Assembly: GCA_013141435.1 (NCBI GenBank)
Contig: JABFQZ010000012.1
Span: 1-64,000 of the forward strand
DNA from: Ferruginibacter sp.
Lineage (GTDB): Bacteria > Bacteroidota > Bacteroidia > Chitinophagales > Chitinophagaceae
Direction of reading: 5' to 3'
DNA length: 64,000 nt
Shown here: positions 1-64,000 of the stretch, one piece after another
Layout of the letters: each line of letters starts with the position of its first letter
How positions within the stretch are numbered: position 1 is the stretch's first letter
The notes under the pieces: generated by a model
Told to the model about the DNA's origin: nothing
The model's input: only the letters and a program-made list of their open reading frames with translations
Databases searched by the model: none
Translations under genes and position numbers: made by a program

Positions 1-2
1 CT

Positions 3-1187
3 ACCAACTCAATTACTCAAGGAGAGCAAGTAGGAATACTTTGGAATGTATTAATTAACTTATATCAAATCAAAATTCACTTTGCACATCGTACATTTAA
101 ATGGAGTAACGAAGCAAAAGGAAATGCTGCCGTGTATTGTGTAATAATTGGTTTCGCCAACTACGACATTAATAACAAGAGCATTTTTGAATATGAAGAT
201 ATTAAGGGTGAAGCCCACGAAATAAAAGTTAAAAATATAAACCCTTATTTAGTTGATGCAAAAGATTTACTAATAAATAAAAGTTCAAATCCTATTTGCA
301 AAATTCCTAAAATGAGTTTTGGCAATATGCCATTAGATGGCGGCAAATTACTATTATCAGACCAAGACAAAATTGAATTTCTTTTAAAAGAACCCAAAGC
401 AGAAAAATATATTAAGCCGCTAATTTCGGCTTACGAATTTTTAAATGGTGAAAAGCGTTGGTGCTTGTGGCTTGTAAATGCAGAGCCAAGTGAACTAAAG
501 CAATTACCCGAAGTTTTAAAACGAGTAGATTTAGTTAAGAAATTCCGTTTTTCAAGTGTAAGAAAGCAAACACTTGAAAAAGCAAATAGTCCAACACTTT
601 TTGGAGAAATTAGAGATTTTGGAGAAACTTTTATAGTTGTACCAAGGGTTTCATCAGAAAATAGAAAATATATTCCAATAGGATTTTTTGATAAAAATTC
701 AATTGTTAGTGATACTTGTATGGCAATTCCAAATGGTGGCTTATTTCATTTTGGGGTTTTGACTTCAACTATTCATATGGCTTGGGTAAAATATATTTGC
801 GGACGACTAAAAAGTGATTTTAGGTATTCAAAAGACATAGTTTATAACAACTTTCCATTTCCTTTAAACCCAACAGACAAGCAAATAAAAGCCATAGAAA
901 CCGCAGCACAAAAAGTGTTGGACGCAAGGTTGGAGTTTCCTAACAGTTCGTTGGCAGATTTGTACGACTCATTGACAATGCCACCTCTTTTGGTAAAAGC
1001 CCACAATGAGTTAGACAAAGCAGTAGACTTAGCTTATAGGCCACAACCTTTTACAACAGAAGCAAAGCGAATGGAATTTTTATTTGAACTTTATGAAAAA
1101 TATACGGCAGACTTATTTACAATTGAGAAAAAGAAGAAAACGAAAAAAATAAAAATTGAGAACGAAGAGAAGAACACCAGTGCATAA
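3..1187 (+). CDS. MmeI-like type IIG DNA methyltransferase/restriction enzyme, C-terminal part (5' cut by window edge)
   Basis: The reading frame is open from base 3, so the first possible start at 132 (GTG) is internal and the gene begins outside the window. The visible 394 residues start with TNSITQGEQVGILW, then HRTFKWSNEAKGNAAVYCVI, which in MmeI-family enzymes lie just after the NPPF catalytic motif of the adenine methylase domain. A target-recognition region follows (roughly residues 80-290), then a helical C-terminus with a Lys-rich tail. Family knowledge: these single-chain enzymes methylate an adenine and cut at a fixed distance. The nuclease and SAM motifs are out of view, so activity cannot be judged. 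It probably marks the edge of an accessory island; the genes that follow are core. Confidence 0.88.
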   Translation, partial: TNSITQGEQVGILWNVLINLYQIKIHFAHRTFKWSNEAKGNAAVYCVIIGFANYDINNKSIFEYEDIKGEAHEIKVKNINPYLVDAKDLLINKSSNPICKIPKMSFGNMPLDGGKLLLSDQDKIEFLLKEPKAEKYIKPLISAYEFLNGEKRWCLWLVNAEPSELKQLPEVLKRVDLVKKFRFSSVRKQTLEKANSPTLFGEIRDFGETFIVVPRVSSENRKYIPIGFFDKNSIVSDTCMAIPNGGLFHFGVLTSTIHMAWVKYICGRLKSDFRYSKDIVYNNFPFPLNPTDKQIKAIETAAQKVLDARLEFPNSSLADLYDSLTMPPLLVKAHNELDKAVDLAYRPQPFTTEAKRMEFLFELYEKYTADLFTIEKKKKTKKIKIENEEKNTSA

Positions 1188-1274
1188 TATTGGGCTTTGT
1201 CTCGGGCTGAAGTTTTTCAGTTTGGCTTTTTGTTCTTGTCTTCATTATCAGTATTTCAATTGAGCTTCAGTTCA

Positions 1275-1319
1275 GGGCAGTCGATTTTCATATGCCCAAA
1301 ACTTTGCCAATAACTGCCC
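1275..1319. repeat. Imperfect palindromic segment behind the restriction gene
   Basis: In the 220 bases between the methyltransferase stop and the next gene, GGGCAGT (1275-1281) and ACTGCCC (1313-1319) form a perfect 7-bp inverted pair around a 31-base spacer. The flanks also hold GGGCTGAAG and CTTCAGTTC, which can pair imperfectly. This could be a terminator-like fold or a recombination scar at an island edge. No consensus integrase site can be assigned by eye. Confidence 0.35.
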
Positions 1320-1397
1320 GTAGGTACTATTAGCACCAATTAAAGTAAAGATTTATAAAACAATGTTGTGTTTTATAAATTACAACGATATTACACT

Positions 1398-1405
1398 TAT
1401 TTTTG
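1398..1405 (+). promoter_or_regulatory. Bacteroidota -7 promoter box (TATTTTTG) for rlmB
   Basis: TATTTTTG matches the TAnnTTTG -7 consensus. It ends 4 bases before the preferred GTG start at 1410, so transcription should begin at or next to the start codon. Confidence 0.55.
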
Positions 1406-1409
1406 CATT

Positions 1410-2189
1410 GTGAAAGAATTTAGACACCAACATAAGCGACCAAAAAAAAACACCCTAGTAATAGGCCGAACGGCTATTATTGCTGCTATGAAAGAGGGTA
1501 AACAATTAGATAGAATATACATGCAAACTGCTGTGCATGGCGAAACCATAGATGAGATAAGGATATTAGCCGAACGCTACATGATACCTATTAATAAAGT
1601 ACCTGTAGAAAAACTAAATAACTTTAATGTAAGTAATCATGAGGGTTGTATAGCACAAATTAGTAAAATTCAATATCAAGATTTGCAAGATGTGATATCG
1701 TTTGTAGTAGAAAAAGGTGAAGTGCCTTTATTTATTATATTAGATGGTGTAACCGATATAAGAAATATTGGAGCCATAGCAAGAAGTGCATTTTGTTTTG
1801 GTGTAAATGCTATTATTATACCCGACAAAGGTGTAGGCTCATTAAACGAAGATGCTATACTTACAAGTGCTGGTGCGCTTGAGCAAATAGCTGTATGCCG
1901 TGTAAATAGTTTGATGAAAGCAGTAGATGATTTACACCTTAATGGCATAAAAGTTTTTGCTAGTGTAATGGGTGCTACTACAAAATCGTACGAATGTAAT
2001 TTTGCTGAACCATCGGCTATAGTAATGGGTGCAGAGGAAAAAGGTATTTATCCGGCACTTATGAAAGTGTGCGACGAAAAATTTGCTATACCAATGACAG
2101 GCGATTTTGATTCGCTGAATGTGAGTGTGGCTACTGGTATAATATTGTATGAGGCAGCTAAGCAAAGAGGAACCTCCCAAAACCAGTAA
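1410..2189 (+). CDS. rlmB: TrmH/SpoU-family 23S rRNA (guanosine-2'-O-)-methyltransferase, RlmB-type
   Basis: A SPOUT methyltransferase of 259 residues. An N-terminal substrate-binding part (VIGRTAIIAAM, to about residue 80) precedes the SpoU domain. Its three motifs are visible: DGVTDIRNIGAIARSA, then MGAEEKGIYP, then FDSLNVSVATGIILYEA. The knot binds SAM and the family 2'-O-methylates G2251 of 23S rRNA or related sites. The frame extends to a GTG at 1368, but GTG 1410 is preferred because it gives the family's usual N-terminus and sits 4 bases after a -7 box. The exact target (RlmB versus another TrmH paralogue) is inferred. Confidence 0.88.
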   Translation: MKEFRHQHKRPKKNTLVIGRTAIIAAMKEGKQLDRIYMQTAVHGETIDEIRILAERYMIPINKVPVEKLNNFNVSNHEGCIAQISKIQYQDLQDVISFVVEKGEVPLFIILDGVTDIRNIGAIARSAFCFGVNAIIIPDKGVGSLNEDAILTSAGALEQIAVCRVNSLMKAVDDLHLNGIKVFASVMGATTKSYECNFAEPSAIVMGAEEKGIYPALMKVCDEKFAIPMTGDFDSLNVSVATGIILYEAAKQRGTSQNQ

Positions 2190-2255
2190 AAAAGTGGAGC
2201 TTAAAAGCGCATAATTATTTAAGAACTTTATATTTTAAAAAACGCAACTTCAAAT

Positions 2256-3167
2256 ATGCTTGAAGATTTCAAGAATTCACAGGGTGTAAAAGCATCTTCT
2301 TCAAAGAAATTTAGGGAAGCTTTATCAATCATAGAATGCCCAAGAGATGCTATGCAAGGCTGGCATAATTTTATAGCAACCGAAAAAAAAATAACTTACT
2401 TAAATGCATTGTTGCAATGTGGTTTTGATACATTAGATTTTGGAAGTTTTGTATCGCCAAAAGCTATACCGCAAATGGCCGACACTGCAAAGGTATTGGG
2501 TGGTTTAAAAATGGATAATAGTAATACAAAATTATTAGCTATTATAGCAAACGAAAGAGGTGCAGCCGATGCTGTAGCTTATGAACAAATTTCTTACCTT
2601 GGTTTTCCATTTTCAGTATCCGAAACATTTCAGCAGCGCAATGCAAATTCAACTATAAATGAATCATTGAAAAGGGTAGAAGCAATACAATTACTTTGCG
2701 AAAAAAATAATAAAAACTTGGTTGTGTATATATCTATGGGATTTGGAAACCCTTATGGAGATTTGTACAACGAAGAAATTGTAATAAAGCGTACAAAGCA
2801 AATAGCAGCACTTGGTATAAAAACTATTTCTATAGCCGATACTGTTGGCTTAGCTACAGCTTTTGAAGTAGGTAAATTAATGAAAAGTATTATTCCCGAA
2901 GTTTCAAATGTTGAAGTAGGTGTACACTTACATTCGGCAGCAAAAGATAGAGAATTTAAAATAGAAGCTGCATTAAATGCTGGTTGTAAAAGATTTGACG
3001 CAGCTATTAATGGTATTGGTGGCTGCCCAATGGCTGGTAACGAATTGGTAGGTAATATGGATACCGAAGTAATGTTGCAATATTTAGAAAGCAAAGGATA
3101 TAACCTAAACATAGATAAATTGGCTATAAAAAAATGCAGTTTAATGGCAAACGAAATATTTGTATAA
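2256..3167 (+). CDS. Hydroxymethylglutaryl-CoA lyase
   Basis: 303 residues with the HMGL-like TIM barrel. The catalytic PRDAMQG (for PRDGLQ), the metal-binding HLH (VGVHLHSA) and the active-site Cys in GGCPMAGNELVGN are all present, so it should be active. It splits HMG-CoA to acetyl-CoA and acetoacetate in leucine degradation or ketone metabolism. The N-terminus carries about 27 residues before the barrel; ATG 2256 is the only plausible start. It lies 66 bases after rlmB on the same strand. The nearest relatives, 2-isopropylmalate synthases, are much longer and lack this Cys motif. Confidence 0.9.
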   Translation: MLEDFKNSQGVKASSSKKFREALSIIECPRDAMQGWHNFIATEKKITYLNALLQCGFDTLDFGSFVSPKAIPQMADTAKVLGGLKMDNSNTKLLAIIANERGAADAVAYEQISYLGFPFSVSETFQQRNANSTINESLKRVEAIQLLCEKNNKNLVVYISMGFGNPYGDLYNEEIVIKRTKQIAALGIKTISIADTVGLATAFEVGKLMKSIIPEVSNVEVGVHLHSAAKDREFKIEAALNAGCKRFDAAINGIGGCPMAGNELVGNMDTEVMLQYLESKGYNLNIDKLAIKKCSLMANEIFV

Positions 3168-3188
3168 TTACACCTAAATAAACTTTGT

Positions 3189-3304
3189 GTATTGAGATAT
3201 GAGTATTGAGATAGAATTATTAATTTACATAACTAAATTTAGTTCAACAATCAACTACCAGCTATCAACTATCAACTTTGAACCTTGAACCTTAATCCCT
3301 AAAT
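3189..3304. repeat. Two clusters of degenerate heptanucleotide repeats
   Basis: Between HMG-CoA lyase and the GSCFA gene the DNA has a 7-base period. GTATTGA GATATGA GTATTGA GATAGAA fills 3189-3216. A second run from 3249 reads AATCAAC TACCAGC TATCAAC TATCAAC TTTGAAC CTTGAAC CTTAATC and fades just before the TTG start at 3313. The units drift in sequence while the period stays at 7. Confidence 0.6.
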
Positions 3305-3312
3305 ATTACACT

Positions 3313-4299
3313 TTGAACTTTCGTTCTGAATTTACACCAAAATTATTTTCTCAAAAAATTAAGCACACCGATAAATTATTATTGTTAGGCTCTTGTTTTA
3401 CCGAGCAAATAGGTAAAAAACTAATGGCGCATAAATTTGAAGTATTAGAAAATCCAAACGGTATTTTATTTAATCCAATAAGCATTGCTAAAGCAGTAAT
3501 GAGTTATGCACATAAAAAAATATATACCGAAGCCGAACTGTTTTATTATAACGAATTGTGGGCAAGTAGAGAGCACCATACACAATTTTCTAATATAGAA
3601 AAAGAAGAAGCTTTAAAAAATATTAATGAATCGCAACAGAAAGCAATAAATAATATAATAGCAGCTGATTGGATTTTGCTTACACTTGGTTCGGCTTTTG
3701 TGTATGAGTGGAAAAATATTTTGGATAACGATAATTATAAAAATGTAGCTGCCAATTGCCACAAAGTACCTACCGATAAATTTAACAGACGATTATTAGA
3801 ACCGAATGAAATAGTAGCAATTTTAAAAAAAATGGAAGCTACAGTAAGAACTGTAAATGTAAATGCAAAATTTATATACACCATAAGCCCAGTAAGGCAT
3901 TTAAGAGAAGGGTTTATAGAAAATAATAGAAGTAAAGCGGCGCTTATACAAGCTGTACATTCGCTTGCTGATGATACAAATGTATTTTATTTTCCAGCGT
4001 ACGAGTTAATTATAGACGACCTTAGAGATTATCGTTTTTTTGCCGAAGATTTGGTACACCCAAACTATGCAGCTACAAATTATGTTTGGGAAAAATTTGT
4101 ACCAGCAGTTATAGATGAGCCAACACAAGTAATAATGAAAGAAATAAACGAAATAAATGCTGCCATAAATCATAAGGCATTTAATCCGAAATCGGAGGCA
4201 CATAAAAAATTTAAAAATATAAATTGGCAGAAAGTAGATAAGTTAAAAACCAAACACCCTTATATTAATTTGGATGAGGAGGCAGCCTATTTTTTGTAA
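3313..4299 (+). CDS. GSCFA-domain protein (SGNH-like hydrolase family)
   Basis: 328 residues covering one GSCFA domain (PF08885). The name-giving motif LLLGSCFTEQIG lies near residue 25, and a late EDLVHPN supplies the Asp-x-x-His expected of an SGNH-type hydrolase. There is no signal peptide, so it is cytoplasmic. The substrate is unknown; an acyl-esterase activity is only a family inference. The TTG start gives MNFRSEFTPK, the usual beginning of the family, and no ATG lies upstream in frame. It sits directly after the heptad-repeat intergenic region and converges with miaE. Confidence 0.85.
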   Translation: MNFRSEFTPKLFSQKIKHTDKLLLLGSCFTEQIGKKLMAHKFEVLENPNGILFNPISIAKAVMSYAHKKIYTEAELFYYNELWASREHHTQFSNIEKEEALKNINESQQKAINNIIAADWILLTLGSAFVYEWKNILDNDNYKNVAANCHKVPTDKFNRRLLEPNEIVAILKKMEATVRTVNVNAKFIYTISPVRHLREGFIENNRSKAALIQAVHSLADDTNVFYFPAYELIIDDLRDYRFFAEDLVHPNYAATNYVWEKFVPAVIDEPTQVIMKEINEINAAINHKAFNPKSEAHKKFKNINWQKVDKLKTKHPYINLDEEAAYFL

Positions 4300-4335
4300 T
4301 TATATTAATATTTATTTCGTTTTACCATTTTTAAT

Positions 4336-4944
4336 TTAATGTATTCTATCGCCTCTTACTTCGGAGCTATTCATTAATTCTTTTTCGTATGCAAGCCATT
4401 GTTGCCAACGAGTGCGTACCATTTTTTTTGGTAAATAGTGCTCGGCAAGAGTTATAAATAAAGTGTAATGACCTGCTTCGCTTTCCATAAATTTTCTATA
4501 AAAGTTTCGCATATATTCGTCTTCCAAGTTTTCGCTAAGACGTTTAAACCGTTCGCAACTTCTTGCTTCTATTAGCGCCATTAGTAGCATTTGGTCTAAA
4601 AAATGTTCATCTCTACTACCACCTTTTACTACAAATTTTAAAAGTGCATTTACATATACATCTTTTCGTTGTCTGCCAAAGGTAAGCCCACGCTTTTTTA
4701 GCTCTGCCAATACTTGCCTAAAGTGTCCCCATTCTTCGGTAACAATAGGGCTTAATTCCTCTACAAGCCATTCTTTTTCGGAGTTTTTTTGTATCAATGT
4801 AATGCAAGTTGTAGCTGCTTTCTGTTCACAATACGCATGGTCAGTAAGTATTTCTTCTAATTGTATTTGTGCAAGGTTTGCCCAACGAGGGTCGGAGGGG
4901 AGTTTAAGACCAAGAATATTTTTTACATCAATGTTTTCCATCAA
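4336..4944 (-). CDS. miaE: tRNA-(ms2io6A)-hydroxylase, MiaE-type
   Basis: 202 residues, the full length of the MiaE ferritin-like fold. Diiron-ligand motifs are visible: EEILTDHAYCEQKA, EEWGHF, LIEARSCERF and ESEAGHY. The family hydroxylates the isopentenyl chain of ms2i6A37 in tRNA using O2. It stands alone, converging with the GSCFA gene. The start is one of two adjacent ATGs (MMENIDV), which does not affect function. Confidence 0.9.
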   Translation of the reverse strand: MMENIDVKNILGLKLPSDPRWANLAQIQLEEILTDHAYCEQKAATTCITLIQKNSEKEWLVEELSPIVTEEWGHFRQVLAELKKRGLTFGRQRKDVYVNALLKFVVKGGSRDEHFLDQMLLMALIEARSCERFKRLSENLEDEYMRNFYRKFMESEAGHYTLFITLAEHYLPKKMVRTRWQQWLAYEKELMNSSEVRGDRIH

Positions 4945-5080
4945 TTTCTAATTATGATTAAAATAATATTGCAATCCTACAAATTATGGTTTTACCTTTA
5001 ACTGCTGTAAGATTATCACAATTTTTAACTATACTAAATAAGTGTAATTAAAAATCGAATTTGCAAAATACAATTAGTTT

Positions 5081-5131
5081 AAAATTTTACAAAAAGTTAA
5101 TTTTTTAATGTTTAACTTTTTGTAAAATTTT
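5081..5131. repeat. 20-bp perfect inverted repeat downstream of the efflux operon
   Basis: AAAATTTTACAAAAAGTTAA (5081-5100) is the exact reverse complement of 5112-5131, with an 11-base loop. It lies 25 bases past the end of the adaptor gene on the minus strand and upstream of miaE. It probably terminates the efflux transcript or blunts read-through into miaE. The stem is all but GC-free and has no long U-tail. Confidence 0.7.
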
Positions 5132-5155
5132 TATAAAGTGCTAATAAATATATAC

Positions 5156-6280
5156 CTATTCTTCTTTGTTTTTCAAACTCATTAAAATAGAATATGCACC
5201 TTTTATTACAAATTTTTGAGCAATAAAATTTTTAGCATTTAATATTTCTATAAACCCACTTTCTGTATTTCCTATTTGTACTTCTAACATTTCAAACTGG
5301 TTTTTTGCTTTTTGTGCAAAAGCATAATTTTTATTTTCAAAACGTACTACCGCATCTTCGTACAATACATAATTACTATTGTGTTTTACTTCTATTTCGG
5401 CATTCATATAAGTGCCTGGCACTAATGTTTTATCGTCGTTTTCAAAATGGCAATGTACATCTGTATTGCCTTCTGCAGTTAAGTTTTTACCAATTAATAA
5501 TATTTCGCAAGCATGTTTTACATCTGGTATATTGTTGTTATATGCTATTAGTTTTTGCCCAATAAATAGTTTGTCTAAATCTTTTTCAAATACTTTTAAT
5601 GCCAAATGCAAATCGTCGTTATTCATTAATTCAAACAATACATCGGTAGGTGCTACGTACTTACCAATATTTACATTTACTTTACTTACGTATCCATTTA
5701 TTGGAGAATAAATATTTATGCTTTTTGTAATATTATTGCTGCTCAATCTATTTACATTAATGCCAGCTAATTTTAATTTTTCTTTTGTAGCATTTATTAA
5801 TACACTCTGAGTTCTATATTCTGATTCAGCTAATTGGTACACTTTATCGCTACTAGCTTGGCTTTTATTTAATACTCTTTGGCGCTTGTATTCATTTTCT
5901 AAAAATGTAATTTTTGCGCTTGCCATTAAATAATCTTGTTGTAACTGTATGTATTGTTGGTCTTCTATTACAGCTATAATTTCGCCTTTGTGTATATGCA
6001 TACCTGGCAATAGTTTTGTAGTTTTTACATAACCTCCCAATGGTACACTTACCGAAATCATACTTTGTGGTGGCACATCTATTTTTCCGTTTACTTTTAA
6101 TATAGATGAAATTTCTTTTTGTTCTAAACTACCCAAAGTTATTTCTGCATTTTTCATTTGTGCATCGGTAAATGAAACTATATTTTCGTTTGTTGGTAAT
6201 ACAACTTCTTCTCTTTGCTTTTCATTAGAATCACAAGCTGCAAATAAAAAAAGTATAGTGATTATTATAATATTTTTCAT
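5156..6280 (-). CDS. Efflux RND transporter periplasmic adaptor (CzcB/HlyD family), lipoprotein
   Basis: 374 residues. A lipoprotein signal ends in LFAAC (Cys16), so the protein is anchored in a membrane facing the periplasm. The split lipoyl/barrel-sandwich parts are visible (GGYVKTTKLLPGMHIHKGE and INIYSPINGYVSKVNVNIGKYV) around a coiled hairpin rich in Gln/Glu. A beta-barrel domain and a membrane-proximal end follow. It bridges the RND pump and the outer-membrane channel. The gene starts 7 bases after the CzcA fusion gene, so the two are cotranscribed. There is no His-rich metal-binding tail. Confidence 0.92.
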   Translation of the reverse strand: MKNIIIITILFLFAACDSNEKQREEVVLPTNENIVSFTDAQMKNAEITLGSLEQKEISSILKVNGKIDVPPQSMISVSVPLGGYVKTTKLLPGMHIHKGEIIAVIEDQQYIQLQQDYLMASAKITFLENEYKRQRVLNKSQASSDKVYQLAESEYRTQSVLINATKEKLKLAGINVNRLSSNNITKSINIYSPINGYVSKVNVNIGKYVAPTDVLFELMNNDDLHLALKVFEKDLDKLFIGQKLIAYNNNIPDVKHACEILLIGKNLTAEGNTDVHCHFENDDKTLVPGTYMNAEIEVKHNSNYVLYEDAVVRFENKNYAFAQKAKNQFEMLEVQIGNTESGFIEILNAKNFIAQKFVIKGAYSILMSLKNKEE

Positions 6281-6287
6281 ATTGTAT

Positions 6288-9200
6288 TTATTTATTGGTA
6301 AAATAATTTAGTTGAATTGTAGTTTCATTCAAATTTTTAAGTACATCTAAATATGTTGTTTTTACATCTATGGCTTGCCATATTAATTGTGTCCACTCTA
6401 AATAATTAATATTACCATTGTTTAATTGCAGGCTTGCTGTTTTAGTAATTATATCAGCATTTTTTAATGCAACGGTTTCAAAATACTTTACTGTTTGCAA
6501 ATACTTATTATAATTGGTAAGCGCAATACTATATTCCGCTTCCATATTTTTTAAGCCAATGGTGTAATTGCTAATTGCAATTTGTTTGTTAAATTTAGCC
6601 ACATTTATTTTTGCTTTTTGGGCTTTCGTAAAAATAGGAATGCCTACTCCAATCTGCAATGCATGAAATCTTTTGGTGCCTGTATATAGTTTATTATCGG
6701 CACCAGTACCTCGTATGCTACCGTTATTATAGCCAACCAATATTTCTGGCAATAACTTATTTTTTTCAATAAGTATGTTTGCATTTGCAATTTGTTGTTG
6801 TTGTTGTATTACTTTTAAAATTGGATGCTGCAAAAATTTGTTAGAATCAAGTTGTTCAGCTATTTCCAATTTGCTATTTTCAGTGGTAGCTGTAAATAAG
6901 GTAGTTGTATTTAATAATAATTGAAATTGCAATTGCAGTATTTTTGCATCTTGTTCTAACTGCAACAGTTGTGTATTTATATTTCCTAATTGTGTTTCGG
7001 CACTTATTTTTTCTAAAATATTGCTTTCACCTTGCGCTAATCTTAACGATGCTTTTTTGTAAAATGCAGAAAAAAGACTGTCTGTATTTTGCAACAATTT
7101 TCTTTTTTGTTCTATAAAAATTAGTTCGTAAAATAATTGTGATACATGTTTTTTTAATTCTACTACATTTACATTTTCGGATAATAAGCTACTTTTCCAT
7201 TCTTGTTGCAACAATTCTTTTTGTGCTTTATGTACTTTAGGTAAACTTACATTTTGAGTTATTCCAAATTTCGTATCGGCATAAATGCTATTTACCTGAC
7301 CAGCATCAACAATTATATTTGTATTGGCAATTACTTTTGAGGTGCCAATTAACATTTGCTGATACTGCGATTTTAGTTGAACATTTTTTAACTGTAAATT
7401 ATTTTTTAATGCAGTATCAATAGCTGCTTTAAGTGTAATTGGTGTTTGTGCTATTGTAATACTGTTTACACTCATGCAAAGCATAAATAGTGCTACAACA
7501 ATTGTTTTTTTATTTTTTTTCATTTTTTGTTTTTCAAAAGTCATATATAATACAGGTAAAACAAATAGGGTTAAAAATGTGGCTATTAATAAACCACCAA
7601 TTACTACAGTAGCTAATGGGCGCTGCACTTCGGCACCAGCGCCATTACTTATTGCCATTGGAAAAAAGCCTAAAGAAGCAACAAATGCTGTCATTAATAC
7701 TGGTCGTAATCTTACCTTTGTACCCATTAATACTATTCGTTTTAAATCTGTTAATCCTTCTTCTTTTAATCGATTAAATTCGGCAATGAGCACTATACCA
7801 TTAAGCACAGCCACACCAAATAATGCAATAAAGCCAATACCAGCGCTTATGCTAAAAGGCATACCTCGTAATGCCAAAAACAATATACCACCTATGGCAG
7901 ACAAGGGAATGGCAGAGTAAATAAGCAACCCCTGTTTTACAGAGCCAAAAGCAAAATACAATAATAAAAAAATAAGTAATAAGGAAACTGGTACAGCTAC
8001 TAGTAAGCGTTGTTTTGCAGCATTTAAGTTTTCGAATGCACCACCATAAGTTACATAATAGCCTGTATTAAATTTTAATTGGTTTTCTACTTTTGTTTGC
8101 AATTCAGTTACAATACTTTGCACATCTCTACCTCTTACATTAAAGCCTACCACTATTCTTCTTTTTGCATCTTCTCTTTGTATTTGATTTGGACCATCTT
8201 TGATTTGCACATCTGCCAATTGTGATAATGGTATTTGAGTTCCTTGTGGTGTAGGTATTAATAAATTTTGCACATCTTTTACATCAGTCTTTAATTCGCC
8301 CTTCAATTTTACAACTACATCAAATCTTTTTTCGCCTTCAAATATTGTACCTGTACTTTGCCCAGCTAGTGCAGTATTTACAATTTTATTTATTTCTACT
8401 ATGTTTAATCCGTATTGTGCAATGGTATTTCTGTTATAATTTATAATTATTTGTGGCATGCCAGATACAGCTTCTACATACAAATTTTTTGCGCCATCTA
8501 CTGTATTTATTATAGCGCCTAATTTATTTGCATAAGCAGCAAGGCTATCCAAATCTTCGCCAAATATTTTGCAAACTACATCTTGCCTTGCACCAGTCAT
8601 AAGCTCATTAAAACGCATTTGTACTGGGTATTGAAACCCAGCTGTAACTCCAGGTACAGCTTCCAAGGCTTTTCCCATTTTTTCAGATAGCTCATCAAAT
8701 GTTTTTGCAGATGTCCATTCTTCCTTGGGTTTTAAAATTACCATCATATCGCTAGCCTCCATTGGCATCGGATCAGTTGGCACTTCGCCACTACCAATTT
8801 TTGTAACCACTTTTTCCACTTCGGCAAATTGTGTTTTTAAAATATGTGCCGCTTTTTGCGTATTAACAATGGTAGTGTTTAAATTACTTCCTGTTAGCAC
8901 CCTAGTATCTACTGCAAAATCGCCTTCTTCTAAAGCTGGTATAAATTCGCCACCAAGTGTAGACAATATTATTACTGCAAATACAAACATTGCTATAACA
9001 GAAAATAAAACCGTTTTAGGAAACCCTACTACTTTACTTAAAACAGATTGGTAACTTCTTTCAAGTCTTGCCATTATTTTATCGGAAAAATTAGGTTTGT
9101 GTTTTATTTTTTTGCTTAAAAATAAAGCACTCATCATAGGAATGTATGTAAGCGAAAGTATAAATGCACCCATTAAAGCAAAGGCAACTGTTTGTGCCAT

Positions 9201-10637
9201 GGGTTTAAACATTTTTCCTTCTATACCTTGCAATGTAAAAATGGGCAGGTACACTACTAAAATAATTATTTGCCCAAATACAGCACTGTTCATCATTTTA
9301 CTTGCCGAAAATTTCACTTCACTATCCATTTGTGGTTGCGATAATGTATTTATGCCCACAAATTTTTTACTATGAGTAAGCTGGTGCATTACCGCTTCTA
9401 CTATTATTACAGCACCATCTACTATTAATCCAAAATCTAATGCACCAAGGCTCATTAAATTTCCGCTTACTCCAAAAAGATTCATCATTATAATTGCAAA
9501 TAACATGGCTAACGGAATTACCGATGCTACCAACAAACCTGCTCTAAAATTTCCTAAAAATAATACCAATACGAAAACTACAATTAATGCGCCTTCCATC
9601 AAATTTTTTTCTACAGTCCCAATGGCATTGTTTACCATTTTTGTTCTGTCTAAAAATGGCTCTATAATCACACCATCGGGCATAGTTTTTTGTATCTGTA
9701 TAATTCTATCTTTTACATTTTTTATTACATCGCTGCTGTTTGCACCTTTTAGCATCATTACAACTGCACCAGCTACTTCGCCTTTATCGTTATAAGTCAT
9801 GGCGCCATATCTGGTAGCAAATCCTATTTTTATATCAGCTACATCTCTTATAAATAGTGGTGCTCCAGAGCTTGTATTTTTTATAGCAATATTTTTTATA
9901 TCGTCTATATTTTCAACCAAACCTTCGCTACGAATGTATAAAACTGTTGCACCTTTTTCGATATAAGCACCACCTGTGTTTTCATTATTATTTTCTAATG
10001 CCATAAATACATCGGTAATAGTAATGTTGTAGGAAAGCAATTTATTAGGATCTATTTCTATAGAATATTGTTTTAGTTTACCACCAAAACTACTTACTTC
10101 TGCTACTCCTTTTACACCCAACAATTGTCGGCGTACAATCCAATCTTGTATAGTGCGCAAATCGGTTTCGTTAAATTTATTTTCGTAGCCTTCTTTGGCT
10201 CTTACTACATATTGGTAAATTTCGCCCAAGCCCGTACTTACAGGGCCCAGCTCTGGTACACCTATACCTTGCGGAATAAGTGTTTGTACTTTTTGCAATC
10301 GCTCTGCTACTTGTTGCCTAGCCCAGTAGACATCGGTAGCATCGTCAAACACAATGGTAACAAGCGATAAACCAAATCTTGAAAAACTACGTATTTCTTT
10401 TAAGCCAAAAATATTGTTGTTAGCTTGCTCTATTGGAAATGTAACCAAACGTTCTATATCTGTAGCGCCAAATGATGGTGCAATTGTAATAACTTGTACT
10501 TGATTATTGGTAATATCTGGTACTGCATCTATAGGTAATTTGGTGGCTTGGTAAGCCCCATAACCTATAAGTGCAATAATAAATAGCCCAACAATGAGTT
10601 TGTTTTTTATAGCAAACCCAATTATTGCGTTAAGCAT
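6288..10637 (-). CDS. CzcA-type heavy-metal RND efflux pump fused to a TolC/CzcC-like outer-membrane factor
   Basis: 1449 residues. Residues 1-1038 are a complete HME-RND pump with 12 membrane segments and two periplasmic loops. In TM4 the motif DFGLIVDGAVIIVE carries the Asp-Asp-Glu triad with the spacing of CzcA (D402/D408/E415). This points to divalent cations (Zn, Co, Cd or Ni), not the Cu(I)/Ag(I) of CusA. From Met1039 the frame continues into MKKNKKTIVVALFMLCMS, which looks like a signal peptide ending SITIAQ, and then a roughly 390-residue outer-membrane factor with two coiled-coil repeats. Fused pump-channel genes of this length are known in Bacteroidota. It is first of a pair with the adaptor gene 7 bases downstream. 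Confidence 0.93.
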   Translation of the reverse strand: MLNAIIGFAIKNKLIVGLFIIALIGYGAYQATKLPIDAVPDITNNQVQVITIAPSFGATDIERLVTFPIEQANNNIFGLKEIRSFSRFGLSLVTIVFDDATDVYWARQQVAERLQKVQTLIPQGIGVPELGPVSTGLGEIYQYVVRAKEGYENKFNETDLRTIQDWIVRRQLLGVKGVAEVSSFGGKLKQYSIEIDPNKLLSYNITITDVFMALENNNENTGGAYIEKGATVLYIRSEGLVENIDDIKNIAIKNTSSGAPLFIRDVADIKIGFATRYGAMTYNDKGEVAGAVVMMLKGANSSDVIKNVKDRIIQIQKTMPDGVIIEPFLDRTKMVNNAIGTVEKNLMEGALIVVFVLVLFLGNFRAGLLVASVIPLAMLFAIIMMNLFGVSGNLMSLGALDFGLIVDGAVIIVEAVMHQLTHSKKFVGINTLSQPQMDSEVKFSASKMMNSAVFGQIIILVVYLPIFTLQGIEGKMFKPMAQTVAFALMGAFILSLTYIPMMSALFLSKKIKHKPNFSDKIMARLERSYQSVLSKVVGFPKTVLFSVIAMFVFAVIILSTLGGEFIPALEEGDFAVDTRVLTGSNLNTTIVNTQKAAHILKTQFAEVEKVVTKIGSGEVPTDPMPMEASDMMVILKPKEEWTSAKTFDELSEKMGKALEAVPGVTAGFQYPVQMRFNELMTGARQDVVCKIFGEDLDSLAAYANKLGAIINTVDGAKNLYVEAVSGMPQIIINYNRNTIAQYGLNIVEINKIVNTALAGQSTGTIFEGEKRFDVVVKLKGELKTDVKDVQNLLIPTPQGTQIPLSQLADVQIKDGPNQIQREDAKRRIVVGFNVRGRDVQSIVTELQTKVENQLKFNTGYYVTYGGAFENLNAAKQRLLVAVPVSLLLIFLLLYFAFGSVKQGLLIYSAIPLSAIGGILFLALRGMPFSISAGIGFIALFGVAVLNGIVLIAEFNRLKEEGLTDLKRIVLMGTKVRLRPVLMTAFVASLGFFPMAISNGAGAEVQRPLATVVIGGLLIATFLTLFVLPVLYMTFEKQKMKKNKKTIVVALFMLCMSVNSITIAQTPITLKAAIDTALKNNLQLKNVQLKSQYQQMLIGTSKVIANTNIIVDAGQVNSIYADTKFGITQNVSLPKVHKAQKELLQQEWKSSLLSENVNVVELKKHVSQLFYELIFIEQKRKLLQNTDSLFSAFYKKASLRLAQGESNILEKISAETQLGNINTQLLQLEQDAKILQLQFQLLLNTTTLFTATTENSKLEIAEQLDSNKFLQHPILKVIQQQQQIANANILIEKNKLLPEILVGYNNGSIRGTGADNKLYTGTKRFHALQIGVGIPIFTKAQKAKINVAKFNKQIAISNYTIGLKNMEAEYSIALTNYNKYLQTVKYFETVALKNADIITKTASLQLNNGNINYLEWTQLIWQAIDVKTTYLDVLKNLNETTIQLNYFTNK

Positions 10638-10730
10638 AATTGTATTATTTTAAGTATAATGAAGATTTTTTAATGATAAATTACTTTGCAAACAAAAAAA
10701 GTTATTATGCAAAATAAAATTTTGTATATA

Positions 10731-11117
10731 CTAACACACTTTGGGAGGTTTCCAAATATTAGAATGGTGAGATGTAAGGAAAAATTGTATTTCTGAAATA
10801 CAATTACTTTTTTTTACAAAAATTATTTCTTTTTCAATGTAGAAAGATAAAGGTTGTTGTAAATATGCAACCGAAATAGCAGAAACACAATCGCCTGATT
10901 CTTTAAATGGAAGTTTCATATCCTTATCATAATCACTGTCTTTAGGACTTCCATGCAAATAATGAATAACAAAAAAACGTAAAACAGTTATAGATGGATT
11001 TTCAGCCTTATGTTCCTTAAAATGACGAAAAGCTTCAGGTAGTTTCTTCAACTGGCTTATTTCAGTTGTAGAAAACATGTACAAAAAAAGAAATAATATG
11101 GATGTAGCTTTTTTCAA
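10731..11117 (-). CDS. Small secreted protein of metal-efflux operons, function unknown
   Basis: 128 residues with an N-terminal signal sequence (MKKATSILFLFLYMFS) and no other membrane segment. It ends in WKPPKVC; similar short proteins with a terminal Pro-Pro-x-x-Cys stand before czc/cus operons in other Bacteroidota (from memory). It lies 93 bases upstream of the pump on the same strand and is probably the first gene of the operon. His, Cys and acidic residues are scattered (HFKEHK, SDYDKDMK), so periplasmic metal sensing or buffering is possible but unproven. Confidence 0.7.
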   Translation of the reverse strand: MKKATSILFLFLYMFSTTEISQLKKLPEAFRHFKEHKAENPSITVLRFFVIHYLHGSPKDSDYDKDMKLPFKESGDCVSAISVAYLQQPLSFYIEKEIIFVKKSNCISEIQFFLTSHHSNIWKPPKVC

Positions 11118-11315
11118 TTATTACAAATGTAAGAAATATTGGTACTAAATTAATTTTGTGTAAAATTAAATATTGCTAGGTAAGTTTTACAATGCAATTG
11201 TATATTACATTAGATGAATAAAGAGAACATAAAAAGTAGTTTTTGATTATACCTATTGATTTTACTTTTTAAAAATAAATAGCTTAATTTGCTAATTACA
11301 AAATTAATTTTACTT

Positions 11316-13208
11316 ATGAGCAACTCTTTATTTAGACGAAAAGATATATCGAAAATTTTGGCCGAAGGAGCAGACGATACACATGGTAGTGGTGGTTTAA
11401 AAAGAGTACTTACTGTAAGAGATTTAACTTTTTTTGGAATAGCTGCCATACTTGGAGCAGGTAGTTTTAGTAGCTTAGGTTTTGCAGTTTTTAATGGTGG
11501 CCCTGGTGTTGTTATACTTTTTATAATTACGGCTATTGCTTGTGCATTTACTGCATTTTGTTATAGCGAATTTGCCAGCCGCATACCTGTAGCAGGGAGT
11601 GCTTATACGTATGCCTACGCTAGTTTTGGAGAGTTGTTTGCTTGGGTTATTGGTTGGGCATTAATAATGGAATACTCTATTGGTAATATTTATGTAGCTT
11701 ATAGCTGGAGCGATTATTTTACATCTTTTTTAGAAAAAGTTGGCTTTCATATTCCTGCATATTTATGCACCAGTTATATGGAGGCAAAGCATGCAATGGA
11801 GGGTGGCTCTACCAATAATGAAATATTAGCTGCATGGAACAATTCGCCAACCATAGGTTCATTAAGAATTGTTTTAGATTTGCCGGCAATAATTATTAAT
11901 ATACTAATTACATATTTGGTGTATAGAGGTGTAAAAGAGAGTAAAAATTTTAGCAATGCAATGGTAGTATTAAAACTGGCTGTGGTTTTTTTAATTATTG
12001 CTGTAGGTGGGTATTATGTGTTGCACAATGGTCTTACAACAAATTGGTTGCCCGAAAATGGCAACCATATAAAATCGTTTATGCCAAATGGCTTTAGTGG
12101 TGTAATGGCTGCTGTAGCAAGCGTATTCTTTGCTTACATTGGGTTTGATGCGGTAAGTGTACTAGCCGAAGAAAGTAAAAACCCTCAAAGAGATTTGCCA
12201 AAGAGCATGATATACTCTTTAGTAATATGTACCGTAATTTACATTTTACTTACGCTAGTTTTATCAGGTGCTGTAAATTATAAAAATTTTGATGGAGTAG
12301 GAGATCCACTTGCATTTATTTTTGAACCTCAAAATTTAGATGTTGGTTGGATGCAATTTTTGGTTTCAATAGTGGCTGTGGTAGCCATGACAAGTGTATT
12401 GCTTGTTTTTCAGATGGGGCAGCCACGAATTTGGATGAGTATGAGCCGTGATGGTTTATTACCTCCTGCTTTTCAAAAATTGCACAGCAAATTTAAAACT
12501 CCTTCGTTTGCCACCATTGTTACTGGGCTTGTAGTAGGCGTACCTATTTTATTTACCGATAAAACTTTTGTATTAGATTTTACCAGTATAGCTACTTTAT
12601 TTGCATTTGTATTGGTTTGTGGCGGTGTATTATTAATTCCTCGAAAGGTAAAAGAAACTGGTAAATTTAACTTGCCTTATGTAAACGGAAAATACATTTT
12701 TCCTGCAATTGTATTTGGTTCAATATTACTAATTTCAATTTTTTTTAAAGATTATTTTCCCGATAAATTAAATTTTACAAAAGAAAATAGTATTGATAAT
12801 GTAGCAAAAAGTATTTCTGTTAGCAATAAAGATACGGTTAGTGTTATTCAAAATATAGAACAAAGTATAAAAGGAAATATTGCACTTACTACTTTGCAAG
12901 ATTCGTTGGCAACAAAATTTAATAACACAGATAAATTAAATTATACCAAAAAATATATAGAATCTGAAAACACTACACAAAGTAGAACAACAAAAATATC
13001 ACTCATTTTATTTTTTATATTAATGCTAATGCTGGCTGTTTTTACATTTATTAAAAATTATTCGCTAATACCATTACTTGGTGTAGCAAGTTGCTTATAT
13101 TTACTAACAGGTATGACACTAGCAAATTGGCTATGGTTTGGTGCATGGCTTGGTATTGGCTTGGTAGTGTATTTTTTGTATGGATATAAAAAGAGTAAAT
13201 TGGCTTAA
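11316..13208 (+). CDS. APC-superfamily amino-acid permease
   Basis: About 630 residues with at least 12 hydrophobic segments. The APC hallmark GAGSFSSLGFA after TM1 and FAYIGFDAVSVLAEESKNPQRDLPK in the middle match cationic-amino-acid/LAT-like permeases (PF13520), which take up amino acids with protons or by exchange. ATG 11316 is preferred over the frame's earlier TTG at 11289 because it gives MSNSLFRRKD and lies just after a promoter-like TAATTTTA. Unusually, about 85 polar residues (roughly 490-575) separate the late membrane helices. It is monocistronic. Confidence 0.88.
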   Translation: MSNSLFRRKDISKILAEGADDTHGSGGLKRVLTVRDLTFFGIAAILGAGSFSSLGFAVFNGGPGVVILFIITAIACAFTAFCYSEFASRIPVAGSAYTYAYASFGELFAWVIGWALIMEYSIGNIYVAYSWSDYFTSFLEKVGFHIPAYLCTSYMEAKHAMEGGSTNNEILAAWNNSPTIGSLRIVLDLPAIIINILITYLVYRGVKESKNFSNAMVVLKLAVVFLIIAVGGYYVLHNGLTTNWLPENGNHIKSFMPNGFSGVMAAVASVFFAYIGFDAVSVLAEESKNPQRDLPKSMIYSLVICTVIYILLTLVLSGAVNYKNFDGVGDPLAFIFEPQNLDVGWMQFLVSIVAVVAMTSVLLVFQMGQPRIWMSMSRDGLLPPAFQKLHSKFKTPSFATIVTGLVVGVPILFTDKTFVLDFTSIATLFAFVLVCGGVLLIPRKVKETGKFNLPYVNGKYIFPAIVFGSILLISIFFKDYFPDKLNFTKENSIDNVAKSISVSNKDTVSVIQNIEQSIKGNIALTTLQDSLATKFNNTDKLNYTKKYIESENTTQSRTTKISLILFFILMLMLAVFTFIKNYSLIPLLGVASCLYLLTGMTLANWLWFGAWLGIGLVVYFLYGYKKSKLA

Positions 13209-13257
13209 AAAACAATTATTTAGTTTGTAATAAATTTTGCCATATCAAAAACAATTT

Positions 13258-13265
13258 TATCTTTG
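13258..13265 (+). promoter_or_regulatory. -7 box (TATCTTTG) for the PUR-domain gene
   Basis: An exact TAnnTTTG match, 42 bases before the GTG start at 13308. It implies a leader of roughly 36-38 bases. Confidence 0.5.
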
Positions 13266-13307
13266 TACCAACAATAATTAATCATATTTAAAAAACAAAA
13301 TTTTACA

Positions 13308-13769
13308 GTGGCGTACGAAAACAACGAAAATAACGAGCAAGGCGAAAGAAGACAAGAAAGTGTTTACAGCAAAAGAATAAAAGCTGGAAAACGAAGAACT
13401 TACTTTTTTGATATTAGAGAAACTAGAAGTAGTGACTATTATTTGACAATAACTGAAAGTAGAAAAAAGATGGATGCTGAGGGTTATGATAGGCATAAAA
13501 TATTTGTGTATAAAGAAGATTTTAATAAATTTGCTAACGGCTTAATTGATGCAATAGAGTATGTAAAAACAGACTTGATGCCCGATTTTGATTTTGATGC
13601 TTTTAATCATGATACTCCATACGAAGGAGATGGTTCAAATGCCCATACAGCAACGATTGTAGAAAATAAAACTGAGGAAACAGTAGCAGCTACTCCGGTT
13701 GTAGAACCTACAGTAACCGATGCACCAGTTGCCGATAATGGCAGTACAATTGAAGTAGATAAATGGTAG
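13308..13769 (+). CDS. PUR-domain (DUF3276) nucleic-acid-binding protein
   Basis: 153 residues. Residues 15-90 form one PUR repeat (VYSKRIKAGKRRTYFFDIRE and YYLTITESRKK), the bacterial PurA-like fold that binds single-stranded DNA or RNA. The last 60 residues are acidic and low in complexity (DFDFDAF, then a Val/Thr/Glu-rich tail). The family is widespread in Bacteroidota and its cellular role is unknown. GTG is the start; upstream there is no ATG in frame. A strong terminator follows within 25 bases, so it is a single-gene unit. Confidence 0.88.
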   Translation: MAYENNENNEQGERRQESVYSKRIKAGKRRTYFFDIRETRSSDYYLTITESRKKMDAEGYDRHKIFVYKEDFNKFANGLIDAIEYVKTDLMPDFDFDAFNHDTPYEGDGSNAHTATIVENKTEETVAATPVVEPTVTDAPVADNGSTIEVDKW

Positions 13770-13790
13770 AATATTATTGTATTATAACTC

Positions 13791-13820
13791 AAAAGCCTAC
13801 GATTTTTTCGTAGGCTTTTT
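13791..13820 (+). terminator. Rho-independent terminator after the PUR-domain gene
   Basis: AAAAGCCTACGA pairs with TCGTAGGCTTTT around a short T loop, and a T run follows. It lies 22 bases after the stop codon. The A run on the other side would let it work in both directions. Confidence 0.9.
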
Positions 13821-14033
13821 ATTTACTGCTTAGCAACTTTTACAATTTAAGTAAACCTATTTTAGAAATGTTTTGGCACTTTTTAAAATAGAAATGTTTT
13901 TATTATCACATTTTTATATATCTTTTTTAATTTGATATTGTGATAAAAAAAGCGAAATATTTAATGTTTTAGTTTTTTTTTAAAATTTAAAACAACATTA
14001 CAATTAATAAATTTAAGAATTGTATTAGTTTTA

Positions 14034-14579
14034 TTATAAAGTATAACCTACCCTTATTCCAAAAACTCCACCCTCGCCATTGCTTGTACTTGGCACCAAT
14101 ACACCACCTACTAATACATTATTATCTTGCCCAATATAGCCAGTATATTTTACCAATACATCAAATTTATCGTTTATTTTATAACCAATGCCTGGCACAA
14201 AATTAAATTTAGTGCTTTTATTGCCCGATGCTGTAAATATAGATACCCCAAGTTGTGCAGAACCATACAAGCTAGGAATGAAATAATATTTAGCTCCAGC
14301 TAAAATAGGAATTGATCCAATAGAATTATTGGTAACGAGTGTATTTATTTTTTTACCAATAAATACCATATATCCGGTTTGTAATGTAGCTGTAAGCTTT
14401 TCATCTATAGCATAATCTACATGCACTGAAGGCCCTAAGCCAGCAGAATAACCAGTTCTTAAATTTCCAGTAACAACGCCAAACTCACCACCAATACCAA
14501 ATTTTAATTTGTTGTCTTTTTGTGCATAAGTAGTTATTGCAGCCAAAGCAATAAAACTGCTCAATAATATTTTTTTCAT
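14034..14579 (-). CDS. Small outer-membrane beta-barrel protein
   Basis: 181 residues from ATG 14579, which gives a clean signal peptide MKKILLSSFIALAAITTYAQ; the frame also has a Met five codons earlier. The rest alternates short amphipathic strands with Gly/Asn turns and ends in RVGYTL, a terminal aromatic-x-hydrophobic strand typical of porin-like 8-strand barrels (OmpA/OmpW-like families). No ligand can be named. Neighbours are unrelated. Confidence 0.75.
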   Translation of the reverse strand: MKKILLSSFIALAAITTYAQKDNKLKFGIGGEFGVVTGNLRTGYSAGLGPSVHVDYAIDEKLTATLQTGYMVFIGKKINTLVTNNSIGSIPILAGAKYYFIPSLYGSAQLGVSIFTASGNKSTKFNFVPGIGYKINDKFDVLVKYTGYIGQDNNVLVGGVLVPSTSNGEGGVFGIRVGYTL

Positions 14580-14655
14580 AGTTTTTTTTTGCAAAAATAG
14601 TGTAAGATTTTTTTTAACTAACCAATTAAATCATAAAAATATATTAAATATTTTT

Positions 14656-15594
14656 TCAAATATTTTGTAACATATCTGTTACCATTTCTTCTAATTTGTA
14701 TTCTTCTTTCCAGCCCCAATCTTTTCTTGCTACAGTATCGTCGATACTTTGCGGCCAACTATTGGCAATACTTTGCCTACTATCTGGGTTGTATATTATA
14801 TTAAAACTGGGTACATGTTTTTTTATTTCTTCAAAAATTTCTTTTGGCGAAAAGCTCATGCCACTTAAATTATACGAAGTGCGAATTTTTATGCTGCTTG
14901 CATCTGCTTCCATAAGTTCTATTGTAGCTCGTATGGCATCGGGCATATACATCATGGGCAAGTAAGTACCTTCCTTTAAAAAACATTGGTACTGCTCTTT
15001 ATCTTTTGCTGCATGAAAAATTTCGATAGCATAATCTGTAGTGCCGCCGCCAGGCTGGCTTTTGTAGCTTATTAAACCTGGGTACCTTAGGCTTCGTACA
15101 TCCACTCCGTATCTATTAAAATAATAATTGCACCAAAACTCTCCAGCATATTTGCTAATGCCATAAACTGTTGTAGGCTCTATTATTGTTTGCTGTGGGC
15201 AATTTAGTTTTGGACTTGTAGGTCCAAATACAGCAATACTACTAGGCCAATATACTTTGTGCAAATTTTCTTCTTTTGCAATGTCTAAAACATTTAAAAG
15301 ACTAGCCATATTTAAGCTCCAAGCTAGATTAGGATTTTTTTCGCCAGTGGCAGATAAAATTGCAGCCAACAAATATATTTGGGTAATACCTTGGCGTATT
15401 ACTTGCACATGTAGCATTTCCTTGTTCATTACATCGAGGCTTACATAAGGTCCAGTTCCTTCTAGTAAAGGGTTTTGTTCTCTCAAATCGCTGGCTATTA
15501 CATTTGCATTGCCATATATTTTTCGCAAAGCCATAGTTAATTCTACGCCAATTTGCCCACTTGCCCCAATTACTAATATTTTTTCTTTTGCCAT
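14656..15594 (-). CDS. SDR-type L-threonine 3-dehydrogenase (NAD-dependent epimerase-like)
   Basis: 312 residues of an extended short-chain dehydrogenase. Residues 5-15 hold the NAD motif GASGQIG; the active site shows SSIAVFG and YGISK (YxxxK). PGGGTTDYAIEIFHAA and MMYMPDAIRATIELM are characteristic of the UDP-galactose-epimerase-like threonine dehydrogenases. They oxidise L-threonine to 2-amino-3-ketobutyrate, normally cleaved by Kbl to glycine and acetyl-CoA; kbl is not in the window. The gene is divergent from kdsA. Confidence 0.87.
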   Translation of the reverse strand: MAKEKILVIGASGQIGVELTMALRKIYGNANVIASDLREQNPLLEGTGPYVSLDVMNKEMLHVQVIRQGITQIYLLAAILSATGEKNPNLAWSLNMASLLNVLDIAKEENLHKVYWPSSIAVFGPTSPKLNCPQQTIIEPTTVYGISKYAGEFWCNYYFNRYGVDVRSLRYPGLISYKSQPGGGTTDYAIEIFHAAKDKEQYQCFLKEGTYLPMMYMPDAIRATIELMEADASSIKIRTSYNLSGMSFSPKEIFEEIKKHVPSFNIIYNPDSRQSIANSWPQSIDDTVARKDWGWKEEYKLEEMVTDMLQNI

Positions 15595-15673
15595 ACTTAC
15601 TTCTTTTAATAGTGCAAATTAAAATTATTTTTTTTGCAAAATAGCAATTTTATGTAAAGTCTATTTTCTACCT

Positions 15674-15681
15674 TAATTTTG
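15674..15681 (+). promoter_or_regulatory. -7 box (TAATTTTG) for kdsA
   Basis: An exact TAnnTTTG match ending 4 bases before the kdsA ATG at 15686, the same spacing as at rlmB and prfB. It predicts a leaderless or nearly leaderless transcript. Confidence 0.6.
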
Positions 15682-15685
15682 TAAA

Positions 15686-16495
15686 ATGAATACACTTTTT
15701 AATACTCAAAAATATAATAAAAATAATTTCTTCTTAATAGCTGGTCCTTGCATTACCGAAAGCGAAGAAATAGTGATGGAAATAGCTCAAAAAGTATCGA
15801 CTATTTGTAAACGATTAGAAATACCCTATATTTTTAAAGCATCGTACCGCAAAGCAAATCGTACAAGTGCCAATAGTTTTACAGGTATTGGAGATGAAGC
15901 ATCTTTAAAAATAATACAAAAAGTAGGCAAAATATTTAATATACCTACCACCACCGATATACATGCACACGAAGAAGCAGCTATGGCTGCCGAATATGTA
16001 GATATATTGCAGATACCTGCATTTCTTTGCAGGCAAACAGATTTGTTAATAGCTGCTGCAAAAACTGGTAAAATTGTAAATGTAAAAAAAGGGCAATTTC
16101 TTAGCGGTCCATCAATGAAATTTGCTGCTGATAAAATTATACAGGCTGGTAATAATAAAGTATGGCTTACAGATAGAGGCAATACATTTGGTTATCAAGA
16201 TCTAATTGTAGATTATAGAAATATAACTTGGATGAAAGAAATTGGTGTACCAGTAATAATGGATTGCACTCACTCTTTGCAACAGCCAAACCAAACTAGT
16301 GGCATTACTGGTGGCAACCCAACACTTATAGAAACTATTGCAAAAGCTGCAATTGCTACTGGTGTCGATGGTATTTTTATAGAAACTCATCCAAACCCTG
16401 CCCAAGCAAAAAGCGATGGAGCCAATATGTTACAGTTAGATTTATTAGAACCACTATTAGAAAAATTAATACGAGTTAGGCAAGCAATAATATGA
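15686..16495 (+). CDS. kdsA: 3-deoxy-8-phosphooctulonate synthase (KdsA)
   Basis: 269 residues, a full-length class I DAHP/KDO8P synthase barrel. Visible are IAGPCITES near the start, FKASYRKANRTS for phosphoenolpyruvate and arabinose-5-phosphate binding, and MDCTHSLQQPNQTSG near residue 195. It condenses PEP with arabinose-5-phosphate to Kdo-8-phosphate for LPS core synthesis in the cytoplasm. No other Kdo genes lie beside it. The Asn in YRKANR argues for the metal-independent KdsA class. Confidence 0.95.
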   Translation: MNTLFNTQKYNKNNFFLIAGPCITESEEIVMEIAQKVSTICKRLEIPYIFKASYRKANRTSANSFTGIGDEASLKIIQKVGKIFNIPTTTDIHAHEEAAMAAEYVDILQIPAFLCRQTDLLIAAAKTGKIVNVKKGQFLSGPSMKFAADKIIQAGNNKVWLTDRGNTFGYQDLIVDYRNITWMKEIGVPVIMDCTHSLQQPNQTSGITGGNPTLIETIAKAAIATGVDGIFIETHPNPAQAKSDGANMLQLDLLEPLLEKLIRVRQAII

Positions 16496-16678
16496 TTAGA
16501 GCCATGTTTAAAAAACTAAGTTTGGAAACAACAAAGCTCACAATGAGGAGTAATTCTTTGAGTTCTTTGTGTGAATTTACTTTGAGCACTTTGCTGTAAA
16601 ATTTGCTTTGTTTTTTTTAAAGTTTCCTTTTATGTTCTTGAATTTACGTTTGTATTATTTGGGTTTAACTACTCATTT

Positions 16679-17425
16679 TTAGCTATTCATAATTGCTCCA
16701 CCATTTATATCTATTGCTTGCCCAGTTATAGATGTTTGAAACAATAAGTATTGCACCAAATTAGCAATTTCTTGTGGTTCACTCATTTTTTTTAGTGGTA
16801 CACTTTGCATTGCTATATCGTAAAAAACTTCTTTTGAAATACCAATACCATCGGCAATGCTTTGCAAGCCTAGTTGTGCCATATCAGTATTTACCCAACC
16901 TGGGCAAATAGCATTTACTAATATATTTTGAGGTGCATATTCAACAGCCATACTACGCATTAAACCTAGCAAACCAGCTTTAGATGCACAATATGCAGAA
17001 TAATTGGCAACACCCAACCGAGCAAGTACCGATGAGGTAATGATTATTTGCTTGAAGTTATTTTTGCTTTTTTTTAATGCCGGCAAAAAATATTGAATAG
17101 TATTGTAAGTGCCAGTTAAATTGGTATTTATTATTTGTTGCCAACGATCGTTTTCTCCAAAATTATTTTCGCCACCAATACCAGCGTTAGCAATAATTCC
17201 ATCTAATATTAATGTTGTATTATTGGTTATTAAATTTTGCATCATATCATCATTGGTAATATCGGCTATAAAAATTTGATGATCACCTTTTTTTAATGAA
17301 GCAAGAGTATCTTTTAAATGGCTTTTGTTTCTGCCAAGCAAGAAGCATGTGTGATTTTGTAATGATAATAAATTGGCAATTGCTTTTCCAATACCACTGC
17401 CAGCGCCTGTAATTAGGTAATTCAT
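16679..17425 (-). CDS. Short-chain dehydrogenase/reductase (FabG-like)
   Basis: 248 residues of a classical SDR: nucleotide motif TGAGSGIGKAI at the N-terminus, NAGIGG near residue 85, catalytic Ser in IITSSV and YSAYCASK. The pattern fits 3-oxoacyl-ACP reductase-like or sugar/alcohol dehydrogenases; the substrate cannot be told from sequence. It lies downstream of the TPR gene but a terminator separates them. The 183 bases to kdsA contain only short CTTTG-rich repeats. Confidence 0.82.
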   Translation of the reverse strand: MNYLITGAGSGIGKAIANLLSLQNHTCFLLGRNKSHLKDTLASLKKGDHQIFIADITNDDMMQNLITNNTTLILDGIIANAGIGGENNFGENDRWQQIINTNLTGTYNTIQYFLPALKKSKNNFKQIIITSSVLARLGVANYSAYCASKAGLLGLMRSMAVEYAPQNILVNAICPGWVNTDMAQLGLQSIADGIGISKEVFYDIAMQSVPLKKMSEPQEIANLVQYLLFQTSITGQAIDINGGAIMNS

Positions 17426-17442
17426 TTTTTAATGTTTTAGAT

Positions 17443-17477
17443 AAAAAAAGCTGTTTTAAAAAAAACAGCTTTTTTTT
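17443..17477 (-). terminator. Terminator after the TPR protein gene
   Basis: AAGCTGTTTT and AAAACAGCTT form the stem and A and T runs flank it on both sides. It starts 2 bases beyond the TPR gene stop on the minus strand, upstream of the SDR start. Confidence 0.82.
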
Positions 17478-17478
17478 A

Positions 17479-18747
17479 TTAGAATTTTATGCTACTTAAT
17501 AATTTTTCGTATTGAGCAGCTTTTGCTACATTAGCTTTTATTTTATATATTTCGGCCAAATAACCAACCACCAATCGGTAATTTACTTTTTGGCTATTTT
17601 TTAAAGTGGTTTTTGCTCCAAAAAAAGAAATAGCAGTTTCGGCATAAGGAATTACCTCATCCATTTTTGCCATTGCAAGTTTGTTTAATAATTGTTTCTT
17701 TTTAAGGTCGGCAGGTTTTGTAAGTTTACCTTCTTTTATTAGCGATGCTGCTTGGCTATAATCGGCAGCACTGTTGTACAAATGGTTTGTAAGTAACATA
17801 TTTGCACTATTGGTAGTATCTTTTACTATTGCCGATTTTAAGATAGTGGTAAGTTTTGCTGATGTAGCAGAATCTACACTTTTGTAATCTTTTACATAAA
17901 TGGTGTTGTATAACTCTATTGCATAGTTATAGCTATTTACAAAGTTTGTAGGGTCTTTTGTATATAACTCTTCGTATTTTGCAAACATGGCAGTTTTATC
18001 GCCGTTTTCTGATAGATTTGCTAATTCTAATTCGTTCCAAAAGCTATTTTGTGGGTATGCTATTTTTGCTTTGTTTAGCATTAATTGAAAATTATTAGCA
18101 TCTTTTTTAGTTTTGTAATGCGACACCAAAAATTCGTACACTGGCTCATAATCTTTGCTGGTAATATTAGCATCTACTATTTTTCGATAGTTTAATATAC
18201 CATTTGTTGTATCTGAAGCATTTAATGCAGCCGAGGCTGTATTCATAACCAATGCAGTATCTAATTTGCTTAATGCAATTTCGGTGTATATATATTTTTT
18301 TGCTAAAATAAAATCTTCTACAACTTGTGCTTTTGAAAATGCATTGTACGATGCTGTATAATTTTTTTCTTGAAATTGTTGTGCGCCTAAGTCGTAAAAG
18401 CCAAGGTATAAATCTAAAAATGATTTGTATTGCTCTAACTTCATTCTCAATTCTTTTTTATCGAGGGTAAGGTATTTACTAAATGCATCGAATGAGGCAA
18501 TTTTATAATTATATGCATCTGCTTTGCTGGTAGCAGCATCTCTTGATAGGGAATTGTAAATACGACCTTTAAAGTAAGCTCCATCGGAGCTTGTAGCATT
18601 TTTTCTATCTGCATTAAATTTGTCTATTGCTGTTTTTGCTTCTGCTAATTTGCTTTTATCTATTAGGTTATTTATATCTTCTATAGACTGTGCAAATGAT
18701 GTGGTAATCATTAATACAAATATGGATAGGATTAATACTTTTTTCAT
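17479..18747 (-). CDS. Secreted tetratricopeptide-like repeat protein, unknown function
   Basis: 422 residues: a signal peptide (MKKVLILSIFVLMITTSFAQ) followed by almost entirely alpha-helical repeats with the Ala/Tyr/Phe pattern of TPRs (for example NYTASYNAFSKAQVVE and TNFVNSYNYAIELYNTI). It is probably periplasmic and a protein-binding scaffold. No enzyme domain is visible. It has its own terminator and a 372-base upstream region that contains the structured RNA candidate. Confidence 0.75.
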   Translation of the reverse strand: MKKVLILSIFVLMITTSFAQSIEDINNLIDKSKLAEAKTAIDKFNADRKNATSSDGAYFKGRIYNSLSRDAATSKADAYNYKIASFDAFSKYLTLDKKELRMKLEQYKSFLDLYLGFYDLGAQQFQEKNYTASYNAFSKAQVVEDFILAKKYIYTEIALSKLDTALVMNTASAALNASDTTNGILNYRKIVDANITSKDYEPVYEFLVSHYKTKKDANNFQLMLNKAKIAYPQNSFWNELELANLSENGDKTAMFAKYEELYTKDPTNFVNSYNYAIELYNTIYVKDYKSVDSATSAKLTTILKSAIVKDTTNSANMLLTNHLYNSAADYSQAASLIKEGKLTKPADLKKKQLLNKLAMAKMDEVIPYAETAISFFGAKTTLKNSQKVNYRLVVGYLAEIYKIKANVAKAAQYEKLLSSIKF

Positions 18748-18939
18748 TTTTCTGTAAAGTTTATTTTTTAAGGTATAAAGTTATTGGATAATTGTGAATT
18801 TTTATTGGTTTAATTAAAATTTTGTTAGGTATTTCTAAAATGTATTTTATATGATGTAATAAAATATAATTTTTAAATTGCTAATTGAACCAATAATTAT
18901 AGTATTAATTAATGCCAAAGAATGTACAAATGCCCAGCC

Positions 18940-19013
18940 TAGCCATGATTGTAGCGGATATCCTTTTTGTGCCTTTTTTAGGACAAAAAGATAGCAGCGA
19001 AAAGCATGGGACT
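18940..19013 (+). ncRNA. Structured intergenic RNA candidate
   Basis: The segment is GC-richer than its surroundings and nests three pairings: TAG with CTA (bases near 18940 and 19012), CCATG (18943-18947) with CATGG (19005-19009), and an inner hairpin CTTTTTGTGCC/GGACAAAAAG with one bulged G (18963-18990). Between them are GATTGTAGCGGA and GATAGCAGCGAA, near-identical unpaired arms. From memory, other Bacteroidota intergenic regions carry a similar arrangement with CCCCG/CGGG as the outer stem, which would be compensatory change. The strand is uncertain; function unknown. Confidence 0.5.
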
Positions 19014-19098
19014 AATGTAGAAAAATGGTATGATGCTGATGCTTCTTTGATTTTAAAAAAGGCTTTCATTTTATTTATGTAATTTATATTTGAAACAT

Positions 19099-19106
19099 TA
19101 TTTTTG
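19099..19106 (+). promoter_or_regulatory. -7 box (TATTTTTG) for dnaG
   Basis: An exact TAnnTTTG match 13 bases before the TTG start at 19120, which supports that start and implies a leader under 10 bases. Confidence 0.5.
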
Positions 19107-19119
19107 CTGCAAATAAAAA

Positions 19120-21063
19120 TTGATAAGCAAAGCTACCATACAAGAAATTCAAAACAAAATTGATATTGAAGATATCGTTGGCGCTTTTGTGAAATTAAAA
19201 CGGCGAGGGTCAAATTATTTGGGCTTATGTCCTTTTCACAACGAAAAAAGCCCATCGTTTACTGTATCTAAGGCTAAGCAAATTTACAAATGTTTTGGTT
19301 GTGGCAAAAGTGGTAATAGCATTAGTTTTTTGATGGAGTTGGAAAAGTACAGCTATGTAGAAGCGTTGCGATGGCTTGCCAATAAATATAATATTGAAAT
19401 TGAGGAAACTGAAGCTACGCCTGAGTCTAAGATTTACCAGCAGGCTGCCGATAGTTTGTTTGTGATAAATAATTTTGGTCAAAAGTTTTTTAGCGAAGCT
19501 CTTTTTGAAACAGATGAAGGGCAAGATGTGGGATTGAGTTATTTAAAGCAACGAGGTTTTAGAGAAGATATTATTAAAAAATTTCAGCTTGGTTATAACC
19601 CAGTAGGTGGCGATGTGTTTGCAAAAGCTGCACTGGCTGCACAATACAATCAAGATTTGTTGCAAAAAAGTGGGTTGGTGGTTTTAAGAGATAATGGACT
19701 AAAGGATAATTATAGAGAAAGAATAATTTTTCCGATACACAACCAAAGTGGCAAAGTACTTGGCTTTGGTGCTAGGCTTATAAAAAGTAATGATAAAGCA
19801 CCTAAATATATAAATACACCCGAAAATGAAATTTATGTAAAAAGTAAAATTTTGTATGGCTCTTATTTTGCCCGTGTGGCAATAGATAAAGCCGATGAAT
19901 GCTTACTTGTAGAGGGTTATACTGATGTAGTAAGCTTGCACCAAGCAGGTGTAGAAAATGTGGTAGCTAGTGGAGGTACATCGCTTACACCTGATCAACT
20001 TAGATTGGTAAAAAAATACACCAACAACCTTACCATTATTTATGATGGCGATGGTGCTGGTGTAAAAGCTGCGGTACGTGGAATGGATTTGGCATTGGAA
20101 GAAGGCTTAAATGTACGCCTTGTACTTATACCTGATAAAGAAGATCCTGATAGTTATGTAAACAAAATTGGTGCTACTGCATTTAAAGAATTTGTAGCTA
20201 ATAATAAAAAAGATTTTGTAATTTTTCAATTGGGCTTATCGCTTGCCGAAGCTGGAAATGACTCTACAAAAAAAGCAACTATTGTACAAAAAATTGCAGA
20301 AACGATTTCGAAAATTACAAAAACTGAACATTTTACTAAACGGCAAGATTATGTGAAACAGGTAGCAGAAATGCTAAAAATTGAAGAGGCTGGGCTTAAT
20401 GATTTGGTAAATAAATTTATAAGAGAAAAAGTACAAAAAGAAGAGGGAAGGCAAATAGCTGCAAGCAACGAAGAGTTTGCAAATGTAGAACAAGAAATAA
20501 CTGAAAATACTGGGTTAGAAAACTTATTTAAAAAAGATGAATACCAAGAACGGGCAATTATAAGAAGCTTGCTAGAGTTTGGTTTGAAACAATGGAATGA
20601 AGATATAACTGTGGCTGATTATATTTTTAAAGAGATTGACGACAACGAATTGGAGTTAATGATTGAAAATGAAAATTTGGTTTCGATTTTACATTTATAT
20701 AAGGGTTGGTATTTGGAAGGTAAAAAACCTACTGACGAAAATTTTCTTTATTATGAAGATGTAACTTTGAGTAATTTGGTTATAAACTTAATGGATAGCC
20801 AAACAGAAATAAGTGCCAACTGGGCAAAAATTTTTGAAGGAAAAATTGCTACAAGAGAGGATTTATTTAGAGAAGAAGTATTAAGTACTTTGGCTTATTT
20901 TAAATTGCGAAAGTTAAAGAAATTGATAATAGAAAACCAAAAAGAATTGGAGAATGCATTAAGTAGCGAAGATCAACTTTTGTGTTTACAAACACATGTT
21001 GCTTTGAAACATGCAGAGCAAGTAATTACAAAAGAGCTGGGTACTGTAATTTTTAGATTGTAG
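19120..21063 (+). CDS. dnaG: DNA primase DnaG
   Basis: 647 residues. The zinc finger CPFHNEKSPSF with YKCFGCGKSGN (CHC2 type) occupies residues 38-64. The RNA-polymerase core follows with the TOPRIM acidic motifs VEGYTDVV and IYDGDGAG, then a helical C-terminal domain that should contact the DnaB helicase. It lays down RNA primers for lagging-strand synthesis. The TTG start gives MISKATIQEI, the normal DnaG N-terminus, and agrees with the promoter box. It is not in the rpsU-dnaG-rpoD operon seen in many Proteobacteria. Confidence 0.96.
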   Translation: MISKATIQEIQNKIDIEDIVGAFVKLKRRGSNYLGLCPFHNEKSPSFTVSKAKQIYKCFGCGKSGNSISFLMELEKYSYVEALRWLANKYNIEIEETEATPESKIYQQAADSLFVINNFGQKFFSEALFETDEGQDVGLSYLKQRGFREDIIKKFQLGYNPVGGDVFAKAALAAQYNQDLLQKSGLVVLRDNGLKDNYRERIIFPIHNQSGKVLGFGARLIKSNDKAPKYINTPENEIYVKSKILYGSYFARVAIDKADECLLVEGYTDVVSLHQAGVENVVASGGTSLTPDQLRLVKKYTNNLTIIYDGDGAGVKAAVRGMDLALEEGLNVRLVLIPDKEDPDSYVNKIGATAFKEFVANNKKDFVIFQLGLSLAEAGNDSTKKATIVQKIAETISKITKTEHFTKRQDYVKQVAEMLKIEEAGLNDLVNKFIREKVQKEEGRQIAASNEEFANVEQEITENTGLENLFKKDEYQERAIIRSLLEFGLKQWNEDITVADYIFKEIDDNELELMIENENLVSILHLYKGWYLEGKKPTDENFLYYEDVTLSNLVINLMDSQTEISANWAKIFEGKIATREDLFREEVLSTLAYFKLRKLKKLIIENQKELENALSSEDQLLCLQTHVALKHAEQVITKELGTVIFRL

Positions 21064-21106
21064 TTATGGGATAATTTTTTTTAAAAAAATAACAGCTATA
21101 TTTTTA

Positions 21107-21727
21107 TTACACCAAACCTTCATTCATGGCTACTTTTACTAAGCCAGCTGTGTTTTTTACATCTAATTTGTGCAATAAATTATTTCTATGATTTTCTACA
21201 GTGCGTAGGCTCAAAAATAATTTTGTGGCTATTTCGGCATTTGTATTTTCTTCGGCAATAAGTTTTAATATTTCTTTTTCTCTACGGGTTATTAAATGCT
21301 CTTTATTTATGCCGGATAAGCTGTTTAGCAATTGTACTTTAAATTCTTCTTGCAAAAATTGTTCGCCAATATGTACTGTTTCTATTGCTTTTATTAAAAT
21401 TTTTGGGCTTACATCTTTAAGTAAATAACCAAGGCAACCTCTTTGTAGCATTTGTTTCATTTGGCTAAGCACATCTACATTGGTAAGTACAATAATTTTA
21501 ATTGTAGGATATTTTTTTGAAATTATTGTGGCTAACTCTGTACCCGATTTGTTGGGCATGTGTATATCCAACAAAAGTACATTTGGCTGTGTGGTTTCAA
21601 AATCTTGTAGCATAGCATCTCCATTGGTGTAAGTGGCTATTACATTTATATTTTTTTCTTCGGAAAGTATTTTTTGAATACCGTTTAAAATTATTACCTG
21701 ATCATCAATTATTGCTACATTTATCAT
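21107..21727 (-). CDS. NarL/FixJ-type response regulator
   Basis: 206 residues: an intact receiver (acidic pair DD at 8-9, phosphoacceptor Asp54 in LLLDIHMPNKSG, Lys in LLKD) and a C-terminal LuxR-type helix-turn-helix (TRREKEILKLIAEENTNAEIA and LRTVENHRNNLLHKL). It overlaps its kinase gene by 4 bases (21724-21727), so the two are translationally coupled partners. Targets are unknown. Confidence 0.93.
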   Translation of the reverse strand: MINVAIIDDQVIILNGIQKILSEEKNINVIATYTNGDAMLQDFETTQPNVLLLDIHMPNKSGTELATIISKKYPTIKIIVLTNVDVLSQMKQMLQRGCLGYLLKDVSPKILIKAIETVHIGEQFLQEEFKVQLLNSLSGINKEHLITRREKEILKLIAEENTNAEIATKLFLSLRTVENHRNNLLHKLDVKNTAGLVKVAMNEGLV

Positions 21728-23745
21728 ATTGTTGTTGTATTTTCATGAAACAATTCAAATTCTAAATATATACTTGTACCTGTTTCAGTTGTGCTTTGTA
21801 TATCTAATTTTCCATTCAAATCTTGTACTCTTTCTTTTACATTTTTTAAGCCCATGCTCAGTGTTTTTTCTAATGCATTGTTTGGTATTCCAATGCCATC
21901 ATCTTCTACAGTAATATTTAGCGATCCATCTTTTTCAAAATTTAGTTGTACCAAAGCATTTTTTGCTTGAGCATGTTTTATAATGTTGTGAATGAGCTCT
22001 TGTATAATTCTATAAATTGGTAAATCGAACCCACTACTTATTTCTGTTCTTTCTCCTATTGCCTGAAAATTTATTTTAGTACTACTTTTGCTCATCATTT
22101 TTTCGCAAAATGCATGTACTGCACTTGCCAAACCTTGTGTTAGCAATATTTCGGGCATAAGGTTATATGCTGCTTTTCTTAGCTCTACTGTTGCTTCTTC
22201 TAATAATTTTACACCGTCGTCAAAATCGTTGTTGTCAGTATATAATTTATTTTTTTTTACCAATTCAAAATTCATTCTTGCTACTGATAGTAATCCTCCA
22301 ATACCATCATGCAGCTCTCTGCCTATTCTTGTTCGTTCTCTTTCTTCGCCAGTAATGCTTGCTTTTAGTCTTTCTATTTTTATTTTTTGTTGTAAGTTGT
22401 CTATTCTTTCTTGCTGCAAAATTTGAGTTCCTACATTTCTTTTTCGCCAAAGACCAAAAATTATTACACCACTTATTGCTAAAAAGGATATTGCAATTAT
22501 CCAAATATTTTTATCTTTTATTTTATTCTTTGTTTCTGATAATGATAGTGTTTGAAAAGCCAATTCTTTATCTTTTTCGGCCATGTGATTTCTTATTTCG
22601 AGCCTACTTATTATATCTACTTTGTCTGTTTTAGAAATGCTATCATAAAGTTTTAAATAAATATTTTTATAGGCTAATGCTTTTTTATAATCGCCTACTG
22701 CTTCGTAAGAGTCTGCATAAATTTGATATGACTCTACTACTTCATTTCTAAAATGTGTGCCTGTAAGCTTTAAATCGGATAAGGCTTTGTCTAAAATATG
22801 TATGGTAGCTTTATAATCTTTTAGTTGATAATTTGCTTTTGCCATTAACAAATCTATAAGGCTTAAATAAAAAGCTAAAAATTTTGTGTTTTGAGGGTTT
22901 TTTCCAATTTCTTTTATTTCATTAATATATTTTAAAGCTTCGTTTGGTTGGTTTTGTTGTAAATAGGTATCGGCAATATTAAAAAGGGTAGAAATTTTTC
23001 GTGTAATATTTAGTTTTTTTAATTTGCTTCTTTCTGAAATATACAACCTATAAAAATACCTAGAGCTATCAAAATTTTTTAACCCATGATGGTATGCTCC
23101 CTCTAAAAAATATACACTACTTACTGCATCGGCACTGTCTTTTATTAACCTCGATGCTTGTTTTGCTTTTAATAAAAATCGTTGTATAGTTTTTTTATAA
23201 TCTTCATTTATTACTGATCCAAAATCTAAGTTTACCCAAAAAATAGTAAGTTTTGTAAATACTTTTACTGCAAACTCTGGATCATTTATTTTGCCTGCAT
23301 CCATTTCTTCTCCAAGCAAATAATAGTAATATGCCGATGAATCTTTTTTGCCTTGCTCATCATACGCCTCTGCCAGAAGTAAGTGCATATCTGCAATGTT
23401 ATCTAAAGAATGCTCTTGGTTTACATCAAAAATTTTTATTGCGTTATTTGCAAATTCTATTGATTTTCCTACATTGTTTCCAAAATACCACCTTCCTAGT
23501 TTGGCATATGCTAAGCCTTGTCCTTTCACATAATTTAATGATTTACTCTTTTCTAATGCTATTTCAAAATACTGTAATGCTTCTTTTGGTAACGAATCTG
23601 TAATTTGTGTACCTTTTTGTATTAATTCAAAAATAGAAGTGCTATCTTTTTGTGCATTAGCCGAAAAAGCAATTATAATAAAAACTAATGTACTCAAGCA
23701 TTTTTTTGCAATAGTAAATTTTACAGTAATAATATTTTTTTTCAT
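21724..23745 (-). CDS. TPR-containing NarL-family sensor histidine kinase
   Basis: 673 residues. A signal peptide or first membrane anchor (ending SANAQ) precedes about 370 residues of TPR repeats outside the cytoplasmic membrane. One transmembrane helix near 415-435 (IWIIAISFLAISGVIIFGLW), a short coiled coil, a HisKA_3 dimerisation box GRELHDGIGGLLSVARMNFE with the phospho-His, and a HATPase with DDGIGIP follow. The sensor part has no known ligand. The stop overlaps the regulator start by 4 bases. This is a common Bacteroidota architecture. Confidence 0.92.
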   Translation of the reverse strand: MKKNIITVKFTIAKKCLSTLVFIIIAFSANAQKDSTSIFELIQKGTQITDSLPKEALQYFEIALEKSKSLNYVKGQGLAYAKLGRWYFGNNVGKSIEFANNAIKIFDVNQEHSLDNIADMHLLLAEAYDEQGKKDSSAYYYYLLGEEMDAGKINDPEFAVKVFTKLTIFWVNLDFGSVINEDYKKTIQRFLLKAKQASRLIKDSADAVSSVYFLEGAYHHGLKNFDSSRYFYRLYISERSKLKKLNITRKISTLFNIADTYLQQNQPNEALKYINEIKEIGKNPQNTKFLAFYLSLIDLLMAKANYQLKDYKATIHILDKALSDLKLTGTHFRNEVVESYQIYADSYEAVGDYKKALAYKNIYLKLYDSISKTDKVDIISRLEIRNHMAEKDKELAFQTLSLSETKNKIKDKNIWIIAISFLAISGVIIFGLWRKRNVGTQILQQERIDNLQQKIKIERLKASITGEERERTRIGRELHDGIGGLLSVARMNFELVKKNKLYTDNNDFDDGVKLLEEATVELRKAAYNLMPEILLTQGLASAVHAFCEKMMSKSSTKINFQAIGERTEISSGFDLPIYRIIQELIHNIIKHAQAKNALVQLNFEKDGSLNITVEDDGIGIPNNALEKTLSMGLKNVKERVQDLNGKLDIQSTTETGTSIYLEFELFHENTTTI

Positions 23746-23784
23746 AAATCAAATGTAGCAAGAGATGTGTTTAGTTTTAAATTT

Positions 23785-23819
23785 AAAAAAGCAGCACCAC
23801 AATTGGTAGGCTGCTTTTT
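23785..23819 (-). terminator. Terminator after the PorP/SprF gene
   Basis: AAAAAGCAGC pairs with GCTGCTTTTT, extended inward by ACC/GGT around CACAATT-type loop bases. It lies 21 bases past the minus-strand stop at 23841 and upstream of the kinase gene. Confidence 0.85.
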
Positions 23820-23840
23820 ATTTCACTAAAACAAAAAAAC

Positions 23841-24749
23841 TTATTTTGCTAAATTAAATTTAAGCATAAATTCATGTGCGCTGTGTCCACCATCAAAACT
23901 ACTAATAGGTGTATTGTAACTATCATAAGCATAACCAATATTAAATTTCTTAGCCAATGTAAGACCAGCAGACAACATAAAACTTTGGTGTAATCTATAT
24001 CCTAAACCCCACCAAATTGTTTTTTTATAATCCATTCTAGCTCCAGCTTGTAATTCAAACGGTGCATTGGGTAAATATATTACCATTGCATTTGGGGTTA
24101 CAGTAATGTCATTGTCAAAATTAATGTTGTATAACCCATGTACATAATAATGACGATACAATCTAGCTATTTCGGTAGTTGAAGCACCTGCTTTGTAATA
24201 GTCTAATTTTGATTGTACCAACTGAGATACTGAAGCTCCAATTTGTAATTTTTTATTAGTATAGGAAACTCCAAATCCTGCATCGTATTTCATTTTAGTA
24301 TCGGCAGTGCCTAAAGCAGGGTCGGCACCAAGGGTTGTAGTTAATTTGGCTCTATCTATTTTATATTGAAGTAATCTCGATTCTAATCCAATAGAAAAAA
24401 CTCCACCATCATTAAAATTAATATGTTTTGCTAGCGATAATTCTATTCCTGTTCTTGCTGTAGGCCCAGTTTTGTCACTATACAAATATCCACCAACACC
24501 AATTTTTTGTTTTGGTAATTTAAATGACCCAAATGCGGTAACAGTTTTTGGGCTTCCACTAAGTGCACTCCATTGTGTTCTATAAACTATTCCTACCGTT
24601 GCTTTTGTATTTTCATCTTGCATTACACCTGCGGTAGATGGGTTGTGTATTAAGCCTACCAATTCGTACATTGATGATGATTGCAATTGTTGTGATTTTA
24701 CAATATTTGCACAAAATATAAGTGATAAAATTATTATATATTTTTTCAT
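23841..24749 (-). CDS. PorP/SprF-family type IX secretion-associated outer-membrane protein
   Basis: 302 residues: signal peptide (ending NIVKSQ), then a beta-barrel with the family start MYELVGLIHNPSTAG and TQWSALSGSPKT, and repeated amphipathic strands to the C-terminus. Family knowledge: SprF of Flavobacterium is needed for secretion of the type-B T9SS substrate SprB. Here the gene lies directly downstream of a type-B substrate gene on the same strand, so the two are probably a dedicated pair. A terminator separates the two, yet a shared promoter cannot be excluded. Confidence 0.9.
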   Translation of the reverse strand: MKKYIIILSLIFCANIVKSQQLQSSSMYELVGLIHNPSTAGVMQDENTKATVGIVYRTQWSALSGSPKTVTAFGSFKLPKQKIGVGGYLYSDKTGPTARTGIELSLAKHINFNDGGVFSIGLESRLLQYKIDRAKLTTTLGADPALGTADTKMKYDAGFGVSYTNKKLQIGASVSQLVQSKLDYYKAGASTTEIARLYRHYYVHGLYNINFDNDITVTPNAMVIYLPNAPFELQAGARMDYKKTIWWGLGYRLHQSFMLSAGLTLAKKFNIGYAYDSYNTPISSFDGGHSAHEFMLKFNLAK

Positions 24750-24815
24750 GTTTATTTTTTTAGTTATTTAAACCAATTAAAATTTATAAATGGTTATAAA
24801 ATTGCCGGTTAACAA

Positions 24816-24835
24816 AAAGCTTGCTTCCAAGCTTT
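24816..24835 (-). terminator. Terminator after the YCF48-repeat surface protein gene
   Basis: AAAGCTTG and CAAGCTTT form a perfect 8-bp stem with a 4-base loop. On the minus strand a run of five T follows. It lies 29 bases after the stop at 24864. Confidence 0.7.
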
Positions 24836-24863
24836 CTGTTTCGGCGTATTTATGAGGGTTTTT

Positions 24864-27800
24864 TTATCTTAAAATAGTTACATCACCTTTTACAATAATT
24901 TTTTTGCCACCAACCAAAGTAAATTCTACTAGGTAATAATATGTTCCGTCAGGTACAGTTTTGCCTTTATAAGTACCGTTCCAATCATTTTGATAATTAG
25001 TATTGTTATACACTTCGCTACCATATCTGTTAAACACACTTACTTTAGCTTGTGTGGTACATGTACCGCCTTGTGTTACCAACCATTTATCGTTGATATT
25101 ATCTCCATTTGGTGTAAACGCATCCATCACTTTAATGCAATAAGGTAATACCGTTACAAGTGCATCACTCGTAGAAACACAACCATTGCTGTTTACTACT
25201 GTAAGCGTATAATTGGTCGTAATAGTTGGCTTGGCAATTGGTGTAAGCGTATTGGCACCTGTAAGCGTAGCTGCAGGAGTCCAAGCTATTGAAGATGATA
25301 TGTTATTTCCTGTACTACCTTCTAACGAAATCTGTTCTCCAAATACCACAACTTTATCTGGTCCTGCACTTACTGTTGGACTTTGTTTTACATCTACTGT
25401 TATAGTTTTTGTAAGTATGCCACAAAAAGCATCTTTTATTACTAAAGTTTTTGTGCCAGCAGTAATGTTTGAAAATGTATTAGAGGTTTGAAAAGCACCG
25501 CCATTTAAACTGTATGTATATGGAGGAATGCCACCTGTTGCATTTGCTATAATACTACCAGTAGCACCACTACTACAACTGCCATTTACTACTTCTGCTA
25601 CATTTACATTAATATTTGCTGGGTTGCCAAATTCCATAATATTATTAGCTGATCCACCAGGGCCACTAAAACCACCAAAAAACATTTTTCTGTTTACCAT
25701 GGAAATACCAGCAGGAACTGTGCGTGGCGCAAATGCCATAGTTTGACCTATTATACCCGTAGGTGAAATATCCATTACCCAGTTTGCACCTCCATCAACA
25801 GTTTTAAAAATGGTATTACCAATCATTACATAACCATTATTCGCATCATGAAATAATACGCCAGTTATGTTACCAACTGGGAACAATGCAGGAATATTGC
25901 TGGTAATATCTATCCAGTTTGCACCTCCATCTAAGGTTTTATATACTCTCTTTATACCTGTACTGGTAAACATATTACCTACTGCAAAAACGGTGTTATT
26001 ATCTACAGCCATTATTTCTGTGTAAGTAATAGCTGTGCTAGGAAAGCCTGGTGGGTATTGGTTTACTGCTGGGAAAGGATTGATACTTGTCCAAGTTGTA
26101 CCTCCATCTGTAGTTTTGTAAATACCATTTCTACTACCAGCAGCATAACCAATATTGCGACTAGGAAATGCTAGTTGCGATAAAGTTGGAGCCGTAAAAG
26201 CAGGAGTGATTGTAGTAGCTACTATATCAATTGCTTGCCAACTAACAGCATTGTTATATGATCTAAAAATTGTAGACTTTCTATTTGCTGCAGGTAAAGC
26301 TGAACTGTAACCTAAAGCATATACCGTATCATTACCAAATGCAGCTACATCATTCATTTGGTAATTGGCATTCGAATAATATGGATCTATTACAAAAGCA
26401 GCTTGCGATGCATTGGCATTATCTGAACGATAAATACTACCATTGTTTACAGAAAAATATGCTTTAGTTAATGTTGGATAAGATAAACCAGTAATGTTAT
26501 AAAATGATGATGCAAAATCAGGCCTGTTATTATCCAACCATGTTTTACCACCATCTAAAGTTCTTGTGATAGCAGAACCACCTACTCCAATGCCATTGTT
26601 ACAATTTACAAAATCGAATTTTGAATAGCCACCACCAGGTGCTACTAAATTGTAATTGCTAAACAATGATCCACCTGGTATTGAATCTGCCACAGCACCA
26701 TTGCCTCCCATAAATAAAAATCTTCCATCTGGTGCTATATCTAAAGCCCAAGCGGCATTTGCACTAAAATTTTGACCAGGAGGGTACGCTCTTTCTTCTC
26801 TCCAGTTGGTTCCATTATCTATTGATGTCCATACTTTACCAAAATTACCAGCAGTATATAGTTTTCCACTCGCTGCTCTTCTCATGGTATAAGGATTTGA
26901 AGCTAATAAAACTTGTACTGCAGGAATTGATGGCCCTGCATTTGGCCCTTGTGTAGGTGGAAAAGGAAAGTTTAAGATTGTATATTTTCCTTTTTCAAAA
27001 ATCCCAGCATTATTTACATTAGCAGTGCTATCGTTTTTACCCGTACTAACTCTTACTGCGCAGTTATTATTAAACGACATTAAAACCACTGTGGAGTCGT
27101 TTAAAATATTCATTGAACGATAAGTTTGCGTTATGGGAGAGATAGCTCCATAAGTAGTAGAACAGTTTATTGTGTTGGTATTAATTCCTGTATAGCCAAG
27201 TCTTTCTTTGCTAAATGAATAATCGGTTAGTGTACCGTTTTTGAATTTCCAAAGCATTCCAGCAGCCATAGACCCAGATGTTAAGAATGTAGTAAGTGGC
27301 GTACATACCGTAGCGCTAGTTGCCCTTAAACAAACACTGGGGAACAAGGTTACACCATAAGAGTTACTGCCAGTTACATATCCTACACTGTCATTAATAA
27401 ATTCAATACGATATATCGATTTAAGTTTTGCATCTACAGGCCATAAAACAGAAGGAATATTTGGATTATTAACGTAACCAACACGGGAAAAACCATTTAC
27501 CGCTGGTGGAAGAATTGAGTCCCAGGTTGCTCCTCCATTTTTGGTTACATAAAGTCTCGGTATCGAATCTGCGTTATTATTTACATCCCCACCGATATAG
27601 CCAGTATCTTTATTTAAAAACCAAACTGCATTTATATTTTTTGAATTGGCATATAGAGGAGTCTTAACAAAACTCCAATTTTGTCCACCATCTGTTGTTT
27701 TTGCCATACAACCCCTATCTCCAACTGTGTATGCTATGGTAGATGTAGCATAATGTACATCATTTAACGTTGACATGGTAGTTAAACCCGTAGGATCTAT

Positions 27801-28040
27801 GTACGTAAAAGGACCATATTTCCAATTACGGCCAGCATCAACACTTTTGGCAATTCCACCACTGGCTCCTACTGCTATTACATTGTTGTTATCGAAATAA
27901 TCAACATCTAAAAATGTAATGCCCATTTGTGTTGGGTTGCTAAATTTCCAATTGGTAGTGTTGTAAAACCCTTGCCCATTGGTGTTTGTACTAAGCAAAA
28001 TTAAAAGCATGCTTAGGTAAAAAGTAATTTTTTTTCTCAT
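24864..28040 (-). CDS. Large YCF48/BNR-repeat surface protein with SprB-like repeat and type-B T9SS sorting domain
   Basis: 1058 residues. After a signal peptide (ending TNTNGQ), about 800 residues form a YCF48/sortilin-like propeller with repeated Asp-Gly-Gly-x-x-Trp turns (TTDGGQNWSF, KNGGATWDS, LDGGKTWLD, TTDGGTTWTS, LDGGANWID, VDGGANWVM). One SprB-like repeat (NGSCSSGATGSI and PPYTYSLNGGAF) and an Ig-like segment follow. The C-terminus is a CHU_C gliding-type sorting domain (AFTPNGDNINDKW, VFNRYGSEVYNN, DGTYYYLVEF). It should be exported by the T9SS to the cell surface. Ligand unknown; adhesion is an inference. Confidence 0.9.
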   Translation of the reverse strand: MRKKITFYLSMLLILLSTNTNGQGFYNTTNWKFSNPTQMGITFLDVDYFDNNNVIAVGASGGIAKSVDAGRNWKYGPFTYIDPTGLTTMSTLNDVHYATSTIAYTVGDRGCMAKTTDGGQNWSFVKTPLYANSKNINAVWFLNKDTGYIGGDVNNNADSIPRLYVTKNGGATWDSILPPAVNGFSRVGYVNNPNIPSVLWPVDAKLKSIYRIEFINDSVGYVTGSNSYGVTLFPSVCLRATSATVCTPLTTFLTSGSMAAGMLWKFKNGTLTDYSFSKERLGYTGINTNTINCSTTYGAISPITQTYRSMNILNDSTVVLMSFNNNCAVRVSTGKNDSTANVNNAGIFEKGKYTILNFPFPPTQGPNAGPSIPAVQVLLASNPYTMRRAASGKLYTAGNFGKVWTSIDNGTNWREERAYPPGQNFSANAAWALDIAPDGRFLFMGGNGAVADSIPGGSLFSNYNLVAPGGGYSKFDFVNCNNGIGVGGSAITRTLDGGKTWLDNNRPDFASSFYNITGLSYPTLTKAYFSVNNGSIYRSDNANASQAAFVIDPYYSNANYQMNDVAAFGNDTVYALGYSSALPAANRKSTIFRSYNNAVSWQAIDIVATTITPAFTAPTLSQLAFPSRNIGYAAGSRNGIYKTTDGGTTWTSINPFPAVNQYPPGFPSTAITYTEIMAVDNNTVFAVGNMFTSTGIKRVYKTLDGGANWIDITSNIPALFPVGNITGVLFHDANNGYVMIGNTIFKTVDGGANWVMDISPTGIIGQTMAFAPRTVPAGISMVNRKMFFGGFSGPGGSANNIMEFGNPANINVNVAEVVNGSCSSGATGSIIANATGGIPPYTYSLNGGAFQTSNTFSNITAGTKTLVIKDAFCGILTKTITVDVKQSPTVSAGPDKVVVFGEQISLEGSTGNNISSSIAWTPAATLTGANTLTPIAKPTITTNYTLTVVNSNGCVSTSDALVTVLPYCIKVMDAFTPNGDNINDKWLVTQGGTCTTQAKVSVFNRYGSEVYNNTNYQNDWNGTYKGKTVPDGTYYYLVEFTLVGGKKIIVKGDVTILR

Positions 28041-28166
28041 AAACTTTTTTGACAGATGAAATAATTGATTAATAAAACTTGAAGTTTTAAAAAGGTTGTT
28101 TTTATAACTTTTTCTATTTGTTAAAAGTATTTATATAAAAGGTTAAAAAGTTGAGTTCAAATGCTT

Positions 28167-28204
28167 ATTTATAAAATTGAGTGTTTCTACTCAATTTTAT
28201 AAAT
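28167..28204. promoter_or_regulatory. 16-bp perfect dyad between two divergent surface-protein genes
   Basis: ATTTATAAAATTGAGT (28167-28182) and its exact reverse complement (28189-28204) flank a 6-base centre GTTTCT. Both neighbouring genes start away from it, so it is not an ordinary terminator. It could be an operator or a hairpin in the leader of the leftward gene. Confidence 0.6.
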
Positions 28205-28311
28205 ATCAATATTTTTTTTAAAAAGTAAATTAGTAAATCATTATAAATGGTTTAATTTGTATCATTTTCAGTAATTGTTCTTCTATAAAAGCAATGTCTT
28301 AATTTATTATA

Positions 28312-31300
28312 ATGACAAAAAGAATTTTAACCTTACTGTTTTTTGTAATAGTATTGAAAAGTGCATCTGCCCAAGATAAATCGAATAGAGGTAAGGAGTT
28401 TTGGTTGGCTTATGGCTTTGATTATACTTTTTTTAATGAAGCACCTATAAATTCACAAGAATTAGCTATTTATATTAGTACAGAATTACCAGCAATAGTT
28501 ACAATTTCTATTACAAATTCTAGTTATTCTCAAACATTAAATATACCAGCAAATACTGTTGATGCTACTATTTTAATTCCAAAATCGGGTGCTAATGATG
28601 CTCGTACCCTTACTGATGGATTGCAAAATAGGGGTATTCATATTGTTAGCAATGTACCTGTAGCTGCTTATGCTCATGTATATGCCAACCAAGTGTCTGG
28701 TGCTACTATGCTTATGCCAATAGAGACATATGGCTATCTCTATCATTCTATAAATTATTACCAAACTACATCACAAAGCAATCCTGGTGATTGGTATTCT
28801 TGGTTTTATGTTATTGCTTCAGAAGACAATACCAGGTTGGATATTACGCCATCTGATTCTACAAAAAATGGGTGGTTGCCTAATCAAACTTACACCTTAA
28901 ACCTAAATAAAGGTGAATCCTATCATGTATTTGGAAAAGCTGTATTCGGAGTAGATGCATCAAGGGCAAGTAAGGATATGACAGGTAGTAAAATTGTTTC
29001 TGTTGTTGGCGGAGATGGTAATTGCCATCCAGTGGCTACATTTTCTGGTTCGGGTGGCATACGATTATGTAGGGGAGATGGAGGAGAGTTTATGCAACAG
29101 CAAGTTTTTCCAGCACAAGCTTGGGGTACAAGGTACTTAACCTACCATACAATCAATAATTCCAATACCGATATTTTAGAAACCAATAGAAATATTTATC
29201 GGATTTGTGTTGCGGATCCTACAACAGTAGTCAAGAAAAATGGCCTTGTAATGACAGGTTTAATAAGAAATTTCTTTTACGAATACATGGATTCCACCGG
29301 GGGGCAATATATTGAATCAGATAAGCCAATTTTGGTTTCTCAGTATATGGTAAATAAAAATCAATGCTGGAATTTTCCTACCACTTCACCTTCGCCACCT
29401 TCGTACGGTGATCCTGAAATGTTTTATTTAAGCCCAATAGAACAGGGACAAAAATCAGTGTTATTTTACACCAGCCGGAAATCTACCATCGATTATGTGT
29501 ATGCAAATATTCATTTACCAACTGCAGCAGTGGGCTCTTTGAGAGTAGATGGAAATGTATTGCCAGCCTCACAAGTTATTCCTCATCCTAATTTCCCTTC
29601 TTATTCAGTGGCATTGGTAAGATTTGTAGGAGCAGCAAACCAACACACGGTAGTAGCTGATTCTGCTTTTACGGGTACTACTTATGGGTTAGGCAACTAT
29701 GAAAGTTATGGATATAATTTTGGGACAAATATAAATAACTTAAATAACTATAGTGCTTTGCAAAATTCGCTTAGCTCATTAGGAACTTATGATACTTCCA
29801 CTTGCCCAAATACACCTGTTAGGCTTTTTATAAAACTTGCATACCCTGCCACAAGTATACATTGGAAACTAAGCCAAGTTACTGGTATTAGTCCAAATGT
29901 AGATTCTATAATTGCTACACCAATTCTTGTAAATACAGAAAATATAAATGGTAGAACTTATTATATTTATAGCCTTCAACAAGATTTTATTTTTGCTAAT
30001 ACAGGTATTTATAACATTCCAATTTCTTATACCACACCAGCTATCGCAAATTGCAACCAAACAGAGATTGCTACTTTAAGGGTAGTTGTAAAAGCTGGAC
30101 CCAAAGCAGATTTTACAACCAACAACACTTTGTGCTTGCAAGATACTGTTCGCTTTACAGGAACACCCATACCCAATGGATTTAACCTTATAAACCATAC
30201 TTATTTTTTTGATGATGCTACCACTTCTAACGGTATAAATGCTGTAAAACGTTTTGCAATTGGCGGCAATCATTCAGTAAAATACAGAATTGTAGCAGAT
30301 AATGGCTGTGTTGCAGATACTACAAAAATAATTTCTTTGCTAGGTAGCCCCATACCAAAATTTGGTGCAAATAGTAATGTATGCAGCAGCGATTCTGTTT
30401 ACATTACTGATACATCTTCGGTAGCAACGGGTACAATTACAAATTGGTATTGGAGTTTTGGTGATGGACAAACAGCTAATAAAACTAATGGTAATCCGTT
30501 TTACCACAAATATACAGGTGCTGGTCCTTTCAATTTAAAATTAGTAGTTACTGGTAGCAATGGTTGCAAAAGCGATACACTTACAAAGGTTATAAATTTA
30601 ATACCTACGCCATTGGCAAAATTTGGTTTCGATAAAAATGTTTGCCTTGGCAATGCTATTGTGTTTAGCGATAGTTCGTATCTTACATCAAGTGCTATTG
30701 CTACTTGGAATTGGAATTTTGGCAATTCAATTTCAGCAATAAAAACAAATTCAACACCATTTAGTTATACTTACCCTGCAGCTGGGGCTTTTACTGTTTC
30801 GTTGGTAGCAGTAGGTACTAATGGTTGCAAAAGCGATACTTTTAAATTGCCAGTAGCAGTAACTACTAAGCCTTCGGCAAATTTTACTTTTTTAGGCAAG
30901 CCTTGTAAAGACAGTATTTTTACATTTACTTCTTCTACTTTATTTAATGCATCAATACCTACTGTTTGGTATTGGAATTATGGAGATGCAATTTCTTCAA
31001 CAATTACCTCAACCAATATTGTTACTCATGCCTATAATTTGGCAAGTAGCATTACTGTAAAACATTTGGTAACTTTTGGTGGTTGTGTAAGCGATACCAG
31101 TTTTTTGACAATACCAATTATTAACCCAAACCCTACTGTAAATTTTAATATAACCAGTACAATTTTTTGTGAAAATATACCAATCAATTTTATTGGAAAT
31201 GCCAGTGCCGATGCTACTATTTGGCAATGGAATTTTGGTAATGGTTTAGGTAATAATACACCTCCTTTTGATAGAATATATAACAACCCTTATAATGGCA

Positions 31301-31884
31301 ATGTAAAACTGAAAGTATTAACAGCAGAAGGTTGTGGATCGGTAGAAGTTGTAAAACCATTAACTATAGCTGCAGCACCTAATGTAAATGCTGGCCCTGA
31401 TTTATACTTAAAAATTGGAACAACTAAAACCATAAATGCCAGCATTTCAAATGCAAGTAATTATAATTTTTTATGGACACCAGCTACTAATTTAAGTAAT
31501 TCAAATTTGCTTACTCCAATTACTAATACCATTGTACCAATTGAGTATAAAATAAAAGCTACTGATAAAATAAACGGTTGTGTAGGGTACGATAGTATGC
31601 AAGTAAAATCTTACTCTACTATATATGTACCAAATGTATTTACTCCAAATGGCGATGGAAAAAATGATAAATGGATTATACCTGCTTTGGAAGCCTACCC
31701 AAATTGTACTGTAGTAGTTTACAATCGTTATGGGCAAAAAATATTTGAATCTATTGGCTATAAAACTCCTTGGGATGGAAGGTTTAAAAATATTCAGCAA
31801 CCTTTAGGAGCTTATGTATATACTATAAACCCTGGTGATGGAGTACTTAAAATGATAGAAGGCACTGTTTTAATTATTAAATAA
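28312..31884 (+). CDS. IgGFc-binding-domain/PKD-repeat surface protein with type-B T9SS sorting domain
   Basis: 1190 residues. A signal peptide (ending SASAQ) is followed by an IgGFc-binding-like N-terminal domain (GKEFWLAYGFDYTFF, then YISTELPA; residues about 25-470). At least four PKD-type domains follow, marked by WYWSFGDGQ, WNWNFGN, WYWNYGD and WQWNFGNG (about 600-1010), then an Ig-like segment. The CHU_C sorting domain closes the chain (NVFTPNGDGKNDKW, VYNRYGQKIF, LGAYVYTI). It should be a T9SS-exported surface protein, probably an adhesin. It is transcribed divergently from the other type-B protein. Confidence 0.9.
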   Translation: MTKRILTLLFFVIVLKSASAQDKSNRGKEFWLAYGFDYTFFNEAPINSQELAIYISTELPAIVTISITNSSYSQTLNIPANTVDATILIPKSGANDARTLTDGLQNRGIHIVSNVPVAAYAHVYANQVSGATMLMPIETYGYLYHSINYYQTTSQSNPGDWYSWFYVIASEDNTRLDITPSDSTKNGWLPNQTYTLNLNKGESYHVFGKAVFGVDASRASKDMTGSKIVSVVGGDGNCHPVATFSGSGGIRLCRGDGGEFMQQQVFPAQAWGTRYLTYHTINNSNTDILETNRNIYRICVADPTTVVKKNGLVMTGLIRNFFYEYMDSTGGQYIESDKPILVSQYMVNKNQCWNFPTTSPSPPSYGDPEMFYLSPIEQGQKSVLFYTSRKSTIDYVYANIHLPTAAVGSLRVDGNVLPASQVIPHPNFPSYSVALVRFVGAANQHTVVADSAFTGTTYGLGNYESYGYNFGTNINNLNNYSALQNSLSSLGTYDTSTCPNTPVRLFIKLAYPATSIHWKLSQVTGISPNVDSIIATPILVNTENINGRTYYIYSLQQDFIFANTGIYNIPISYTTPAIANCNQTEIATLRVVVKAGPKADFTTNNTLCLQDTVRFTGTPIPNGFNLINHTYFFDDATTSNGINAVKRFAIGGNHSVKYRIVADNGCVADTTKIISLLGSPIPKFGANSNVCSSDSVYITDTSSVATGTITNWYWSFGDGQTANKTNGNPFYHKYTGAGPFNLKLVVTGSNGCKSDTLTKVINLIPTPLAKFGFDKNVCLGNAIVFSDSSYLTSSAIATWNWNFGNSISAIKTNSTPFSYTYPAAGAFTVSLVAVGTNGCKSDTFKLPVAVTTKPSANFTFLGKPCKDSIFTFTSSTLFNASIPTVWYWNYGDAISSTITSTNIVTHAYNLASSITVKHLVTFGGCVSDTSFLTIPIINPNPTVNFNITSTIFCENIPINFIGNASADATIWQWNFGNGLGNNTPPFDRIYNNPYNGNVKLKVLTAEGCGSVEVVKPLTIAAAPNVNAGPDLYLKIGTTKTINASISNASNYNFLWTPATNLSNSNLLTPITNTIVPIEYKIKATDKINGCVGYDSMQVKSYSTIYVPNVFTPNGDGKNDKWIIPALEAYPNCTVVVYNRYGQKIFESIGYKTPWDGRFKNIQQPLGAYVYTINPGDGVLKMIEGTVLIIK

Positions 31885-31922
31885 TAAATTTTTAGTGTTA
31901 TTTTTCATTTTTAAAATATAGT

Positions 31923-32657
31923 ATGACAACAGATTTTACATGGCTTAGCCGTACCCAATTATTAATAGGAAATGATGCTTTGCAAAAACTAGCTAGTAGC
32001 CATGTAATGATTGTAGGCCTTGGTGGTGTAGGCTCTTACGCCGCCGAATTTATTGTACGAAGTGGTGTTGGTAAAATTACAATAATTGATGGAGATATTG
32101 TTGATAATACCAATAGAAATAGGCAATTGCCAGCTTTGGCTACCAACCTTGGGCAATATAAAACTACAATAATGGCTAATAGATTAAAAGCTATAAATCC
32201 TGAGCTTGAAATAAATGCCATACAAAATTTTATAAATCCCGAAATGGTGCAAAATTTATTTGCAGAAAAACCAAATTATATCATAGATGCAATAGATAGT
32301 ATAACCCCAAAACTAATGTTTTTGATACATGCTTACCAACAGCAAATACCAATAGTAAGTAGTATGGGAGCAGGTGGTAAATTAGATCCAACTAAATTAT
32401 TGGTAGCAGACATTTCAAAAACTTACAACTGTGTTTTTGCACAACAAATACGTAAAGTTCTAAAACGTAATCATCAAATACGTACTGGCATTACTTGTGT
32501 ATTTTCGGCAGAATTGCCCAAAAAAGAAAGTCTAATAATGACAGATGGAAGCAACTACAAAAAATCAGCTTATGGTACTATATCTTATATGCCTGCTATG
32601 TTTGGCGCTATAGCTGCCAGTGTAGTAATAAGAAATTTAATAGAAGAAAAAAACTAG
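31923..32657 (+). CDS. tcdA: tRNA threonylcarbamoyladenosine dehydratase (TcdA/CsdL, ThiF family)
   Basis: 244 residues of the E1-like ThiF/MoeB fold. WLSRTQLLIG at the start, ATP-binding GLGGVGSYAAEFIVRSG and the substrate region DGDIVDNTNRNRQLPAL match TcdA, which cyclises t6A37 to ct6A in tRNA with ATP. The E1 zinc Cys pairs of MoeB are absent, as usual for TcdA. It lies 38 bases after the surface-protein gene but is functionally unrelated. Confidence 0.92.
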   Translation: MTTDFTWLSRTQLLIGNDALQKLASSHVMIVGLGGVGSYAAEFIVRSGVGKITIIDGDIVDNTNRNRQLPALATNLGQYKTTIMANRLKAINPELEINAIQNFINPEMVQNLFAEKPNYIIDAIDSITPKLMFLIHAYQQQIPIVSSMGAGGKLDPTKLLVADISKTYNCVFAQQIRKVLKRNHQIRTGITCVFSAELPKKESLIMTDGSNYKKSAYGTISYMPAMFGAIAASVVIRNLIEEKN

Positions 32658-32740
32658 TACCCAAAAAATGTTGAATTAATTTTAAATACAATAAACCTTT
32701 TAATCTTTCAAAGTTTTGTAATATAGCCATATTGATACAC

Positions 32741-33526
32741 TTATTCTTTTGTGGCTAAATAATTATAATCTTCTAATAGTTTTTCTAAAAAATCTATAGA
32801 TGATAATTTTGATTCTACCTTTAATACATCTTTTATTTTATACTCTACACGCATGCAAATATCATGATTATTATTTTTTTTTGCTTGTGTAAGTACAGTT
32901 TTTATAGTGTTAATATCATTATCCGATAATCGCATTACTTCGGGGTAAGAAACTTTGTAATTTTCCGAATTTACAGGTATAAATATGGTATCATCAATTG
33001 TCATAAAACTCTTGGTATCCACAACAGCAGTACCTGCAGCAATATCGCCAATTCTTTGATTTTTTTTTGTAATTAGTATCAGTAGCACTACAGCTATACC
33101 TAAAAAGGCAGTCATCATAGAATATGCTACAATTTCTATTGTGCCTTCAAAAATATATCCAAATAAAAATGGCCATTCAAAAAATTTTGTTATCCATCGA
33201 AGCAAAAATTGACCAAAAGTAGGTTCTCCGCCATCTAAACTAATAACCCTAATTTTCATTATTTTTTTTCCAATAGTTTGCCCATTCAATAGTAACTCTG
33301 TAAGCAGCGAATAAAATAACATTGGGAGAGAAATAATGAGAATATCGAAACCTATAGCTTTATCTTTAGAAAGGTTTAAGGTATCATACAATAAATATTT
33401 TAGGGCAAGTAAATAAATTAACAATAGTACAAAATCAATAATATAGGCAGTTAAACGCTTGTGAAAAGCGGCTATTTCAAAATTGAGTGCTACATTAAAA
33501 GCAGTATTTATTTGTACGGTAGCCAT
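32741..33526 (-). CDS. RDD-family membrane protein
   Basis: About 261 residues from ATG 33526, which gives MATVQINTAFN; the frame extends 25 codons upstream to 33601 but that stretch is unlike the family. The RDD domain shows KRLTAYIIDFVLLL, GQTIGKKIMKIRVIS and RIGDIAAGTAVVD with four to five membrane segments. The soluble C-terminus is about 80 residues. Function unknown. It faces away from the SpoIIM/MoxR genes, a pairing often seen in Bacteroidota, so it probably belongs to the same system. Confidence 0.88.
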   Translation of the reverse strand: MATVQINTAFNVALNFEIAAFHKRLTAYIIDFVLLLIYLLALKYLLYDTLNLSKDKAIGFDILIISLPMLFYSLLTELLLNGQTIGKKIMKIRVISLDGGEPTFGQFLLRWITKFFEWPFLFGYIFEGTIEIVAYSMMTAFLGIAVVLLILITKKNQRIGDIAAGTAVVDTKSFMTIDDTIFIPVNSENYKVSYPEVMRLSDNDINTIKTVLTQAKKNNNHDICMRVEYKIKDVLKVESKLSSIDFLEKLLEDYNYLATKE

Positions 33527-33632
33527 GTAAGTTGCAATATACATGTAGTGGTGCATAAATATATTAAAAGGATATTTTTTTATTCTATAAAAATGTGGCA
33601 AATTGTAGTATTAAAAAATAATGAAGTTATCT

Positions 33633-34652
33633 ATGAGGGAGGCAATGTTTATAAAGAAAAATGCTGAAAAATGGAAGGTTTACCAAAAAGAAGATACCAC
33701 AAACCCAGACGAAGCATATGAAAAATTTATTACCCTCATGGATGATCTTGCATATGCAAAAACATTTTACCCAAAAAGTAAAGTTACCCTTTGGATTAAT
33801 GGATTAGCTGCAAGTGTTTATCAAAATATTTATATAAATAAAAAAGAAAAGTATAGTCGCATTTTTACTTTTTGGAAATATGAATTACCATTAATTATAC
33901 AAAAGCATCATCATACATTTTTATTTACAACTATTATTTTTTGCGTTTTTGTGGCAATAGGTGTTTTTTCTTCTATGCATAATCCCGAATTTGTTAATGG
34001 TATTTTAGGCAATGAATATGTACAAATGACAGAAGATAATATTGCAAAAGGCGACCCTTTTGGGGTTTATAAAGACGATGATAAATTTAATATGTTTATG
34101 CGAATAGGGTTTAACAATATAAAAGTTGCTTTTTTTACTTTTGCAGGTGGCTTTATTTTAGGTGCACCTACTTTTTATTTTTTGTGGAGTAATGGTATTA
34201 TGCTCGGAAGTTTTCAATTCATGTTTTTTGCTAATGATTTGGGATTAAAATCTATTTTAGTAATTTGGATACATGGAACTATCGAAATTTCTTCAATTAT
34301 TATAGCTGGCGCAGCAGGGTTTATTTTGGCAAATGGTGTTTTATTTCCAGGTACATATAAGCGATTAGACTCCTTTAAAAAAAATGCAAAAGATGCTGCA
34401 AAAATTTTAATTTGTTTAATTCCTTTTTTTATAATAGCAGCTTTTTTTGAAAGTTATATTACCCAACTAATGAGCGATACTTTCGATAAAAAGCCCGATG
34501 GTATACCATCTTGGGTTAGCGTAATCATTTTAACCTTTTCAGTAATTTTAATTATTGGCTACTTTGTTATTTGGCCAATAGTATTACATAAAAAAGGTAT
34601 TTATTTAAAAAAAGATGGCATCGTATCTCGATTGCAAGATACCAATGTATAA
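33633..34652 (+). CDS. SpoIIM-family (stage II sporulation protein M-like) membrane protein
   Basis: 339 residues from ATG 33633 (MREAMFIKKN); an ATG four codons earlier at 33621 is possible. A soluble helical N-terminus of about 80 residues leads to five or more membrane helices with the DUF95/SpoIIM signature (FTFAGGFILGAPTFYFLWSNG and IWIHGTIEISSIIIAGAAG). In spore formers the relative joins a peptidoglycan-hydrolase complex at the engulfing membrane; this organism does not sporulate. It opens a five-gene operon with MoxR and DUF58. Confidence 0.9.
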   Translation: MREAMFIKKNAEKWKVYQKEDTTNPDEAYEKFITLMDDLAYAKTFYPKSKVTLWINGLAASVYQNIYINKKEKYSRIFTFWKYELPLIIQKHHHTFLFTTIIFCVFVAIGVFSSMHNPEFVNGILGNEYVQMTEDNIAKGDPFGVYKDDDKFNMFMRIGFNNIKVAFFTFAGGFILGAPTFYFLWSNGIMLGSFQFMFFANDLGLKSILVIWIHGTIEISSIIIAGAAGFILANGVLFPGTYKRLDSFKKNAKDAAKILICLIPFFIIAAFFESYITQLMSDTFDKKPDGIPSWVSVIILTFSVILIIGYFVIWPIVLHKKGIYLKKDGIVSRLQDTNV

Positions 34653-35466
34653 AAAAAATATTTTATTAGTTACACTATTTTGCTGCAATATTTTTTTAGT
34701 AATGCCATTGTTTGCGCAAATAGATTCTAATAGTGTAATAGAAAATACAATAACAGAAGCTAACACAAATAATGAGGATATTGATGATGTTTCGCCAAAC
34801 TACGAAAACTTTGGTAAAGAAGTTTTAGGCGATACTGTAGTAAATTTTTCGGATTTAATTATAAATCAAGATTCGATTACAGCATGGAAAAATAGCAAAA
34901 AATATGCTTGGTTTGCTAACTTAGATAGTTTACTTAAAGAAAAACAAATTTTAGAAAGGCAAAATGTTGCTAAAAATAGAAAGGATATTGGAACTGGGAT
35001 TTCTTTTTTTAGTAGTTTTTTAAATTCCAGCATTCTTCATTTTTTTTTATGGTTTGTAGCTATAGCTGTTGTAGTTTTTATTGTATTCAAATTGTTTCTT
35101 AATAATGGATTATTTTTAAAAAAGAGTAAAAGTATTGTTACAGAAATAGAAATTGCCGATGAAAATGATATAACAAAAGATTTTGAAACACTTTATAAAA
35201 ATGAGTATAAAAATGGTAATATGCGTATGGCTGTACGTTATTTATTTTTACTAACCTTACAAAATTTAAACAATAAAACCTACATAAAATTTGCAGTAGA
35301 TAAAACGAATAGCAATTATGTAGCAGAGATACTAGTTACAAAACGTAAAGATTTTGCCGAACTTGCTTTACTATACGAATACATTTGGTATGGTAACATA
35401 CCTTTACATCCTGAAACTTTTGACAACATCGAAAAAAAATACAAACAATTTTTTAATACATTATAA
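34645..35466 (+). CDS. DUF4129-domain protein of the MoxR/SpoIIM operon
   Basis: 273 residues from ATG 34645, which overlaps the SpoIIM stop by 8 bases and gives a signal peptide (MYKKNILLVTLFCCNIFLVM, cut after LFAQ). An Asp/Glu/Asn-rich periplasmic region, one membrane helix near 125-145 (FLWFVAIAVVVFIVFKLFL) and a cytoplasmic DUF4129 domain follow (YKNGNMRMAVRYLFLLTLQ, LLYEYIWYGN). Function unknown. Co-occurrence with MoxR and DUF58 suggests an envelope assembly or stress role. Confidence 0.87.
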   Translation: MYKKNILLVTLFCCNIFLVMPLFAQIDSNSVIENTITEANTNNEDIDDVSPNYENFGKEVLGDTVVNFSDLIINQDSITAWKNSKKYAWFANLDSLLKEKQILERQNVAKNRKDIGTGISFFSSFLNSSILHFFLWFVAIAVVVFIVFKLFLNNGLFLKKSKSIVTEIEIADENDITKDFETLYKNEYKNGNMRMAVRYLFLLTLQNLNNKTYIKFAVDKTNSNYVAEILVTKRKDFAELALLYEYIWYGNIPLHPETFDNIEKKYKQFFNTL

Positions 35467-36669
35467 TTGCTAAATAAAACTTTAACACATCTTACTTTAC
35501 TATTTATTGTATCGTATTTTTTTTATGGATGTACTGCCAAAACCAAATTGCCTGATCTTAGAGAAAGTTATGCCTATACCGATAATAAGCCTTTTGGCAC
35601 ATCGGTAGCATACTCTATTTTTAAAAATACTTTTGATAATACCAAATTTGAAATAAATAAACAAGCGGTTAGCGAAAATTATGGGTGGGAAACAGATACT
35701 GCATCATTATATTTTAATGTAAGCAAAAATTTTGTAACATCTGAAAATGATGCACAAACATTATTAAATTTCGTTTACAATGGCAACATTGCTTTTATAG
35801 CATCTACAAATATTGATACTACACTTTTGCAAAAAATATATTGCACACAAAGTACACCTGTAAATTTATTTAGTATTAAAGATTTGGAGCATACTACTAT
35901 AAAATATATACCTGAGCTTACTAATACAAACGATACATTTTCTTATTTTTATTATCCTTTTCAAAATTATTTTCCCGAAATTAATTCAAACTACGCTAGG
36001 GTAGTAGGTTATAGCCATTCCGAAAAAGATAATTTTATTGTATTTTTTTGGGGCAAGGGCAAATTTTATTTTCATGCAGAGCCAAGAGCTTTTAGCAATT
36101 ATTTTTTGCTGAGTAATAATAATTATAAATATTTACAACAAATTATACAATTACTACCTCCCAATCTTAAAAATATTTATTGGGATAATTTTTACAATAA
36201 ACATAATCAATCAAAAAATGATAAAAGTCAATCATCTCTCAACGAAATTTTAAAATACCCAGCATTAAAAAATGCATTTTTTCTTTCACTGTTTTTATTG
36301 TTATTATATATTTTGTTTAATAGTAAACGCAGGCAACGTATTGTACCTATTGTAAAACCTACCGAAAATACAACTGTAGCATTTGCAGAAGCTATTGCAG
36401 GGTTATATTTGAATAAAAAAGATAATAAAATTATTGCCGATAAAGCAATAACTTATTTTTATGAACATTTAAGATTAAAATATCATATAAACACCAATGC
36501 AACCAATGATACATTTGCTCAAACACTGAGCAAAAAAAGTGGTGCTACGTTTACAGTTGTAAATGAACTTACAACAGCAATAAAGCAAATAAATAACAGC
36601 GAAAAAATTTCCGACGAACAATTACTTTTTTTAAACAAATTGATAGAAAACTTTTACAAAAATATATAA
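35467..36669 (+). CDS. DUF4350-domain lipoprotein-like membrane protein
   Basis: 400 residues. The TTG start abuts the previous stop directly, giving MLNKTLTHLT and a lipobox-like YFFYGC (Cys22). A periplasmic alpha/beta domain (GTSVAYSIFKNTF, NGNIAFIAST) carries the DUF4350 signature; a membrane helix near 270-285 and a helical cytoplasmic end follow. Function unknown; family members sit between DUF4129 and MoxR genes as here. Confidence 0.84.
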   Translation: MLNKTLTHLTLLFIVSYFFYGCTAKTKLPDLRESYAYTDNKPFGTSVAYSIFKNTFDNTKFEINKQAVSENYGWETDTASLYFNVSKNFVTSENDAQTLLNFVYNGNIAFIASTNIDTTLLQKIYCTQSTPVNLFSIKDLEHTTIKYIPELTNTNDTFSYFYYPFQNYFPEINSNYARVVGYSHSEKDNFIVFFWGKGKFYFHAEPRAFSNYFLLSNNNYKYLQQIIQLLPPNLKNIYWDNFYNKHNQSKNDKSQSSLNEILKYPALKNAFFLSLFLLLLYILFNSKRRQRIVPIVKPTENTTVAFAEAIAGLYLNKKDNKIIADKAITYFYEHLRLKYHINTNATNDTFAQTLSKKSGATFTVVNELTTAIKQINNSEKISDEQLLFLNKLIENFYKNI

Positions 36670-36671
36670 CT

Positions 36672-37649
36672 ATGAACGAAATATTATTTCAAGAAAGCAA
36701 TCCAGTAGCAGAACTCAACAAAAAATTGAATGAAATAAAAACAGAAATTGGAAAAGTAATTGTAGGTCAAACACATGTTATAGATTTGTTGCTTATTGGA
36801 CTCTTTTGCGATGGACATTTATTGCTAGAAGGTGTGCCTGGTGTTGCAAAAACACTTGCATCAAAACTATTAGCAAAAATTATAGATGTACAATTTTCTC
36901 GTTTGCAATTTACGCCAGATCTTATGCCTAGCGATGTAATTGGTACATCAGTTTTTAACCCTAAAGAAGGAAATTTTTATTTTAAATCAGGTCCAATTTT
37001 TAGTAACTTGGTTTTAATAGACGAAATAAATAGAGCACCAGCTAAAACACAATCAGCTCTTTTTGAAGTGATGGAAGAGCGGCAAGTTACTGTAGATGGG
37101 CACACACATATTATGCAATATCCCTTTATTGTATTAGCTACACAAAATCCTATAGAGCAAGAAGGCACTTACCGTTTGCCCGAAGCACAGTTAGATAGAT
37201 TTTTATTTAAAATTGAAATCAGTTATCCAACACTGCAAGAAGAAGTACAAATTTTAAACTTACAACAAGGCAAAACCCAAACTCAATTGTTACAAAATGT
37301 AAACAAGCTTTTATCTGTAAGCGAAATAGCATTGTATAGAGAAATAGTACAAAATATAAAAGTAAATGGCAACTTGGTAGAATATATAGCATCAATAGTG
37401 CATGAAACTAGAAATCATGCATCATTAAATTTGGGAGCATCTACCAGAGCATCGTTAGCATTACTAAAATCGGCTAAAGCCACAGCAGCATTACAAGGCA
37501 GAGATTTTATAATACCCGAAGATGTGCAACAAATGGCTCCTCATGTATTGCGACACCGTATTATGCTTACACCCGAAAAAGAAATGGAAGGCATAACAAC
37601 CGATGAACTTATACAAAATATTTTGAAAACTATAGAAGTGCCAAGATAG
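36672..37649 (+). CDS. MoxR-family AAA+ ATPase
   Basis: 325 residues. The AAA+ core shows Walker A GVPGVAKTL, Walker B LVLIDEINRAPAKTQ, sensor-1 ATQNP and the lid domain with LGASTRASLALLKSAKA. MoxR ATPases act as chaperones that mature or load partner proteins, usually with von Willebrand/DUF58 partners. The gene starts 2 bases after the DUF4350 stop and is followed by the DUF58 gene, the classic pairing. Confidence 0.95.
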   Translation: MNEILFQESNPVAELNKKLNEIKTEIGKVIVGQTHVIDLLLIGLFCDGHLLLEGVPGVAKTLASKLLAKIIDVQFSRLQFTPDLMPSDVIGTSVFNPKEGNFYFKSGPIFSNLVLIDEINRAPAKTQSALFEVMEERQVTVDGHTHIMQYPFIVLATQNPIEQEGTYRLPEAQLDRFLFKIEISYPTLQEEVQILNLQQGKTQTQLLQNVNKLLSVSEIALYREIVQNIKVNGNLVEYIASIVHETRNHASLNLGASTRASLALLKSAKATAALQGRDFIIPEDVQQMAPHVLRHRIMLTPEKEMEGITTDELIQNILKTIEVPR

Positions 37650-37710
37650 ATTGCACGCTCACTTAAAAACAAAACCCACATTGATAAAATAAAATAAAAT
37701 AAATTAAGCC

Positions 37711-39051
37711 ATGTTTTTGTATAAAAAATATATACTTCATTTTTTTGTAACAACCCGTTTCTATGTTGTTATATGCAGTTGTATATTTTTTTATATAATT
37801 TCATTTTTTTACCAGCCATTACTTAATTTTTCCAATATAATTTTTGCAATCATATTATTACTTACAATTTTCGATTATTTTTTCGTTTTTATATTCTCTC
37901 AAGCTCCTAATGCTAAGCGTTTTGTTAGTAATAGATTGGGTAATGGCGAAAATAACGAAGTACAAATAAGTATAGAAAATAAAATTAAATTTAAAATAAA
38001 AATAGAAGTAATAGATGAGTTGCCAGAGCAAATGCAAACAAGAAATTTTAGCATAAAGAAAACAGTACAACCTCAAAAAAACATATCACTAAAATATAAC
38101 CTAAAACCATTACAAAGAGGTGTTTTTAATTTTGGCGATATAATTCTTTTCCTTCAATCCCAACTTGGTTTTGTTTTGCGTAGGCATGTAGTACCTGCAA
38201 ACGAAAAAGTACATGTATATCCTGCATTTAGTAATCTAAGTAAGCAAAGTATAATTGCCCAAGCTACTACCAATCAGCAGGGGAGCAGGCGCATGCAAAA
38301 ATTAGGCCAAAGCATGGAGTTTGAACAAATAAAAGAATATATAAATGGCGATGATATTCGCAATATTAATTGGAAAGCTACTGCCCGAAAAGGTTCATTA
38401 ATGGTTAATAATTATATCGACGAAAAATCGCAACAAGTATATTGTATAATAGATAAAGGCCGACTAATGAAAATGCCATTTAATGGATTAAGTCTATTAG
38501 ATTATGCTATAAATGCCACACTTGCACTTACCAATATTTGCCTGCAAAAGCAAGATAAAATTGGGCTAATAAGTTTTTCCAATAAAATTGGAAGTGTAAT
38601 AGCCGCCGATAGAAAACCAATACAAAGAGAAAATATTATGCAAGTATTGCATAAGGAAACTACAACCTTTATGGAGAGTGACTTTGAAATGCTATATATG
38701 CAAGTACGCAATAAAATAAAACAACGTAGTTTATTAATTTTATTTACCAATTTTGAATCGCTAAACGGACTAAAACGCCAAGTAAATTATTTGCGAAGCA
38801 TTGCAAAACATCATTTATTAATAGTAGTTTTTTTTGAAAATACCGAGCTATTAAAACTTAGCAAAGCAAGTGCAAATAATATCGATGAGGTATATATAAA
38901 AGCCATTGCCGATAAATTTGCTTACGAAAAAAGATTAGTTGTAAAAGAGTTGCAACAATATGGTATTTTATCGGTTTTATCATCGCCACAAAACTTAACT
39001 GTAAACACTATAAATAAATATTTAGAATTAAAATCAAGGCAAGTTCTGTAA
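37711..39051 (+). CDS. DUF58-domain protein, MoxR partner
   Basis: 446 residues with two N-terminal membrane helices, a beta-rich domain and then the DUF58 signature (FEQIKEYINGDDIRNINWKATARKG is in the middle, near residue 210) ahead of a vWA-like region (QVYCIIDKGRLMK, IGLISFSNKIG). It is the predicted substrate or adaptor of the preceding ATPase; the 61-base gap fits one operon. Function unknown. Confidence 0.92.
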   Translation: MFLYKKYILHFFVTTRFYVVICSCIFFYIISFFYQPLLNFSNIIFAIILLLTIFDYFFVFIFSQAPNAKRFVSNRLGNGENNEVQISIENKIKFKIKIEVIDELPEQMQTRNFSIKKTVQPQKNISLKYNLKPLQRGVFNFGDIILFLQSQLGFVLRRHVVPANEKVHVYPAFSNLSKQSIIAQATTNQQGSRRMQKLGQSMEFEQIKEYINGDDIRNINWKATARKGSLMVNNYIDEKSQQVYCIIDKGRLMKMPFNGLSLLDYAINATLALTNICLQKQDKIGLISFSNKIGSVIAADRKPIQRENIMQVLHKETTTFMESDFEMLYMQVRNKIKQRSLLILFTNFESLNGLKRQVNYLRSIAKHHLLIVVFFENTELLKLSKASANNIDEVYIKAIADKFAYEKRLVVKELQQYGILSVLSSPQNLTVNTINKYLELKSRQVL

Positions 39052-39130
39052 TCATGTTTACAAAATTTACACTTTAAAATATAATCTATTTCATCACAAA
39101 AATATAGCTAACATCAATTTCACAACAAAA

Positions 39131-39163
39131 AAAAGAGATAATCGCCTAAGCAATTATCCCTTT
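39131..39163 (-). terminator. Rho-independent terminator after efp
   Basis: On the minus strand GGGATAATTG pairs with CGATTATCTC around a 6-base loop and is followed by eight T. It lies 27 bases beyond the efp stop in the convergent gap with the DUF58 gene. Confidence 0.82.
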
Positions 39164-39189
39164 ATATAATTTGTCCTAAAAAATAATAT

Positions 39190-39756
39190 TTATCCCTTTA
39201 CTCTTTCTACATACTCACCCGTTTTTGCAAGTACTCTTATCAATTCGCCTTCGTTCACAAATAGCGGTACATTTACCGTAGCACCAGTTTCCACCGTACA
39301 AGGTTTTAATGTTTTTGTAGCAGTATCGCCTTTCATACCAGGTTCGCTATAAGTTACAAGCAATACAATTTTATCTGGCAATTCTACAGCCATAGGTGCA
39401 TCAGTTTCACCGTTTATAGACACTTGTACCTCTTGGCCATCTTTCAAAAACCTTGGAGCATCTATCATTGTTTCTGCCACCGTTATTTGCTCAAAAGTTT
39501 CCACATCCATAAAACTATACCCAGTATCGTCTTTATACAAATAAGTATAAGGCTTTTTTTCAACCCTTACTGGTGTTATTGTTTCGCCAGAGTTCCATGT
39601 TTGCTCAATAGTACGATTATTATCTACACCTTTAAGTTTAGCCCAAACTTTTGCTGCAGCTCTAGCCGTTTTATTTTGTCCAAATTCAATTACGGTATAT
39701 AAACTACCATCTATTTTAATAATTAAGCCCGAGCGAATATCTGCTGTAGTTGCCAT
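39190..39756 (-). CDS. efp: Elongation factor P with arginine at the loop tip
   Basis: 188 residues with the three beta domains of EF-P (KOW-like N-terminal domain, two OB domains). TADIRSGL and YTYLYKDDTGYSFMDVETFEQI are typical. The loop that reaches the peptidyl-transferase centre reads EFGQNKTARAAAKVWAKLK: where most EF-Ps have PGKG with modified Lys34, this one has Arg32 at the tip. EarP-type EF-Ps are rhamnosylated at Arg32, but their usual loop differs. EF-P rescues ribosomes stalled at polyproline. The gene is single, with its own promoter and terminator. Confidence 0.95.
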   Translation of the reverse strand: MATTADIRSGLIIKIDGSLYTVIEFGQNKTARAAAKVWAKLKGVDNNRTIEQTWNSGETITPVRVEKKPYTYLYKDDTGYSFMDVETFEQITVAETMIDAPRFLKDGQEVQVSINGETDAPMAVELPDKIVLLVTYSEPGMKGDTATKTLKPCTVETGATVNVPLFVNEGELIRVLAKTGEYVERVKG

Positions 39757-39778
39757 TTTAATGTTTTTTAATTGGTTG

Positions 39779-39786
39779 CAAAAGTA
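39779..39786 (-). promoter_or_regulatory. -7 box (TACTTTTG) for efp
   Basis: On the minus strand TACTTTTG matches TAnnTTTG, 22 bases before the efp ATG at 39756. Confidence 0.5.
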
Positions 39787-39885
39787 ATGTAAATATTTTA
39801 AAATGTCTTATTACAAAAAATACAATTTGGGGCTATTTTCAGCAGTATAATTGGCATCAGTTGTTCGGTCTTAGTCGCTGTGCCG

Positions 39886-39935
39886 TATTTATTATGTATG
39901 TATGTGCCTTCGGCAGCACACATACATAATAAATA
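39886..39935. repeat. Long TTCG-capped hairpin
   Basis: TATTTATTATGTATGT at the left repeats as its exact reverse complement at the right (39920-39935). The inner ATGTGCC/GGCAGCAC arms pair with one offset around the stable tetraloop TTCG. A second GC-rich TTCGGC motif lies 40 bases to the right. It resembles REP-type or transposon-end hairpins and sits in the scarred 527-base gap between efp and the GlcD-like gene. Confidence 0.7.
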
Positions 39936-40043
39936 CATCGCTCCCTCCACCGCAGCCCTTCGGCAGTATATCTTTTATCTTCATTCAAAAAAACAACTAA
40001 TAACAATTGTCTATCATAAAATACTAAATTTTACAAATCAATT

Positions 40044-40268
40044 TCATTTTTCAAACAATACCTCCATGCTCAAATTGTTGCTTACCAATTGCATGGCGTT
40101 ATCGTTATTTACTATGCCGTAAGTGATTTTCATAGTTAAAAAGATAGCTTTTTTTGTGTTGGTAATGGCTTTAAAATTTCCAATTTTATTGCGTAGCACA
40201 GCCGCATATTTTTTGTCAATAATAAATTCGTTTATCGAAAATTTCATTTCACAAATATTTATAACTTT
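40044..40268 (-). pseudogene. C-terminal remnant of an AAA-family ATPase (nuclease-like end domain)
   Basis: The minus-strand reading from 40268 gives KVINICEMKFSINEF, then YAAVLRNKIGNF, TKKAIFLTM, TYGIVNNDNA and NNLSMEVLFEK. This order matches the C-terminal 70 or so residues of Bacteroidota ATP-binding proteins with a PD-(D/E)xK-like tail (typically LCEIKFS, LRNK, TKKA, TYG, LTMDDLF). Homology stops at 40268, where the promoter of the rightward oxidase begins, so the ATPase core is missing. The recognition is from memory of the family, not a search. Confidence 0.62.
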
Positions 40269-40269
40269 G
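40262..40269 (+). promoter_or_regulatory. -7 box (TAACTTTG) for the GlcD-like oxidase
   Basis: An exact TAnnTTTG match 14 bases before the ATG at 40284, overlapping the broken end of the ATPase remnant. Confidence 0.5.
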
Positions 40270-40283
40270 CACAAAGCATATAC

Positions 40284-41699
40284 ATGAACAATACACCAGG
40301 AGAAAAAGCGATTTTTTTTACCCATTACCAAGTATTTAAAGATATTGTTGGCGAAAAATTTATTTTTACCGATAAAGATACTTTAGATATTTGCGCAAAA
40401 GACGAAACAGAAAACCTATATTTTTTGCCTGATATTGTATTAAAGCCACGTACAACCAACGAAGTAAGTGCTATAATGAAAATATGCTATGCCAATAAAA
40501 TACAAGTAACACCAAGAGGTGCAGGCACAGGGCTAAGTGGTGGCGCTTTACCTCAATTTGGTGGAGTAGTTATATCATTTGAGCGTATGAATAGCATTTT
40601 AGAGATAGACGAAAAAAACCTACAAGTTACCACCGAGCCAGGCGTAATTACAGAGGTTTTGCAAAATGCTGTAAAAGAAAAGGGCTTATTTTATCCACCC
40701 GATCCTAGTAGCAAGGGTAGTTGTTTTATTGGTGGCAATATATCCGAAAACAGTGGTGGACCAAAGGCCGTAAAATATGGAGTTGTAAAAGATTATGTAC
40801 TCAATTTGCAAATTGTATTACCCAATGGCGAAATTATTTGGACAGGAGCAAACGTACTCAAAAACTCTACAGGCTACAACCTTACTCAACTTATAGTAGG
40901 TAGCGAAGGCACACTAGGTTTAGTTACCAAAATTGTATTAAAACTTATACCACATCCCAAGCATGATTTATTAATGCTTGTGCCATTTAATAATTTAGAA
41001 AAAGCTGGTGCGGCAGTAAGCGCCATTTTTAGGGCTGGTTTTACACCAAGCGCCATGGAGCTTGTAGAAGTTGATGCACTCAAAATTGTAAGCAAGTTTT
41101 TGGATAGCAATACCATACCTATTGGCGATGAAGTGGCTGCACATTTAATAATAGAAGTAGATGGAAACGATGTAGAAGTACTAATGAAAGACATGGAAGC
41201 AATTGCCACATTGCTTTCCGATTTTGACTGTGGCGAAATATATTTTGCCGACGATGCACAGCAAAAAAATGAATTATGGAAACTACGTAGAAGAGTAGCC
41301 GAAGCCGTAAAAATAGATGGATACAGTATTGAAGAAGATACAGTAGTGCCAAGAGCTGCATTGCCTGCACTAATAAAAGGTGTTAAACAATTAAGTATTG
41401 AACATAATTTTAAGGTAGTGTGTTATGGTCATGCAGGTGATGGCAATTTGCATATTCGTATAAAAAAAGAAGGAAGTATTTATAGCCTCAATAACCCCGA
41501 AGTTATACCAGCACTTAATGCTTTGTTTGAATTAGTAAAATCTTTGGGTGGTACCATAAGTGGCGAACATGGTATTGGATTAATACAAAAAGAATATATA
41601 CCAATAATGTTTAATGAAGTTACTTTAAATATTATGAGAGGTATTAAAAAAACATTTGATCCTTACAATATTCTTAACAGTGGAAAAATATTTGATTAA
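40284..41699 (+). CDS. FAD-binding oxidase, GlcD/lactate dehydrogenase-like
   Basis: 471 residues: PCMH-type FAD domain (VTPRGAGTGLSGGALP, FIGGNISENSGGPKAVKYG, GSEGTLGLVTK) and the FAD-oxidase C domain (CYGHAGDGNLHIRI, SGEHGIG). It should oxidise a 2-hydroxy acid such as glycolate or D-lactate and pass electrons to a carrier. GlcE and GlcF partners are absent from the window, which leans towards a D-lactate dehydrogenase role. It is a single gene downstream of the ATPase remnant. Confidence 0.9.
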   Translation: MNNTPGEKAIFFTHYQVFKDIVGEKFIFTDKDTLDICAKDETENLYFLPDIVLKPRTTNEVSAIMKICYANKIQVTPRGAGTGLSGGALPQFGGVVISFERMNSILEIDEKNLQVTTEPGVITEVLQNAVKEKGLFYPPDPSSKGSCFIGGNISENSGGPKAVKYGVVKDYVLNLQIVLPNGEIIWTGANVLKNSTGYNLTQLIVGSEGTLGLVTKIVLKLIPHPKHDLLMLVPFNNLEKAGAAVSAIFRAGFTPSAMELVEVDALKIVSKFLDSNTIPIGDEVAAHLIIEVDGNDVEVLMKDMEAIATLLSDFDCGEIYFADDAQQKNELWKLRRRVAEAVKIDGYSIEEDTVVPRAALPALIKGVKQLSIEHNFKVVCYGHAGDGNLHIRIKKEGSIYSLNNPEVIPALNALFELVKSLGGTISGEHGIGLIQKEYIPIMFNEVTLNIMRGIKKTFDPYNILNSGKIFD

Positions 41700-41732
41700 G
41701 AAAATTTGCTTTTATTTGCAATAGAAAAATTA

Positions 41733-42340
41733 ATTATAAAAAAAATAATAATACTTATTGTTTGTGCTAATTTGTTTATAAATATTGCAACCGCACAAAA
41801 AGTACGAAAAGAAAATAAAGGATTTAAAAAAGAAAATTTATTTACTGGGGTACTGTTGGGCTAGGCTTTGGGCAAGGTAGTTTTAGCTTGGGCTTAAGCC
41901 CATATTTTGGCTATAGTTTAAATAAATATATTGATGTTGCCATTTCTTTAAATTATAATTACGTATCTCAAAGAGATTATCTAGAATATGGAGATAAACT
42001 TCGTCAATCTGTATATGGTCCAGGAGCTTTTGTGAGAATTTACCCAATAAAATTTTTATTTGCACAAGCTCAGTTTGAGCAAAATTTTATGAGTTTAAAA
42101 TATATACCAGCAGCTAATGGTAGCTATCTTCCTTTTAAGCAAAATATAAATGCTAGTAGTTTTCTAATTGGGCCTGGTTTTGCAAATGGTAGAAATGAAG
42201 ATAATAAAGCATTTTATTATATTTCAGTATTGTTTGATGTAAGTGGCAATAAAAACTCTCCTTACATAGATCAACTGGGTAGAATAGATCCTGTAATTCG
42301 GGCAGGCTTAAACATTCCTTTATTTCAAGGAAAATATTAA
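41733..42340 (+). pseudogene. Frameshifted outer-membrane beta-barrel gene
   Basis: From ATT 41733 one frame encodes a signal peptide (IIKKIIILIVCANLF, cut after ATAQ) and continues to ENLFTGVLLG, then TAG at about 41860. The barrel resumes in another frame as GTVGLGFGQGSFSLGLSPYF and runs to LNIPLFQGKY at 42340. Adding one base in ACTGGGGTACT restores FTGGTVG and joins them. The natural start codon is also missing (ATT where ATG is expected). Two lesions argue for a true pseudogene, though a one-base sequencing error cannot be excluded. Barrel strands such as YIDVAISLNYNYV are intact. Confidence 0.72.
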
Positions 42341-42495
42341 AATTAAAGAATGTATTAGCAAAAATAAAATTAGCTCATTCAGCTATAACAGTATTGCTTT
42401 GTTTGAAATAAAAATCATTCACTAATATAAAAATAACTATACCTAATTTTTTTTAAGACCTTGGGTAATTAGACAGTATTTGCTATCATTTTTTC

Positions 42496-42930
42496 TTAAT
42501 CTCTCTTAAACATATTAAGTAAGCTATCATTTTCTAAACCTTCTATATCACTCAACTCTAACTCAAGCGCTTTTGTACTTATAACAATTTCGGCAAGCGA
42601 TATACTTAAAGATACAGTTAAAGATAAAATACTCAAAACAAACAAAACATGCGCTATATCCAGCCTTGCAATAAAAATAAAATACATACAAATAATGCAG
42701 CATAAAAAACTTGCCACTCCTAATGCTTGCATATTGCGAATCATATTCAACCTACGACGAAGGTTTTTTATTTGGTTAAAAATATTTTCCTTGTTTTGCA
42801 CTTTGTTGTGTTCATCATGCAATGAGCGTACTCTACTAGCAATGGCGTAAAATCTGTTTGTATATGCTAGCATAAGCAAGCTTATAGCTGGAAAAAGGAG
42901 AGCTGGCGTATTTATAGATATTTCGTTCAT
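42496..42930 (-). CDS. DUF2721-family membrane protein
   Basis: 144 residues with three hydrophobic helices (near 8-25, 70-90 and 92-115) and the DUF2721 pattern: PAISLLMLAYTNRFYAIASRVR, then LRRRLNMIRNMQALGV. A charged stretch lies between helices 1 and 2. Function unknown. It stands alone between the barrel pseudogene and malQ. Confidence 0.85.
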   Translation of the reverse strand: MNEISINTPALLFPAISLLMLAYTNRFYAIASRVRSLHDEHNKVQNKENIFNQIKNLRRRLNMIRNMQALGVASFLCCIICMYFIFIARLDIAHVLFVLSILSLTVSLSISLAEIVISTKALELELSDIEGLENDSLLNMFKRD

Positions 42931-43041
42931 TTTATAAAGATAAAGTTTTGCAGCTTTTGATAAATATCTTTTTTTTAGACAATGATAATTTAATTATATA
43001 AATTGTATAAAATCGAAATAATAGATTTCAATTAATACTTT

Positions 43042-45303
43042 ATGCCCAAAGAAACACACACATATTTATTTAAAAAAAATTATATTTTTTTGCCAAGCTG
43101 CAAAAAACTTTGCATTACTGGCAGTAGTAATACATTGGGTAATTTTAAAAAAAACAAACCCATATTTTTTGTAAATAACGAAGTAGAAATAAATTTTGGA
43201 AATAATGAATTTCCAATAGAATATAAAGTAGCAATTTATGACACCAAAGAAAAAATAATTGAAGAATACGAGCAAGGTTATAATAGAATTTTAGAAAAAC
43301 CTAGCGATACTAATAGTGATAATTTTGTAAATTTATTTCCCATATTTGAACACTATAAAAACAAAGCTGCTGGTATAAATGTACCTATATTTAGTTTGAA
43401 AACCAACAACAGTTGGGGTTGTGGCGATTTTGTAGATTTAAAATATTTAATAGATTTTGCTAACAATGCAGGGTTTAAAATTATACAATTATTACCAATA
43501 AATGATACTACAGCTACTTTTACCGATAAAGATTCGTATCCATATTCGGCAATATCTTCCTTTGCACTAAACCCTATTTATTTAAATGTACAGTTTGTGG
43601 CAAATGAATTTTTGTATTCGATTAATTGCAATCAAAAAAATGAGATATTCGAATTAAATAGAAATGTTATTTGTGATTATTCAGCTGTATTAGCTTTAAA
43701 AATTAGTACTCTAAAAAAAATATTTTCGAAGAATAAATATGATATTTTAGCCAATAAAGATTTTTCCAATTTTTGTAATAGTAATATGTATTGGCTAAAA
43801 CCTTATGCAGTTTTTTGCTTTTTAAGAGATAAATATAAAACGGTAGAATTTTTAAAATGGAAATCATTTTCAATTTATAATGAATTACAAATAGATACTT
43901 TACTAAATTCAAACTCAGAAATTTTTGAGGGAATTTCTTTTTGGTTTTTTGTACAATTCCAATTGCATAACCAATTACAAAATTCATTAAACTATGCAAA
44001 GCATAAATCTATTTTATTTAAAGCCGATTTGCCCATTGGAGTAGGAAGATGGAGTGCCGACACTTGGCAAAACCCAACTTTGTTTAATATGCAAATGCAA
44101 GCTGGTGCTCCGCCAGACGCATTTAGTAACTCTGGTCAAAATTGGGAATTTCCAACTTACAATATACCAAAAATGGAGGCAGATAGCTATAGTTGGTTTA
44201 TAAATAGAATGCAACATTTACAAAAATATTTTGATGCATTGCGTATTGATCATGTACTTGGTCTTTTTAGAATTTGGAGTATTCCTATAAATGAAATAGA
44301 AGGTACTATGGGAAAATTTGTACCAGCAATAGCTATTGATAAAGAAATGATTTTACAATCAGAAATTAATTTTGATGAAGATAGATTTTGCAATCCTTTC
44401 ATAACAGAATCATTTTTAATAGAAAAATTTGGATTAGATTTTAGTAATGTAAAAAAAATATTTTTTAATGATAATAAAATAAAGAATGAATTTAATTGCC
44501 AAAAAAATATAGAACTATACTTTAAATTTAATACAAATAATAAGCAATGGAAGCAAGGCTTATTCGATGTTTTATCAAATGTATTATTATTTAAAGATGA
44601 TGATGGTTACCATTGTAGAATAAATGCTTGTAACACCAACTCATTTTTAAATTTACCTCTTTCCGATAAAATTAAATTTGAAAAGTTATACAATTTTTAT
44701 TTTTTTGAAATGCAAAATAGCTTGTGGGAAGTAGAAGGGGAGAAGAAACTCAAAATGCTTAAAAATAGTAATAGTATGTTATTGTGTGCCGAAGATTTAG
44801 GAATGGTGCCAGATTTTACCGAAAAATTATTAACAAAGTTGAATATACTTAGCTTGCAAATAACGCAAATGCCCAAAAAAGCAAATTCAAATTTTTCTGA
44901 CCCTGCAAATGCTATTTACGAAAGTGTAGTAATGCCTGCAACTCATGATATGGCTCCAATAAGACTTTGGTGGGAGCAAGATAGAAATTTATCGCAGTTA
45001 TTTTTTAATACAATACTTCAATTGCAAGGCCAAGCTCCGTATTTTTGTGAACCTTGGGTTTGCAAAAAAATTGTAAATATTCATTTACAATCCCCTGCAA
45101 TGTTAAGTATATTTTTATTGCAAGATCTGTTGGCAATAAATGGTGAATTTAGAAGGCAAAACCCATTTGAAGAAAGGATAAATGATCCAGCAGATAACAA
45201 TCATATCTGGAATTATAAAATGCACTTAACAATAGAAGAACTTATTAGCAACAATATCTTTATTTCCGAAATAAAAGAAATGATATTAAAAAGTAATAGA
45301 TAA
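43042..45303 (+). CDS. malQ: 4-alpha-glucanotransferase (amylomaltase, GH77)
   Basis: 753 residues. An N-terminal starch-binding-like domain (ITGSSNTLGNF, residues about 5-100) precedes the GH77 catalytic barrel. The nucleophile Asp is in RIDHVLGLFRIW, the acid/base Glu in CAEDLGMVP, and the stabilising Asp in PATHDM. It transfers maltosyl or longer glucan units in glycogen/maltodextrin metabolism. Many Bacteroidota homologues carry two N-terminal CBM20 domains and are longer; only one is clear here. Codon use and AT content resemble its neighbours. Confidence 0.92.
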   Translation: MPKETHTYLFKKNYIFLPSCKKLCITGSSNTLGNFKKNKPIFFVNNEVEINFGNNEFPIEYKVAIYDTKEKIIEEYEQGYNRILEKPSDTNSDNFVNLFPIFEHYKNKAAGINVPIFSLKTNNSWGCGDFVDLKYLIDFANNAGFKIIQLLPINDTTATFTDKDSYPYSAISSFALNPIYLNVQFVANEFLYSINCNQKNEIFELNRNVICDYSAVLALKISTLKKIFSKNKYDILANKDFSNFCNSNMYWLKPYAVFCFLRDKYKTVEFLKWKSFSIYNELQIDTLLNSNSEIFEGISFWFFVQFQLHNQLQNSLNYAKHKSILFKADLPIGVGRWSADTWQNPTLFNMQMQAGAPPDAFSNSGQNWEFPTYNIPKMEADSYSWFINRMQHLQKYFDALRIDHVLGLFRIWSIPINEIEGTMGKFVPAIAIDKEMILQSEINFDEDRFCNPFITESFLIEKFGLDFSNVKKIFFNDNKIKNEFNCQKNIELYFKFNTNNKQWKQGLFDVLSNVLLFKDDDGYHCRINACNTNSFLNLPLSDKIKFEKLYNFYFFEMQNSLWEVEGEKKLKMLKNSNSMLLCAEDLGMVPDFTEKLLTKLNILSLQITQMPKKANSNFSDPANAIYESVVMPATHDMAPIRLWWEQDRNLSQLFFNTILQLQGQAPYFCEPWVCKKIVNIHLQSPAMLSIFLLQDLLAINGEFRRQNPFEERINDPADNNHIWNYKMHLTIEELISNNIFISEIKEMILKSNR

Positions 45304-45386
45304 TTTTTTTACCTTTAGTATGAATGCTTGCTTAAAAGCATTTGTTTTGCTTATTAATTTGCAAAACAGTAAAATATATTTTGAAA

Positions 45387-46406
45387 ATGATTAAACTTTC
45401 TTACAAAAAAACAAACCTTCCATTTGTGTATCCTTTTACAATTTCAAAAGGTACAAAAACTCATCAAACAGCATTAATAATAAAACTAGAATATTTTGGT
45501 TTTGTAGGGTATGGAGAAGCGCCAGCTATTTCCTATTACAATATAACGGTCGATAAAATGATTGACGACTTGGAGGCAAAAAAAACTTTTGTAGAAAAAT
45601 TTTCATTAAGCGATCCTGAACGTTATTGGCATTATTTACATCATCTTTTTCCAAATAATCCATTTTTGGTTTGTGCTATAGATATGGCTGCTTGGGATTT
45701 ATATGGCAAAATGAAAAGAATGCCTTTACACAAATTATGGAATTTAGATACTAATACAGCACCACTTACGGATTATACAATTGGCATAGATACTACCGAA
45801 ATGATGGTTAAAAAAATGAAAGAAAAGCCTTGGCCTATTTATAAAATAAAAGTAGGTTTTGATGGTGATATAGAAATTATTGAAACCCTAAGAAATTATA
45901 CCGATGCACCTTTTAGGGTAGATGCAAATGCAGCATGGTCTTTAGATGAAGCATTACAAAAAATTCCACAATTAAAAAAATTTGGAGTTGAATTTGTTGA
46001 GCAACCATTGGCAAAAGACGACTGGGCTGGTATGAAAAAATTATTTGAATTATCACCATTACCTTTAATAGCCGACGAAGCTTGTGTATTTGAAAACGAT
46101 GTAGAAAAATGTGCAAATTGTTTTCATGGAATTAATATAAAACTTACTAAATGCAGCGGCATTACACCAGCAAAAAGAATGATATCAAAAGCAAAAGAAT
46201 TAAATTTGAAAGTAATGGTAGGCTGTATGAACGAAAGTAGCATTGGCACTGCTGCTATTGCCCAATTAGCTCCTTTGCTAGATTATGTAGATATGGATGG
46301 TCCATTATTACTTGCCGAGGATATTGCAAATGGTGTAAAATTTGATTATGGAAAAATAGTTTATAATACTCAAAATGGGATAGGAGTAGAAGTGGTGGAG
46401 TGGTAA
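45387..46406 (+). CDS. Dipeptide epimerase (L-Ala-D/L-Glu epimerase family, enolase superfamily)
   Basis: 339 residues from ATG 45387 (MIKLSYKKTN); the 15 codons upstream do not fit the family. The enolase fold shows the KxK base IYKIKVGFDGD, metal ligands in FRVDANAAW, EFVEQPL and IADEACV, and the second base Lys in NIKLTKCSG. It interconverts L-Ala-D-Glu and L-Ala-L-Glu during murein peptide recycling; substrate may vary. It is followed 19 bases later by the HisB-like gene, probably one operon. Confidence 0.9.
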   Translation: MIKLSYKKTNLPFVYPFTISKGTKTHQTALIIKLEYFGFVGYGEAPAISYYNITVDKMIDDLEAKKTFVEKFSLSDPERYWHYLHHLFPNNPFLVCAIDMAAWDLYGKMKRMPLHKLWNLDTNTAPLTDYTIGIDTTEMMVKKMKEKPWPIYKIKVGFDGDIEIIETLRNYTDAPFRVDANAAWSLDEALQKIPQLKKFGVEFVEQPLAKDDWAGMKKLFELSPLPLIADEACVFENDVEKCANCFHGINIKLTKCSGITPAKRMISKAKELNLKVMVGCMNESSIGTAAIAQLAPLLDYVDMDGPLLLAEDIANGVKFDYGKIVYNTQNGIGVEVVEW

Positions 46407-46425
46407 ATTGTTACAAATATTATTT

Positions 46426-46992
46426 ATGCAAAAATATTTATTTATTGATAGAGATGGTACACTTATAGAAAGTCCACCATCACCTTTACAAATTGATTCT
46501 ATAGAAAAACTTCGGTTTTATCCGCAGGTAATTACTTGGCTTGCAAAAATTGCTACCAAACTCAATTTTAAATTGGTAATGGTAACCAATCAAAATGGCT
46601 TAGGTACTATTTCTTACCCAATAAATACATTTTTACCAGCACATAATTTTATGTTAGATGTTTTTAAAAATGAGTGTATAGAATTTTATGAAATAATTAT
46701 TGATGATTCGTTGCCCGAAGAAAATTCTGCCAAGCGCAAGCCACGTATTGGTCGTATGACACATTACCTAAATAATCCTGCAATAGATATAAAAAACTCT
46801 TTTGTAATTGGCGATAGAATTACCGATGTACAATTTGCAAAAAACTTAGGTTGTAAAGCTATCAATATAAATGCCGAAAACATACGTGGGCAAAAAGAAA
46901 TTACTGATACAATCGATGAATTGAGAACTAATTGGACAGCACTCGAAACCACAAGTTGGAAAGAAATTTACGAATTTTTAAAAGTTCAATAA
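46426..46992 (+). CDS. HisB-N-like HAD-IIIA phosphatase without zinc ligands
   Basis: 188 residues from ATG 46426 (MQKYLFIDRDGTLIE). HAD motifs: DRDGT, VTNQ and FVIGDRITDVQFA. It matches the histidinol-phosphatase half of HisB, with no dehydratase half. The zinc-binding loop that in HisB reads Cys-Pro-His...Cys-x-Cys-Arg-Lys-Pro is DDSLPEENSAKRKP here: all four metal ligands are lost while RKP is kept. Substrate therefore uncertain; it may not act on histidinol phosphate. It is paired with the dipeptide epimerase. Confidence 0.8.
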   Translation: MQKYLFIDRDGTLIESPPSPLQIDSIEKLRFYPQVITWLAKIATKLNFKLVMVTNQNGLGTISYPINTFLPAHNFMLDVFKNECIEFYEIIIDDSLPEENSAKRKPRIGRMTHYLNNPAIDIKNSFVIGDRITDVQFAKNLGCKAININAENIRGQKEITDTIDELRTNWTALETTSWKEIYEFLKVQ

Positions 46993-47070
46993 AATTTAAA
47001 AATATTTAATAACAACAAAGTGCCAAAAGTAAAATAGCTCAATTTGCATTTTGTATTACCTTAAATACAT

Positions 47071-49095
47071 TTACCAAATATTTACTCTCAAGTTTTCTTC
47101 TCTATACATTTTATCCCCTTTTTTTATACCAAAGGCATCATAAAATTCTGGCACATTTACAAATGGACCATTTACTCTTTCTTTTGCAGGCGAGTGTACG
47201 TCAGTCATTACACGGTTTGCTAATGTTTCGTTTCTTGTAGCATACATCCAACCTAAGGCATAACCCAAAAAGTATCGTTGCATTTGAGTAAAACCTGCTA
47301 TATTTTTATTTTGTTTGTACGCTTCCGTTTTTTTAAATGCATCAATACCCAATAAAATACCACCAAGGTCAGCAATGTTTTCTCCTTGCGTAGCTTCGCC
47401 GTTTATATGCAAAGTATCTACGGGTATAAATTCGTTAAATTGCTTTATTATCATTTTGGCCCTTGCCGAAAATTCTTCGCCATCTTTTGCACTCCACCAA
47501 TCTGTAAGGTTTCCTTTAGCATCATATTGCCTTCCTTGGTCATCAAAACCATGCGTAATTTCATGTCCTATTGTAGATGCTGCAGCATAACCATATACAA
47601 GTGCATCATCTAGTTCTGCATCTTTAAAACCAGGCACAGCAAAAATACCAGCAGGTAATACAATTTCGTTATTGCTTGGGTTATAATATGCATTGTATGT
47701 TTGGGGTGTCATGCTCCATTCAGTTCTATCTACAGGTTTGCCAAGTTTGTTGGTTTCATAATTATGCCACCAAGCATTTGCTTTTTGTACATTTAAAACC
47801 CATGGACCATCGTTTACTTCTAGGCTACTAAAGTCTTTCCACTTATCCGGAAAGCCAACTTTTTTTGAAATGCTTGCTAATTTTTCATAAGCTTTTAACT
47901 TAGTATCATCGCCCATCCAACTAAGTTTTGTTATTCTTTCTTTATAGGCATCTCTAATATTTTCTACAATATCATCATATCTTTTTTTTGCAGTTTGGTT
48001 AAAATATTCTTTCACAAAAAGTTGCCCAAGAGCTTCGCCAATAGCATCTTCCTCCGAGTCTAATACACGTTTCCAGCGCACTTGAGGTGCACTTGCGCCA
48101 GTAAGTGTTTTTCGGTATTCAAAACGATCGTTAAATGTTTTAGTATCTAAATATGGTGCTGAAGCATAAACCAATTTTATTTTTAAGTAATTTTTCCAAA
48201 CCGATATGGCAGTATTTTTTAGTAAACTACTTAGGGTTGTGTAAAATTCGGGTTGTCCAACAATTACCGAATCTACCTTATTTGTTCCTGCAATTTTTGT
48301 ATGCAAACTCCAATTAATATTTGGCGCCAAAGCATTAAGCTGAGCCATACTCATTTTATTGTAATTTTTATATGGGTCTCGCAGGTCGGCCAATTTTCTG
48401 CTTGCATTTGCCATTGCAGTTTCTAAAGCAAACAAATCTTCTACATCTTTTTGCGGAGTAGCATTTCTTAAATTTATAAAAGTTTTTAGCAAATATTTTT
48501 TGTATGCTGCTTTTACTTTTAAGGTTCGTTCGTCGGTATTAAAATAGTAATCTCTATTAGGTAACCCAAGTCCTCCTTGTGCAAATTGTACAGCAATTTC
48601 TTCACTATTTTTATCATCTTGTGCTACATAAGTTACAAACAAACAACCAATACCTTTCGTTTGAAACTCACTGCCTACATTTATTACATCGTCGGCACTT
48701 GTTATTGCATCTATTTTATTTAAATCTACTGCAAGAGGTGTTAATCCAGCTTTTTCTATTGCTTTTACATTCATACCACTACGCCAAAAACTTCCAATTT
48801 TTTGTGTTGTACTACCTTTTGTAGCTTTTGTTTTTACTGCAGTTTCGTTTATTTTTTTTAGTTTATTGTAAATATCATCTTGCACCAAATTGCCAATACC
48901 CCAGCCACTTTCAGCTGCTGGTATAGGTGTACGTTTTATCCAGCCTCCATTAGCATACAAGAAAAAATCTTCACTAGGTTTTACTGTTTTGTCAATATTT
49001 GCTAATAAAATATCTTGTTTTGTGTTTTTTTGTGCAAATGTTGGTTGAGTAATTATTATTGTGCTAAGTAAAAATGCAGAAATTATTTTTGACAT
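47071..49095 (-). CDS. M13-family zinc metallopeptidase (neprilysin/PepO-like)
   Basis: 674 residues. A signal peptide (ending PTFAQ) precedes the helical N-lobe and the catalytic lobe with HEITH (in STIGHEITHGFDD), the third zinc ligand Glu in GENIADLGG and the substrate motif NAYYNPSNNEIV. It should be periplasmic or secreted and degrade peptides of up to a few dozen residues. Full length for the family (about 670-690). Single gene, divergent from prfB. Confidence 0.94.
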   Translation of the reverse strand: MSKIISAFLLSTIIITQPTFAQKNTKQDILLANIDKTVKPSEDFFLYANGGWIKRTPIPAAESGWGIGNLVQDDIYNKLKKINETAVKTKATKGSTTQKIGSFWRSGMNVKAIEKAGLTPLAVDLNKIDAITSADDVINVGSEFQTKGIGCLFVTYVAQDDKNSEEIAVQFAQGGLGLPNRDYYFNTDERTLKVKAAYKKYLLKTFINLRNATPQKDVEDLFALETAMANASRKLADLRDPYKNYNKMSMAQLNALAPNINWSLHTKIAGTNKVDSVIVGQPEFYTTLSSLLKNTAISVWKNYLKIKLVYASAPYLDTKTFNDRFEYRKTLTGASAPQVRWKRVLDSEEDAIGEALGQLFVKEYFNQTAKKRYDDIVENIRDAYKERITKLSWMGDDTKLKAYEKLASISKKVGFPDKWKDFSSLEVNDGPWVLNVQKANAWWHNYETNKLGKPVDRTEWSMTPQTYNAYYNPSNNEIVLPAGIFAVPGFKDAELDDALVYGYAAASTIGHEITHGFDDQGRQYDAKGNLTDWWSAKDGEEFSARAKMIIKQFNEFIPVDTLHINGEATQGENIADLGGILLGIDAFKKTEAYKQNKNIAGFTQMQRYFLGYALGWMYATRNETLANRVMTDVHSPAKERVNGPFVNVPEFYDAFGIKKGDKMYREENLRVNIW

Positions 49096-49207
49096 AATTT
49101 GTAGTTTATAAAGTAAAAATAAGCGTTTAGGTGCAAATCTGAAATTTTATTGTTTTACAGTATTAAAATTACACTTTTTTTGAATGTTGCAATTACAATT
49201 TTGTTTG

Positions 49208-49215
49208 TATTTTTG
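49208..49215 (+). promoter_or_regulatory. -7 box (TATTTTTG) for prfB
   Basis: An exact TAnnTTTG match ending 4 bases before ATG 49220. A TTG (49187-49189) lies 18 bases upstream, a fitting -33 element. Transcription would start at or next to the start codon. Confidence 0.65.
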
Positions 49216-49219
49216 CCAC

Positions 49220-50309
49220 ATGACAATAGAACAAATAAAGGCTCTGAGAGATCGCATAACGGTTTTGAAGAGATTTCTTTGACGTAGAAAACAGAATATC
49301 TAAAATAGCCAACGACAAACAATTGTCATTATCTCCAGGTTTTTGGGACGATAATACTAGGGCTACTTCCATATTAAAAGAAACAAAAGTAAATGAGTAT
49401 TGGGTAAACATGTACCAAGCTACAAGCACCGCTGTAGAAGACTTTGCAGTACTTTTCGAATTTTGGAAAGCAGGCGATACCACCGAAGAAGAAGTAAAAG
49501 AAGCCTTTGACGATGCAATAACAAAAGTAGAAGAAGCCGAATTTAAAAGCACCCTCAACGAGCCAGAAGATGAACTTACAGCCATGCTACAAATAAACAG
49601 TGGTGCTGGTGGTACCGAAAGCCAAGATTGGGCCGAAATGCTTGCTCGCATGTTTAGAATGTATGGCGAAAAACAAGGCTGGACAGTAACCGAAATGGAT
49701 TGGCAATGGGGCGATGGTGCAGGCATAAAAACTTGTACTTACAAAATAGAAGGTGCATTTGCTTATGGTTTTTTAAAGAGCGAAAGTGGTGTACATCGCT
49801 TAGTACGTATTTCGCCATTTGATAGTGCAGCCCGTCGCCATACTAGCTTTGTGAGTGTGTATGTATATCCGCTGGTAGATGATACTATTGAAATAAATAT
49901 AAACCCTGCCGATGTAAAAATGGAAACTAGTAGGAGTGGTGGTGCCGGTGGGCAAAACGTAAATAAGGTAGAAACTAAGGTAATGCTTACCCATATTCCT
50001 ACAGGTATTGTGGTGGTGTGCCAGCAAGATAGAAGCCAGCTTGGAAACAGAGAACTTGCCATGCAAATGCTAAAAAGTAGGCTCTACGAAATAGAACTGC
50101 AAAAGCGCAACGAAATAAAAGATGCCAATAATAGTAAGAAGAAAAAAATAGAATGGGGAAGCCAAATACGTTCCTATGTTTTTCACCCATACAAAATGAT
50201 AAAAGACCATCGTACCGATTACGAAGTAGGAAATGTAGGCCCAGTAATGGATGGCGAAATAGATGGATTTATAAAAGCATATTTGATGGCAGAAAAAGAT
50301 GAAAAATAG
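49220..50309 (+). CDS. prfB: Peptide chain release factor 2 with programmed +1 frameshift
   Basis: Reading starts at ATG 49220 ([20 protein letters not shown]) and reaches an in-frame TGA at 49280. The site is CTTTGAC, the classical RF2 +1 slip; after slipping at CTT the frame continues [12 protein letters not shown] and on to 50309, about 362 residues. The GGQ loop ([11 protein letters not shown]) and the RF2 domains are complete. RF2 ends translation at UGA and UAA and limits its own synthesis by competing at this UGA. The strong AGGGGG-like stimulator found in E. coli is absent; only GAAGAGA precedes the site. Confidence 0.94.
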
Positions 50310-50364
50310 CATTTTGTGAGCCAACTTTAGCATCTTAATTTAGCTTCGGTGGCAATTATGATTT

Positions 50365-50401
50365 GTTACTTTTTTCTTTTTGGGGAAAAGAAAAAAGTAA
50401 C
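50365..50401. repeat. 16-bp perfect hairpin after prfB
   Basis: GTTACTTTTTTCTTTT (50365-50380) pairs exactly with 50386-50401 around TGGGG. It lies 56 bases past prfB and may end its transcript. Similar GTTACTTTTT...AAAAAGTAAC hairpins are scattered through other Bacteroidota genomes (from memory). Confidence 0.65.
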
Positions 50402-50536
50402 CTCCGTTCAAGTTCAGTATTTCAATTTGGCTTTTTTTGTGGTACATATTGTGTAACTTTAATGTATAAAATGTTTAAATAATTTTGCAAAAAAAAGATA
50501 GATATAAAAACAATTAACAATTCAAAATAGCACATT

Positions 50537-52171
50537 ATGCAATACGGCTCATTTTATTATCCAACTCCCATCAACGAACCTGTACTTTCTTACGGTAAAG
50601 GCTCTAAAGAAAAGCTTGCATTAAAAGCTGCATTAAAAGAATTAAAAGCTACTAAAATAGATGTGCCCATGTACATAGGTGCCGAAGAAGTACGTACAGG
50701 AAACAAAATGGATATTCGCCCACCTCATGAGCATAAACATTTGCTTGGACAGTTTCATGTAGGCGATGCTAGTCATGTAAAAAAAGCTATAGCAGCTGCA
50801 CTAAAAGCAAAAGATAAATGGGCAAATATGAGCTGGGAAAACCGAGCAAATATTTTTCTTAAAGCAGCCGATTTATTGGCAACAAAATACCGACCATACA
50901 TTAATGCAACCACCATGCTTGGCCAAAGTAAAAATGCCATGCAAGCAGAAATAGATGCGTCATGTGAGCTCATCGATTTTTTGCGTTTTAATGTACATTT
51001 CTTAAGCGAAATTTATACACAACAACCAATTAGTGGTCCTGGTATTTACAACCGATTAGAGTATCGCCCATTAGAAGGATTTGTATTTGCACTTACACCA
51101 TTTAACTTTACAGCCATAGGCGGTAACTTGCCCACAAGTGCTGCTATGTGTGGCAATGTGGTGGTTTGGAAATGCGCCAATACACAGGTGTATAGCGCAC
51201 AAATGTTTATGAAAATATTAAAAGAAGCAGGCTTGCCCGATGGTGTTATAAACCTTGTATTTATAGACGGTCCTACAATTGGGGAAGTTATTTTTAACCA
51301 TCCCGAATTTGCTGGCTTGCATTTTACTGGAAGCACCGGAGTATTTAATAAAATGTGGGAAACAATTGGTAAGAATACTCCAATATACAAATCGTACCCT
51401 CGTATAGTTGGCGAAACAGGCGGAAAAGATTTTGTAATAGCACACAAAAGTGCCAATGTAGATGCCGTAGTAACCGCACTTGCAAGAGGAGCATTTGAAT
51501 ACCAAGGGCAAAAGTGTAGTGCTGCAAGCCGTGCATACATACCAAGCAATATGGCTGCCGAAGTAAAAAAGAAATTGATAGCAATAGTAAAAACCATGAA
51601 AATGGGTACGGTAGAAAACTTTACCAATTTTGTAAATGCAGTAATAGACGAAAAAAGTTTTGATAAATTAGAAACATACATAAAAAATGCTCGTAAAAAA
51701 GATAGTGGAGCAAAAATATGGGTAGGCGGTAAATGCGACAAATCGATTGGATATTTTATTGAACCTACCATTATTGAAGCAAGCAATCCACAATACATAA
51801 CCATGTGCGAAGAGTTATTTGGCCCAGTGCTTACCGTATATATTTATGATGAAAATAAATATGAAGAAACCCTAAAATTGGTAGATAACACATCGCCTTA
51901 TGCGCTTACTGGTGCAGTGCTTGCACAAGATAGATATGCAGTAGAACTTGCAGTAAATAAATTAAGAAACAGTGCAGGCAATTTTTATATAAATGATAAA
52001 CCTACAGGTGCAGTAGTAGGTCAGCAACCATTTGGCGGAGCTAGGGCAAGCGGCACAAATGATAAAGCTGGCTCTATGCTTAATTTATATCGTTGGCTTA
52101 GTGCTCGTACAATAAAAGAAACTTTTGTACCACCTACAAATTACCAATATACTTTTATGGAAGAGGCTTAA
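50537..52171 (+). CDS. pruA: L-glutamate gamma-semialdehyde (1-pyrroline-5-carboxylate) dehydrogenase
   Basis: 544 residues, the length of single-function bacterial/eukaryotic-type P5CDH. Catalytic Cys is in YQGQKCSAASRAYIP, the general-base Glu in ETGGKDF, and NAD-binding in FTGSTGVFNKMW. PFGGARASGTNDKAGS near the C-terminus is diagnostic for P5CDH. It oxidises glutamate semialdehyde to glutamate, the second step of proline catabolism. putA/prodh is not beside it. The DUF4230 gene follows 9 bases later. Confidence 0.95.
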   Translation: MQYGSFYYPTPINEPVLSYGKGSKEKLALKAALKELKATKIDVPMYIGAEEVRTGNKMDIRPPHEHKHLLGQFHVGDASHVKKAIAAALKAKDKWANMSWENRANIFLKAADLLATKYRPYINATTMLGQSKNAMQAEIDASCELIDFLRFNVHFLSEIYTQQPISGPGIYNRLEYRPLEGFVFALTPFNFTAIGGNLPTSAAMCGNVVVWKCANTQVYSAQMFMKILKEAGLPDGVINLVFIDGPTIGEVIFNHPEFAGLHFTGSTGVFNKMWETIGKNTPIYKSYPRIVGETGGKDFVIAHKSANVDAVVTALARGAFEYQGQKCSAASRAYIPSNMAAEVKKKLIAIVKTMKMGTVENFTNFVNAVIDEKSFDKLETYIKNARKKDSGAKIWVGGKCDKSIGYFIEPTIIEASNPQYITMCEELFGPVLTVYIYDENKYEETLKLVDNTSPYALTGAVLAQDRYAVELAVNKLRNSAGNFYINDKPTGAVVGQQPFGGARASGTNDKAGSMLNLYRWLSARTIKETFVPPTNYQYTFMEEA

Positions 52172-52180
52172 AAATATACT

Positions 52181-52888
52181 ATGAATTTACCTAATATAAA
52201 ATGGCAACAAATAAAATGGCTTGCCATTATAGCCATTGTACTTTATATTTTTGGCAGTATTTATGCACTTTTTTTTAAAAGCAATGTAGTTAATAATAAT
52301 AGTGGTATTACCTTTGGTTTACTTATTATTGGCTTATTGCTTGGTGCAGCTCTAATGTTTTTTATAAATAAATCTTCAAAAAAAAGCAGCGAAATAAAAG
52401 TTACCGAAAGTAGCCACACAATTGTGGAAAGCATAAAAAAAGTTTTTAAAATAGTATGTGCAGAAGGGCAATTTAACGAAATGTACAATTACGAAGAAAC
52501 AAAAAAAATTCTCTCATTTATACCTTCTACCAAAAAAGCTTTAGTAATAATAAAAGCCAAAGTGCTTATTGGTTTCGATTTTGAGCAATGTGTGTGGGAA
52601 ACCGATGAGGCTAATAGAAAAATAAACCTTCTATCTTTTCCCGAACCAAAAATTCTTTCGATAGAACCAGATTACCAATATTACGACATGGAAGATGGCT
52701 TGTTTAATAAGTTTAGTAAGCATGATATTATGGAAATTCAAAGCAAAGGCAAAACACAAATAGAAATAGCTGCTTATAAAAGCGACTTACCTAAAATAGC
52801 TGCAGAGCAAATGAAAACTTTGCTAACTGAGGTGCTTGGTTCAAAAAACTGGAGTATTGGTAATAGCGAAAAAATTTTAATTGATTAA
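52181..52888 (+). CDS. DUF4230-domain membrane-anchored protein
   Basis: 235 residues with two N-terminal membrane helices (near 12-31 and 43-61) and a soluble DUF4230 domain (VCAEGQFNEMYNYEE, KALVIIKAKVLIGFDF). Function unknown; the domain is seen in many phyla. It is 9 bases after pruA and probably cotranscribed, without a clear functional link. Confidence 0.85.
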   Translation: MNLPNIKWQQIKWLAIIAIVLYIFGSIYALFFKSNVVNNNSGITFGLLIIGLLLGAALMFFINKSSKKSSEIKVTESSHTIVESIKKVFKIVCAEGQFNEMYNYEETKKILSFIPSTKKALVIIKAKVLIGFDFEQCVWETDEANRKINLLSFPEPKILSIEPDYQYYDMEDGLFNKFSKHDIMEIQSKGKTQIEIAAYKSDLPKIAAEQMKTLLTEVLGSKNWSIGNSEKILID

Positions 52889-52899
52889 AATAAAGTAAA

Positions 52900-53082
52900 T
52901 TGAAAAAGTGTATTTTATTTTTTTTAATAGCTTATCCCACTTTAATTTTTGCTCAAAAAGCAATGAGTGTTGTTTATAAGAACTCATATTTAGGAGAAAC
53001 TCCTCAATCGCCAATTTCAATATATGGTTATCCCAAAATTTTTATTGAATTACCTGGTAATGTACTGAAAAATAGTTGGTGA
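52900..53082 (+). CDS. Short secreted peptide or truncated gene
   Basis: 60 codons from TTG 52900: a convincing signal peptide (MKKCILFFLIAYPTLIFAQ) then only 41 residues (VVYKNSYLGETPQSPISIYG) before TGA. It lies 11 bases after the DUF4230 gene. The mature part has no recognisable domain and ends without a natural boundary, so it may be a relic of a longer secreted protein. A terminator follows 70 bases on. Confidence 0.4.
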   Translation: MKKCILFFLIAYPTLIFAQKAMSVVYKNSYLGETPQSPISIYGYPKIFIELPGNVLKNSW

Positions 53083-53153
53083 TTTTTTACTCAAAAACCT
53101 TTTTTTTTAATTCAAATACAAAATTTGCATTTTGCTTCTTATGGGGATTTTGC

Positions 53154-53191
53154 AAAAAAAAAGAGGCAACAAACAAATGCGCCTCTTTTTT
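53154..53191. terminator. Bidirectional terminator between DUF4230 operon and redox cluster
   Basis: AAAAAAGAGGC pairs with GCCTCTTTTTT around a 13-base loop, with A and T runs on both sides. It ends both the rightward pruA/DUF4230 unit and the leftward SprB-heme gene. Confidence 0.88.
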
Positions 53192-53227
53192 ATTAAAACA
53201 GGGGTTTTTCAAAAAATTAAATTTTTT

Positions 53228-54793
53228 CTAATCAGTATATCTATGACCAGCATTTATCCAACTTGTAAGTGTAGCTTTTTCAGCAGCAGTAAATAATGCT
53301 TGAGGGCTTTTAGGCATTTTTACCCAACCAGCAGTATATAATACACAAGTATTATTAATTTGACTCCATTTATTTACTATACTACAATCAGCATCAAAAT
53401 TATAGCCAGCAGCGTTTGCACCTCCCATATGGCAACCACTACCACTACATCTATTAGTAATTAATTGCCTTACAGCAGCAAATGTTGGTCCTTGTGGAAC
53501 CACACCAACAGCCACCGATTTTGTATTGGTACACCCATTTACATCTTTTACACCTAATAAATAAGTACCAGCATTAAGATTTAAAAATGCATTACTTGTT
53601 TGATATACACCACCATTAATATTGTATGTAAAGCCAGTAGAACCAGTTGCTGTAACTGTAATACTGCCATTGTTGGTGGTTGTACCACAAGGTGTTGTTT
53701 GCACAATAGTTTGGTTTATTACAATATTTACATTTGTGCAGGGGTTTGAAGCAACTAGTGTAACAAGTTTAGTACCTAAGCAACTGTTAGAGTTTTTGGC
53801 AGTAATAGTGTAGTTGCCAATACCCAAGTTACTAAATAAACTAGCTGCTTGAAAAGTGCCATTATTTAAACTGTATGTAAAACCTGTACCACCAGTTGCA
53901 GATGCGGTAATACTACCATTTGCTGCACCAGTACTTGGGTTTACTTGTGTTGTAGTAACAATAACATTAACACCAGCACATGGGTTTGTAGCACCTAATG
54001 CAACCGTAGTAGAGCCAAGACAACCATTTGCATTTTTTGCAATAATGGTATAATTGCCAGCAGCTAAATTGCTAAATACGCCACTTGCCTGGTAAGTTCC
54101 ATTATTTAAACTATATGTAAAACTACTGCCACCAGTAGCCAATGCGGTAATACTACCATTTGAATTTCCTGTGGTAGGCTGCGTTTGTGTAGTTGTAACC
54201 AATACAGTTATACCTGCACATGGATCGGTAGAGCCTAGTGTAACAGAAGTAGCTCCTATGCAACCTAAAGCACTTTTTGCAGATATGCTGTAATTGCCTA
54301 CTGCAAGATTAGTAAAACTACCACTTGCCTGAAAAGTACCACCATTAAGGCTATAAGTAAAACCAGTGCCCCCAGTTGCTGTTGCAGTTATTGTACCATT
54401 AGATTGATTAATGGTTGGATCTACTTTTGTAGCTGTAACATTTATTACAACACCCTGACAAGGATCGTTAGTACCAATTGTAACTTCTACCGAATCTTTG
54501 CAACCTTGTGCATTTTTACCTACAATTTTATTTACAGAAAATGGAGCTAATCCAGTAAAAACACCACTACTAGTAAATGCAGCACCATTTATGCTATACA
54601 TAAAGCCCGAACCACCGGCTGCTGTAGCCGTAATAGTGCCATTAGATAAATTTTGTGTAGCATCAGTTTTTGTAGCAGTTACTTTAAAATTTACTAAATC
54701 GCAACTAATAGGAATATTATGTTGGCAGGAAATAGTAAATGCAATCAATAAAAATGCAATTACTATTTGTAATAGGGATTTTTTTTTGCACAT
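53228..54793 (-). CDS. Lipoprotein with five SprB-like repeats and a C-terminal heme-c-like domain
   Basis: 521 residues. A lipobox AFTISC (Cys23) predicts an outer-membrane lipoprotein. Five repeats of about 78 residues follow, each with a NGSITA-type start, a YSLNNGTFQ-type turn and a GNYTI-type end, joined by NPC/DPC linkers. The last 90 residues form a cytochrome-like domain with CSGSGCH (53429-53449; a C-x4-CH site), then KMPKSP and LTSWINAGH, the Met-Pro and Trp-Ile-x-x-Gly signature shared with the other cytochromes of this cluster. Last gene of the cluster, 144 bases after the LytTR gene. Heme attachment is inferred. Confidence 0.82.
   Translation of the reverse strand: MCKKKSLLQIVIAFLLIAFTISCQHNIPISCDLVNFKVTATKTDATQNLSNGTITATAAGGSGFMYSINGAAFTSSGVFTGLAPFSVNKIVGKNAQGCKDSVEVTIGTNDPCQGVVINVTATKVDPTINQSNGTITATATGGTGFTYSLNGGTFQASGSFTNLAVGNYSISAKSALGCIGATSVTLGSTDPCAGITVLVTTTQTQPTTGNSNGSITALATGGSSFTYSLNNGTYQASGVFSNLAAGNYTIIAKNANGCLGSTTVALGATNPCAGVNVIVTTTQVNPSTGAANGSITASATGGTGFTYSLNNGTFQAASLFSNLGIGNYTITAKNSNSCLGTKLVTLVASNPCTNVNIVINQTIVQTTPCGTTTNNGSITVTATGSTGFTYNINGGVYQTSNAFLNLNAGTYLLGVKDVNGCTNTKSVAVGVVPQGPTFAAVRQLITNRCSGSGCHMGGANAAGYNFDADCSIVNKWSQINNTCVLYTAGWVKMPKSPQALFTAAEKATLTSWINAGHRYTD
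53530..54700 (-). repeat. Five tandem SprB-like protein repeats
   Basis: About 234-bp units encode the repeats of the SprB-heme lipoprotein. Units 2-4 are the most alike, with shared stretches such as GFTYSLNNGT and Pro-Cys linkers. Similarity at DNA level makes the array prone to length change. Confidence 0.7.
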
Positions 54794-54937
54794 GGTTTTT
54801 AAATTTAGATGTTAATAAAAAATGGATATTGGTAAGAACATGTATCCAATTTTCATGCTATAAAATATTATTTACCATAAAATTTGCTGAATGGTAGAAA
54901 GTAGTAGCTGAATAGGAAAGGAAATGGTTTTATAAAT

Positions 54938-55675
54938 TTATTGCTGTATCCACTTTTTAAATGCTGGGGTTCTTTCAAAACTTGTATAAATTTTTGTTGT
55001 AGCAGATGGCTCTATACTCAAAGCAATCCTTTGTTTGCTTGCAGGTTGCATTTTTTTTATACAATTAATTTTTATTATATACTGTCTGTTAATTCTATAA
55101 AATAGAGTAGGGTCAAGCGTTTTTTCAAATTTATCTAACGAGTAATTGCTTGTATATTTTCTATTTTCAATAGTTACAATATATACTATTTTATTTTGTA
55201 TAAAAATGTAAGCAATTTCTTCGTCTTCTAAAACCTTTATTTGTGAACCAATGCGTATTAAATATTTTTTTTGAATTTGAGGTTCTAAAATATCCAATTT
55301 ATGGTTTTCATTTTTATTAATAATTAAAGCAGCAACTCTTTTAAATGCTTCTTGTAAATACGATGTTTTTATGGGTTTTAGTAAAAAATGAACAGCTCCC
55401 ATATTTATTGCTTGTATAGCAAAAGTTTTATTATTACTTAGTATTATTAATGGTATATTTTTTGTAAGATTAACAAAATTGTGCAAAAATAGTTTGCTAC
55501 AATTATCTAAAGAAGCTATAATTAAATCTGGTTTATAATTAAAAAGTAACCAATTAGGAAGCTGTTTTAATTTAGTGCAATTGGAAATAATATTATTATT
55601 TGGAAGAATAATATTTATTTCGCAAATTAATTTCTTTTTAATTTCTTCATTTTCTTCAAATATTAAAATTTGCAT
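54938..55675 (-). CDS. LytTR-family regulator with atypical receiver
   Basis: 245 residues from ATG 55675 (MQILIFEENE); 14 codons upstream in the frame are not part of the family. The receiver keeps Glu7/Glu8 and Lys in FLLKPI, but the phosphoacceptor position after strand 3 (PDLIIAS) is Ser55, with an Asp only two residues on. The LytTR DNA-binding domain is complete (EDEEIAYIFIQNKIVYIVT, FYRINRQYIIKINCI). No LytS-type kinase is adjacent. It lies between the Rieske and SprB-heme genes on their strand and may control the cluster without normal phosphorylation. Confidence 0.82.
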   Translation of the reverse strand: MQILIFEENEEIKKKLICEINIILPNNNIISNCTKLKQLPNWLLFNYKPDLIIASLDNCSKLFLHNFVNLTKNIPLIILSNNKTFAIQAINMGAVHFLLKPIKTSYLQEAFKRVAALIINKNENHKLDILEPQIQKKYLIRIGSQIKVLEDEEIAYIFIQNKIVYIVTIENRKYTSNYSLDKFEKTLDPTLFYRINRQYIIKINCIKKMQPASKQRIALSIEPSATTKIYTSFERTPAFKKWIQQ

Positions 55676-55780
55676 TTTTTTAAGTGGGGGATTATGCAAG
55701 TAAAAAAAAGTTACCACAAGGTTTTGTAATGCGATAACTTCTTTTAGGGGGATATCAGAAAATATTTATTGTTATATTTA

Positions 55781-56209
55781 TTAACCAACTACGGTAACTA
55801 TATTTCCAGAAATAGTTACTGCATATTGTTTTAAAGCACTTGTAGCTGGGCCATTGGTTACACCGCCAGTTGTATTAAATTTTGCACCATGGTTGGGGCA
55901 ATAAAATTGATTACTACTGCCTACAAACTGTACCGATGTACCAGCATGGGTACATGCTTGCGATACTGCAATTATTGTGCCAGATGTAGTTTTAGCTACA
56001 ATTACACCATTGGCATATACATATCCACCAGCAGTATTTAAAGCTGCATTGGCTGGTAATGAAAGATCTAAATTAAAATTTACATTAGAAGGTGCTATTA
56101 CATTTCCACCATCATCATCCGATTCTTTTTTGCAACCTCCTAAACATGTTGTTAGTAAAATTGCGCCAGCCGATAATCCTAAAGCCGATAAAAATTCTTT
56201 TCTATCCAT
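55781..56209 (-). CDS. Rieske 2Fe-2S lipoprotein
   Basis: 142 residues. A signal of the form RKEFL...LLTTC with Cys22/Cys26 (LGGC) marks a lipoprotein; CKKESDDD after the second Cys resembles the Lys-plus-acidic surface-export signals of Bacteroidota lipoproteins. The Rieske fold has Cys86-Thr-His88 and Cys104-Pro-Asn-His107, all four cluster ligands. It lacks a bc1-type anchor helix and no cytochrome b is nearby, so it is a stand-alone electron carrier. It is 25 bases after the DUF5777 gene. Confidence 0.9.
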   Translation of the reverse strand: MDRKEFLSALGLSAGAILLTTCLGGCKKESDDDGGNVIAPSNVNFNLDLSLPANAALNTAGGYVYANGVIVAKTTSGTIIAVSQACTHAGTSVQFVGSSNQFYCPNHGAKFNTTGGVTNGPATSALKQYAVTISGNIVTVVG

Positions 56210-56234
56210 TAGTATTAAATTTTAAAGGTTTCTA

Positions 56235-57131
56235 TTATTCTGCTTTTTTATTCTTTTTAATTTGAAAAACTCTTGATAAGTTAAAGCCCCATCTTATTTC
56301 GCCTTTACCCCATGTGTTAGTAGTTTCATTTAAAAATGCTCTTTCATTCATACCAGTAGAGTTAGAAAAATGAAGTTGAAATACATGTCCACCAGTTTCT
56401 ACATCAATACCAATTGCTAGTGGGTTATAATTTACATCGGCAGTTTTACCTGTTATCAAATAAAAATAATCCCAAGTAAGTGCCATACGTTTTGTAAATT
56501 TTAAACGACCACCCACACCTACAGAATATACATCGTTAGGATCGGTAGATAATGGTACAATATTGTTATGAACCATGGTAGGCGTTACTTGTAGTGTAAA
56601 TGCTTCACTAATTTTACTTCCTATTGCCATCTGAAAATAGTAAGCAATTTTTGAAGTAGTAAAATTTTGTATGGTTTGATTTGCAAATGGAGCTGAGTTT
56701 GCTGTAATACCAGCAATTGTTACTACACTTATAGGAAAACTATGATGACCTGTAGATTGTCTAATAGGAGCATATTTAATAAAAGCATCTAGCTCTTTTT
56801 TATAAGTACTTCTTCCAATACCTACCATCATATTATTTCTTAAGCCAAAATCAAATCCTAAACGCATACTTGCTTGATCTAATCCAAAAAAGTTTTTATA
56901 TCCTTGGTTAAGCATCCCAAACCTGTGCAGTATTCTTAAATCCATTGTACCTGGCGATAAAAATTCGATGGAATGACCATTAATAACCCTTGTGGATTTA
57001 AATGCGTTTTTTACAAATTCTTTTTTAGGTTTTTCATCGCCTAAAAGATCTAACAAATCTTGTGCTTGCATTTTAGTGCTAAACAAAATGCAACAAGTTG
57101 CTAGCATAATTTTTATAGGATTATTCTTCAT
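56235..57131 (-). CDS. DUF5777-family outer-membrane beta-barrel
   Basis: 298 residues: signal peptide (ending KMQAQ), a short acidic/basic segment (LLDLLGDEKPKKEFVKNAFKSTRV), then amphipathic strands to a C-terminal FNLSRVFQIKK. GTMDLRILHRFGMLNQGYKNFFGLD and FHLQ-type strands (VFQLHFSNSTGMNERAFL) are typical of DUF5777. Proteins of this family stand beside YceI and cytochrome genes in other Bacteroidota (from memory). Channel or scaffold function across the outer membrane is an inference. Confidence 0.83.
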   Translation of the reverse strand: MKNNPIKIMLATCCILFSTKMQAQDLLDLLGDEKPKKEFVKNAFKSTRVINGHSIEFLSPGTMDLRILHRFGMLNQGYKNFFGLDQASMRLGFDFGLRNNMMVGIGRSTYKKELDAFIKYAPIRQSTGHHSFPISVVTIAGITANSAPFANQTIQNFTTSKIAYYFQMAIGSKISEAFTLQVTPTMVHNNIVPLSTDPNDVYSVGVGGRLKFTKRMALTWDYFYLITGKTADVNYNPLAIGIDVETGGHVFQLHFSNSTGMNERAFLNETTNTWGKGEIRWGFNLSRVFQIKKNKKAE

Positions 57132-57163
57132 GAATTAGTTTTAGAATTTTAAATTATTTCTTT

Positions 57164-57724
57164 TTATTTTTTTAATGCCTCTAAAGCACATACTACATTT
57201 ACTTTAGCACTTGTAGCAACTTTGTCGGCTACAACTGTAGGTATTGCTACTTTATAGTCGGCAAGTAAGGCTACAAAACTTGCTTCGGCAGTAACTTTGC
57301 CAGCTTTTACGGTAATTTTTCCATCGGTTGTTGCATCATTTGTAACACCATGTATGGTTAATTTTCCTTTTACTGTAACATTATATGTACCATCTTTGGT
57401 ATAATTTACAGTAGCATTATTTGTAATAGCACCTTTAAATTCTGCTTTCGGAAATTTGGTACTTTCTATATAATTTTCATTAAAATGCTCTTGCATCAAT
57501 GCTCTTTCAAATTCAAAACCTTTGGTTTGCAATACAAACTGCATATCGCCAGTTTTAGAGTCTAAAACCATAGTAGTACTTTTATTTGTTCCTTTAATTA
57601 TCTCTGGCGATTTATTTGCAGTAGCATCAAAACTAACTTTACCTGTTTTGGTAAAATATTTTTCTTGTGCAAATGATATACTAACTAATGATGAAAATGC
57701 TAATATTAAGATTGATTTTTTCAT
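57164..57724 (-). CDS. YceI-family periplasmic lipocalin-like protein
   Basis: 186 residues: signal peptide (ending ISFAQ) and an eight-strand YceI barrel (KTGKVSFDATA, FPKAEFKGAI, VKGKLTIHGVT). YceI proteins bind long isoprenoids such as quinones in a hydrophobic pocket. Here, between an OB-fold protein and a barrel in a heme/Rieske cluster, a role as periplasmic quinone carrier is plausible but inferred. Spacing to the next gene is 32 bases. Confidence 0.9.
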   Translation of the reverse strand: MKKSILILAFSSLVSISFAQEKYFTKTGKVSFDATANKSPEIIKGTNKSTTMVLDSKTGDMQFVLQTKGFEFERALMQEHFNENYIESTKFPKAEFKGAITNNATVNYTKDGTYNVTVKGKLTIHGVTNDATTDGKITVKAGKVTAEASFVALLADYKVAIPTVVADKVATSAKVNVVCALEALKK

Positions 57725-57754
57725 GTGTTTTTATTTAATGGGTTTAAGATGTAA

Positions 57755-58216
57755 TTAATTTTTTGAAATACAAGTGTGATTTAAAATTATATCGGAGCCA
57801 AGGCCCAATTCGTCTTTATTAAAGCCTGTACAAATACCCTTTACTTGTATTGCTACGCCTTCTTTTAAAATTGATGCTTCTGAATTATGAACACTATCCA
57901 TACTACAACGTACACTTGTATTATTAGTAGTATCGCTAAAAACTAAAGTAAATGCTCCATTTTCGTCTTTATCTATAGTTTTAATAATACCTTTTATTTC
58001 AAGTGCTTTGTCGGTATATTTTTTTACCGAAGCAGTGTCGTTATTCACAAATTCAGTAATAATAGCATTACTACTAATAGAAAAATCGGGAGTTATACTT
58101 GCTATATCTTTTGCAGTACGATTGTATTCTTTATAAGCATAAATTGCAGATGATGCACCTATTACTAAAAGTGCTAGTAAAATATATTTTGTACTTTTTC
58201 TTTTTAAGAAATTCAT
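57755..58216 (-). CDS. Membrane-anchored OB-fold (tRNA_anti-like) protein
   Basis: 153 residues: Lys/Arg-rich N-terminus, one membrane helix (YILLALLVIGASSAIYAY), a linker and an OB fold (LEIKGIIKTIDKDENGAF and VAIQVKGICTGFN). The domain belongs to the tRNA_anti-like group, which outside tRNA synthetases occurs in envelope proteins of unknown role. Two Cys (in VRCSMDS and NHTCISK) could form a disulfide. It is 30 bases before the YceI gene and 17 after the monoheme gene. Confidence 0.82.
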   Translation of the reverse strand: MNFLKRKSTKYILLALLVIGASSAIYAYKEYNRTAKDIASITPDFSISSNAIITEFVNNDTASVKKYTDKALEIKGIIKTIDKDENGAFTLVFSDTTNNTSVRCSMDSVHNSEASILKEGVAIQVKGICTGFNKDELGLGSDIILNHTCISKN

Positions 58217-58233
58217 AGTTATTATTTTTTTAA

Positions 58234-58611
58234 TTAATTATTGGGGCTACCAGCATCTATCCATTTTTTTATGGCTGCAATACTACATACATCCATTTTT
58301 GCTACACCTTTGGGCATTGGCGAAAAACCAGAACTGTAATTAATTGTACCATATAGTTTTCCATTTACTGCAATTGCTTTATCGGCTGTGTAATTTCCCA
58401 TTATAATACCACCGCCAGCACCTGCTCCTGTATGGCAGCTATAACATTGTGTGGTTAAAAGCGGAACTACTTTTGCACTATATGAAACTGTTGCAGTAGT
58501 ATCGCAACCACCATTTGTAGAGCCGTACAGTAAATCGGCTTTATCGTAATAGCAAGAGTGCAAAGAGCCAACAATAAACACAATGGCAATTAAACTAAAT
58601 ACATTTTTCAT
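58234..58611 (-). CDS. Monoheme c-type cytochrome lipoprotein
   Basis: 125 residues. Lipobox GSLHSC (Cys20), then a cytochrome domain with CYSCH (58432-58446) as heme site and the Met-Pro ligand region SPMPKGVAKM ahead of IKKWIDAGS. The fold matches the small high-spin or class I-like cytochromes common in Bacteroidota envelopes. It should sit on a membrane facing the periplasm or outside. It is 28 bases after the diheme gene. Confidence 0.88.
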   Translation of the reverse strand: MKNVFSLIAIVFIVGSLHSCYYDKADLLYGSTNGGCDTTATVSYSAKVVPLLTTQCYSCHTGAGAGGGIIMGNYTADKAIAVNGKLYGTINYSSGFSPMPKGVAKMDVCSIAAIKKWIDAGSPNN

Positions 58612-58639
58612 AAATTGGATTTTTATTTTTGGTTTATAA

Positions 58640-59356
58640 TTAGTTGTTTAATGCACCAGCATCTATCCATTTTTTAATTTGTGTAATTTGACAAGCAGGC
58701 ATTTTATTTCCTCCTTTTGGCATTGCCGAAAAACCAGCAGTCCAATTTATTGTACCCCACAATCTGCCACTTGTAACAGATGCTTTTACAGTAGTGTAAG
58801 TAGACAAATCAATACCACCACCAAGCGATGCAGGGTTGTGACAACCTGTACAATTATTTTGCATTAGTGGTTGTATTGCAGTAGCATATTTAAAGCTTGT
58901 TGTATCACATGCATCGCAACCATTATTTTTTGCACCTTGGTTTATCCATTTTTGTACCAAAGCTATTTGCGAAGCTGTAAATGCAGGTAGTGGAGGTAAA
59001 GGCATTCTTTCTGAGCCTGTTTTTACCAATACTTTGTATAATTTACTATTGCCAGCATTGCCTGCACTTACATAGTTTCTTATGGTAGCATAGTTTACAA
59101 GCGTAACACCATCTGCATGCGATGCTGCACTATGGCAACCAGTTGTAGCACAACCAGAAATTATTAATGGTAAAATACTATTGGCAAAATATACGCTATC
59201 GGTACTACAAGTTATACCAGTAGTGCCAGGTATTGGTGTTGTGCCACCAGCATTTCCTCCAGGGTTTGCAATAGAAAAAGCAGTTTCATGCTTGCACGAA
59301 ATAAAAATTGCTACACTTGCAAAAAGTACTAAGGAACTGGAAATTATTTTTTTCAT
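58640..59356 (-). CDS. Diheme c-type cytochrome lipoprotein
   Basis: 238 residues, first gene of the cluster. Lipobox FISC (Cys21), Gly/Pro linker, then two similar heme domains: the first with CATTGCH (59132-59152, C-x4-CH) and RMPLPP...VQKWINQGA, the second with CTGCH (58838-58852) and AMPKGGNKM...IKKWIDAGA. The halves look like an internal duplication; the second is close to the monoheme neighbour. No catalytic domain is visible, so it is an electron-transfer protein. The 290 bases upstream should hold the operon promoter but show no exact TAnnTTTG box by eye. Confidence 0.88.
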   Translation of the reverse strand: MKKIISSSLVLFASVAIFISCKHETAFSIANPGGNAGGTTPIPGTTGITCSTDSVYFANSILPLIISGCATTGCHSAASHADGVTLVNYATIRNYVSAGNAGNSKLYKVLVKTGSERMPLPPLPAFTASQIALVQKWINQGAKNNGCDACDTTSFKYATAIQPLMQNNCTGCHNPASLGGGIDLSTYTTVKASVTSGRLWGTINWTAGFSAMPKGGNKMPACQITQIKKWIDAGALNN

Positions 59357-59646
59357 ATAATATTTGATTTTTAATTATTAACTATTGCAATTTCAAACAT
59401 TGTGCCAAACTTTTTTAAACTTAAATATGTTTAGTTAAAGTTGAATTGGCTCGAATGGAATATAAATTTTCTGCCTATAAAATGAATAATTTCTTATTAT
59501 AATTTAGGAGTTATTTATTTCAATGCAAATATAATCAATGCATTATGATGTTATTTGTAATAATATGCCGAACGGGCAAATTTGAATACTAAACTGGTAA
59601 AAATGTTAACTGAATTTTATATGAACAAACTAAAGAAGAGTTTAAA

Positions 59647-61236
59647 TTATTTCTTTATCACATCTGTTGCTTTTTTTATCATTAAATCATTTTCGTTTAA
59701 TGTTTCAAAATAACCTTGTGTATTGTACAATTGGTTTGCAATTACCGACTTTAGTTGGGAAAGTAAAAATGCTTTTTCTGGTTTTGATAATTTTGAGATA
59801 TCGATTGAATCTTTTATTGCCAAGTTTTCAAAATATTTCCAATCGTTTTCAGAAACAACAAAGCCTTTTATAAAATTTTTTATAGTTTTATAAGATGTTA
59901 ATGAGGTTGTATTTTGTTTACAATATTTGTATCCATATTTATTTAATACACCATTTGTATATATTTTATGCATAGTATTACTCCATTTTGCGGTATCTAC
60001 CGCTACAAAAAAATCGGGAGTTATGCCACCACCTCCAAATAATTTTTTGCCAGCTTGCGATTTGTATATTTTTGTAGTGTCATTTTTTACAGAATCAGCA
60101 GTTTGCATTTCACCATCGTTATATCTGTTAGTAATGTCGTCGTAATAAGATTTATTTCCGTTTTTGTACGATCGTTGTATACTTCTACCTATTGGTGTAT
60201 AATATCTAGCAACTGTAAGGCGTAAAGCGCTATGATCGCTTAAATCGTATTGCTCTTGCACCAATCCTTTGCCAAAACTTCGCCTGCCAATAATAGTAGC
60301 TCTATCCCAATCTTGCAGTGCACCCATTAGCACTTCGCTTGCACTTGCACTACCTTCATCGGCAAGTATTATTACTTTTCCTTTTTCAAACTGCCCTTCT
60401 CTACGACAACGGTATTCTTTTTTGGGATGATGAAGCCCTTCGGTATAGGTTATTAATTTATCGCCAGCTAAAAATTCGTCGGCTATTTCGATAGCTTCTT
60501 CTAATACGCCTCCGCCATTACCTCTTAAATCTAATATCAAATTTTGCAAATTCAGTTTTTTCAAACTTAAAAGTGCATTCATAAATTCTTTGTAAGTTTC
60601 GCTACTAAATTTATTTAATTTTATATAACCTGTTGTAGAGTCTAGCATATAGTAAGCATCTAAACTTGGTATTGGTATTATACCTCTTTCTACTGCTAAT
60701 TTTAATAATTTATTTTGACGGATTATAGATAAATTAATTTTATTTTTTTGAGAACCTCTTAATATTAATCTTACATTTTCGAAACTTAAATTTTTGCCTA
60801 CCATTATACTATCTTCGGCTTTTATTATAATATCGCCAGTTAGTAAACCAGCTTTTTCGGCTGGTCCGTTTTTTACTACATGTATTACATTCAAGCTGTC
60901 GTCTATTATATTAAATTCAATGCCTATTCCTAAAAAACTACCTTTTATTTCGTCGTTTATTTGTTGTAATTCTTTGGCTGGAATAAATAATGAGTGTGGA
61001 TCTAATTTACTCAATATGGCTTGTATTGCAGTGTCGGTAAGGTTTTTTATATTGATAGTGTCAACATACCTGCTATTTAATATATCTGTTATTTCTTGTA
61101 GGGTAGAATGTTTTTCGGTAGAGAAAAATTTTCTGCTTGGCATGGCATCTCTCATTTGAAAACCAATTATCATACCAAAAACAGTAGTAATGCTAAATAA
61201 AAGCGGTAGCCAGATGTTTAATTTTTTATTGCTCAT
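59647..61236 (-). CDS. S41-family C-terminal processing peptidase
   Basis: 529 residues: N-terminal membrane anchor (LPLLFSITTVFGMIIGF), a helical domain with SKLDPHSLFIP, a PDZ domain (IVKNGPAEKAGLLTGD) and the S41 protease with LRGNGGGVLEEAIEIA, nucleophile Ser in ADEGSASASEVLMGAL and Lys in RSFGKGLVQ. It trims or degrades envelope proteins from their C-termini. A long C-terminal part of about 120 residues is usual for Bacteroidota Ctp proteins. It stands alone. Confidence 0.94.
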   Translation of the reverse strand: MSNKKLNIWLPLLFSITTVFGMIIGFQMRDAMPSRKFFSTEKHSTLQEITDILNSRYVDTINIKNLTDTAIQAILSKLDPHSLFIPAKELQQINDEIKGSFLGIGIEFNIIDDSLNVIHVVKNGPAEKAGLLTGDIIIKAEDSIMVGKNLSFENVRLILRGSQKNKINLSIIRQNKLLKLAVERGIIPIPSLDAYYMLDSTTGYIKLNKFSSETYKEFMNALLSLKKLNLQNLILDLRGNGGGVLEEAIEIADEFLAGDKLITYTEGLHHPKKEYRCRREGQFEKGKVIILADEGSASASEVLMGALQDWDRATIIGRRSFGKGLVQEQYDLSDHSALRLTVARYYTPIGRSIQRSYKNGNKSYYDDITNRYNDGEMQTADSVKNDTTKIYKSQAGKKLFGGGGITPDFFVAVDTAKWSNTMHKIYTNGVLNKYGYKYCKQNTTSLTSYKTIKNFIKGFVVSENDWKYFENLAIKDSIDISKLSKPEKAFLLSQLKSVIANQLYNTQGYFETLNENDLMIKKATDVIKK

Positions 61237-61326
61237 TTTATTGTTGTGTAATCCAGTTTAATGCCGAAAAATGTGATACTGATGAAGGGCTTGGGATAGA
61301 AGTGAAAATCCTTTTTTGAGAGCTTG

Positions 61327-61342
61327 TCCGCCAATTGGCGGA
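61327..61342. repeat. 16-bp perfect palindrome TCCGCCAATTGGCGGA
   Basis: A GC-rich self-complementary 16-mer in the 281-base gap between the S41 protease and the BadF-type gene. It is surrounded by AT-rich DNA; such CCGCCAATTGGCGG motifs recur as dispersed elements in several Bacteroidota genomes (from memory). Function unknown. Confidence 0.55.
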
Positions 61343-61517
61343 AACGAAAAAAAAGATTGTAACGAATAGCCCAAACAAATGTTGCAAAAAGATATTTTGT
61401 TGATAGCCCCAAATTTTTCCGGAAAACAGGTTTAATTATTTTTAATTTTTGGCAAAGGTAATTTTTTAAGTTAGTTTTTAGTACTAATGTTTTATCTTGT
61501 TGTTTCAAATTCCAATT

Positions 61518-62363
61518 ATGCATACGATACTTTTAGCCGATAGTGGCTCCACAAAAACCCAATGGTGTATTTTAGAAGGCAAAAAGAAAAAACTTTTTAC
61601 AACACAAGGTATAAGCCCATATTTTTTAAATGATAAATCTTTGGGAGAAATATTGGATAAAGAGCTTGTGCCAAAATTAGGTAAGGTAGTAATAAATGAT
61701 ATTTTTTATTATGGTACTGGTTGTAGTAACCCTACCAATATTGCACTTATAAAGCGTGGGCTTAAAAAAGTATTTGCTACTGCAAAAATAGTGGTGGAGC
61801 ATGATTTGCTTGGTGCTGCCAAAGCACTTTGTGGCAATGAAAAAGGTATTGCTTGCATTTTAGGTACTGGCTCAAATTCTTGTTTTTACAATGGTAAAAA
61901 GGTAGTAAAAAATAGCCCTGGTATTGGCTATATTTTGGGCGACGAAGGTAGTGGTACTCATTTGGGTAAAAAAGTATTGCAACATTATATGTACAGCACT
62001 TTTGATGCGGAGTTAATGGATAAATTTGAGGCAAAATATCCTGATACTAGATCGGATATTTTGGATAATGTGTATAAAAAAGAATTGCCAAACCGATATT
62101 TAGCTGGTTTCGTAGGTTTTCTTAGAGATAATAGAGGGCATTATATGATAGAGAACATTATAGAAGATAGCTTTAACGATTTTTTCTTTCAACATATATA
62201 TAAGTACAGAGAAAGTTGGTCGTTGCCGATAAATTTTGTAGGCAGTGTAGCTTTTGGCTTTAAAGATATTTTAAAACAATTGTGCAACGATTACGAATTA
62301 CAATTGGGCAAAGTAATAAAAGCTCCTATTGATGGTTTAATTAAATTTCACTCAACTATTTAA
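61518..62363 (+). CDS. BadF/BadG/BcrA-type ATPase, probable N-acetylglucosamine-kinase-like sugar kinase
   Basis: 281 residues from ATG 61518 (MHTILLADSG); seven codons upstream in frame are not conserved. The ASKHA fold shows phosphate loop DSGSTKTQWCILEG, the sugar-site region GTGSNSCFYNG and GIGYILGDEGSGTHLGKKVL. Bacteroidota homologues are annotated as GlcNAc kinases feeding amino-sugar recycling. The specific substrate is not shown here. Divergent from the S41 protease. Confidence 0.86.
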   Translation: MHTILLADSGSTKTQWCILEGKKKKLFTTQGISPYFLNDKSLGEILDKELVPKLGKVVINDIFYYGTGCSNPTNIALIKRGLKKVFATAKIVVEHDLLGAAKALCGNEKGIACILGTGSNSCFYNGKKVVKNSPGIGYILGDEGSGTHLGKKVLQHYMYSTFDAELMDKFEAKYPDTRSDILDNVYKKELPNRYLAGFVGFLRDNRGHYMIENIIEDSFNDFFFQHIYKYRESWSLPINFVGSVAFGFKDILKQLCNDYELQLGKVIKAPIDGLIKFHSTI

Positions 62364-62445
62364 TTACCGTTTATAAAATATTTTTGGAAAATATTTATAT
62401 TACATTTATTTTGTATTCTATTTTTAACCTTAAAATAATAAGATT

Positions 62446-63702
62446 ATGAATTTTAAACTTTTACTTACTGGAGCTTTACTTACTTCAACAATTGTAGCAA
62501 CTGCCCAAAATGCTAATAGAGGATATGCAATAACTGGTGATGGTAACAATGATTTTTTGTGGATGAATATACGCCAAGTAAATTTGGGTACTGGGCAAGT
62601 ATCTAATACAATTTTTGATAGAAGTAAAACTGCTTTTACGATAACTGATGTAGCTTCTAAAAAAACATTAAACCAAATTAGTGTAAATGATGGTACAGTA
62701 GCATCGGCATCTTTATACCCTACAAATTCGTTTGTAGCTGCAGCTGCTTACGATAGAAGAAGCGAAAAACTTTTTTTTATACCAATGCGTATGGGGCAAC
62801 TTCGTTGGATGGATGCCAATATAAAAAATGATGCACCTGCTTTTTATAGTGTGGTAATACCTAATTACTTACCTAGCGCAAATGCCGATGAGGCAAATAA
62901 TATTACCAGAATGGTAATAGGAGCAGATAATAATGGCTATGCTGTAACCAATGATGGTAATCACTTATACTCTTTTAGTACTGGCAAAAACCCAGTAATA
63001 AAAGACTTAGGAGCTTTAGTAGATGCCGAAGAAAATAAAGGATTATCGATACACAATAAATGCAGCAGCTGGGGTGGCGATATGATTGCAGATGCTTTTG
63101 GTAAATTGTATATTATTGCTGCATCTAAAAATGTATTTGTGGTAGATGTAAATAGTCGCTTAACTACTTATAAAGGCACTATTACTGGTTTACCAGCAAA
63201 CTATACTACTAATGGAGCAGCTGTAGATGCCGATGGAAATATTATATTATCTAGCGCCACTGCATTTGTAGGTTATTATAAAATGAATATTGCTGACTTA
63301 GTAGCTACTAAAATTGAAGGCTCTGATATGGTTTACAATGCATCTGACCTTGCAAGTGGCAATTTATTATTGCAAAAAGAAGCTGACCTTGCTAGAAATA
63401 ATTCGCTTGCAAAATTATTGCCAGCTACTATTAATACAACAAACGAAAATTCGGTTTTTCCAAATCCTATAACTGGCAGTACTTTTAATGTATTATTGGC
63501 AGGTAAACTTAGTGGAAATTATTCTGTGCGTATTACAGACCTTGCTGGTAGAGCGGTACAAAATACTAAAGCTACAGTTAGTAAAGGGCAACAAGTGCAG
63601 CAAATTAACTTTAATGTTCGCCCAACTGCTGGTACTTATCTAGTAAAAATATTAGATGAAAAAGGTACCGAAATTTTATCTGACAAATTAATGGTTTTAT
63701 AA
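62446..63702 (+). CDS. Secreted protein with type-A T9SS sorting domain
   Basis: 418 residues. A signal peptide (ending IVATAQ) precedes about 320 residues with WD/NHL-like repeats (GADNNGYAVTNDGNHLYSFS, AAVDADGNIILSS). The end is a type-A sorting domain: VFPNPITGSTFNV, YSVRITDLAGRAVQ, AGTYLVKIL and the basic/hydrophobic tail DKLMVL. It is exported by the T9SS and probably anchored after cleavage of the domain. Function of the propeller-like part unknown. Confidence 0.87.
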   Translation: MNFKLLLTGALLTSTIVATAQNANRGYAITGDGNNDFLWMNIRQVNLGTGQVSNTIFDRSKTAFTITDVASKKTLNQISVNDGTVASASLYPTNSFVAAAAYDRRSEKLFFIPMRMGQLRWMDANIKNDAPAFYSVVIPNYLPSANADEANNITRMVIGADNNGYAVTNDGNHLYSFSTGKNPVIKDLGALVDAEENKGLSIHNKCSSWGGDMIADAFGKLYIIAASKNVFVVDVNSRLTTYKGTITGLPANYTTNGAAVDADGNIILSSATAFVGYYKMNIADLVATKIEGSDMVYNASDLASGNLLLQKEADLARNNSLAKLLPATINTTNENSVFPNPITGSTFNVLLAGKLSGNYSVRITDLAGRAVQNTKATVSKGQQVQQINFNVRPTAGTYLVKILDEKGTEILSDKLMVL

Positions 63703-63717
63703 AATATTGGGTTTTAA

Positions 63718-63755
63718 GATACAAAAGGCTGCTCAAACGAGCAGCCTTTTGTATC
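63718..63755 (+). terminator. Strong terminator after the type-A T9SS gene
   Basis: GATACAAAAGGCTGCTC pairs perfectly with its reverse complement around the loop AAAC: 17 base pairs. It starts 15 bases after the stop codon and has A/T-rich ends for either direction. Confidence 0.92.
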
Positions 63756-63827
63756 TTACTAATAATCTAAATTACATTTGCTTTATTGTAAAAACAAAAC
63801 CATAAGTTGTGTAAAATAAATATAATA

Positions 63828-63998
63828 TTATAAAATTATTTTGGTAATAGTTTGCCTAGCAGATAATGTTGTAATATCTATCTTTTCATTTTCGACTACC
63901 TCAATTGTACCTTTTTCTTTTATTTTGCTTGCTATTTCACTTATTTCTTTTACAAAAATTTCAGCTTGTTTTTTCTTTAATTCTTTAAGATAAAATGC
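63828..63998 (-). CDS. C-terminal end of an unknown gene (cut by the window edge)
   Basis: On the minus strand one frame is open from the window edge to TAA at 63828-63830, 56 residues (FYLKELKKKQAEIFVKEISE, IEVVENEKIDITTL). The part is helical and rich in Lys/Glu and then beta-like. No family is recognised, and the real start is outside the window. The other two frames close within 25 bases, which supports coding. Confidence 0.5.
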   Translation of the reverse strand, partial: AFYLKELKKKQAEIFVKEISEIASKIKEKGTIEVVENEKIDITTLSARQTITKIIL

Positions 63999-64000
63999 CA

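Follow-up and report, generated by a model that had tools for sequence, protein, structure and literature searches.

In this report, we describe a gene cassette built around a DUF5777 outer-membrane protein, which appears to be inherited as a block in Bacteroidota and which may constitute an outer-membrane electron-handling unit whose YceI lipocalin carries an isoprenoid, probably a quinone. This reading is based on sequence comparison, and we give it a probability of roughly 40%. The cassette was recognized in the window, by which we mean the entire 64,000-nucleotide stretch of Ferruginibacter sp. DNA that was analysed.

A six-gene run and its downstream neighbours

The ORF listing of the window contains six genes that span positions 55781-59356 of the minus strand, with gaps of 28, 17, 30, 32 and 25 bases between them. 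CytA (58640..59356) encodes a lipoprotein with two cytochrome c domains, one with a CX4CH and one with a CXXCH heme motif; its sole Pfam match above cut-off is PSCyt1 (PF07635, 9.5e-07), and it matches no PDB sequence. CytB (58234..58611) is a monoheme lipoprotein with one CXXCH, MP in its C-terminal half and a sub-threshold CBB3 match. These genes are followed by those for an N-terminally anchored OB fold of the tRNA_anti-like type (57755..58216; PF12869, E 1.2e-18), a YceI lipocalin with an apparent signal peptide, as judged by eye (57164..57724; PF04264, 2.2e-12), the DUF5777 outer-membrane barrel, with 12 predicted strands (56235..57131; PF19089, 2e-87), and a Rieske lipoprotein with four ligands (55781..56209; PF00355, 1.2e-12). 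The Pfam matches of the last four proteins all exceed the family cut-offs. Thus, the initial annotation of six closely spaced minus-strand genes was confirmed in position, strand and spacing (17 to 32 bases), as were the protein types that it had assigned.

Two further minus-strand genes were overlooked in that annotation. The Rieske gene is followed, after 63 bases, by that of a LytTR-type regulator (54938..55717; PF04397, 2.8e-17; with a weak receiver domain, PF00072, below cut-off). Next comes a gene for an SprB-repeat lipoprotein (53228..54793; PF13573), whose C-terminal CX4CH cytochrome domain provides a fourth heme motif. The LytTR-type cluster, one member of which was typed by Pfam, occurs at 21 census loci, and its protein is a possible regulator of the cassette. 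The SprB-repeat cluster occurs at 10 loci including the window (two of them, L070 and L148, in the same genome), always on the strand of DUF5777; this lipoprotein is a probable downstream member, and the unit probably extends beyond the six genes. Scans for promoters and terminators, whose consensus is not that of Bacteroidota, gave matches no commoner than in shuffled sequences; the best promoter candidate spans 59523-59496, and the gaps within the six-gene run contain none of the three terminator-like sites.

Recurrence and block divergence

Of the genomes sampled, 115 of 296 from the phylum and 87 of 98 from the family contain DUF5777; G091, the sole same-genus genome in these samples, has none. 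Among cultured laboratory strains, the cassette is present in, for example, Niastella vici and Niabella (loci L084, L089, L091 and L094). Neighbours were counted for 169 non-redundant DUF5777 genes that had at least 3 kb of sequence to either side (three duplicates among 172 were dropped, as were genes with shorter flanks). Within 3 kb, a gene with a heme motif was present in 152 cases, a heme or Rieske gene in 157, YceI in 130 and OB in 81, and 12 of the 169 had neither a heme nor a Rieske neighbour. The 1142 ORFs in DUF5777 runs included 221 cytochromes and 168 YceI proteins, compared with 0 and 7 among 1037 background ORFs more than 3.5 kb away; from the 183 loci, this census left out one without a DUF5777 ORF, 4 near-duplicates and 29 with short flanks. 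The neighbourhoods comprised a chosen 60 of the DUF5777 places listed for the phylum sample, the 40 of best similarity in the family sample, a later 20 of weak similarity (added for the type-B loci discussed below, which not all of them were) and the best 80 of a set of 582 loci.

Census profiles were iterated from these same neighbourhoods and are therefore biased towards finding partners. A Pfam-based reverse test provides an independent check: in the 98 family genomes, 66 of 115 PF12869 places, a set that includes one scoring below the family cut-off, begin no more than 4.5 kb from one of 135 DUF5777 places (the second fragment of one gene having been dropped), where 0.34 are expected by chance for an assumed mean genome of 4.2 Mb.

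The DUF5777, YceI, CytA and CytB proteins are each 58-66% identical to their counterparts in three orthologous cassettes (L146, L066 and L072), as against 42-47% for the paralogous cassette L004 of the same genome. The cassette therefore diverges as a block, in agreement with the co-inheritance for which the initial annotation had suggested a test. The OB protein diverges faster (38-44%), and in a fourth cassette, L106, the cytochromes are only 37-40% identical.

Heme and Rieske proteins

Conservation of the heme sites in homologues had been set beforehand as a refuting test, and the sites proved to be conserved. Exactly one heme motif is present in 145 of 147 short cytochrome relatives, with MP in the second half of 146 of the 147, and both motifs are present in 63 of 74 long relatives, some of which have up to four; these counts cover relatives found by the cytochrome profiles, among which 13 more matches of other lengths were not counted.

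Joint occurrence across Bacteroidota, as had been anticipated, holds widely for DUF5777 with a cytochrome, YceI and OB. The Rieske gene does not share in it, being within 3 kb of DUF5777 in only 9 of 169 cases, and so is an occasional extra and not a fixed sixth member. The conserved unit is therefore cytochrome-cytochrome-OB-YceI-DUF5777, of which cytochrome-YceI-DUF5777 is, judged from gene neighbourhoods, the wider core. In the phylum sample, a cytochrome is present in one of 6 runs with a Rieske gene versus 39 of 51 without (Fisher p 0.007). Over all 149 runs, however, a cytochrome accompanies the Rieske gene in 4 of 9, so the Rieske protein is no simple replacement for a cytochrome.

The Rieske ligands C86, H88, C104 and H107 show no variation across 13 aligned sequences, including 2 from outside cassettes. 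In the window protein, the motifs CTHAGT and CPNHG lack both disulfide cysteines of bc1/b6f Rieske proteins, which its relatives L227, L228 and L232 do carry. The protein starts with a Tat-like RK.FL, and its lipobox is followed by C-KKESDDD.

OB fold, YceI lipocalin and a possible quinone link

The OB protein was modelled as an N-terminal helix (4-31) and an OB fold (pLDDT 93.6), with 3f1z as best PDB match, and its alignment contains two near-invariant cysteines. CcmE is an OB-fold heme chaperone with a conserved heme-binding histidine, and the NHTC at the C-terminus of the window OB protein prompted us to consider a similar role. This role was ruled out because no histidine is conserved across 40 aligned OB proteins. 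It is very improbable that OB and YceI form an assembly unit that helps to lipidate, sort or load outer-membrane heme proteins: the anchor and the two cysteines of OB would suit such work, but OB lacks the histidine of CcmE and was undetected within 3 kb at 88 of 169 loci.

The YceI protein scores 48 bits against PF04264 (cut-off 23.7) and matches the PDB YceI structure 5ixg (2.6e-4). The same genome also has an OB and YceI pair without barrel or cytochrome. Excerpts of PMC9113575 describe a YceI-type relative, GNA1030, that binds ubiquinone-8, and another, BcnA, that limits lipid peroxidation together with a b561 partner. By analogy within the family, the window YceI may likewise hold a quinone.

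In another DUF5777 branch (type B), a 4Fe-4S/NrfD module is found where YceI is not. Both occur together at one of 169 DUF5777 loci and neither at 24, counts that are not a clean test of exclusivity because type-B loci were sought on purpose; on the DUF5777 tree, 2 changes between the YceI and NrfD states are needed. An NrfD module in the place of YceI suggests a quinone link in both branches. These loci also bring up an unlikely generalization, namely that DUF5777 proteins are small outer-membrane electron ports throughout the phylum. Lipid-anchored mono- or diheme cytochromes, which a Rieske protein sometimes accompanies or replaces, would dock on the 12-strand barrel and link the cell surface to the quinone pool, and either a 4Fe-4S/NrfD module or a quinone-carrying YceI would serve on the quinone side.

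The genome of the window gave no match at E 0.001 to bc1-type cytochrome b (PF00033), in keeping with the earlier view that the cassette is not a bc1 complex, or to b561 (PF01292), which was matched in 6 of 20 relatives. COX1 is present in 285 of 296 genomes, and the 11 without it include none of the 115 with DUF5777 (overlap read by eye). As COX1 occurs nearly everywhere, a link between DUF5777 and the oxidase is compatible with these data but weak.

The DUF5777 barrel

DUF5777 matches PF19089 over positions 1-247 of 247 (293 bits; cut-off 23.1). Its AlphaFold2 model has 12 strands (pLDDT 86.5), and the structural matches are led by KdgM (Z 17.7, rmsd 2.0 over 167 residues, 9% identity), FapF and NanC; the similarity to the 12-strand barrels KdgM and NanC is a resemblance of fold, with no claim of membership by sequence. 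Conserved charged residues lie on the inferred inward (lumen) face, and no CXXCH was seen by eye in the sequence. The prediction is thus a charged-lumen channel of 12 strands, which is smaller than an MtrAB-type conduit would require. Excerpts of PMC8406198 give 26 strands for MtrAB-type barrels and 16 for Cyc2, and a Pcc porin has 21 predicted motifs. An MtrB-like conduit was ruled out by strand number; no MtrB-like chain is among the structural matches listed, which alone excludes nothing. The initial annotation had electrons passing the outer-membrane barrel. Given 12 strands in the model and best matches to KdgM, NanC and other small channels, an electron route through the barrel is doubtful. 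The charged lumen is poorly suited to the passage of a lipid or quinone, which counts against our own preferred reading.

A small porin-cytochrome module resembling a split Cyc2, in which an anchored cytochrome plugs or docks at DUF5777 and exchanges electrons with a small solute (a metal ion, quinone or organic compound) entering the barrel from outside, is conceivable but rather unlikely. Such a module would account for the heme gene near the barrel in those 152 of 169 loci and in all three DUF5777 loci of the window's own genome, and the SprB-repeat heme lipoprotein that accompanies the cassette in close relatives would fit it; electrons from quinol could enter through the NrfD branch. In Cyc2, according to the excerpts of PMC8406198, a single heme associated with a small barrel suffices for iron oxidation. 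However, DUF5777 has 12 predicted strands against 16 and no heme motif, its structural matches are led by KdgM, FapF and NanC, and YceI and OB are poorly explained. The C-KKESDDD of the Rieske protein is similar to C-KKEVEEE, the signal for surface export in MucG, but among window lipoproteins only this one has, by eye, such a signal, which is weak or absent in its relatives.

The same porins, KdgM and NanC, and the conserved charged lumen would also fit an uptake or efflux cassette whose substrate is a small compound, acidic or lipid-like, and whose cytochromes just give periplasmic oxidising power, for example for a first oxidation of the import. Nearby regulator clusters, as for nutrient systems, agree with this idea (LytTR at the 21 loci noted above, ECF sigma at 26 and AraC at 13, with Pfam typing of one member per cluster). 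We consider it quite improbable, as the 15 typed frequent neighbour clusters include no cassette-specific catabolic enzyme or inner-membrane transporter, and heme proteins are the most constant partner.

Proposed function

Under our preferred reading, that of a block-inherited electron-handling unit, the cytochromes would be lipid-anchored at the outer membrane close to the barrel, and YceI would shuttle an isoprenoid, most likely the quinone of the cell, between the membranes. Electrons could then be exchanged between the YceI-borne quinone and the hemes or Rieske cluster, an exchange through which the outer membrane would be connected with the pool of periplasmic cytochromes and with the oxidase. 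In this scheme, DUF5777 would be a small polar channel and not a heme-filled conduit: the carriers would dock on it, and a small charged solute or its product would pass through. As to use, the weakest step of the proposal, the likeliest would be to maintain a defined redox state of outer-membrane quinones or lipids, for example by quenching lipid peroxyl radicals. Such quenching has been proposed for BcnA, a Burkholderia lipocalin of the YceI type, acting with cytochrome b561. The redox idea of the initial annotation is thus retained as regards recurrence, heme conservation and distinctness from bc1, given up as regards a fixed six-gene set, and doubted as regards an electron route through the barrel.

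Our literature searches, which did not cover every wording, found no description of the gene set as a working unit, as the initial annotation had supposed, and the name DUF5777 did not occur in the papers searched. If our reading is correct, a redox system of the outer membrane has gone unrecognised in many Bacteroidota, and what YceI lipocalins do, a point called unclear in the excerpts of PMC9113575, could be tested with a heme partner that is not b561. Natural experiments on interchangeable parts are offered by the two cassette types and by the Rieske loci without cytochromes.

Comparison with known systems

With the Rieske proteins of bc1/b6f and arsenite oxidase, the window protein shares the domain, its four ligands and a Tat-like start; unlike those systems, the cassette has no cytochrome b or molybdenum subunit, and its Rieske protein is without the disulfide cysteines. 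Quinol modules of the NrfCD/PsrBC type, as found in type-B loci (where the name NrfC was assigned by eye), come with the same barrel family and related cytochromes (L005), whereas the window cassette, of type A, has YceI and lacks both the 4Fe-4S/NrfD pair and the EB_dh heme protein.

MtrCAB, PioAB and Pcc resemble the cassette in that an outer-membrane barrel is encoded with c-type cytochromes. MtrCAB combines 26 strands with multiheme cytochromes, whereas the cassette combines 12 strands with mono- and diheme cytochromes and YceI; the multiheme periplasmic cytochrome of MtrAB, PioAB and Pcc has 8 or more hemes, compared with one and two motifs here. Cyc2 is similar in associating one heme domain with a small barrel. 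Unlike in Cyc2, the heme of the cassette is unfused, the strands number 12 and not 16, and two cytochromes, YceI and OB are present.

The BcnA-LcoA system of Burkholderia and other Proteobacteria, as presented in the excerpts of PMC9113575, likewise places a lipocalin gene beside a heme-protein gene and is located in the envelope, and a relative binds ubiquinone-8. Neither the cassette nor its genome has the b561 of that system, and in its stead the cassette has lipid-anchored c-type cytochromes or a Rieske protein, together with a barrel and an OB fold.

Distribution and composition of the DUF5777 cassette

The DUF5777 cassette is real, widespread and, as far as the literature searched extends, undescribed; in that literature we found no account of the set as a working unit, in agreement with the initial annotation. 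DUF5777 occurs in 115 of 296 Bacteroidota genomes and in 87 of 98 Chitinophagaceae genomes, and in none of 14 control genomes. The search of the 98 family genomes found no DUF5777 in the single same-genus genome sampled.

The neighborhood census comprised 183 loci: the window, two paralogues from its own genome, 80 loci (the best 80 of 582) and 100 further loci. The six-gene set as originally proposed recurs in part. Among same-strand runs at 149 usable, non-redundant loci, DUF5777 is joined by YceI at 126, a cytochrome at 121 and OB at 80, with Rieske an occasional member, present at 9; six runs contain none of these four. The corresponding counts in the Bacteroidota subset (57 loci) are 46, 40, 9 and 6, and among 1037 background ORFs more than 3.5 kb off, there were seven YceI, two Rieske, and no cytochrome or OB. 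The most frequent gene order among relatives is cyt-cyt-OB-YceI-DUF5777, and the phylum-wide core is cyt-YceI-DUF5777.

With 20 loci added and both strands included, a heme-motif gene lies within 3 kb of 152 of 169 DUF5777 genes, and a heme or Rieske gene near 157, leaving 12 with neither; YceI is found at 130, OB at 81 and Rieske at 9. ORFs more than 6 kb off (n = 633) include 7 with heme motifs and 10 YceI, a per-ORF rate whose unit is not comparable to the per-locus rate. In the reverse test, 66 of 115 places matching Pfam PF12869 were within 4.5 kb of DUF5777, versus 0.34 expected if the mean genome is 4.2 Mb.

ECF sigma factors are often near these cassettes (26 census loci), as is a 445-aa protein (19 census loci) that has an OMP-barrel-like domain at its C-terminus. 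Loci L056 and L059 each have one ORF of ~600 aa with two tandem DUF5777 domains. The diheme cytochrome is enlarged to four heme motifs in L079 (4252-5592) and L080 (2457-3842), and to three in L112 (1364-2332).

Window genes and flanking regions

The annotated series of six closely spaced minus-strand genes, with three heme sites, is confirmed: CytA (58640-59356), CytB (58234-58611), OB (57755-58216), YceI (57164-57724), DUF5777 (56235-57131) and Rieske (55781-56209) are all present, with gaps of 17-32 bases. CytA carries one CX4CH and one CXXCH, and CytB one CXXCH; the cassette's ligands are conserved. In Pfam profile searches, OB, YceI, DUF5777 and Rieske exceed their cut-offs, as does CytA for PSCyt1; no Pfam family reaches its cut-off for CytB.

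Upstream of CytA, 290 bases off, is an S41 peptidase gene. A LytTR-type regulator gene (54938-55717) is located 63 bases downstream of Rieske, with a weak receiver domain under the Pfam cut-off. By eye, its usual phosphate-accepting Asp is apparently absent. It has no adjoining kinase gene, in contrast to the own-genome paralogous cassette L004 (7376-14274), where YceI flanks DUF5777 on both sides and genes for a histidine kinase of the Reg_prop/Y_Y_Y type and for a LytTR-like regulator come next.

Another 144 bases beyond the LytTR gene is a lipoprotein gene (53228-54793). It encodes SprB repeats, typical of surface adhesins, and, at the C-terminus, a cytochrome domain with a CX4CH motif. Its cluster comprises 10 loci, including the window and two from one genome (L070 and L148). 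All 10 genes share the DUF5777 strand; seven start less than 200 bases past DUF5777, and two lie ahead of it. A pattern search detected CXXCH or CX4CH in nine of the 10 members.

Joint divergence of cassette parts

Between the window and census loci L146, L066 and L072, identity is 61-66% for DUF5777, 58-63% for YceI, 61-65% for CytA and 58-62% for CytB, and 38-44% for OB. The corresponding values against L004, which has no OB, are 47%, 43%, 46% and 42%; against L106, they are 57% for DUF5777, 52% for YceI and 37-40% for the cytochromes. By these identities, the cassette parts mostly diverged together. Pairwise distances across 119 loci correlate (DUF5777-YceI, r 0.82; DUF5777-cytochrome, r 0.65; 0 of 999 shuffles as high), partly because the hosts have common ancestry. 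On a FastTree tree in which many forks are weak, OB requires 20 changes, and Rieske, at nine loci, requires five, which implies that Rieske was gained or lost several times.

In the phylum sample, a cytochrome occurs in one of six runs with Rieske versus 39 of 51 without it (p 0.007, kinship not corrected for), as if the two were exchangeable as carrier. Across all 149 runs, four of nine Rieske runs, including the window, have a cytochrome. The window Rieske protein lacks the disulfide cysteines, which are present in three relatives (L227, L228 and L232). Low potentials are usual for Rieske centers that lack this disulfide. The start of the window protein carries RKEFL (Tat-like) and C-KKESDDD. 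The latter resembles MucG's surface-export signal, C-KKEVEEE (PMC5080379), and this likeness makes a cell-surface location possible. The acidic stretch is poorly kept among relatives, and inspection by eye found no MucG-like export signal in CytA or CytB.

DUF5777 loci with NrfD

DUF5777 cassettes with YceI, as in the window, are termed type A, and loci with 4Fe-4S/NrfD type B. The third DUF5777 gene of the window's own genome is in a type-B locus (L005, 7671-14387, C16): an ethylbenzene-dehydrogenase-type (EB_dh) heme protein and a cytochrome precede DUF5777 and cytochrome c, which are followed by a ferredoxin-like 4Fe-4S protein, NrfD and a 310-aa protein with no Pfam match. Other genomes of the family have this arrangement or a divergent one. 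Of 169 DUF5777 loci, one (L246, two adjoining cassettes) has both NrfD at up to 6 kb and YceI at up to 3 kb, and 24 have neither. The deliberate search for type-B loci affects these counts, and the Fisher value derived from them is not to be read literally. Their states require two changes on the labelled tree.

NrfD proteins oxidize or reduce quinones. BcnA and GNA1030 are YceI family members. A Neisseria YceI-type protein binds ubiquinone-8 (PMC9113575). Both cassette types would combine a quinone-facing component with a small cytochrome and the barrel.

The window's genome has two NrfD, two Rieske and five YceI genes, three of the last within its two type-A cassettes. An OB-YceI pair (L266, 6934-7944) stands alone, with neither barrel nor cytochrome. 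At L267 (5835-7112), a canonical YceI gene immediately follows that of a 242-aa protein, barrel-like by eye and with no Pfam match, possibly a further YceI-barrel pairing.

Predicted barrel and comparison with known systems

Folds of the cassette proteins are predictions. The AlphaFold2 model of DUF5777 (41 sequences) has 12 strands, with pLDDT 86.5 and pTM 0.78. The nearest solved folds are tied: KdgM (Z 17.7; rmsd 2.0 over 167 residues), FapF (17.5) and NanC (17.3), at 9-12% identity. Conserved residues on the inward face, as assigned by alternation with hydrophobic residues rather than by coordinates, are mainly charged (D64, R66, R70, R90, D94, D115, K119, R209, K211, D243 and E245), so the predicted barrel fits better as a polar small-solute channel than as a heme conduit or lipid pore.

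The original judgment that this is not a bc1 complex stands, as the genome has no PF00033 cytochrome b. It also has no match to PF01292 (b561), which is matched in 6 of 20 relatives. We infer that the lipoproteins would be sited at the outer membrane, with a quinone as the YceI ligand; the direction of electron flow and the purpose of the cassette are inferred likewise. The nearest worked-out logic is that of Burkholderia BcnA-LcoA (PMC9113575), a lipocalin that acts with a b561 protein to restrict the peroxidation of lipids. BcnA-LcoA uses b561, whereas in the window organism, by analogy, c-type cytochromes may take its place.
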